From contig OX392534.1 of assembly GCA_947623455.1 (NCBI GenBank), positions 9,248,001 through 9,312,000 of the forward strand: a stretch of DNA of 64,000 nt. The letters are read 5' to 3'. Both the position numbers and the translations under genes were made by a program. This document shows positions 1-64,000 of the stretch, piece after piece; positions within the stretch are counted from its first letter, which is position 1; the number at the start of each line of letters is the position of its first letter. Origin of the DNA: Mimachlamys varia. Taxonomy: Eukaryota; Mollusca; Bivalvia; Pectinida; Pectinidae. Below the pieces are notes generated by a model. It saw only the letters and a list, made by a program, of their open reading frames with translations. It searched no databases and was not told the origin of the DNA.

Positions 1-60
1 CCTGCCAGACGACAGACGCCGCACCATTGCATAAGCTCACTTGACCAGGTGAGCTAAAAA
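1..60 (+). repeat. End of a dispersed repeat (gcaccattgcataagctcac family)
   Basis: The sequence resembles, in inverted orientation, the stretch at 15077-15135 (tttaactcacctggcc then atggtgcggcgtccgtcgtc), and part of it recurs near 52668-52700. It is probably a terminal segment of a dispersed transposable element. The element continues outside the window. Confidence 0.45.
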
Positions 61-96
61 TAACGGAGACAACATAATTATAATACTTGAAGTAAG

Positions 97-102
97 TTTA
101 TT
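97..102 (-). terminator. Candidate polyadenylation signal for the selenophosphate synthetase gene
   Basis: AATAAA on the minus strand, about 150 bases beyond the SECIS. It would give a 3' UTR of roughly 670 bases that includes the SECIS. The cleavage site is not determined. Confidence 0.5.
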
Positions 103-251
103 CTTCACGGGTTTGATGATATGATAAATGATGTTGTTTTGACACAAATTGATGAAAACTATACAATGAGTTTGGTCGAAGAAGCCACAGTCACCCTCAA
201 TATCGTACAAGTACGTCATGACTGTGCCTCCACAGGTCATGGTCACTTGGC

Positions 252-336
252 ACCTGTGGGCTTACAATTCATCAACTGCCTTGACCCAAAATAATATGGT
301 TCTTCAAGACAACTTCATACACGTAATCTCACAGGT
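252..336 (-). promoter_or_regulatory. SECIS element in the 3' UTR of the selenophosphate synthetase gene
   Basis: Reading the minus strand, helix I is ACCTGTG (336-330) paired with CACAGGT (258-252), extended by TTAC/GTAA, followed by an internal loop. The quartet strand ATGA is at 318-315 and its partner TGAT at 274-271. Helix II is GTTGTCTTGA paired with TCAAGGCAGT, 10 bp with three G-U pairs. The apical loop contains AA. The order of helix I, internal loop, ATGA/GA quartet, helix II and AA loop is the eukaryotic SECIS plan. It lies about 415 bases after the stop codon. Confidence 0.87.
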
Positions 337-751
337 CACAAATGAACAGTGTTCCCAGAAATGAAGCAATGACAATAAACATAGCAGAAGACAAGAACAA
401 TGATGCATCCGATTTTTCAAATCTAATTTTCAAACAGCCTTGTGCTTGATATGCATAAGGTAAATTTTATCCATAATTCTTCACAAAGGATTTGAATATG
501 ATCACCTCAACAGGTGACAAAATGTCTATTTAGAACTGTTTAAATTCACTGAAAATTGTAGATTTTCTTTACAAACATGATCTAAAAATTGGTTTCAAAT
601 GAAAAGGATTTCATTAAAAACCTTGTAGACAAGGCAATAAACACAAGAAAAGTAACAACTTGGAATGTCCTTCAGTTGACAATTGTCAAAATTGTAGTTA
701 TCCTTCCTAAAAGTTTTGGAGGAGATGTAAATTAAAATGTTTTGTTTTTTA

Positions 752-3700
752 CTACCACAGTTCGCCATCACGATCTTTAGCTGGCACTTCGATCACTCGA
801 GGTTTGTCAATTATCCTAGCCGTACGATTTCCCTTTTCTACAATTCCTATAATCCATGACTGGTACCCTTCCTGTTTTTCTATATCCTTACAGAAAGCTG
901 CAGCCTGCTCTCGGGGTAAGGCCATCAACAGACCACCTGAAATACAAGACAGTAAACTGGGTCAAAATGAATGCATACTGTATTCTGGCAACACCAAGTG
1001 GTGATATATGGGAGATAACTCCAGCAAAGTTTTAATTTTACACCCATGATTACTTTAAAGTAAGAGAAAAGTGTCCATCAGACTTGGTTAATGAAAATCC
1101 ATTAATGGTAAAAATAATTTTTATGTTAACAATTTTTAACAATCGTAAACAGTACAGATCGACCCTGATACATCTAAAGTGTACAGATCGACCTTGACAC
1201 ATCTAAACTGTTCAAATTAATCAGTATTAAGTACATTCAGCCATATACCTGATGTTTCTGCAGAGAGACCTTGCAGTAGGCCAAACATATTTCCACAAGC
1301 TTTGCTGATGGCAGCCATTTTAGCAATGATGGGCAGATTGTGTATCACGAAGCTGACTTCATTCTTCTGTACTTTGGCTAGATTCTTTGCATGGCCTAAC
1401 AAACCAAATCCTGTCACATCTGTGGCACCATGGGCGTTGTATTTAGCCATCAGACGTGCCGCTACAAAATATAAACACTAAAGTTGAAGTTCTGGAAAGA
1501 GATATCAATATGTTTAATGACAATTAGAAACAAACAGCATTTGCAGGATTTCATCAAAACATAGATATATTAGGATATGACCAATTGACAGATCCTGATT
1601 TATCTCAACTGGTCAAGACAAGATGATACAATATTTGGACAGGAGAAAGCACAAAATCCAAAATTTAAGACGGTGGTTCCCTCAAAAAAATGTTTGTTTC
1701 AAAGCACTACATCTTATATTTTCAATGTGAACAGTTCCGGTGTCAGCCGCACTGGCGACAAGTGGCCAATCCACAAATACAACTACATTGTACCAGTTAA
1801 TTCCATGCCATATTAATACTTAATGGTGTATACAGGCCTTTTCTGATGGCCCATAATGGGTAAATTTCTTTCCCAATTTCAGATGCAAAAAAATCTCTTG
1901 TGAAATTGAAATACATGATATCTGTCATGACTCCACTGCATTTATATTTTCTGTCAGACGATCAGGTGATTTATTTCATTTTCCCTACGGTTATGCTTTC
2001 ACTGGTGGTATAATCTACTGTTTATCACTGGCTTTGTTTACAATACAGAATGCAAAACGTCTAAAACCAACTTGGAAAACCAAAATTCATAGATGTCATC
2101 CATGCCCCCTCCATATTTACCCTTATTTTGAAAAAGGTACCAGCTTTCTATTTTCTGTACCTGTATGGACAAACAGTTTTTGTACTTACTCAAACATTGC
2201 ACATGGAGGTAGTGATGAAAAATAACAATATGGGACTCTTTCGAGGCCCCTCAATTGGAATGAGTACACTTTAAATCCTTCAACGAATATGAGGTAATGA
2301 AACTTTCGTCTCGACTTGTCTGATGAACCCGTACAAGAGAATCCATTAAATATTAGTTATTTCACAAGATATTTTAATTATTTATGATTTTATCAATAAA
2401 CATAATTGAAGGATACTTAGTAGTGTGAATACTGCTGAAAGGCACCGACCTGATTATACAGTTATAGGCATGAATTTTTTCATTTACACAAATAAAAAAG
2501 TTTATAGGTCCAGTACTTTTTAATCTCTTCCAAGTAATTCAAAATCACTTGCAGAATGAACAAATATTTGAAAATTTTGTTGTTGTTGCGATTCTGAACA
2601 CTAAAATCTTTTTGTACAAAACCTTAGTTTACTTTAAAGTTATACAGTAGACTGCGCTTAATATCACTTCTCATTTGTCCGGGGAAAACATGATATTAAC
2701 CGGTACGTGATATTAAAAGAAAACATATTTTCTGACATTTTTCAGCGCTCAAAACCGGAAGTGGACTTGGTTAAATGTCGTAGTGCTGTGACTCAACTGA
2801 GAAGATTGTTGAATAAAGATTTTTTATCACTAACATTGTTTTTTCACTCCAGTGACAGTATATTCTTTGGTTTTATTCTGGAAAGCACTTATTTTCATAT
2901 ATTTTGTTCGTACGTAATATTACCAGTAGGCTACTGTAGCTTCACACGAAACGTACTACGATTGTTTACTGCAGTAGGCCTAGTGATGTAGACATACAAG
3001 TGGCTGGTATTCTGCATCAAATTCGTGTTTTAAAATCACGACACTTCGTAAATATTTACCGTTATCTTGATATGTATACTGGTTTTTCGCTTGTGAAATC
3101 TGTTGTTAGTTTAATCTCTTTAGATATTCGCTGCAAGTGTGACATCGTTTCCACAGAGTTTGTCAGTTGTATACCGCTACCGCGAAATGAACTTTTACCT
3201 TTGAAACGTGACGTTTCATTGGATGACCTCTATGCAAATAAAACAACCATGCGATAATATTTAGTCTTGGCACTTAGGCCTATTCACCAGTAGGCCTAGA
3301 ATCACGGCATGTCGGCGTCGTACTTTGGTTATTTAAAAATCAAAACAAAGACGATATCTTCGCATTTTACGTGAACATTAGCTTAAATTAATTAATTTGG
3401 ACATTCATTGTTTAAAAGACACTTTTTATTTTAATTTCAATCAATATTTCGTCATGTTTACGGAAGACCATCCACTTGTAAGCCTTCTTCACGAAAACGT
3501 GATTTCAATCTTGAGACGAGCTGAAATGAAATATAGAACTCGTGTTAGGGACACATTAAATCACACATGGCGTTAGTTAAGATTACAAAAGTATGGGTTC
3601 CCTCACCCAAAGGTGTAATCTTTGCTCCGGTATGCCAAGTCAATCTATTGTTCGACTAGTATGAAGGGTAATGCAGTGATCAGGTAGGTGTGAAAAAGAC

Positions 3701-6700
3701 GCAGCTGACCACGGCGTTGTTTACATAGCGAGTTCAGGTGTGAAACACAGGTCCCCGGGGCATTTATATGAAATTATTTCTAACATTTACCTGTAATTTT
3801 TGTATGACAGTGGCCAAAAAAAGTGATATTAACCGAAATCCACCTGGAAACAAGTGATATTAAAAGAATGACAATACATAGATTATATAGCAGGAGAAAC
3901 GGTGCATGAAGAAAACGTGATAATAACCGAAAAGTGATATTAACCGACGTGACATTAAGTGGAGTCTACTGTATAGATATACCTGTACGATTTAGTCTGG
4001 CCATACTGAACATAGCCCGTTGGTAAGCCTTCCTGACGTCGTCCTCTGTTACCACCAGTTTAACACGATTCCATCTCTCCGGCTGGTCCAGCCACTGGTA
4101 GGCGTTCACGGCCACCTGTGTTCCCAGTGGTTTGGTAAGCACTAGGACATCACCCACCAAGGCATTGTCTGGTCTGCCACATCAAGGTCATACAAGGTCA
4201 TATAAGGTCAACAGAGATTACAGCTATTTAAAGTGCTCCCGATTTTCACGATACTTTTTACCAAGGAATGAAATTATCAAAATGAAATTGTAGGAAAAAG
4301 TATCTAGATTGTTGAAAACTAGTACAAACCTGATAAAAATGACTTTTTTTAAAGTTTGAAACTATTTTGCAGACTGGAAATTAATTTCATTTTTCTTTTA
4401 CAATTTGCAATATCATTCATAACACTTAACACATTTTGTTGTATCTTTCGGGAAAGTAATGATTCAACATTTTTCTTGGGTAGACATGATAATAATCAAG
4501 GAATGTTAAGTTGTATTATTATATTGGTACCAGGTATTGAGTTCATGAAATGTGTTCTACAATCTCCAATAATCTGCTGGTTTTTTTAATAATATCCTAA
4601 TCCTTAAATGCCTTCCTAATCAACACACATGTTGCTATACCCTTTCCTAGTCTACAAACTTGACAGATATATTGTACAGACGTGATGAACTCGTTGGGTT
4701 GACAGACAGAGGTGGCTACCCCACCAATGATACACCAGGGGTTCAGTACTGTTTGGCCACCGGTCACTCCACTCCCAGCTTCCTCAGCTAAATCCTGCAA
4801 CAATACTTGTACTTTGTAAAACACAAAGTAAATGTAACCTCACCTTCACTAATCATACCAAACAGTAGCCACATATGCTGAAGTTCAATAATTGACATTC
4901 CATGTCATAGATTATAGGGATAACTCTGGAGGGGGTTATGGGGCCAACGTCTCCCCAAAACTGAAACTGACCATCCTTGTTCCAACTTTCTTTTCTTTTT
5001 TACAAAGAATATCTTCTCTCAATTTTGATAGTCTTAAATTGCTGAAATGGGGCAATGCTTTCTAATGGAGTACATAGGGTTATGTGGAACTTCTTTCTGG
5101 TGCACAAAAAAGTCAAAATATTCTGTTAGAATATGAACTAAAAATGTATGGTATACAATACAAATAAGCTTTGTAGCATTAGAAAATTGTTTTGCATTTT
5201 AAAACTATATGGAAGCGTATGCACAACAGTCAACATTAAGAGTTATGTCCCTTTGAACAATTACTGAGCTAACTCGGATGTTGATAAAGTTACCTGGTAT
5301 TTCAACTGCAATAAAATTATCATTGAAACTATAACAAAGTTTCAATTTATAAATTTTGAACACTTTTCCTGCTTTAAATGATATTTTATCTCAAAAAGAT
5401 GTAGTTTTACACCTACTCTTTTACTGAACAAACCTTAAATCCTCTCATCATCATCGGAATGACAACATCACGTTCTTTCTCTGTCATTTTGTTGCTGACT
5501 GCTAATAACATCAGCATATTGTCACAGTCAGTCACTCCCATAGCATACAGGTCACTCAGTACATTTGCACAGGCAATCTTGCCCTGTAAAATCAATGTCA
5601 AACTTTTAAACACAAGCTGTACCATAAACAATTATACATTTAATTTGTGAAGCTGGATTCATTTTTTTATATCTCTTAGTGTTATCAATCTACAATTATT
5701 GTTCATGGGTCCTTTTCATTTGTATTGCCAAAACAATTGGTCCCATAATGTCAAATACAACTAATTCCAGATATCCAATGAGTCCTTTCAAAATTCTATG
5801 TGTTTAGGACCTAGGATATACATGTAGACTTATTACTCAGTCAGTATAAGCTATGTTATTGCAGTTCCTATAGTCAAAACTTCATTACCTTGCCTTAGGA
5901 CCTAACACTATGCAACAGTTCAACAGTTCCATCATATGATCAAATTGGATTTCAGAAGTTCTCTATCAATAATACAGCAATTGAGCATTATACAACTTAA
6001 CAAAGAACTAAGGAATCTTAACACATCCAGTATCAAATATAGAAAGCATTTCAATATTTTAATAAGGTCAGGCAATGTTTCAGTGAAACATGGTGTACTC
6101 TCATGACATGCATCTGTATTCACCTGCATATATGGGTCATCAACAAGAGGATAAAAAAAATCTGTCGTCTGGACAAGAGAGAGTCCTCCATGTCGTAGAG
6201 GTGTGACAGAGGCATCCATCCCAATGCCTGCAAAACAAAAAACAAATCAATACATAATATACAGTTTGCCAACACTAAACAATAGATAATATACAGTTTG
6301 CAAACACTAAACGATCAACATCTGTGGCCGGTTTACTGCATAGAAATCAACTTCTGTGATGTTCTTGAACCTTTAACATCGGGATGATTCTTGATTTAAC
6401 AATTAATATATTGATCGTGATCAAATTACAATTTATTTTCATGGCTCCTTTTTGTGAATATTGCCAAAAACTATGGTTCCCACAATGTTAAATTGAAGTA
6501 TTTCCAGAATTTCTATGGGTCCTTCCATAATTTTATGAGTACTGGGCTCGGGACGTGCACGTAGATTGATCACTGATTAATTGAGCTAGTAAAAGCAACT
6601 AACGTAACTGGGATCGATAAAACTATTGATTATGTGAGTCTATTTGTTTATGTACTGTACGTGGTTGTAATTATATGTGAAAAATAAAAAAATTTACAAA

Positions 6701-7869
6701 AAAAAAACCTATTGATTATATAATGTGATTTTATGGCTGCTGTTATTGAATGAATCACTTAAAATTGACTTTTGTTGAATAGTGATATTATTGCCCAGAG
6801 AACCAGTTACAGAAAACTGGTTAATAACACTGTCGCTAAAAATAGATTCTGGAAATACCCCAAAATCTGGGATCCTGTACATGTAGAGACCTAAGATAAG
6901 ATGTGTTGAGCACTATAATTAAAACAGTTATGGACATTTTTACTGTGTTAATATGCTGAGATATTGACCACAGGGACCTGAAAATTTGAAAATAAAGCCT
7001 TTATGTCCATGTTGGGGCAGTTTTATCGAAAACTGATCTACACCCTCGGGCCCCCTTAAGGGTAAATCACTATAAACATCCTAGTTTAGGTCCAAAACTA
7101 GCGGTAACAAATTTTCATTGCATTGAAAATAAAATTACAAAAAAGTGATCAATAGTGTTCATATTATTGGCCACTTTTAATTTTAATAATTTGTGAAAGC
7201 GAGATCTTTGATACATAAAATGTCCCTTTATGAAAAATGGAAGTTGACATTCTACATTTATTAAAATTGCATAACCTTCAATATTAGCATTACTTAAAAT
7301 TCATCATAGCGATTCCCGCGCTTTTTAGCCGGGTTTATCATCAGTTTCCGGAGTCACGTGTCATAGTTTACACTCGGCCACACCAACAACAGACGCCATT
7401 TTGAATATCAGAGACTCGATGGGGGAAGTAAATTTTGGCATAATACGCACTAAGAAATTTTATGTTTAGCACTTAAATATTTCTATATTATAAGGCTGTA
7501 CTCTTTTATAACATAACATACAAAAATACGCATATATAATACATTATTTATTCAAATATATTATAAATACGTCTGTCGGAAACGAAACAACCTGTTGGCC
7601 GTCTCATTTCCGAATAAATATTTTATTTATCAAAAATTAAATATACCTATTCGTGGGGTAGCCGCAAGATATTGAAATTGCGACTGATCCGCGACCTGGG
7701 CATTGCTGTCCTGTTGTAGTCCCTCAAGGAGCCGCTCTAGGGCTTCTTGAGGGACTTTACACCCTCATCCCTTTAGGTCAGCAAATTTTGTAAGTCGGAA
7801 ACTAGGATCCAGTTCATGTGCCGCAGGATCGAACGGTCGCCGCAAAGCCACGTTTTCAGGATATTCCAT
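752..7869 (-). CDS. SEPHS2: Selenophosphate synthetase (selenide, water dikinase), Sec-containing, 7 exons, complete
   Basis: The enzyme makes selenophosphate from selenide and ATP, the selenium donor for selenocysteine synthesis in the cytosol. Coding exons on the minus strand: 7647-7869, 6124-6227, 5434-5583, 4682-4794, 3983-4173, 1249-1461, 752-936 (stop TAG 752-754). All introns are GT-AG and phases join without a break, giving 392 residues counting the UGA as one, the same length as human SEPHS1. Exon 1 carries the catalytic loop, with UGA at residue 35 (FADLKG-U-GCKVPQ). Later landmarks are [70 protein letters not shown] and [14 protein letters not shown]. The start ATG has A at -3 and G at +4. 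A recoding hairpin and a 3' UTR SECIS support UGA as selenocysteine. The symbol follows the Sec-containing animal SPS2 type; sequence similarity to SEPHS1 is equally strong, and invertebrates often have only one such gene. Confidence 0.96.
1151..1210. repeat. Two-copy tandem repeat, about 30 bp
   Basis: Two adjacent copies share tacagatcgacc, tga and acatctaaa. It lies in the intron between exons 6 and 7 of the selenophosphate synthetase gene, just outside the 5' splice site of exon 6. Confidence 0.6.
2645..3971. mobile_element. Tc1/mariner-pogo-like non-autonomous DNA transposon with TA target duplication
   Basis: The ends are inverted repeats: CAGTAGACTGCGCTTAATAT at the left and, read inward from the right, CAGTAGACTCCACTTAATGT. 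TA dinucleotides flank both ends (2643-2644, 3972-3973). Sub-terminal copies of gtgatattaaccga or its complement follow inside each end. The two short open frames inside show no transposase motif. The right end lies 11 bases from exon 5 of the selenophosphate synthetase gene. Family assignment rests on the CAGT end and TA duplication. Confidence 0.75.
4185..4210 (+). promoter_or_regulatory. Three AGGTCA half-sites spaced by 4 bp (DR4-like)
   Basis: AGGTCA occurs at 4185-4190, 4195-4200 and 4205-4210, an exact 10-bp period. On the minus strand these bases form the tract just upstream of the 3' splice site of selenophosphate synthetase exon 5. They could be nuclear-receptor half-sites or simply a short tandem repeat that supplies pyrimidines. 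Confidence 0.4.
5688..5850 (+). repeat. Dispersed repeat, copy 1 of 3
   Basis: Similar in order and wording to 6423-6590 and, inverted, to 45435-45585. Shared pieces include attgccaaaa, a catggNtcctttt block, ccagaNttNta and acNtagattNatcact. It lies in a selenophosphate synthetase intron. No coding capacity was seen. Confidence 0.55.
6423..6590 (+). repeat. Dispersed repeat, copy 2 of 3
   Basis: Same family as 5688-5850, and closer in sequence to the inverted copy at 45435-45585 (gtactgggctcggga versus gtactggactcggga). It lies in intron 1 of the selenophosphate synthetase gene. Confidence 0.55.
6971..7130. mobile_element. Degenerate hAT-like MITE (CAGGGACCTG family)
   Basis: Begins with CAGGGACCTG. 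Its right part (catcctagtttaggtcc, aaaactagc) resembles the right part of the better-preserved element at 51428-51659. The right terminus is decayed. Confidence 0.45.
7719..7767 (-). promoter_or_regulatory. Selenocysteine UGA codon and adjacent recoding hairpin
   Basis: The in-frame UGA is at 7765-7767 (minus strand). Nine bases further on a perfect 10-bp stem begins: GTCCCTCAAG (7755-7746) pairs with CTTGAGGGAC (7728-7719) around a 17-nt loop. Placement directly 3' of the UGA matches the selenocysteine redefinition or readthrough elements known from selenophosphate synthetase genes. The stem lies entirely within codons of the enzyme, so the sequence serves both protein and RNA structure. Function is inferred from position and pairing. 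Confidence 0.85.
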
Positions 7870-7889
7870 CGTGTCACGAATGTTTAACC

Positions 7890-8060
7890 TGCAAATAATA
7901 AAATTGAAACATTATACATACACGCAACGTTAATCATATTGCAATATTTGCAGTAAATAAACGATATTTTACAAATTTCTTTGCACCGGATAATACCTAA
8001 AATCCAGAATAATGGCTACCTCCCCACGCGGTATGGTGTGACGTCAGAAAACCCCGTATG
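7890..8060 (-). promoter_or_regulatory. Probable promoter region of the selenophosphate synthetase gene
   Basis: The region lies just upstream of the start codon. It holds a palindromic CRE (TGACGTCA, 8039-8046) and, on the minus strand, an AGCCATTATT block resembling a YY1 site near 8011-8020, in a locally GC-richer stretch. No TATA box is evident. The transcription start was not located. Confidence 0.4.
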
Positions 8061-10090
8061 TATTCTATATTACTGAGAGGATAACAGGTACCCGGATGCC
8101 TGTTGGGAGGAATCATTGTTGATATATTGCAGATGAGAGGTTTTTGTCTTTAGTATGCACGCATTATAAGTTCTAAAACTATCTAATTTATCAATGATAA
8201 GATTGTCATAAATTCGTGAAAGTATCGTTTGAATTGTCAACGTATTTAAAATTTGTGTAACCGGGGAGACGGAAAACCAGTCCCAAGTTTCCTCTGTCTT
8301 TCTTTCTCTATAATATTAATCACCCAGTCGGCATTTAAATATATATATACCACTACACTGATGTTTCAGTGTTCAACAAAAAGTTTAGATGTAAAACATT
8401 GGTAAATATGGGATCCTGTTAAAAAAAATCCAATTCGTTCAGAATCCAAGATCTATATTTTGACACTTACAAAAATGTAGGCCTTTAAAAGAAGCTTATA
8501 AATTCTAAAATTAATAGGTTATATATAATAAGCCAAAAATATGGTATCGTTACTGGGCAGATATATTGATGTGCATATTTTTTTTTGTAACGGGAAATGT
8601 TATGGACAGACGTGTTGTATGCATATTAAGTGTATATTCAATTTTACAGCATTTAACATCCAACATAATTAACACTTTGTGTGGATCAAACTGCAAATAG
8701 TATCACCAAATATGTAAAATGCATGTGCATATATAGCAAGCCTACCTTCCTCGGTTCAAACACAGAATTAGATTATGCTATCTAAGTCCGTGGTTCAAAA
8801 GATTTTTGAATTATGCCAATATCGCGTAAAAGTTGTGGTTCATTAGATGATAGACTAGCAGTTGCAGATTTTGTATGTCGGGGGGAAAAACTAGTATCTA
8901 GCTATAGCATATTATATTAATGCAAGAGAATGCTTGAATTATTTCATCTGCCTTAATCGTTCACAGCTGTGTACGCACGAATCAGGCTGATGACATACAT
9001 GAAGCACATTTAATTTCTCATTTATAGGCCATAACTACAGCGATATATTCGTCATAGTTATAATTCAGTTGTTCCCCTTTTAAAATCAACCCGGTTAACG
9101 TACCAGTTCCATTTTATTCTGCAATGTCAACATAAACTTTGTAGTTTTTTTTATAGATCAGTAAAGTAACGATATATAAAAACGGATCTCCTGGTTTTGT
9201 GACAAAACAAACCTTTAATTTATCAATGTTAATTTACAGAAATTCTACACGTTTGGATAATGTTTTCCCAACGCACGTGCTTCAACCAAGGAATTTGAAA
9301 CATTTCCCCTTCAGAGAAACTAAAATGCGCTTCGCTATAAAACAGCTGAGATATCTAATTAAGAGATAAAGTCCCGAGTGCATTAAAGCCTAGAATGTAG
9401 AAAAGTACATTACGTGGAAGCTAGAGAGACTTAACCGACATCTTTAATTCAGAATCAGTTTAAAACCAATAAAAACTAATTATCGATTCCAAAGACGAAA
9501 TTTTCACTTTAGTAAATATCCATAATCTTTTTCATCTAACTGACGTCAATGCCTGTTAATTAACGACAATCAGGGTGTACAGGCGTAATACTCCACCTGA
9601 GAATCGAATAGCGGCACGATGACGTCATCGCGGTGATATGCAGACTCATCTTTTCTGATATCAAAACATATCTGATAACTTAAGCGGAAATACATTGAAA
9701 ACGCTTCACACTTATCAAATCAAATTGAACGTTAAATAGTATGTTAAATAGGATAAGTATTTATGTTACGTGAATTTTAAAATGTTTTAGCAAATGTTCG
9801 TATCGTCCTATAACACTGGCTACTGATGACAATTAATAAAACCCGGTAACAATTTATGTAAGGTTGTCAACAATAGAAATGTGTGCTATATGACCATAAC
9901 AATAATTTCTAAAATATTCCTTGTTCATATTGACATTTTATAGTAAAAGAATGCTGTTTTATTTAGTTATTCTCAAAGAATTTTGAACCACAAATACCAA
10001 GTGTTGACAACAATGAAATTTATGTAGCAATAGAGATTGATGACGTGACAATAGCAAATGCTGTTATTGACTCATAACAGCATTTGCCTT
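8060..10090. other. Intergenic stretch upstream of the selenophosphate synthetase gene
   Basis: AT-rich, with no exon recognised on either strand. Two further CRE palindromes (TGACGTCA) occur at 9541-9548 and 9620-9627. A lone tctaagtccgtggttca at about 8778 resembles the hairpin arms found at 40.9-41.0 kb. Confidence 0.6.
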
Positions 10091-10103
10091 CTCAATGTAT
10101 TTA

Positions 10104-10312
10104 GGGGCCGCGGTGGCCGAGTGGTTAAGGTGTCCCGACATTCTACCACCAACCCTTTGGTTTGCGAGTTCGGAACCCACGTGGGGCAGTTTCCAGGTCG
10201 GTGGTTTTTCTCCGGGTACTCCGGCTTCCCTCCACCTCTAAAACCAGACACATCCTTAAATGACCCTGGCTGTTAATAGGACGTAAAGCAAAATAAACAA
10301 AACCAAACCAAA
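10104..10312 (+). mobile_element. tRNA-derived SINE, full length, with 13-bp target duplication
   Basis: The head resembles a tRNA with box A TGGCCGAGTGG (10114-10124) and box B GTTCGGAACCC (10168-10178). It is followed by a non-tRNA body (ggtttttctccgggtactcc) and an A-rich tail of aaacaaaaccaaaccaaa type. CTCAATGTATTTA flanks it exactly at 10091-10103 and 10313-10325. This is a retroposed element rather than a functional tRNA gene: the fold continues into SINE body sequence and it carries a target duplication. Confidence 0.88.
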
Positions 10313-11600
10313 CTCAATGTATTTAATTGGAAAGATACATAGCAAATGTAATATACTGTATGGTACGATATGCACTCAATGGTTTGGTGCAAATCATTTT
10401 CCCATAAATAACACTATTGATTCCGTGGTTGGTGAAACACTATAATGTGAAGACAATACTAACGGCGGGGGAAAGCGGACTGTGTACTGAGGTGAGGGAG
10501 GGACCGTCTACTGAGGTAAGGGAGGGACTGTGTACTGAGGTAAGGGAGGGACTGTCTACTGAGGTTAGGGAGGGACTGTCTACTGAGGTAAGGGAGGGAC
10601 TGTGTACTGAGGTAAGGGATGGACTGTGTACTGAGGTAAGGGAGGGACTGTCTACTGAGGTAAGGGAGGGACTGTCTACTGAGGTAAGGGAGGGACTGTC
10701 TACTGAGGTAAGGGAGGGACTGTCTACTGAGGTAAGGGAGGGACTGTCTACTGAGGTAAGGCAGGACTGTCTACTGCGGTAAGGGAGGGACAGTCTATTG
10801 ATGTAAGAGAGGGACTGTGTACTGAGGTAAGGGAGGGACTGTATACTGAGGTAAGGGAGGGACTGTGTACTGAGGTAAGGGATGGACTGTGTACTGAGGT
10901 AAGGGAGGGACTGTGTACCGAGGTCATGGAGGGACTGTGTACTGAGGTAAGGGAGGGACTGCAAACTGAGGTAAGGGAGGGACTTTATACTGAGTTAAGG
11001 GAGGGACTGTGTACTGAGGTAAGGGAGGGACTGTCTACTGAGGTAAGGGAGGGAGTGTCTACTAAGGTCAGGGAGGGAGTGTCTACTAAGGTAAGGGAGG
11101 GACTGTCTATCGAGGTAAGGGAGGGACTGTGTACTGAGGTAAGGGAGGGACTGTCTACTGAGGTAAGGCAGGGACTTTCTACTGAGGTAAGGGAGGGACT
11201 GTCTACTGAGGTAAGGGAGGGACTGTCTACTGATGTAAGGGAGGGACTGTCTACTGAGGTAAGGGAGGGACTGTGTACTGAGGTAAGGGAGGGACTGTCT
11301 ACTGAGGTAAGGCAGGGACTTTCTACTGAGGTAAGGGAGGGACTTTCTACTGAGGTAAGGGAGGGACTGTCTACTGATGTAAGGGAGGGACTGTATACTG
11401 AGGTAAGGGAGGGACTGTGTACTGAGGTAAGGGAGGGACAGTCTACTGAGGTAAGGGAGGGACTTTATACTGAGGTAAGGGAGGGACTGTGTACTGAGGC
11501 AAGGGAGGGAGTGTCTACTGAGGTCAGGGAGGGAGTGTCTACTAAGGTAAGGGAGGGAGTGTCTACCGAGGTAAGGGAGGGACTGTCTACTGAGGTAAGG
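10181..11600. repeat. First copy of a 1,420-bp tandem segmental duplication
   Basis: The SINE body, its 3' flank and the start of the minisatellite (from 10181) recur from 11601 at a constant offset of 1,420 bp. The flanks to about 10478 and 11898 are nearly identical, differing for example at ctccgggtac/ctccgagtac. The join at 11600/11601 fuses a minisatellite unit directly to the SINE body. Confidence 0.85.
10477..11600. repeat. 24-bp minisatellite, array A (about 47 units)
   Basis: The unit has the core ACTGAGGTAAGGGAGGG plus a variable gactgtctact/gactgtgtact part, 24 bp in total. As 24 is a multiple of three, long repetitive open frames appear on both strands. These are artefacts: no start context, domains or splice structure support a protein. 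Nearly every unit contains GAG|GTAAGG, close to the 5' splice-site consensus. Units near 10770-10820 carry indels. Confidence 0.95.
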
Positions 11601-11760
11601 GTGGGGCAGTTTCCAGGTCGGTGGTTTTTCTCCGAGTACTCCGGCTTCCCTCCACCTCTAAAACCAGACACATCCTTAAATGACCCTGGCTGTTAATAGG
11701 ACGTAAAGCAAAATAAACAAAACCAAACCAAACTCAATGTATTTAATTGGAAAGATACAT
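11601..11760 (+). mobile_element. 5'-truncated SINE copy inside the segmental duplication
   Basis: SINE body and tail equal to 10181-10312, with the right-hand target duplication CTCAATGTATTTA at 11733-11745 but no tRNA head. It was produced by the tandem duplication, not by a separate insertion. Confidence 0.85.
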
Positions 11761-11896
11761 AGCAAATGTAATATACTGTATGGTACGATATGCACTCAAT
11801 GGTTTGGTGCAAATCATTTTCCCATAAATAACACTATTGATTCCGTGGTTGGTAAAACACTATAATGTGAAGACAATACTAACGGCGGGGGAAAGC

Positions 11897-14560
11897 GGAC
11901 TGTGTACTGAGGTAAGGGAGGGACTGTCTACTGAGGTAAGGGAGGGACTGTGTACTGAGGTAAGGGAGGGACTGTCTACTGAGGTAAGGGAGGGACTGTG
12001 TACTGAGGTAAGGGAGGGACTGTCTACTGAGGTAAGGGAGGGACTGTCTACTGAGGTAAGGGAGGGACTGTGTACTGAGGTAAGGGATGGACTGTGTACT
12101 GAGGTGAGGGAGGGACAGTCTACTGAAGTAAGGGAGGGACTGTATACTGAGGTAAGGGAGGGACTGTGTACTGAGGTAAGGGAGGGACTGTCTACTGAGG
12201 TAAGGCAGGGACTTTCTACTGAGGTAAGGGAGGGACTGTCTACTGAGGTAAGGGAGGGACTGTCTACTGATGTAAGGGAGGGACTGTCTACTGAGGTAAG
12301 GGAGGGACTGTGTACTGAGGTAAGGGAGGGACTGTCTACTGAGGTAAGGGAGGGACTTTCTACTGAGGTAAGGGAGGGACTTTCTACTGAGGTAAGGGAG
12401 GGACTGTCTACTGATGTAAGGGAGGGACTGTATACTGAGGTAAGGGAGGGACTGTCTACTGAGGTAAGGGAGGGACTGTCTACTGAGGTAAGGGAGGGAC
12501 TGTCTACTGAGGTAAGGGAGGGGCTGTGTACTGAGGTAAGGGAGGGACTGTGTACTGAGGTAAGGGAGGGACTGTCTACTGAGGTAAGGGAGGGACCGTC
12601 TACTGAGGTAAGGGAGGGTTTGTGTACTGAGGTAAGGGAGGGACTGTATATTGATGTAAGGGAGGGACTGTGTACTGAGGTAAGGGAGGGAATGTGTACT
12701 GAGGTAAGGGAGGAACTGTGTATTGAGGTAAGGGAGGGACTGTCTACTGAGGTAAGGGAGGGACTGTCTACTGAGATAAGGGAGGGACTGTCAACTGAGG
12801 TAAGGGAGGGGCTGTGTACTGAGGTAAGGGAGGGACTGTCTACTGAGGTAAGGGAGGGACTGTCTACTGAGGTAAGGGATGGACTGTGTACTGAGGTAAG
12901 GGAGGGACTGTCTAATAAGGTAAGGGAGGGACTGTGTACTGAGGTAAGGGATGGACTGTTTACTAAGGTAAGGGAGGGGCTGTGTACTGAGGTAAGGAAG
13001 GGACTGTGTACTGAGGTGAGGGAGGGACTGTCTACTGAGGTAAGGGAGGGACTGTGTACTGAGGTAAGGGAAGGACTGTGTACTGAGGTAAGGGAGGGAC
13101 TGTCTACTGAGGTAAGGGAGGGGCTGTGTACTGAAGTAAGGGAGGGACTGTCTACTGAGGTAAGGGAGGGACTGTCTACTGAGGTAAGGGATGGACTGTG
13201 TACTGAGGTAAGGGAGGGACTGTGTACTGAGGTAAGGGAGGGACTGTCTACTGAGGTAAGGGAGGGACTGTCTACTGAGGTAAGGGAGGGACTGTCTAGT
13301 GAGGTTAGGGAGGGACTGTCTACTGAGGTAAGGGAGGGACTGTGTACTGAGGTAAGGGAGGGACTGTATACTGAGGTAAGGGAGGGACTGTGTACTGAGG
13401 TAAGGAAGGGACTGTGTACTGAGGTAAGGGAGGGACTGTCTACTGAGGTAAGGGAGGGACTGTGTACTGAGGTAAGGGAGGGACTGTCTACTGAGGTAAG
13501 GAAGGGACTATGTACTGAGGTAAGGGAGGGACTGTCTACTGAGGTAAGGGAGGGACTGTGTACTGAGGTAAGGGAGGGACTGTGTACTGAGGTAAGGGAG
13601 GGACTGTCTACTGAGGTAAGGGAAGGACTGTCTACTGAGGTAAGGGAGGGACTGTCTACTGAGGTAAGGGAGGGACTGTCTACTGAGGTAAGGGAGGGAC
13701 TGTCTACTGAGGTAAGGGAGGGACTGTCTACTGAGGTAAGGGAGGGACTGTCTAATAAGGTAAGGGATTGACTCCGACTGAGGTAATGGAGGGACTGTCT
13801 ACTAAGGTAAGGGAGGGACTGTGTACTGAGGTAAGGGAGGGACTGTCTACTGAGGTAAGGGAGGGACTGTCTACTGAGGTAAGGGATGGACTGTGTACTG
13901 AGGTAAGGGAGGGACTGTGTACTGAGGTAAGGGAGGGACTGTCTACTGAGGTAAGGGAGGGACTGTCTACTGAGGTAAGGGAGGGACTGTCTACTGAGGT
14001 TAGGGAGGGACTGTCTACTGAGGTAAGGGAGGGACTTTGTACTGAGGTAAGGGAGGGACTGTATACTGAGGTAAGGGAGGGACTGTCTACTGAGGTAAGG
14101 GAGGGACTGTCTACTGAGGTTAGGGAGGGACTGTCTACTGAGGTAAGGGAGGGACTGTCTACTGAGGTTAGGGAGGGACTGTCTACTGAAGTAAGGGAGG
14201 GGCTGTGTACTGAGGTAAGGGAGGGACTGTTTACTGAGGTAAGTGAGGGGCTGTGTACTGAGGTAAGGGAGGGACTGTGTACTGAGGTAAGGGAGGGACT
14301 GTCTACTGAGGTAAGGGAGGGACTGTGTACTGAGGTAAGGGAAGGACTGTGTACTGAGGTAAGGGGAGGGACTGTCTACTGAGGTAAGGGAAGGACTGTC
14401 TACTGAGGTAAGGGAGGGACTGTATACTGAGGTAAGGGAGGGACTGTCTACTGAGGTAAGGGAGGGACTGTCTAATAAGGTAAGGGAGGGACTGTGTACT
14501 GAGGTAAGGGAGGGACAGTCTACTGAGGTAAGGACGGACTATTTACTGAATTAAGAAAAG
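11897..14560. repeat. 24-bp minisatellite, array B (about 110 units)
   Basis: Same unit as array A, longer and more homogeneous. Variants include gactgtgtact versus gactgtctact and occasional aaggaaggg or aagggatgg. One extra base near 14364 shifts the open frame. The last units (14520-14560) decay into aattaagaaaaggac. The plus strand is purine-rich with two GGG runs per unit. Confidence 0.95.
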
Positions 14561-15070
14561 GACTAACAAAGATTGCTTATGTTTTATTTACATTTTTTCT
14601 CGTACAGTTTATAAAATTCTTAAATTCCAACACCTGCAACGGAACTATAATTCGAAAGAAAAAAACCGGGCAAAATATTTACGGATATAAATCAGATTAC
14701 AAGTCTTTAATTGCGCAATTTATTTTTGAATGCGTAATTCCTGTTTTCCAATGAGGAAACCACGTGCCGTCGACCACTAACACTATCTGGGAATGGGCGG
14801 CGACGCTTTAAAGCATTGGAGTTGGGTGGATTGTAATTACGATTTCTGGTTTACGTTCAAGGTCATCTTGTAGTAGGAGAGTAATGGGATGTTTACTGAC
14901 GGAGATACTGTGTTTACTCCCTGTGACAACTGAATACGGTACAAACATCGTATACCAGATAAAAATAATACCTAGTCAGATGAAAATCGCAACCTGCAAA
15001 TTGTGCGCAACCAGAAATTCGGCACAATCACTAGAGTTTGTGCTGCAAAGGGTATCATTAATTCGTTTTA
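14561..15070. other. Intergenic stretch, nothing recognised
   Basis: Unique-looking sequence with one short open frame (14884-15150, plus) that has no recognisable domain. No splice-supported exon or repeat was seen. Confidence 0.5.
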
Positions 15071-15900
15071 ACTTTAACTCACCTGGCCCGAAGTGCCATG
15101 GTGCGGCGTCCGTCGTCCGTCTGTCAACTTTGCCTATAAATCCCTACTAGTCCTGAACCACACAACAGAATTTGACAAAATTCTTCTTTAGGAATGACGG
15201 GATATTGTCAAAATTTGGTCTGAAGGAACCTTGAGAAAAGGGGATTCAATTTTGTATAAACGGTTGGTCTGGCCCCCCTGGGGTCTGAGAGGCGGGGCCC
15301 AATAGGAGGGGGGGGGGATAAAGGAAAAACCTTTTGAACCCCTACTAGTTGGGACCCAGTAGGGGAAATAGAGGAAAGCCGTTTAAATCCCTTCTAGTCA
15401 TAAAGTACTGAAGAGACTTGAACCCTTTGGGGAACAGATTTTGTATAAATGGAGGGACGGGGGCCAAATAGGGGAAGTAGAGGAAAAGCCTTTAAAATCG
15501 CTACTAGTCAAAAAGTATGGAATATATTTGAACCAAATTGGGTCAGAAACATCCTTTGGAGAAGTTTGGTTGTGACCCCCTCCCCCACCTTTTAACAATA
15601 TATACCATTGCTTGGCATAAAGAGACTAACACAATCCTGATATTATTATTTGTCCCGGGGTTGAGCCCCGCCCTTGCTGATCAATTTCTGAATCATAACT
15701 TTTCAACGGTTGAGATCCCCACCCCAAAACTATATATAGCTTTGCAGGGCATTAAGAGACGATCACAATCCAGATTTTGATTTGATCCCAGGATCTACCA
15801 TGCCCTTGTAGACTTACTAACCAAATACTATACACTTGTTGGGTATAAAGAGGCAAATGTAATCATGATATTAGCATTGATGTCAGGGTCTGGTCACAGC
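15070..15900 (+). repeat. Degenerate dispersed element with internal repeats
   Basis: Starts with tttaactcacctggcc and atggtgcggcgtccgtcgtc, matching the inverted sequence at 1-60. The body carries imperfect repeats around 'aaNccctactagt' and 'aggggaaNtagaggaaa', with G- and C-runs near 15280 and 15309. It is probably an old non-autonomous mobile element; the right end is unclear. Confidence 0.5.
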
Positions 15901-18190
15901 CCTTAGGGACCCAGTTTCTCAGTTGTGCTTTAAAACAGTTAAGAAACTTGCTCATTAACCAAACTTTAATTCATACAGATATGCCTCAAGGATTTGTCTT
16001 AAGGTCTGTCCCTGTCCATAGGATCTTTTTGGAAAATATTTTACCATGATAACCTAGATACTAATGTATCCAGGTAAGCGATACATGCCCTCTGTGCCTC
16101 TTGTTAGAGTTTTCGATTGGTTGGCTTGATTTTGGCGTTTTATATTAGTGACGAAGAAACCGTAAAAAAACGAAATGAATATAATATTTGTGTGTAAAGG
16201 TTTTATGGTTTGAGTGGGAAGGTTTTGGGACGAACGAGTCAGTTTTGCCTGCGAATCAGGGGTATTCATAACCCAAAGAGTATTCAACACTTCCAGTTAG
16301 CACTTAAGTCGAACTAAGTTTTCAAGACAGTATGAGCAATGATTTACAGAGTTACGTGTACCTGCCCGCAGCACCTAGCGTCTCCTCCTCGCTGAGCGTC
16401 CCACTCCCCGGGATCTCGGGGTCCATCTCCACCCCTTATATAACTAGAATCTTGTGTTCCTTGGGACAATGATGTGGCTGATTTGGCGGTCGGTCGGCGT
16501 CATGTGAGTGTTGTCTAGTACGAAGGACTTTTCACTTCCATCAACCCTGACCTTGCACTTCAGATAACGTATCTGCTGAAAACTAATTCATGATCAGTGC
16601 AAGTCTACCTCGGTGTCACGGGTGTACGTATTTTACATGGAGAATATTGAATGTCGGTTATTTGTAATTGTGACGTAGTTCATAAACTGAAAAACCTTAT
16701 CTATGCAAAGACACAAACCCCATAAATTAAATAACCTACTGTCGTGGAAAAGTTTGAAGAACGTTCATGAAATTGTATCCTCGAGGATGATGAAATTGGG
16801 GTCCGGTTCTATGTGGAGACGTACAGCGGTCTATCAAAGCATGGATACTACGCAGCTTTGTCTAATATTCTATATGTATATCATAAATATGGCCTTTGTT
16901 GACCAGGTGATAGAACGTTTTCCAGCTTTAAAAGGTCGCCTAGATTAAATATACATGTATTCAGAGATGATTGGTAAACCTGTGCGACATTATCAGCATC
17001 CATATACAGGCTATATTGTTCTGTTCATAAATGTATGTCAAGATCAGTTTTGATCTAAATCGATAACATTATATTGCCTTGATTGTAACATCTACACATC
17101 AGTGTAACAGTTAGATACTTGTAGGTGAAGTTAGACATGTAGTGATGGTGACAAGGACTTGTCGGTGGTAATCGATCAAAGGAAGTGACATTTTCTGATG
17201 AAATTCAATAAAGTGTAAATCTAAGATTGCCTTTACCCCTAACTAAATTCAACTTTACGCTTGGTTCCTAAATATGTTTAAATACAGAAATTTTATACGA
17301 ATGGCTTAAAAACAGTTACAAATGTTCTATCTTTGAAAAGGCAGCGGAGATAAAAAAAAAAATACAGCTGTAGTTCATAGTTTGGGTTCTTGAAAGTGTT
17401 GTGGCGTACAATGTAATGGTTTTAAAGGGGCAGTTAATCGAAGCTCGTTTACTTTTTTATAATATCACCAAATATTTTATAAAATTGTATTTCGGTAATC
17501 CTTGTGAACTATTCATACCGATGTTTTCAAATAATAACAAGGGGATTCTTAATAGTCCAACCCATGCAAATGAGACATATGTTTACAAACATCTAAGCAC
17601 TTTGACCCCACAGAGCATGCATGTTTTCAGGTTAACAAATTTCCCTTCAGAGGGCCCCTCTGTTTGTGCAATATTTCAATAATATTTGCTTTTTGGTTAG
17701 TTTGAAGTATACCAACACAATTTCTTGCGAGATCTTATAATAATCATATATCATAATTATTGAAAAAGTATTTCATTAATCTAACATACCTCGAGATATG
17801 TGTGAAATCAAACTTGGGTCTTAATTGTCACATCGGACATCAACTACACGGTATCTAATTATCAAGTAGATTCCGTTGTCTCAATATAGATATTTTTCGT
17901 TAAAGTTGATTTTAATAATGCATGTTCACTAAATGCTTCTTTAAAGTTTACACACTCGGTTATTTATAGGGAAGTGTTTTCCTGGTCAAGCTGAACACCA
18001 AGACCGTACAATTCAGTGAAGGTAGAAACAGACATTTGAAAGGAAGAACTATTTATGTGTGATTTCTGATAGTATTCCCACTTTTGTATTACATGGACGT
18101 TGACAGCAGTTTATGTTTGTTATTTTTACTGCAGAAATACATTGGTCTGCTGGTGATACTGTATCTCAAATAGAAAACATGACAACAGGT
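15900..18190. other. Intergenic stretch with one GC-rich island
   Basis: Mostly AT-rich with no recognised gene. The exception is 16355-16520, a GC-rich block reading on the minus strand as TATATAAGG, a nearby ATG and an open frame starting MDPEIPGSGTLSEEE, ending at a possible donor CAG|GTACACG. No homologue was recognised. Confidence 0.45.
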
Positions 18191-20320
18191 AATAATAATA
18201 ATAATACAGTATTTATTAATCTTCTCAATATCTGATACAATACTTTTATGTACAAATAAAATGTGATGACATTTACAAACTGTATTGATACAGAGTATGT
18301 AAACAGTTGTACAAAGGGCTGTGATCTTTTCTAACTAAGAATCGGACATAAAACTGAAACAACGATTGACTAATGAATGGTCCATATACAAATGTATTTA
18401 TATGAGGGGATCTAATATTTAACAGTTTGCTCCACATTTTAAGGACAACTATTGGACTGTACATCGATATATATATATTACTTTAGCTAACAAACAGATG
18501 ATGTCTAATAGAACACAACAGATGAAACTTCCTATATAAAAGTACTTTTTCACAATATAACAAACATTTAAACAACCACCCAAATGAATGACGACATTTG
18601 TAACACTGTTATAAAGACACAATGGACCATTGATAAGAGTTTTTAACAAGACTAGATACAACACGGGCAAATTCTCCAGGTTTCTACACCCTTATACAAA
18701 CATGGCTTCACTGGCGCCTTTTATAAAACTAACAACTGTTATTCATGACAGTGAAGCCTTTTGTATGATTTAATCTGCAAGACTAAATCTGTAATTCATT
18801 GATTAACTGAATTTTATTTAGGTTTAAAATTAATATTTATCAAACTCTTAAACAAACTTAATTTATTAAAATATCTATAATCCTAATACACTGATATCAT
18901 ATTTCTTCTACAGTACCTCTGATGTTAATTGGCTAAAATACAAGCCAACAAACAGCAGAAGTTCAATAGCAAGTAATCTTGAAAAAATAAAAGTGACCTA
19001 CTTTAATTTTATCTGAGGTGAATCTTTGCTGTGAATTTGAAAGGGGAGATTTCATTTTTTAAACATGTAGAGAAAATAATACATTTAAATTTCTTCAATT
19101 TCTCTTTCTTAAATATTAAGTATACAGTAAAACCCCGCTTAATCAAACTCGAGGGGGGAGGGGGGGACTTTATCAAAAGTTTGAGGAATACATGGTATTC
19201 AAGTAATCCAAGCTTGGTTGAGTACGTACGAACTCGGTGGGGACCAAACAAACTGTTAAACGAATGAGTGGTATTCAAGTAAATAAGGTTAGAGTAAATG
19301 GGATTTTACTGGATTGAATATGAGTTTGTTTGAACATTTATGAATCAGATCTGGATATAGAGTTGTGGGACAAGATACACTATAAATAGACTGCCATTGG
19401 ACAAATTACAAGCAATATATTTAAAATTTGCTCTTGAGTTCATTAAATCGTAATACTCCTACTATTCAATTAACTGCATTTTCGACGCTTTTGTAAATCG
19501 GCAGCTAGAATTTTGGTATTATATACTCCATCGTAACAATAGAAAATACAGATTTGTTTAAAGATAATTTTCTACACAAACTCTCATTATCTCTCTCAAC
19601 AGATTACAAAATAAATACATTGTTTTATCACAAATCAAACTGAACTTAGATGCATGTATTCAGACCCTGCAATACAATGTAACATAAAATAAATCTTAAT
19701 AATTTATGCTTAATAAAAAGATACAATGTAGCTTTTCGATATACCTGTCATCCAACAACAATAAGATGCGAAAGGATTTATATTTCTATATCACAGAGGT
19801 CCTATACAGTTCACCTGGCAGTGAGTCAATAGAAACATATAAACAACACATAACTGCTTTCTGGAAACACAAAATGAATTGATAGAGTAACTTGGACCAG
19901 ATTCACCATCACTAAAACATAGCTGAGTTAGTTACGAACCAAACACGAGGGTAATCATATTACCAACCAGATGTTTGGTGGAGTTAACAAACGGACAGTA
20001 TAACACCAGCACACTCACCACCACAATCCTTTTATTTCACACATTCATCACTACATAACTGTCATCCAACATCTTACATCACCCAATCCACATATCTAAC
20101 AGTCATTACCACAAATCATACAGGAATAGTTCTACATCAAGTGATGGGACAAATAGCACATTTTATCGGCAAAATAGCTTTGTTCTTTTTAATCCGATGA
20201 ACAGCAGTCTCCTACCAGGACTTGTATCCCCAGTACTAGATAATGACACAAGACATATTTTTCAGTCAATTTAGAATGAACATAAAAAAATAGAACAATT
20301 TCTGACAGCTGGTGTTTGCA
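18190..20320 (-). other. Probable 3' UTR and 3' flank of the BRPF1-type gene
   Basis: AT-rich sequence after the BRPF1 stop codon, with no exon. Minus-strand AATAAA signals occur at 20031-20036 (about 285 bases after the stop) and 18212-18217, so either a short or a roughly 2.1-kb 3' UTR is possible. It contains a small Tigger/pogo-like MITE. Confidence 0.5.
19129..19314. mobile_element. Tigger/pogo-like MITE
   Basis: Left end CAGTAAAACCCCGCTTAA and right end GGGATTTTACTG form short inverted repeats. TA precedes the left end; the right flank has no clear TA. Both strands show short fortuitous open frames. Confidence 0.5.
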
Positions 20321-38627
<18,307 letters not shown>

Positions 38628-38829
38628 TCTGACTTTTTCTTTCTTCCCATAACAGTTTAGATCTGAAAGGAAAATAAATAAATACAAAATTTTGAATTGA
38701 TAATTTAGTTTATTGCAGAAAAAAACTCCCATCACTTCATCTCTGGACGAGCAGGTAACCCCATGTCATTTTCACATCTGGTTGAGGAAACAAAACCTAG
38801 CCATGTAAGCTATAATTATACATACGGCA

Positions 38830-39215
38830 GGTTTGACACTAACACTAGTCTGTTAGTCCGAGACTAGTAAAAATTCTGAAGAACTAGTAAATATGCTCTA
38901 TTTATTAGTCCTGTGGACTAGTGGAGTTTTTTAATTTGAGAAAATTGTACAAAGTTAGCACTCATGAATCATGATACACCAAAACTCATATTAGAGCATC
39001 TAGATATTAATTTTTTACTGGTAGAGACCCCCCATACCCCGTCTGGACTAGCCTGCCCGCTCATAGCTTCTGGATTTGTTGTTTGTCACTTAGTGTTTCA
39101 ACTGAGGCTGAAGCCCTAAGGACTAGTCACAATACCACAGGATTAGTATCTTAAAAATTGTACAAGTCCTTTGGACTTATATATTGAAAAAGTTAGTTTC
39201 TAACCCGGTACAGGG
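38830..39215. repeat. Degenerate actagtcc-rich repeat
   Basis: Multiple actagt, gactagt and agtcct phrases resemble the sub-terminal sequence of the hAT-like element at 34841-35619. Ends are not well defined. It lies upstream of the first BRPF1 coding exon. Confidence 0.35.
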
Positions 39216-39820
39216 TTAAACTCCTATCTTGTTTGTGACTACTTGTGCCAAAAAACAGAGCTGTGCAATTCAGTTTTGGAAACACAAGTAATTCTCTTGG
39301 GGGAATATTTCATCTTTTTTTTTTGTGCAACAAATTGGTGAGCTTTGGATTCATGGTTTTTCACAGTTGTTGTATTATATATATTTCAGGGCTTTTTTCT
39401 GAGGATGTTTTGGGGCCGTTAATGGGCCCCATTCCCAACTGAAATTATTTCATATTTAAGCCAAATTCCTCAAATTTGCAGTTTACTCTTGGAAAAATCT
39501 GTCCCAATTCACGAATTGTCTTCCCATAATAAGACATAAATATATATAAAGGCCCCATCACAAACCAGTGAGTGATATCCTCGATTTTATGTAGTACGCT
39601 TACCTTTTTGATAATTCATGTTAACTTCTATTGCTCATTTTAACTAATTCTGTTATAGTTGAAATTTCCCCTAAAATGTTGTCTTCATACCTTAGCCTGT
39701 TACACTGTAAATGCATATAACATAATTATATTAAATATATGCACAAGTTTGTTTGTCATAATAATAGCCCCCCATGAGCTGATGTCTGTAAAAAGAGTGC
39801 GACACTAAATGAAATGTATG

Positions 39821-42646
39821 GGTCTCTCTTAAAAGCGTCTACAAGCGTCTACAAGCGTCTTCAAGCGTCCTCAGAAAATATCTTTTAAAATACTGAATTA
39901 AGTAAGCGACATCAGAAGATATGTTATTGATACGATCATAATACACCTCTATACCAAATTTTACCTTGGTATTCGAAAAATTGACCGAGTTATGATGATT
40001 TTAATGTTTACGATCGGCGGGGTGGCACATGTGTGTATTACCTCCGCACAGTGCAAAAAGCGTCGCCAAACAATACCTTAAAAACCACCGAATAAAGTAA
40101 GCGACATCAGAAGATATGTTGTTGATATGATCATAATACACCTCTATACCGAATTTTAACTTGGTATTCGAAATATTGACCGAGTTATGACGATTTTAAT
40201 GTTTACGATCGGCGGGGTGGCATATGTGTTTGAATAGAACTCAAAGACGAAAAAAGCGTCTTCATGCTATATCTCTAAAATAATTTTTATGTCTGGATTT
40301 GAAATAATGAGTGAGTAATAACAAATTCAATTTAATGATCGGTGGTGTGACACACGTGTGTATAGAACTCTTCACAGATCGTGAAGCGTCTTCAGATTTT
40401 ATCTCGTAAATAAATCTATAAAGTAAGCGACATCAGATGATATGTTATTCATGTGAATATAATCAATCATTATGTAAAATTTCAGGCTGATATGTTTCTT
40501 AGTTACTGAGTTATCGTGGATTGGATTTAGGTGACCATAGTGTATCCATTGTAAATTTGTATGAAGCCAGCGCTAGCGTGACGGACGATATGTAGGACTT
40601 CGTACCTACGTACGCGTAGGTGAACACAGCTAGATCTAGACCGGTATGTTGTAGAACTCTCTTAATTACTAGCATGTTTGCAGATCCTTTGGACGTGGTT
40701 CTACTAAGGATCAATTACATGTACACGTGGTGTTAAAAAAATAATTAAGTTCGTACCGACACTTGTTATTTAGGGCCCACGGTTATTCGATATTGTAAGA
40801 TTTATATATATTTCTTATGTAACAACTGACAGTCTTTTGAATGTCGGTTAAATTAAATGAAATATCATACTTAAACAAAGTTCCTTTTGAAACAGATGAA
40901 ACTTGAAATTTCATATACGCTCAATCACGGACTTACATTAGTCTAAGTCCGTGGTACTGCCATCCCGGGAAAAATACAAATTTCGTTTGTGAGACCACGG
41001 ACTTAATCTAAGTCCGTGGTGAGACAAATACGTCCCTGATTATATATAGAGACCAACATTATTTATAAGCATGGACAGTCTGAATGATATAAATTGAAAT
41101 TTGCTCTTTTTCTCTTTGCAGATGCTGAATTCAGAAGTGCCAACAATATAAAGAATAAAAAAAAATCAAATATGAATATTTCAATTGTTTAATTTCACAA
41201 ATTGTACATATTGCTTTTCGTGTCCACATGTTATAATACATTATGTATATATACTACAGTGTATTAGTATTTCATGATGGGCTTTTTGAACGATATAAAT
41301 TGAAACTTTTTTTTAATTGCAGATGTTGAATCCTGACGTGCCAACAATATAAAGAATAAAATATCAAATATGAATACTTTGATCAATTGTTTTATTTCAC
41401 AAATTTTACATTTACCAGCAATAACTTTGTAAATACTTCTGTTGCTTGATTGAGGCTTATACAATCAGAAAGACAATAGCTGGAACTTATTCAAATGCAA
41501 AATATATATTCATTCGAGACCCTTTCAATTTTTACTGACAGATGTCACAACTAATTTCTCTTACTGAATTCTTGCCCATATGTTTCATAGATTATAGTTT
41601 GATATAATCATGGACTAAGATAGTATCTAATAGATCTAATAAGTCCGTGATATAGCCAAATATATTTTATAATCATACACTACGTCTCCCATAAAACATA
41701 ACTCATTGATCTTTCACAACAGGTACATGTAGGTGATAAGTGTTTACATAACAATTGATCTGGCCTTACTGTGCGTTCACCTGTGCGAAGCCCTACATAT
41801 ATATAGAGTATACCTGTACGTACACATATGTGCCAAGCCGTAAATATTTTTTGTCATAATCAAACATTAAATTCATGTTACTCGGTCATTTTCGCACAAA
41901 TCAAATTGAAACTTGAAATACAGTTGTATTAAAGTCAACATCATAACATATATCTTGAGGTCGCTTACTTTATAAAAATGATTATAGATATATGGTCTGT
42001 AGACCCTTTTTTATATGTTGATTTCTATTCATATATAAATGTATGTTTCCCACGATGTCGGTCGTAAAACTAAAATCGAAATAACTTGGTCAATATTTCG
42101 AATATTAAGTTGATATTTGGTGTAGAAGTGTATTATAGTCATACTAACAACATATCTTCTGATGTCGCTTACTTTATTGAGTAGTTTTATAGGTATTGTC
42201 TGGCGACGCTTTATTTAAAACTCTGCAGTACATTACACATGTGTGCCACGCAATCGATCATAAACATTAAAATCGCCATAACTCGTTCAATTTTTCGAAT
42301 TTCTGGTTGAAATTTTACACATAAGTATATTATGATCATTGTAACAACATATCTTCTGATGTCGCTTACTTTATTCAGTGGTTTTGATGTTATAATCTGG
42401 CGACGCTTTTTAAACGGTTACACACATGTGCCACCCCGCCGATCGTAAACATTAAAATCGTCATAACTCGGTCAATTTTTTCGAATATTGAGTTAAAATT
42501 TGACATAGAGGTGTATTATGATCATAGTTACAACATATCTTCTGATGTCGCTTACTTTATTTAGTATTTTTTAAGAAATTTTCTGAAGACGCTTGAAGAC
42601 GCTTGTAGACGCTTGTGGACGCTTGTGGACGCTTTTAAGAGAGACC
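39821..42646. mobile_element. Foldback/Mutator-like element with long repetitive arms and 10-bp target duplication
   Basis: The ends are GGTCTCTCTTAAAAGCGTC and its inverse, bordered by an exact GAAATGTATG duplication (39811-39820, 42647-42656). Each end begins with several aagcgtct/agacgctt units. Both arms then hold tandem copies of a block of about 150-190 bp containing gtaagcgacatcagaagata, gaccgagttatga and gatcggcggggtggcac, inverted between arms. The centre (about 40.55-41.85 kb) carries two short hairpins and a 125-bp duplication. No transposase was recognised. The terminal G and the target-duplication length favour a Mutator-type foldback. Confidence 0.85.
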
Positions 42647-43353
42647 GAAATGTATGGCATGTATTGTATTGTAGTGGAACCGCTTAGACTCGCTACACAC
42701 ACACACACATAACGTTAGGCCTATATATATTTGTACTCAGCTGGTGTAGGCTAACATATTACTTTGTCCATAAACCCATTAAAGTCTGTTAAAATATAGG
42801 AAATGGGAAACCTAAGAAATCCATGTAGCCATTGTTGATACAGACAATTCTTTGTACTATTTTTGAATGTTCAACGTTTGATTACACACGCGATTGTTTC
42901 TCTATATTGATTAACCAACCGTGCCTATTTTTAGAAACAAAACATGTCTTCCTCGATTTCCGATTCCGGTGTACTGTGCTTTCAACCAGTCGACAGAAAA
43001 TCGAGAGTGTTACCTTCCACAATGGAACTCATAAATAGCCTGACATAAGTCATGCATATAAATGCAATAACTAGTTGATAAACGTATAACACAAGGAAAT
43101 AATTCAACCCGGAACCTGTCTTAACACGACCTAAACAACACACTGGCTGCAATGATCGCGGTCCAGGACAATGAAAGGCTAGGCGTCCCTAAATTTACAG
43201 TGTATTTTACACCGATTATCACGATTTTGAGCATGGATATTATTCAAGTACAAATCTTAAGTTTATCATCATTCTTTTGATCAATGTTTCTGAAGAATAA
43301 ACATCTGAAATTAACAGAAATGGTGGAATTTGTAACCGACAAACCGTACTCAC

Positions 43354-43540
43354 CAGGCGTCTTCCATGATATTGGTAGCACTGCGCACACTTTTGCGCAT
43401 GAACAGCCGGTAGAATCTATTTCCGGTTTTGTGGCGGGAATCGATCCACAGCTCGGAGTGCTGGGCGGACCAAGGTCATGTTGGCCTACAAAATTCACTT
43501 CGTGCTGGCGATGCCAGACAGAAATGAACGCAGCCAGCTA
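43354..43540 (-). promoter_or_regulatory. Probable first non-coding exon and promoter of the BRPF1-type gene
   Basis: A GC- and CpG-richer block, with a consensus donor CTG|GTGAGTACG on the minus strand (exon edge 43354) and an NRF1-like tgcgcat motif. The BRPF1 start codon lies within an exon that begins at an acceptor near 38660, so an upstream exon must exist. Spliced together, ATGGAAGACGCCTG would run into a stop at the junction and form a five-codon upstream frame. The assignment is positional only. Confidence 0.4.
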
Positions 43541-45050
43541 GCAAACTGGCTATGCACGGGGATAATGTTCTGGGTAAATCAAAGATAAACCCGTGCTGTT
43601 TATATATCTACGGCGTTAGCCCTTCGTGGTTAGTGTTGCCTCGATCATCTCGAAAACCGACGCCTCCTTTATTAGGAAAATGTTATGAAAATCAAGAAAG
43701 GCACAGAGTACATTTCTCTCACGCAAGAAACGTTGACACCAGACACTAACTTCGTTTTATCGAGCGGATCCTCGACGACAGTCCACACACTACTTTTAGC
43801 ATCTAGTTTTGAGTGAGACATGTTATGGACATATTTGGGGGAAATCTGGTAAAAGTCACTGATGTCCAAACCAAACATAATTTACCGCCCAGGCGCTTGA
43901 CTCCCTCCCATAGACGTATACAGGTCAATACTAAATCTCTGACTTGAGCAAGGCTACGACGTATAGACAAATTACCTATACAATCACTAATGCGTAACGC
44001 ATAGGTACGTGCATTATAGTTTATAATTTAGCATTATTGCCTTTTTACAATCACATACAAATAACTAAGTCACACATATCTATAAGCATATTCATAATAT
44101 GGATACATTTTACTAAAGAGGAAGGAGAATGACGTCAATATCAAATGAAATAGGTAGATCTAATAGTCTACAAACACTTAAAAGTATGAAATCTATAAAT
44201 GCATAACGAAAGAAACAGACTAATTATTTTGTTTAGCAGGTAAAAGTACTCACAAAAAAAGTTTTATTGAGGTAAACATTTAGATGCAGCAGAGACGTAT
44301 ATAGAACGTATTATGTAACGTCCCTGCATACAGTGACACTGTATCTACTATCGAAACTAGCAGTATTACAATACTGTTACATATAGTCGAATACTGTTCA
44401 AAAATTTGTAAATAAAAAATATTTCTAAAATTTAACAAATTAGTAAAAAAAGGCGATAAAAATAACTCCACATTGTCGCAAATGATGAGTTGAAACTTTT
44501 GAGATGCATTGATTACAGGAGGACCATGTGGAAGATTAGCCTTTGGCTAAACATGTATTTTATCCTCTGAAAATAAAGTTTATTATTATTATTATTACAG
44601 GAGAAATCACGTCGAGTTTAGAGAGTGTCGCTGGTAGTAACTTATGGCTACACAGATATCTAGTTTACCATTGACTCCAGATGGACACCAAAAAGCTACA
44701 ACCAGGGGCTTTTTATGAATAGGCCGTCATGGTGACTATTATGATTCACTAATGTACTGGACTTGGATAGTATGATACGTATACAACTTCTATACCAACA
44801 ATAGCACCACCGTGGGATGGCCGTCCGACTGAGATGGACATTAAGAATGCTCAGCTGACCAGAACATAGCATCTTCACAAAAGTCGTCTTGTGGGAGAGT
44901 TGTGGCGAAGATATTTAAAAGGAAGTTGTACTATAAATGCATATCGGTATTCTCACTCCGTTACGTAGGTATCTGACAATATCCCATGAGAGGTCATGTT
45001 CTGGTGTCCTTAAAGCCTCTACTCCACAATCGTTTACGCTGTCATGTGCA
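43540..45050. other. Intergenic stretch, mostly unrecognised
   Basis: No exon recognised. At about 44515-44605 a phrase reading aagattagcctttggctaa, followed by aataaagtttattatta repeats, looks like the 3' tail of a non-LTR retrotransposon. Short open frames elsewhere lack domains. Confidence 0.4.
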
Positions 45051-45052
45051 GC

Positions 45053-45104
45053 AAGTCATTTCGTCACAATCAATGCATATAAGCTTATTGTGACGAAATG
45101 ACTT
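45053..45104. repeat. Perfect 18-bp inverted repeat with 16-nt loop
   Basis: AAGTCATTTCGTCACAAT (45053-45070) is the exact complement of 45087-45104. There is no run of T after it and no gene adjacent, so it is not an obvious terminator. Confidence 0.85.
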
Positions 45105-45434
45105 AGTCCACATGTGTTCGCCCTTCAACATTCACTTTCAAAATTCTGAAAGCAGTAATTTAATTAGCTTAAGCAAACGTTCACGGGGCCATGACTCTTA
45201 TGGGATGTCGGATTCTATGTATGTGTAGAGTAACGAAAGAACATTTAGGAGCTGCATTTTAATCAGATTGAATTTCAGTGAAATTCCAGGACATGAATAA
45301 TATAGGATCCTGGTTATTAAGTACCATGTGTAGCCTCCATTAACATGCATGTATATGTATGTGCTACATGTATACGGATGATGCCTCCAGAGAAGTCTAT
45401 ACACGTATAATGACGATGACTATATAGAGTAGCA

Positions 45435-45585
45435 GTGATCAATTTACATGCGAATCCCGAGTCCAGTACTCATAAAATTATGAAAGAACTCATAGAAATT
45501 CTGGAAATTCTTCAATTTAACATTGTGGAACCCGTCATTTTCGGCAGTATGTACAAAAAGGACACATGTAAATAAATTGTAAATT
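45435..45585 (-). repeat. Dispersed repeat, copy 3 of 3 (inverted)
   Basis: Inverted relative of 5688-5850 and 6423-6590. Shared pieces on the minus strand are gtactggactcggga, tccagaatttctatgagtt and gttccacaatgttaaattga. Confidence 0.55.
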
Positions 45586-45991
45586 GACCGATGGAGTAGT
45601 CATTACATATATGAAGACGAAGACTTTAGATAAGTCACTATGAAGGGAAAACAATCCAGTGATGCGGTATAACCCGGGTACCCGCTCAGTTACATTAAAA
45701 AACTATTTATTTATTTCACAACAATTATGAAACACTATACCCTTTTATATTCCCAAAGCATGGTTCAGAAGAAAACCCTGATTTTGTGTGTTCATATCAA
45801 AAGTTGGCTGTAACGGAGGTGATGGGGGAATTGGAGTCAAGATATAGACAGTACGAAAAGCAGTCTGCAAGTGAACCAAAGACGTGGTTGTCACTGAAAC
45901 ACTGACATAATGTACCATGGCCGCAGCAACAAGCACGCGGAGGTCAAGTCTGTTGTTATAGCAAAAACGCAGTGACGATCTTGTGACAGCG

Positions 45992-46659
45992 TAGTCCGAA
46001 GGGTTCTGACTCTCTGACCCGCTAAATATTTTGACGACAGGCGGGTGGAGAGTCAGAATTCCTCATTAGTTAAAAAGTGGAAATTTTACCAACCCGTGCA
46101 CGGGCCACTGTTTAAGCTGTGTTTATAATATGAAACATTTTCGATCACATTTAAAATAGGTAGCAATGGAAAGAACAGATATTTGTCTACAAACCTACAT
46201 ATTTAATCAAGTCACAGGAGGTCGTAAACTAACTGTCGCCACCCATTTCTAAAAAAATAACCAGTTTCCTCACATCTGTTTGAAAATGGCCGCGGTCGCG
46301 AGATCCCGCGAGAATTATGTTCTGAACTAACCTATTTTGATCACGTGATGTTAGGCGGCGGCCATTTTCAAACAGATGTCAGGAAACTGGTTATTTTTTA
46401 GAAATGGATGACGACAGTTGGTTTACGACCTCCTGTGACTTGATTAAATGTGTAGGTTAGTGGAAAAATATCTGTTCTTTCCATTGATACTTAATTTACA
46501 TGTGATCGAAAATGTTTCATATTATAAAACACGGCTTAAAAGGCGACCCGTGCACGGGTCGGTAAAATTTCCACTTTTTAACTAAGCAGGAATTCTGACT
46601 CTCCACCCGCCTGTCGTCAAAATATTTAGCGGATCAGAGAGTTAGAACCCTTCGGACTA
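45992..46659. mobile_element. 668-bp foldback MITE with 9-bp target duplication
   Basis: Ends TAGTCCGAAGGGTTC and its inverse, flanked by an exact GTGACAGCG (45983-45991, 46660-46668). The two arms, about 300 bp each, are near-perfect inverted repeats that include agtcagaattcct, gtggaaattttacc, gtgcacggg, gaaaNatttcNat and ggaaactggttatttttt. The unpaired centre is GC-rich with tcgcgagatcccgcgaga and is bounded on both sides by GGCCATTTTC-type motifs. A Mutator-type origin is inferred from the 9-bp duplication. Confidence 0.88.
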
Positions 46660-46792
46660 GTGACAGCGCAGCGAGAAAACTCTTACGTAAAACCCATAGT
46701 TAGAGGTGAACAACGCTATTCCCTCGATCGTTAATGCTGTCGTTTCTATCACCACAGGGACATGAGAATTTATTACAGCTACAATTGTATAG

Positions 46793-46862
46793 GGGGGGGG
46801 GGGGCTCAGAGAGTTGTGTCTCTCTTTGCCAGGTGGCGGTTTTTTGCCCCCCCCCTCCTATT
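46793..46862. repeat. G-run/C-run inverted pair
   Basis: A run of G residues near 46793-46804 and a run of C residues near 46846-46856 could pair across about 40 bases. The homopolymers may also be assembly-sensitive. Confidence 0.55.
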
Positions 46863-47046
46863 AAGTCAGTGTGATGTGGCATGTATTGTATACATGTTAT
46901 TACTTTTTTTACTGTTTTTTGTAATAAAATGAAGATGTTTAGAGCAAGTTTACACGAGTGTTGGAATATATTTGTTATGTTTTGTGGTCTTAAGTATCCA
47001 AAATTATGGCGTTGGCGTGTGATAGTGGTGTGAGGTAAAGTGATGG

Positions 47047-47259
47047 TTATAGTGCTACTAAATTGTGTGTGAGTTTGTACATATTTGCCAGTCTGTTCAC
47101 AGTTCTCCTGCCTTCTAACATCGCCGGAAACCCACGGTACACTTCTCTGACGCTTGCATGTCTTGGGCAAAATAGACGGAAACCCTTGTTTTCGTACTGA
47201 AATAGCAGCCAATCATATCGATACTCTCCTCCATGATTACATCTAGTCGAGACATTCAA
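47047..47259 (-). pseudogene. Unrecognised coding-like fragment with an inverted relative nearby
   Basis: Open frame with the phrase LFCPRHASVREVYRGFPAML. A relative on the plus strand at about 47480-47572 reads IYFSPQYARAREVYRGLPTM and then stops. The two share agagaagtgtaccgtgggtt at the DNA level. This suggests an inverted duplication of an exon or a transposon-borne fragment. No family recognised. Confidence 0.35.
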
Positions 47260-47759
47260 CCGGGGTATCCCGTTTAATTTGTAGCACCGCCTGTCAACAA
47301 AACCTGTCGATTGTGTTATAATTGTGTCAATTGTGCTAGAATATAAGGTCCTATTATACAGAGATTGACATCGGCGTCATGCCTACAGAAATATACTGGT
47401 CGTGGTCAAGGTAAAATGATCTAACAGGGTGTCACGAGAAACGACGATTCTGATTGGTCGAAATCTCCGAATAAACTTATATTCGTGGAAACGAGGATTT
47501 ACATCTATTTTAGCCCACAGTATGCAAGGGCCAGAGAAGTGTACCGTGGGTTACCGACGATGGCCTTCTAGGGACTGCCATTTTAATTCACCTTGTAAGT
47601 GTGTTAATGTGCCTGGTGTTCTTTAATTGTTTCCCGAATGAAAGATTTGAGGAGATTTCCACACCGAGATATGAAGTGGATGACACGTTCTCGAGCCGAG
47701 TTTCATGCAGATGGTACTCGAAATTGATGGTCTTTTTTTTTCGTTACACGAAGGGTGTT

Positions 47760-48590
47760 ACACTTTTTGATGTTTAAACTCACTTGCCATTTGGTTTTCC
47801 AATTCTCCAATGTTCTGATGTCCTGTTGTAGTATCTGGCTGTAAGGGTTGAATCAATAATGCGATACATAATACAGTCATCCCCAAATAGTCGTACTGTA
47901 GATTTGATGTTATCCGGAAGGCCGTTGATGCAGAGTAGGAAAAGCACTGGGCCTACACATGTACCCTGAGGTACCTCAGATGCTACTTCTGCTGATGCTG
48001 ACGATTTCCATCTACAATGACTTTCTGGCGGCGATTAACAAGAAAGGCTTCAATCCAGGTGTTAACAGGTCCTCTTTTTCCATAATAATCCAATTGATTG
48101 AGGAGCCTTCTATGTGCGACGGTATCAAACGCTTTACTAAAATCCATCACTATTAGGTCCAGTTGTTTACCTACATCTACGTTAGTTGCTAGGCTATGAA
48201 AAGGTTCAGCCAGTTGGGTTTCGAGGGTCTTTTGGCTTGGAACCATGTTGCTTACCATGTAGGATGGAGTTGTTGTCAAGATTGTTCATTATACTACTGA
48301 CTAGAATGTGTTCTATTATTTTACAGGTACTACTTGTAAGTGAAACCGGCCTGTAGTTGGCTGCATTATACCGCTCACCCTTCTTAGATATCGGAGTCGC
48401 GTAGGCCTCTTTCCAATCCTCTGGAACGATTCCAGTGTCGAGGGACATCTTGAAAATAGTGTCGATGGCTGGAGCTAGCTCTTCCGAGCACTCAAGAAGG
48501 ACACGTGCTGATATACCGTCAGGTCCTGAGGCCTTATAAATGGGGATTGATGTTCTTCAATAGTTTGAGTACTTCTGGTATCGTACGTTA
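47760..48590 (-). pseudogene. Non-LTR retrotransposon (CR1/Jockey-like LINE) reverse transcriptase fragment
   Basis: Minus-strand frames read, in order, SGPDGISARVLLE, VPEDWKEAYATPISKKGE, NYRPVSLTS, FSKAFDTVAHRRLLNQL and then LFGDDC in a shifted frame. These match RT motifs 1-5, with the catalytic FADD box altered to FGDD. At least two frameshifts and truncation at both ends make it a dead copy. Confidence 0.85.
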
Positions 48591-48599
48591 TGTATTCTT

Positions 48600-49270
48600 A
48601 GCATACAGAGATTAAAAATTACAAAATATACGTAAAATGTGACTTCCGTCACAAGTAATTCCTATATCGAAGATTTCGGGGGTTTTCTGAGACCCCGCGC
48701 TCGCAATCGATAAATAAAAGTAATGATCATTATAGCCTTTTAGAAAGGGAAATTTAAAGGGGTTGGATGGAAGCTGTTCGTTTGTCTCTAGTTTGAACGA
48801 AAATTAAGTTTTTATGAACGTTTTGTAACGTGGTCGAGGTATTTTCTGCCACTGAGTTGCATACATTCTCTCTTTTTCAATGTCTGATAGTCGATTTTTT
48901 TGTGAAATTTAACCGCTTGACGTATCAAGCTGAAATTTGGCAATTATTTTCATTATGGTTTTAGACTATTAATAACATAAAAAGAAAATATGAAAATTTT
49001 GTTTTTACATTTTATTTTAATTCATATTTCGCTATATTATCTATATACATATATAGTTATTCTCCTGGCCTCAAGTGCCTGTGATTCAATGGACCCGTTG
49101 TATGCATGTATTACTACTATAGGTCTAATGAAGTTGATAAGGTGCTGAGAACCATTTACAAACTTTGATTCCACTACGCTGCTTGCATGAACCACATGAC
49201 TGTGTTGTATAATGGTGAAAGCTACAGTATTGGACGCTAAATTAACATATATTCAGTTAATTACTCTTAT
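48600..49270. other. Intergenic stretch, nothing recognised
   Basis: AT-rich sequence without exon, RNA gene or clear repeat. Confidence 0.5.
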
Positions 49271-49480
49271 CTTTAAATAATTGAAGATAGGTAAAATTTA
49301 ATGGAGATAGGTACAATTTTATTAAAGATAGGTTCAGATAAGATGAAATGAATTGAAATGAACCTATCTTCAATTTAATTGAATGAAAGATAGGTGCAAT
49401 TTAATTTTGTATATAGGTTCAGTTCAATTGAAGAAAGATACAGTTCAATTGAAGATATGTTCGATTCAATTGTACCTATT

Positions 49481-49643
49481 TAAGCATTGAACTGTTACCA
49501 GATGTAGTATACAGTCGATATGAATACAATTTGGGTGACAGATAAATAGAATGTCGCCCGTTAGGGCGACATGATTATTTATCTGTCACCCAAATTGTAT
49601 TCATATCGACTGTATACTACATCTGGTAATAGTTCAATGCTTA
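49481..49643. repeat. Near-perfect 163-nt hairpin with GTTA loop
   Basis: The arms (49481-49559, 49564-49643) differ by one base (G/A in the ...CTGTTACC... segment) and one small bulge near the tip. The tip is TGTCGCCC-GTTA-GGGCGACA. An RNA from either strand would form a stem of about 75 bp. Confidence 0.92.
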
Positions 49644-49769
49644 TATTTACATTACGGTTATTAAAAATATGTCTGTATCTATTTCTTTGGGATATTAGTC
49701 GGTAAACTTTCTCCATTTTGCCATGTGTGTTTCTTTACCAGAAGAGTCTGAAATAAATCAATATCATTT

Positions 49770-49990
49770 GAGCTATTGACTCCAAGCCATTATTCGTGTT
49801 ATCTGAGGCGGAGTGCAAAGCGTTGACGTAACGTAGTCCAACATGGCGTCAGAAATGACGTCACAATGGCCTGATTTACATCAGTGTCATCCAAGCGATT
49901 GATTCAAAGCCATCATACTTGTTATCTGAGGCGGAGTGCAAAGCTTTGATATAACATAGTCCAACATGGCGTCAGAAATAATGTCATGTG
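49770..49990. repeat. Two-copy direct repeat, about 125-bp offset
   Basis: Both copies contain gttatctgaggcggagtgca and agtccaacatggcgtcagaa, with scattered differences. Confidence 0.85.
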
Positions 49991-50174
49991 ATGTGGATTG
50001 CAAATTGTAGTATACAGTGTGATATACTACAATTTGGTTTAGTAATGATATATAGTCAAAGGTAACACAGAATGTAAATATATTTACATAATTAAAGATA
50101 GGTACAAAAAATTGGACTTACCTTCAATTGCATTGAACCTGTGTTAATGAATTGTACATATCTTCAATTATTTC

Positions 50175-51420
50175 CATTCGACAATGTGGGTTAAGAACCA
50201 TGTACGTTTGTCATGTTAAAACCGACACTATAATTATGTGAAGAAATATACATGTATAACAAAGTGTTTTAATACAAAAAACACCTTATAAAAATGTGTA
50301 TTGTGTTGTAAATCTAAGTGCTGAGTTATAATGATGTTTTTCTTAAATACACACTCGCTCTGATATTGAAACCAACATTACATGTTAAGATCCATGTATA
50401 ATGTGCATCATGGAAACCGACAATGTACGTTAAAACTCATGATTTCTATTATTTAATCATTAATGCCAACGAACCACCCAATACATTTTTCTGTTATTAC
50501 GTCATTAAAATAAAAGCTAAAAGCAACGACGAAGATCCTTCAGAAGAGGGTATGAGAATTTTGGTAATGGTTTGATAACCAGTGTTTGAGTAGTTTTTGT
50601 GCCCATTTTGACGGAAGTCACGACGATTTGTATTATATGACGTGAAGCGATGTTTTTGAGATTTCGACCTTACCGTTATCAGTATTACATCCAAATTATG
50701 TATTGTCTGCCTGATAAAGGAAAGGATTTAATGGCAGTTGACGTTTTTTTGCATAATTCCCAGACGCAAAGTTCAGACACACCTGGTCCAATCATCCATC
50801 AAGGGGAACTGATACCAAGTCACCTCAAAGGTCAAGGTCACCGCCATCTTAAATTGTCAGACGAAAAGTTCAAACGGACATAGACTAAACATCCATCAAA
50901 CCCTGTTTAGACGACACGTCACTGCTCTTGGGTCTCGCTGGAACACCATGGACGCTGGTCGGAATAGCAAACCCATGTTTATGCAACATCATTGTCAATT
51001 TCCATCAAAGTCGTTTGTGGACAAAATGAATTATTTGTGCGTACCACTGGGCCTAGTTTATGTTTGGCGATAAGATAATATTTATGATGCCCGGTTATTG
51101 TAATGACACCGTCGGCTCTATGTTTGTATGGAACACGGTACGGAATACTCCCGTAATTGTCTGTACGTACGTGGGTACTGTATCGAGTTCAGAGAGCAAG
51201 GCTGCACATTGTGCATGATCGGGGTCGTTAGGTTCAGCGGTCTAGGACCCTATTACAACACATGGAATCACACTATTTAACCCGAATCCTCACTCGTGTC
51301 TGTGTCTGATAACATCCCCTTTGTTTTATATGTCGTGTCATCTGTAATCAAGTCTGTTATTGTGTTAGTAATTATGCTATTTCAACTTCCCAGTCCAATT
51401 TCTGCATCGCAAATACAACC
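50175..51420. other. Intergenic stretch, nothing recognised
   Basis: No exon or RNA gene recognised. A short plus-strand open frame at 50650-50883 has no domain. Confidence 0.5.
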
Positions 51421-51427
51421 GCATTCA

Positions 51428-51659
51428 CAGGGACCTGCGAATTTGTCACAGCTAGTTTTGGATCTAAACCAAGGTGTTTAGAGTAATTTTACACGTTAGT
51501 TTGGGGTGGGGGTGGGCAGGGTTAGATCACTTTTCAAACAAAAGACCATTTGAGGGTGCAATTTCATCAAAAATCGATGTAAACCCACAAACGTGTAAAA
51601 TTACTCTAAACACCCCGGTTTAGTTCCCAAACTAGCTGTAAAAAATTCCCAGGTCCCTG
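51428..51659. mobile_element. hAT-like MITE (CAGGGACCTG ends)
   Basis: Left CAGGGACCTGCGAATTT and right CCCAGGTCCCTG are inverted ends. The arms continue with agctagttttNg, taaacc, gtgtttagagtaattttaca and their complements around a G-rich centre. Relative of 6971-7130. No convincing target duplication seen. Confidence 0.75.
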
Positions 51660-52259
51660 TTATCACAATCACCGTCGCCATCTTCGTCTCCTTGGACGCC
51701 CTTGATTCACATTCAGTTTTTCACAGGTTTGACTTCCGGAGTGTTTTATATGACATATACAATGTGTTTATGGTTATGTTTACTTTCATTATTTACAACG
51801 TTCTTCCGCTCTCATTTCTCGTTTGGTATCATTGTTCTCAATTTGCTGTGAAATAAAAATGACATTTGGTATGTTGGAGGGGAAGTGGTTTACCGCTGAA
51901 CAATTGCGGATGTTCCAAGCTCCAGCCGGTAATGCCGCTGTTCCGTGAGAGTAGATGACGTGATTTCTCCTAGTATCACGTGAATGAATTCCACAGAGTA
52001 CTTCCTGGCTAGAATTTCAATGTGGGAATTATTCGAATTGATCCCAAACGATCCCACAGCACCGCCCGGAGACTCGTTTTATGGCATGGAAACCTGTCGG
52101 CCATTTTGCTAACCCACAGACATCGGTTCTTATATGAGAACTGTCTATAAAAAGCATGTACAATATACAGTATGTAGTATCCATCTAAATGATTCAATAT
52201 ACAACCTTATATAGCAAACATGTGAACGGGTTTCCAAAGTTACACGGGTGGTATTAAAC

Positions 52260-52710
52260 AAGGGGTCCAATTGGCCTTCTTCGCTCAAATGGAATTAATT
52301 GATAAATTTAAATGGTCTGAAATCTATGATGAAGTCATTTTAAAGAACACATTTAGATTTAAACATATTTGTGATATTGAAGTACGTCAAAGTTATTTTA
52401 AATCAAAAAAACTTTACTCGGCGTCTTCCTAGAAGATGACCAGCCAAATGACATATCTCTGGATATTTTGGTACATGTATTTCAGTAAAAATCGTTTGAA
52501 GGTTTTGGACACATCTGACCACTGTGACCTTGAGAGTAGGTCAAAGTAATTTTTTCCGCAAACTTTGTTCGCCTCCTTCCAATGAAGCTACCAGCCAAAT
52601 ATCATGTCGCTACGTCTTTCTGTGTTTTAGAAGAAGTCGTTTAAGTTGATGGAAGCAGGACGGACGGGCGACAGACGCAGCACCATAGCTTAAGGTCTCT
52701 CGGTCCGTTG
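52260..52710. repeat. Dispersed repeat with two related segments
   Basis: Two successive segments share 'gtcttcctagaagatgacca gccaaat' and 'ctccttccaatgaagctacc agccaaat' phrasing. It ends in gacgggcgacagacgcagca, resembling the element ends at 1-60 and 15.1 kb. Probably an old mobile element. Confidence 0.45.
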
Positions 52711-54080
52711 ATTATCGTTCTTGGCAAAAACATGGCCGCTTTGACGGATATAAAATTTGATACCTGTCGTGGGTAAGAAATTCACCATACATACGCCGAT
52801 GATCATGCAATTTGCAATCCGGCAAAGACACTAGCGTCTGCTAGAATCAATGTAAACGCTAGACGGTTAAGTTGGTTGCGTAATTATCGACTATATCAGC
52901 CTGATCTTATGTAAACGTGTTGTATAAACAATACAGTATGGCATAGGGGAGGTAATTAGTAACTCCAATGTATTTGAGTTATTCCCATTTATCAGAAATC
53001 TGTTTATGTAAAACATATATTTGGGAGTGAATACAACGACTTGGAACTGGTAACAAGCGTTTGTGTTTTTATCTACAACGATGTCATGATGTGAGTTTCA
53101 TAAGCGGGTTCCCCATTCACCCTCATTCATCTATTAGTAATGTAACACCAAGACAACCTATATGTCCGCTTCGATTCTTTACAACTGCATCATTAAACAA
53201 ACTCATTGCTTTATATTTATTCGATATTTAATGCAACATGTTCTGATGATATCACTATTCAATAAATGCCATAAATGCTAGTTATAAACTATTTTCTGTG
53301 TAATCTGATCCCAGGCGAGTGGGGCGAGTGGATACATTCAAATCAGGCTAAAGCAATCGATAAAACTAGTATTTCACTATTTTAAACGCATTGTGTGATA
53401 TGGGAAAATCTATACCTCCTACAATTAAGTCCAGTTGCAGTGAAAGGGGAGGCAATTGAAATAAAAAAAAACAATAATTCTGATTATTTTCCTCAAATTT
53501 TAAGTGAAATAATGTTTTTTGGTTATTTTTTTTCATACTTTGTTTAATGAGGATTGTTTCTTCATAACATAACTTTAAAAAATCAGTTTTTCATCCACAA
53601 AATGTTTTGATATTTGATAATGTTGATGAAAAACATACATATAAGTGTTTGTTTTGTTGAATAAAAGTTATACGAAACGTAAACTATTTGCCTTCTTTGC
53701 TGTTTTATATGTATATATAACGTTAGGATTGTAATACATTAAAACGTAATATGTTAGTTCTAGATTTCGCTCTTTCTGGTGTTTTCCCTGAAAATATCAG
53801 TTTTTCACCCCAAAAAGATTTCTGCAGTTTTTTCGGCCAATTAAAAAGAAAAGACTTGTTCTTTATATACCAGTAAACATTTAAGTGAAGTTACATGAAA
53901 TTCCTATGGATATTGACAAAGGAACCGAGTGACCTTAAGCTCACTTGACCCTTCGATCTCTACCAAGTATCACGGATTTTATTCATGAGTGGTGGAGCTG
54001 TGTAATGGTTAAGTAAGTATGTATGTTAATGAAATTGCATAATGATCATGTATTAAAAATTAAACGGGACCTTGTGAACT
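52710..54080. other. Intergenic stretch, nothing recognised
   Basis: AT-rich with no exon, RNA gene or clear repeat. Confidence 0.5.
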
Positions 54081-54104
54081 TCCGGTTATACTTCTCCGTA
54101 TCAT

Positions 54105-56096
54105 ACACATCTCGGGAGCTTTATTTGTTCCGCCATTCTCGTATATATACATCTCTGGAGCTTTATTTGTTCCGACATTCTCGTATATATACATCTCGGG
54201 AGCTTCATTTGTTCCGACATTCTCGTATATATACATCTCGGGAGCTTCACTTGTTCCGCCATTCTCGTATATATACATCTCGGGAGCTTCACCTGTTCCG
54301 CCATTCTCGTATATATACATCTCGGGGCTTCATTTGTTCCGCCATTCTCGTATATATACATCTCGGGAGCTTCACTTGTTCCGCCATTCTCGTATATATA
54401 CATCTCGGGAGCTTCACTTGTTCCGCCATTCTCGTATATATACATCTCGGGGCTTCATTTGTTCCGCCATTCTCGTATATATACATCTCGGGAGCTTCAC
54501 CTGTTCCGCCATTCTCGTATATATACATCTCGGGGCTTCATTTGTTCCGCCATTCTCGTATATATACATCTCGGGAGCTTCACTTGTTCCGCCATTCTCG
54601 TATATATACATCTCGGGAGCTTCACTTGTTCCGCCATTCTCGTATATATACATCTCGGGAGCTTCACCTGTTCCGCCATTCTCGTATATATACATCTCGG
54701 GAGCTTCACTTGTTCCGCCATTCTCGTATATATACATCTCGGGGCTTCATTTGTTCCGCCATTCTCGTATATATACATCTCGGGGGCTTCATTTGTTCCG
54801 CCTTTCTCGTATATATACATCTCGGGAGCTTCATTTGTTCCGCCATTCTCGTATATATACATCTCGGGAGCTTCACTTGTTCCGCCATTCTCGTATATAT
54901 ACATCTCGGGAGCTTCATTTGTTCCGCCATTTTCGTATATATACATCTCGGGAGCTTTATTTGTTCCGCCATTCTCGTATATATACATCTCGGGAGCTTC
55001 ATTTGTTCCGCCATTCTCGTATATATACATCTCTGGAGCTTCATTTGTTCCGCCATTCTCGTATATATACATCTCGGGGCTTCATTTGTTCCGCCATTCT
55101 CGTATATATACATCTCGGGGGCTTCATTTGTTCCGCCATTCTGGTATATATACATCTCTGGAGCTTCATTTGTTCCGCCATTCTGGTATATATACATCTC
55201 TGGAGCTTCATTTGTTCCGCCATTCTGGTATATATACATCTCGGGAGCTTTATTTGTTCCGCCATTCTCGTATATATACATCTCGGGAGCTTCATTTGTT
55301 CCGCCATTCTCGTATATATACATCTCGGGAGCTTCATTTGTTCCGCCATTCTGGTATATATACATCTCGGGAGCTTCATTTGTTCCGCCATTCTCGTATA
55401 TATACATCTCGGGGCTTCATTTGTTCCGCCATTCTCGTATATATACATCTCTGGAGCTTCATTTGTTCCGCCATTCTCGTATATATACATCTCGGGAGCT
55501 TCATTTGTTCCGCCATTCTCGTATATATACATCTCGGGAGCTTTATTTGTTCCGCCATTCTCGTATATATACATCTCGGGGGCTTCATTTGTTCCGCCAT
55601 TCTCGTATATATACATCTCGGGGCTTCATTTGTTCCACCATTCTCGTATATATACATCTCGGGAGCTTTATTTGTTCCGCCATTCTCGTATATATACATC
55701 TCGGGAGCTTTATTTGTTCCGTCATTCTGGTATATATACATCTCGGGGCTTCATTTGTTCCGCCATTTTCGTATATATACATCTTGGGAGCTTCATTTGT
55801 TCCGCCATTCTCGTATATATACATCTCGGGAGCTTTATTTGTTCCGCCATTCTGGTATATATACATCTCGGGGCTTCATTTGTTCCGCCATTTTCGTATA
55901 TATACATCTCGGGGGCTTCATTTGTTCCGCCATTTTCGTATATATACATCTCGGGGGCTTCATTTGTTCCGCCATTTTCGTATATATACATCTCGGGGGC
56001 TTTATTTGTTCCGCCATTTTCGTATATATACATCTCGGGGGCTTCATTTGTTCCGCCATTCTCGTATATATACATCTCGGGGCTTCATTTGTTTCA
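54105..56096. repeat. 41/42-bp minisatellite, about 48 units
   Basis: The unit runs through gttccgccattctcgtatat, atacatctcggga and gcttcattt. Most units are 42 bp; those with cggggctt instead of cgggagctt or cgggggctt are 41 bp and shift the reading frame. All frames stay open for long stretches, so the many long open frames here are by-products of the repeat. A tgttccgcc core and the tatatatac tract are invariant in nearly all units. Confidence 0.95.
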
Positions 56097-56640
56097 TCCG
56101 TATTCGAATTTGTCTCTGACGTCCGTAACATATCCGAAACTAGGTAAGGCCGCAAATATCATTATAAATAGTCCATCACCTTCTCTAGTATGTCCACACG
56201 TCCCTCGCTTTGTAGGCGCATGTCCGCCTCTTCTTACATGTCCGTGCCAATCGGAAATATAAACGGCGCACACTCAGGGTCACAATTCCTATCGAACTCC
56301 CTTCGATTAAAATATTCATTATCACTGTGTTTTCATGTCCGTCGTACCGAATATAGAATCTCGCCGCATCTCGTTGGTTAGCGAGAAGAGCTAGCCAATA
56401 ATTGGGAGAAAGCACGGGACGAGGAGTAATATATTTACATGTCTTTTCATCTACATAAGAAATAATACCGAATATAGAACTAACAGACAGAACTCTATCC
56501 CTGGTGAATGCGCAAGGAAAAATGAATGAGGAAAGACGATGTTTGATGCAATCGAAAAAGTAAAGTCAGAAAACACTGGTTGTTGTAGAATACCTTGCAA
56601 CGCTTGGTGATTTACACGCGTAAGGGGTAAGAGAATCAGA
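56097..56640. other. Unique spacer between two minisatellites
   Basis: No exon, RNA gene or repeat recognised in this 544-bp spacer. Confidence 0.5.
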
Positions 56641-58480
56641 AAAGGGGTCATGAAAGACAAGGAAAGAGGTCCGAAATGGCCAAGGAAATATCATGAAAGA
56701 CCAGGAAGGGATCCGAAAATAACGTCAAAGGATATCCGAAAGCTAGACCTTAAAATGGGCCGAAATGACCAAGGATATCTGGAAGACCTGGAATGTGGAC
56801 TTAAATAGCCAAGGATATCTGGAAGTTCTGGAAAGGGGACCGAAAATACCAAAGATATCTGAAATACAATGTACCAGGAAATATGTCCGAGTAAGGATAT
56901 CTGATAGAAAAACCAGGAAGGGAGTTCGAAATGACCAAGGATATCCGGGGGAAAAGACCAGAAAAGTGGACCGAAATGGCGAAGGATATCTGGGGGACCG
57001 AAATGGCGAAGGATATCTGGAAGACCGAAATGGCGAAGGATATCTGGAAGACCGAAATGGCGAAGGATATGTGGAAGACTAGGAAAGTGGACCGAAATAC
57101 CAAGGATATCTGGGAGACCGAAATGGCGAAGGATATCTGGGAGACTAGGAAAGTGGACCGAAATACCACGGATATCTGGGAGACCGAAATGGCAAAGGAT
57201 ATCGGGGAGACTAGGAAAGTGGACCGAAATACCACGGATATCTGGGAGACCGAAATGGCGAAGGATATCTGGGAGACTAGGAAAGTGGACCGAAATACCA
57301 CGGATATCTGGGAGACCGAAATGGCAAAGGAAAGCGGGGAGACTAGAAAAGTGGACCGAAATACCAAGGATATCTGGGAGACCGAAATGGCGAAGGATAT
57401 CTGGAAGACCGAAATGGCGAAGGATATGTGGAAGACTAGGAAAGTGGACCGAAATACCAAGGATATCTGGGAGACCGAAATGGCGAAGGATATCTGGGAG
57501 ACTAGGAAAGTGGACCGAAATACCACGGATATCTGGGAGACCGAAATGGCAAAGGATATCGGGGAGACTAGGAAAGTGGACCGAAATACCACGGATATCT
57601 GGGAGACCGAAATGGCGAAGGATATCTGGGAGACTAGGAAAGTGGACCGAAATACCACGGATATCTGGGAGACCGAAATGGCAAAGGAAAGCGGGGAGAC
57701 TAGAAAAGTGGACCGAAATACCAAGGATATCTGGGAGACCGAAATGGCGAAGGATATCTGGGAGACTAGGAAAGTGGACCGAAATACCACGGATATCTGG
57801 GAGACCGAAATGGCAAAGGATATCGGGGAGACTAGGAAAGTGGGCCGAAATACCACGGATATCTGAAAGACCAGGAAGGGATCCGAAAATAACGTCAAAG
57901 GATATCCAAAAGCTAGACCTTAAAATGGGCCGAAATGACCAAGGATATCTGGAAGACCTGGAATGTGGACTTAAATGGCCAAGGATATCTGGAAGTTCTG
58001 GAAAGGGGACCAAAAATACCAAAGATATCTTAAATACAATGTATCAGGAAATATGTCCGAGTAAGGATATCTGATAGAAAAACCAGGAAGGGAGTTCGAA
58101 ATGACCAAGGATATCCGGGGGAAAAGACCAGAAAAGTGGACCGAAATGGCGAAGGATAGCTGGGAGACTAGGAAAGTGGACCGAAATACCAAGGATATCT
58201 GGGAGACCGAAATGGCGAAGGATATCGCGGAGACTAGGAAAGTGGACCGAAATACCACGGATATCTGGGAGACCGAAATGGCGAAGGATATCTGGGAGAC
58301 TAGGAAAGTGGACCGAAATACCAAGGATATCTGGGAGACCGAAATGGCGAAGGATATCTGGGAGACTAGGAAAGTGGACCGAAATGGCAAAGGATAGCTG
58401 GGAGACCGAAATGGCAAAGGATATCGGGGAGACTATGAAAGTGGGCCGAAATACCACGGATATCTGAAAGACCAGGAAGG
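56640..58480. repeat. 66-bp minisatellite with higher-order structure
   Basis: The 66-bp unit combines gaccgaaatggcgaaggata, tctgggagactaggaaagtg and gaccgaaataccacggatat. A 357-bp block at 57064-57420 is repeated almost exactly at 57421-57777. A roughly 290-bp leader at 56701-56990 recurs at 57871-58160, an offset of 1,170 bp. Degenerate units continue to about 58900. Long open frames on both strands come from the period being divisible by three. Confidence 0.93.
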
Positions 58481-58899
58481 GGGTCCGAAATGAGAAAGGT
58501 CAGAAAAGGAGACCGAAATGACCAAGGCTATGTGAAAGCCCAGGAAGGGGACCTGGAATTAGAGAGAGGACCGAAATACCAAGGATATCTGACAGACCAG
58601 GAAAGGGGCCTTAAATGACCAAGGACATAAGAGAAAAAAGACCTGATTCTGAAAAACCAGGAAAGGGGACTGAAATGACCGATAGAAGACCTTGAAAATG
58701 GACCGAAATGACTAAGGATATCTGGAAGACCTTGAAAGGGATCCAAAATTGCCAATCATATCTGGAAGATCATGAAAGAGGACCGAAATACAAAGGACAT
58801 ACGAAAGACCAGGAAAGGGGTCCGAAATGAAAAAGACCAGAAAAGGACCGAAATGACCAAGGCCGTGTGAAAGACCAGGGAAGTCGCCGAAATGACTGG

Positions 58900-60640
58900 A
58901 GATAATTGAAAGACTGTACGGAAACATTTCCACCACCATCAGATATATATCAAACTGATGAGAGCACAAACAATGTTTTTGCTGTGTAAGTAACGAACGT
59001 GTACCCAATCACTCTGCGTGTTGTGACGTCATCTCTTCTGATGGTGTTCGCGGTGTGCACGGCTGGCAGCACGGATCTATAAGAGGCGCTGTAGTACAGG
59101 TGTCTGAAAGAAAGTGAATGTTTACGGAAGTAGAATGCTGGTTTTCGTCATTTGAAACATGTAGGGGGTCTTGTTGTTGTTCAGGCATATGTAAATTAAA
59201 CAATGCAATAAACCAGCCGCCGATAGTAAAATTTAGCGGTGACACCTCTCTGAGAGAGACATTTTATCAGCAGGGGACGTCACTGGGGATGGTTTGTAGT
59301 GCCGTACTCCAGGTATGTGACGTCAGAGTCGGGGAAGATTTATTATCCTTGACCGATATATAGATATACGTACCTAGCCAACTCGTCTATCAATATCGAG
59401 GAACATTTAGTACTTTATTAACTCTGGGTGGGTTGTTGGAGCTTCCTTTATATGTGTTTGTTAATTGTACTTATCCCTTGGAATATTGATAGGAGGGATT
59501 CATAGGCGTGTGCCGTTTCATTTATTTCATTTTTGTAGATTCTCTTGTTTTCGTTCTTTATTGAAAAAAGGGGTACTTACCTAAAAAATACTAGCCCGAG
59601 TTCTCTCTGCCCCCCACCCGCACACATAGCTTTCAGTTTTTTCTTCTTTTATCTTCATTGCCTCTGCTAGGAGTCGAACCCAGGACCTCAGGTTTACTTC
59701 TCCCGATTCCAAAGAGAAATTTTCGCTATCTGAGAAGGTGGGAAGAAGCTGGTATACTATTTCTTTCGAGGCACAACGGGTCATTAAAAAAGTGTGCGAC
59801 ATATTTTTCGCTGAGTATTTTTTTTTTTTGGCAAAATTTTCCAGGTTCTCACGTGACTGTTTATTTTTCAATGCTTCCACTAGGAGTCGAACTCGAGATG
59901 TTTAGTTTACTAACCTTATGCGAATGAGAATTTCTCCCTAGTCCGATTGGTAGGGAGCAGCTTGTATTTGTGTGTCAGAGTAATTTGGATTATTCAACAA
60001 AACTCCGACAAGGACCAAAATACACCTTCTGTGCATGTAAATTACCTCAAGTAAAATGACGTACAATTCTGTCCTTTCAAGTTATTTGTGGTAAAGTTAT
60101 TTTTTTATTTTCAAATGGTTAAATCAACCTCATTTTAAAGTCCGATTTTGTCAAAAAAATTCTTTCACACACCGATACACTGTACAAAATGTAGACAGCT
60201 GTATTAGAACTCGCCACCATCCAGAAAGGCCAGACGTTCAACGTGTAGGGGTTGTCTCCCTTGTCCCACTTTGGAGGAGAATTGAATGCAAGCCGTTTTA
60301 TGTGAAATCGTGTTTCTTAAAACTTGCAAAACGCTTTGCTTTACTATAAAGATTAGAAAGTGATTTTTCAGTTGATAGAAATGAAAATAATGATAAAAAT
60401 ACTTCACCGGTATATTTTTCTTCGGGGTTTTGTGTGAGGTCTGTACTTCTGTGTACTTTTTACCATATGATACTGCTTGTAGACGGTGTAAATTCTGTCA
60501 GATAGCAGTTATCATTCGTGTGTGTATACTTATAGCAGGTTGTTGCTTACAAGTAGTTCTATATAACAAAAAGGCTAATACACCGGGTTCATGCCACATT
60601 GCGTGCGAGTACTACACCACAACTGTCGCCTCGCGCTCCG
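58900..60640. other. Intergenic stretch upstream of the ADAMTS-type gene
   Basis: No exon recognised. Two tRNA-like fragments in minus orientation occur near 59660-59790 and 59870-59970, each with a box-B-like GTTCGACTCC. Both may be remnants of a tRNA-derived repeat. Confidence 0.4.
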
Positions 60641-60660
60641 GCTAGGCTCAGACTAGCTGG

Positions 60661-60692
60661 CCAATCAGCACCGGGGTGGGCGTGGCTATAAG
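60661..60692 (+). promoter_or_regulatory. Core promoter of the ADAMTS-type gene (CCAAT, GC/KLF box, TATA)
   Basis: CCAAT at 60661-60665, GGGGTGGGCGTGG at 60673-60685 and TATAAG at 60687-60692 are stacked within 32 bases, about 105 bases before the start codon. A TATA at this point predicts transcription starting near 60717. These are motif matches; activity is inferred. Confidence 0.6.
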
Positions 60693-60794
60693 TTTCCCAA
60701 ACTAGGTATACTCAAAAATATGTTAACATAACATGGATTGTAGTATTGGGTGTGTAACGGGATGAGAGACCAGGATTGACCATGTGCAATTACG

Positions 60795-61366
60795 ATGGCT
60801 GTGGTTGTGCGGTCCAAAATCCGTTTAAACTTTCTAATGTTGACATTATTTCCACTTCTGATACACTGTCGACCACAGACCGAGCAGGACTACCGGCAAA
60901 ACAGACACGGTCAGTATAAATCGTTATAGTAATTAGTAGATCTTATCGGAAATATTTATAATTGCGTTATAATTGATATTTTTTAAAGATTTATTTTGTT
61001 AATTATATTATCTGGTATGTTACAGGTGCGAAGGCTGAAGGAAAGGAAGTTGTGTACCCCGTTCGTTTGAATGCAGAGAGAACTAATCAACATGAAATTC
61101 ACAAAAGGGATATTACATTTAATGCAGATAATCTCAACGAACAGAAAGTTGTGTATATGTTCCCCGCCTATGGAAGGCAATTTTTATTTGACTTGAGTTT
61201 TACCAAAGATTTCATTTCACCTGGAAATATTTTAGTGGAGAAACATGAGGACAACCACACGTGGAGTGAGCACGGGTTTGGTGACAATTTGGAAAACTGT
61301 TTCTATACAGGAACTGTTAATAATGATACTTCCTCCAGGGCTGTTTTCAGCCTATGTGATGGCATG
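60795..61366 (+). CDS. ADAMTS-family secreted metalloproteinase, first two coding exons (partial; signal peptide and propeptide)
   Basis: Extracellular zinc protease family that remodels matrix; only the N-terminus is visible. Exon 1 (60795-60909) begins ATGGCTGTG with A at -3 and G at +4. It encodes a signal peptide with hydrophobic core LNFLMLTLFPLLIH and ends CACG|GTCAGT. Exon 2 (61026-61366) joins in phase 1 and encodes a reprolysin propeptide: VVYPVRLNAE, then FPAYGRQFLFDLSFTKDFIS, then NCFYTGTVNNDTSSRAVFSL and CDGM. This is the conserved CFYsGtVn...SlCdGm pattern of ADAMTS propeptides and, from memory, is nearest to the ADAMTS1/4/5/9/20 group. The exon ends ATG|GTAAGTCT in phase 0. The protease, disintegrin and thrombospondin exons are not in the window; they must lie downstream if the gene is intact. 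The donor region is amplified into a minisatellite. Confidence 0.85.
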
Positions 61367-62400
61367 GTAAGTCTATACAGGACTATGTTGAGCCTATATG
61401 ATGGCATGGTAAGTCTATATAGGACTATGTTCAGCCTATGTGATGGCATGGTAAGTCTATATAGGACTATGTTCAGCCTATTTGATGGCATGGTAATGTT
61501 CAGCCTATGTGATGGCATGTTAAGTCTATATAGGACTATGTTCAGCCTATGTGATGGCATGGTAAGTCTATATAGGACTATGTTCAGCCTATTTGATGGC
61601 ATGGTAAGTCTATATAGGACTATGTTTAGCCTATTTGATGGCATGGTAAGTCTGTATAGGACTATGTTCAGCCTATTTGATGGCATGGTAAGTCTATATA
61701 GGACTATGTTCAGCCTATTTGATGGCATGTTAAGTCTATATAGGACTATGTTCAGCCTATTTGATGGCATGGTAAGTCTGTATAGGACTATGTTCAGCCT
61801 ATTTGATGGCATGTTAAGTCTATATAGGACTATGTTCAGCCTATGTGATGGCATGGTAAGTCTATATAGGACTATGTTCAGCCTATTTGATGGCATGGTA
61901 AGTCTATATAGGACTATGTTTAGCCTATTTGATGGCATGGTAAGTCTGTATAGGACTATGTTCAGCCTATTTGATGGCATGGTAAGTCTATATAGGACTA
62001 TGTTCAGCCTATTTGATGGCATGTTAAGTCTATATAGGACTATGTTCAGCCTATTTGATGGCATGGTAAGTCTGTATAGGACTATGTTCAGCCTATTTGA
62101 TGGCATGTTAAGTCTATATAGGACTATGTTCAGCCTATTTGATGGCATGGTAAGTCTATATAGGACTATGTTCAGCCTATTTGATGGCATGGTAAGTCTA
62201 TATAGGACTATGTTCAGCCTATGTGATGGCATGTTAAGTCTATATAGGACTATGTTCAGCCTATTTGATGGCATGGTAAGTCTATATAGGACTATGTTCA
62301 GCCTATGTGAAGGTATGGTAAGTCTATATAGGATTATGTTCAGCCTAGGGAATTACCTAGCAAGTCTATAGGATTATGTTCAACCTAAGTTATGACATTG
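61346..62400 (+). repeat. 42-bp minisatellite made from the ADAMTS exon 2/intron 2 junction (about 24 units)
   Basis: Each unit is 21 bases of exon end (phrase FSLCDGM or FSLFDGM) followed by 21 bases of intron start (gtaagtctatataggactatg type, here quoted in part). Unit 1 is the genuine junction. Units 1-24 run to 62338; unit 4 lacks 15 bases. Donor GT is intact in 18 units (unit 4 reads GTAATG) and changed to TT in six: units 5, 10, 12, 17, 19 and 22. Units 7-12 and 14-19 repeat the same variant order at a 294-bp offset. The frame stays open to 62371. From about 62340 units decay, with traces to about 62650. Confidence 0.93.
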
Positions 62401-62649
62401 CAGGTCTATATGACTATGTTCAACTTATGTTATGACACAGCGGGTCTATAGGACTATAATTATGTTCAGCTTCTGCGATGGCATAGTATATAACTTTAAT
62501 CAGCTTATGTTGTCGTATAATAGGTCTATAGGACTATGTTCAGCTTCTGCGATGACATAGTAGGTCTATAACTATAATCAGCATATGCGGTTGCATGGCA
62601 AGTCTTTAGGACTACGTTCAGCCTACGCGATGACAGGGCATGTCTATAA

Positions 62650-64000
62650 AATACTGTGTCTATATCAAATTATGTGCGAAGGTAAATATAAAACAAGAAA
62701 AAGCTGAGACTTTGACGTTGGTCTTTGGTCTGCCTTCTAAGGCTTCCCCAGGCGGGCCAATACATTTCTATATAGACTGTTCTATCATAACGACATGGCC
62801 AGCAGTTCTGTGACATGGTAGGTCTCGGTGGCTAATCAGATCTGACTCGGATTCTCCCCGATAACGTGATAATTGGGGATACGCTTAGCCTCTGTGATGA
62901 CATGTTGACTGTGTAGTTATTTGGGTCTATTATAAAGATTACTATAAACTTAGGTTTGTACAGATTATACAGATGTAAGCTTTAAAGTGGGTGCAAATAG
63001 TTGGTATAAAAGTCTACGCTTTATACTGAAACTACATAATGATAATGTGCGGACTGGCGCATTTATAAGTCTATATAGATACCGGGCGACGTTGCAGGTG
63101 CTTTATAAAATACATTTAATGTAATTCGGTTATAAAATTGAAGTCTTCCGCTTTAAATTTCGAGTATAGATAGTAGAAACATTTTCTGTACAGTATGCTA
63201 CACGTAAAAAGCTCTCGGGACACGGCGGTTGGACGTGCTTCTATATTTGCCCCGTCAGAAGCCCAACACCTTACCGTCTGACAGATGGCCGTCTGGTTTG
63301 ACGAAATGACAAATAAATTCGACCCTCATAAAACAACGGGAGGAGTAAGACAACATATTTCTGACTTTAACGGCTAAACTCGACTTTCCTGAAATCGATT
63401 ACCGTTTAATAATAATATCCTATAGTCAAAAGTTGAAGATTTCGCGGCACTTTTAGGGTCCCGTCCGGAGATCTATAATTAGGGGTCCGTGACCGCTTTA
63501 TACAATCGGAACAGGAAACACTAAAACGGCCCTTTGCTCCCTTTGACGTCCAGACTGCAGACTCCGTTGTCCTGGTACCGTCCTTGGTGAAGTCGCGTGG
63601 ATTTGTCCTTGGTATCCGTCCCTGTGAAGATTTCATGTCATATCTCCACGAACGGCGATTAGACACGAACTTTGTCTTCTCTTTGTATGAAGTAACAGAA
63701 TTGTATTTGTTTTGTGTAATCTTCCTCGTGAAACAGTACATCAAAGCTGGCGATTATAGATGATCATTTATATAATCGCCTATTCCTGGCATCCTCCGAT
63801 ACGGCTGTGATACAGTTAGTGTGTGACGGCCGGGCGGGCACTCGAGGCGCATAGGGCTACGGCAATCTTTATCGCACGTATGGATGTATTAAATAGTTAA
63901 GTAGTTATAGAACTCAAAGTGTAAAAATGCGTCCCGTAAGCTGAGTCAGCAGTATTCTACATGGTTTCCTCATAGACACAATATAAACACGAGTTCACTG
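62650..64000. other. Probable intron of the ADAMTS-type gene
   Basis: No further exon recognised. A minus-strand open frame at 63406-63744 has no known domain. If the gene is intact, this is intron 2 running off the window. Confidence 0.4.

What the first reader, a model, noticed from the sequence alone, without database searches (positions are those of the whole stretch)
61346..62400. An exon-intron junction amplified into a tandem array of 5' splice sites in an ADAMTS propeptide
The 42-bp unit contains the last seven codons of exon 2 and the first 21 intron bases, so each unit re-creates a complete donor site. Of 24 units, 18 keep GT and six carry the same G-to-T loss. Every unit is in frame without stops, so using donor k instead of donor 1 would add about 14 residues per unit (VSLYRTM then FSLFDGM). 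Unit 1 keeps the conserved propeptide Cys (FSLCDGM); most other copies have Phe. Copy number is likely to vary between individuals, so splice choice and propeptide length could be polymorphic. I know of no described case of this kind, but cannot search.
Basis: partly seen in the sequence, partly recalled or inferred. Interest (0 to 1): 0.88.

Follow-up and report, generated by a model that had tools for sequence, protein, structure and literature searches.

The report
Repeated splice site in scallop gene
In a scallop gene for a tissue-remodelling enzyme, the point where a coding piece ends and an intron begins is repeated 24 times in a row, and six more introns of the same gene begin in a similar way, which makes the gene a natural test of how cells choose between many similar splice sites.

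Summary
At 61346-62338 a 42-bp unit (last 21 exon bases plus first 21 intron bases) stands 24 times; 18 units keep GT, 6 carry G-to-T, all open in frame. The gene is an intact ADAMTS9/20 orthologue, species taken as Mimachlamys varia: 39 exons, 1956 aa, 94% identical to a predicted Mizuhopecten yessoensis protein.

Donor 1 gives the protein seen in 12 molluscan orthologues, without insertion. The open frame needs no selection: only 2 of 126 possible changes make a stop. The kind is already described in human IFI6, CBS and ABCA7.

New here is recurrence: 7 of the gene's 38 introns begin with such arrays, of different units (7 of 68 arrays, 1.7 expected, simulated P about 0.0005; without the array I was given, 6, P 0.003). 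Two other genes have one each; two control genes have none at a donor. In 6 of 9 arrays every downstream donor brings an early stop, so donor 1 probably dominates. No RNA could be examined.

The parts
60795..60909 (+). Exon 1 (start codon, signal-peptide-like N-terminus), donor ACACG|GTCAGT, phase 1
   Evidence: Gene model with continuous frame; the signal-peptide reading is by eye
61026..61366 (+). Exon 2, ADAMTS propeptide, ends ...FSLCDGM| at donor 1 (phase 0)
   Evidence: PF01562 E 8.8e-12 on exons 1+2; no insertion across the junction against 12 orthologues when joined to exon 3
61346..62338 (+). Array of 24 units (21 exonic + 21 intronic bases), 18 with GT, 6 with TT, open in the exon's frame
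61472..61498 (+). Unit 4, 27 bp, in-frame 15-bp deletion that also damages its donor (GTAATG)
61541..61834 (+). Units 6-12, identical as a block to units 13-19
61835..62128 (+). Units 13-19, identical to the preceding seven-unit block
62339..62658 (+). Eight decayed, presumably older copies, spacing 34-46 bp; 2 of 8 keep GT; the exon's frame stops in the first of them

Best explanation
It is a minisatellite born by tandem duplication of the exon 2/intron 2 junction of an intact scallop ADAMTS9/20 gene, and since grown by duplication of blocks of units. Such arrays are tolerated because the first donor stays in place: everything added lies downstream of it and is removed as intron. I infer that splicing uses donor 1 for most transcripts, with at most a minority from the next one or two units (adding 14 or 28 residues to the propeptide), as in ABCA7 and IFI6. 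The array is one of seven donor-junction arrays in this gene. Shown: anatomy, open gene model, seven arrays, donor 1 giving the conserved protein. Inferred: duplication history, actual splicing, near-neutrality.
For: Donor 1 of each of the seven arrays gives a continuous 1956-aa frame over 39 exons, without insertion at all seven junctions against 12 molluscan orthologues, one of them 94% identical over 100%. Ten distinct variants among the 42-bp units give no stop, but only 2 of 126 possible changes would; P of none = 0.85, so openness needs no selection. Variants are 4 synonymous and 6 non-synonymous against 25 and 99 possible. In 6 of 9 arrays all 74 downstream GT donors give an early stop (73 inside the added sequence, 1 after a frame shift), so regular use of later donors would break those transcripts. 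A decayed tail plus an exact seven-unit block copy fit minisatellite turnover.
Against: No RNA was examined. 16 downstream donors in this array score as high as donor 1 (my own simple weight matrix), so strength alone does not favour donor 1. In ABCA7 the donor one unit downstream is used. Seven donor arrays against 1.7 expected are more than plain random seeding predicts.
Confidence: 0.7

Rival explanations
1. Donor choice in the array is used: individuals or tissues make propeptides of different length, in the 42-bp array and the other open ones.
For: All 17 downstream GT donors of the 42-bp array are in frame and open; so are 5 of 5 in L036 and 10 of 33 in the 21-bp array of exon 29. IFI6 and ABCA7 show that downstream units can be used.
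Against: Added residues would split a stretch whose LCxx(M/L)xG pattern is shared by all 13 aligned sequences. Openness is expected without selection. In 6 of 9 arrays every later donor gives an early stop. The predicted Mizuhopecten protein has no insertion there.
Confidence: 0.17
2. 5' splice sites of this genome are favoured starting points for tandem duplication (a mutational bias), so junction arrays arise again and again.
For: 7 of 68 intron arrays span a donor against 1.73 expected, simulated P 0.0005; 6 of 62 against 1.70 without intron 2, P 0.0028; 3' splice sites 2 against 1.73, P 0.54. Two further genes have one donor array each.
Against: Control genes: BRPF1 none at a junction in about 13 introns, hemicentin-like gene none at a donor after 16 exons, titin-like gene 1 after 11. 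Short duplications (2.0 and 2.2 copies) span 3' sites in the hemicentin-like and titin-like genes. Per base, donors are no more often inside repeats than random intron positions (7 of 34 against 26%). The expectation assumes uniform seeding.
Confidence: 0.3
3. The extra donors are kept by selection because they help splicing of the exon or recruit U1 snRNP.
For: Most downstream copies keep GT, for example 28 of 28 units at exon 13 and 14 of 14 at exon 34. Core donor positions diverge less than the rest in 6 of 8 arrays.
Against: My unit alignment was anchored on the donor, which favours that result. In the 42-bp array the G of GT is the second most variable site (6 of 24 lost). 31 of 38 donors of the gene have no such array.
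Confidence: 0.06
4. Assembly artefact, or a dispersed satellite that happened to land on the exon.
For: Arrays are common here: 21% of 284 kb.
Against: Assembly from 44-fold HiFi reads (PMC11252643, passages) and an array of about 1 kb. 16-base words of the unit occur at no other place in the 361 kb held (40 records; L007 is a second fetch of this same place). The exonic half is the conserved family motif. The whole-genome search did not complete.
Confidence: 0.03

Closest known systems
Human ABCA7 intron 18 VNTR (25 bp)
   Same: Array starts at the donor of a coding exon and use of the donor one unit downstream was observed (PMC5954066, passages)
   Different: Unit begins at the GT (no exonic part stated) and shifts the frame; highly polymorphic in people, while copy number here is known from one assembly only
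Human CBS 31-bp VNTR c.1444_1467+7(16_21)
   Same: By its name the unit spans the junction, 24 exonic + 7 intronic bases, 16-21 copies (PMC2630376, passages)
   Different: 31 bp is not a multiple of three; its splicing effect is recalled, not read here
Human IFI6 (6-16) minisatellite
   Same: Two downstream repeat units serve as splice donors, three mRNA species (PMC4526556, passage; Turri et al. 1995 seen only as a citation)
   Different: 12-bp unit (recalled), small gene, one array
Human CBS 844ins68
   Same: Duplicated intron 7/exon 8 junction with a choice between two splice sites (PMC2630376, passage)
   Different: One duplication, not an array

Membership tests
Exon/intron-junction minisatellite with multiple splice donors (IFI6/CBS/ABCA7 kind) | Array begins at the 3' end of a real coding exon | tested here: met
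   Exon 2 and orthologue alignment
Exon/intron-junction minisatellite with multiple splice donors (IFI6/CBS/ABCA7 kind) | Units carry intact donor sequences | tested here: met
   18 of 24 GT, 17 of 24 ATG|GTAAGT
Exon/intron-junction minisatellite with multiple splice donors (IFI6/CBS/ABCA7 kind) | Copy number varies between individuals | not testable with these tools
   One assembly held; an alternate haplotype exists (GCA_947622925.1) but is not held
Exon/intron-junction minisatellite with multiple splice donors (IFI6/CBS/ABCA7 kind) | Downstream donors occur in mRNA | not testable with these tools
   No RNA data held
ADAMTS9/20 (GON-ADAMTS) | Reprolysin propeptide | tested here: met
   PF01562 E 8.8e-12
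ADAMTS9/20 (GON-ADAMTS) | ADAMTS zinc site HExGHxxxxxHD | tested here: met
   HELGHVFNLPHD in the model; the motif is recalled
ADAMTS9/20 (GON-ADAMTS) | Many TSP1 repeats and a C-terminal GON domain | tested here: inconclusive
   No domain scan of the whole model; 94% identical over 100% to P0121, whose listed Pfam domains include PF00090 and PF08685

The most novel reading that the evidence does not exclude
In this scallop the 5' splice site is itself a preferred seed for minisatellites, so exon/intron junctions are repeatedly turned into arrays of up to about 35 similar donors (7 of 38 introns in one gene, and at least two other genes). The spliceosome still has to find the first donor, and array length becomes a heritable dial on isoform or transcript yield.
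Probability: 0.25. Interest if true: 0.78.

Novelty: new member of a known kind. Interest (0 to 1): 0.55.

Why it matters
How the spliceosome chooses between 5' splice sites of equal strength is usually studied with built minigenes (recalled). Here one gene offers seven natural series of about 5 to 35 similar sites in real introns; in most series many copies equal the first in score (exon 34 is the exception, 2 of 13). Some series keep the frame and some end in early stops, so RNA-seq already made for the species could show which copy is used. If donors prove to be favoured seeds of tandem duplication, that would be a little-noticed way in which splicing can become polymorphic.

Tried and rejected
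Dispersed satellite: not supported in the 361 kb held; a whole-genome search for the unit was sent eight times and never answered, so copies elsewhere are not excluded. Selection for an open frame: rejected as unneeded. Conservation of donor positions among units: computed but biased by my alignment, so not used as support. Excess of donor words on the sense strand of array units in the gene: 7 of 68 sense against 2 of 68 antisense, too few to weigh. A first catalytic-motif search failed because I used the ADAM form of the motif. A PDB sequence search with exons 1+2 gave nothing. The 24-bp array at 10477-14549 was set aside as a further case: by eye no exon lies beside it.

Full report
What was checked. 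The 42-bp array lies at 61346-62338: 24 units, 23 of 42 bp and one (unit 4) of 27 bp, the full ones made of the last 21 bases of an exon and the first 21 of its intron. 18 of 24 units have GT and 6 have TT; 17 of 24 carry ATG|GTAAGT. Sixteen units encode Phe, seven Cys and one Tyr at the conserved Cys position. Units 6-12 equal units 13-19, so losses of GT were partly copied, not repeated. From 62339 to about 62658 follow eight decayed copies spaced 34-46 bp, 2 of 8 with GT; the exon's reading frame stops at 62369-62371.

Where it is. The held genome has 975,302,275 bases in 71 contigs. Its contigs 3, 8 and 17 (64,126,803, 51,607,064 and 41,658,273 bases) agree with chromosomes 3, 8 and 17 of Mimachlamys varia (64.13, 51.61 and 41.66 Mb; PMC11252643, passages). 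The paper gives 975.4 Mb in 82 scaffolds, so small pieces differ. I take the species as M. varia. The assembly rests on 44-fold HiFi reads.

The gene. Fetching 220 kb downstream and mapping with a Mytilus orthologue, then correcting by eye, gave 39 exons from window position 60795 to 208352 in continued window numbering (the C8 position is 9,248,000 more); the stop codon ends 9 bases before that last modelled base. The frame is continuous for 1956 codons. A predicted Mizuhopecten yessoensis ADAMTS9-like protein of 1958 aa matches at 94% identity over 100%. Splice sites were chosen by a script and by me, with conservation as guide, not from RNA.

Donor 1 is the conserved splice site. At each of the seven array junctions of this gene, joining from the first donor gives an alignment to 12 molluscan orthologues, which I picked from the listed hits, without an insertion at the junction; four orthologue rows have a one-residue gap about 10 residues away. 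Around the exon 2 junction the pattern LCxx(M/L)|xG is shared by all 13 sequences. Any later donor would put 14 or more residues into it.

The open frame is not evidence of coding use. Against the consensus there are ten distinct single-base variants among the 23 full units: 4 synonymous, 6 non-synonymous, 0 stop. Of 126 possible changes, 25 are synonymous, 99 non-synonymous and 2 stop, so no stop among ten has probability 0.85.

It is not alone. Tandem Repeats Finder over the 284 kb showed more arrays that begin inside exons (seen, counted). In final exon numbering the donors of exons 2 (42 bp), 12 (27 bp), 13 (30 bp), 29 (21 bp), 31 (81 bp), 32 (68 bp) and 34 (20 bp) lie in arrays: 7 of 38 introns. 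The units differ in length and sequence; I did not test formally that they are unrelated. Units with GT: 18 of 25, 13 of 14, 28 of 28, 35 of 36, 6 of 6, 14 of 16 and 14 of 14 (it counts one decayed unit more for exon 2 and includes some decayed end units elsewhere). Two 3' splice sites also lie in arrays of three or more copies: before exon 20 (183817-184053, reaching only 3 bases into the exon) and before the last exon (207880-208307).

Is that more than chance? For each of 68 intron arrays (3 or more copies, period 10 or more) I asked how often its seed would overlap the donor if placed uniformly in the intron with the array collapsed to one unit. Expected 1.73, seen 7, simulated P 0.0005. 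Other settings: 2 or more copies, 7 against 1.80, P 0.0007; 5 or more copies, 6 against 1.25, P 0.0004 (there the exon 2 array is cut and drops out); period 20 or more, 7 against 1.71, P 0.0005. Without intron 2, which brought me here, 6 against 1.70, P 0.0028. 3' sites: 2 against 1.73, P 0.54; with 2 or more copies 3 against 1.80, P 0.26 (all). The counter-view must be told: by plain coverage, 7 of 34 donors tested were in repeats, against 26% of random intron positions, 2 of 34 acceptors and 1.9% of exon-interior positions (provisional model). The excess exists only relative to seed positions, which I hold to be the proper yardstick, since an array expands from its seed; but this is a model.

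Other genes. An ADAM-like gene on C10 (L010) ends an exon with NDNAQLIT and then 9.1 copies of a 50-bp unit with the donor; it is 1 of the 5 loci over the Pfam cut-off in the reprolysin search, and I saw no donor array in the other four. A titin-like gene on C17 has a 36-bp unit with 6.1 copies at one of 11 exons looked at, and a 2.2-copy duplication at a 3' site. A hemicentin-like gene on C3 had no donor array after 16 exons, but a 2.0-copy duplication at a 3' site. BRPF1 on the minus strand of the window, about 20.3-38.6 kb, had no array touching a junction in about 13 introns; its exact junctions were not modelled. The C10, C17 and C3 gene names rest on Pfam family hits and on my reading. 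So the phenomenon is not confined to one gene, but its rate outside this gene is low and uncertain: 2 of roughly 45 exons or introns looked at.

What the other arrays say. In the arrays of exons 12, 13, 31, 32, 34 and of L010 every downstream GT donor (11, 27, 4, 13, 12 and 7, together 74) would give an early stop: 73 inside the added sequence and one, the second donor of exon 34, after a frame shift. In the exon 29 array 10 of 33 stay open in frame, 22 meet a stop and 1 shifts the frame. In the exon 2 array 17 of 17 and in L036 5 of 5 stay open. So in six of nine arrays use of later donors would ruin the message. That fits arrays as tolerated by-products with the first donor doing most of the work, and fits poorly with a general role in protein diversity.

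What is known. Human precedents exist. CBS has a 31-bp VNTR named c.1444_1467+7(16_21), that is 24 exonic and 7 intronic bases (PMC2630376, passages). ABCA7 has a 25-bp VNTR whose first two bases are the donor of exon 18, from about 12 to 427 copies, with an isoform that retains one unit (PMC5954066, passages). IFI6 uses two downstream repeat units as donors (PMC4526556, passage; Turri et al. 1995 only as a cited title, since it is not held). So the array is a new member of a known kind. I noticed no report of many such arrays in one gene, or of such arrays in molluscs, in the listings of searches. Those of 25 and 71 showed only the first 15 of 1,410 and 10 of 77 papers, and the library lacks most subscription journals.

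Verdict. The sequence fact is right and was well read; the claim of no precedent is wrong; a function in protein diversity is possible but not indicated. The recurrence is the part that deserves follow-up, and public RNA and HiFi reads of the same species can settle it.

Noticed in passing
continued window numbering 207880-208307 (C8:9455880-9456307, in L028): A 120-bp unit, 3.6 copies, spans the 3' splice site of the last exon of the ADAMTS gene; the upstream copies carry the acceptor and exon start and would, by eye, give an alternative C-terminus ending in a nearby stop.
   Followed up: partly
L010 1649-2103: ADAM-like gene on C10: exon end NDNAQLIT plus donor repeated as a 50-bp unit, 9.1 copies.
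   Followed up: partly
L036, reverse complement 2835-3054: Titin-like gene on C17: exon end VTIKLKVL plus donor repeated as a 36-bp unit, 6.1 copies, in frame and open.
   Followed up: partly
L036 reverse complement 718-832, and L038+L039 reverse complement 9424-9533: Short duplications (2.2 and 2.0 copies of 51 and 55 bp) that span 3' splice sites in the titin-like and hemicentin-like genes.
   Followed up: no
10477-14549: About 170 copies of a 24-bp unit that contains GAG|GTAAGG on the plus strand, with no exon recognised by eye beside it.
   Followed up: partly
20342-38627, minus strand: BRPF1 (peregrin) gene, mapped with oyster orthologues; its introns are poor in arrays compared with the ADAMTS gene.
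   Followed up: yes
54092-56093 and 56745-58895: Large arrays of a 42-bp unit (48 copies) and of mixed 27/40/66-bp units, upstream of the ADAMTS gene.
   Followed up: no
about 10105-10300: A stretch that looks like a tRNA-derived SINE head (GGCCGCGGTGGCCGAGTGGTTAAGG...), by eye only.
   Followed up: no
48209-48556, minus strand: Open frame resembling a LINE-type reverse transcriptase fragment, by eye only.
   Followed up: no
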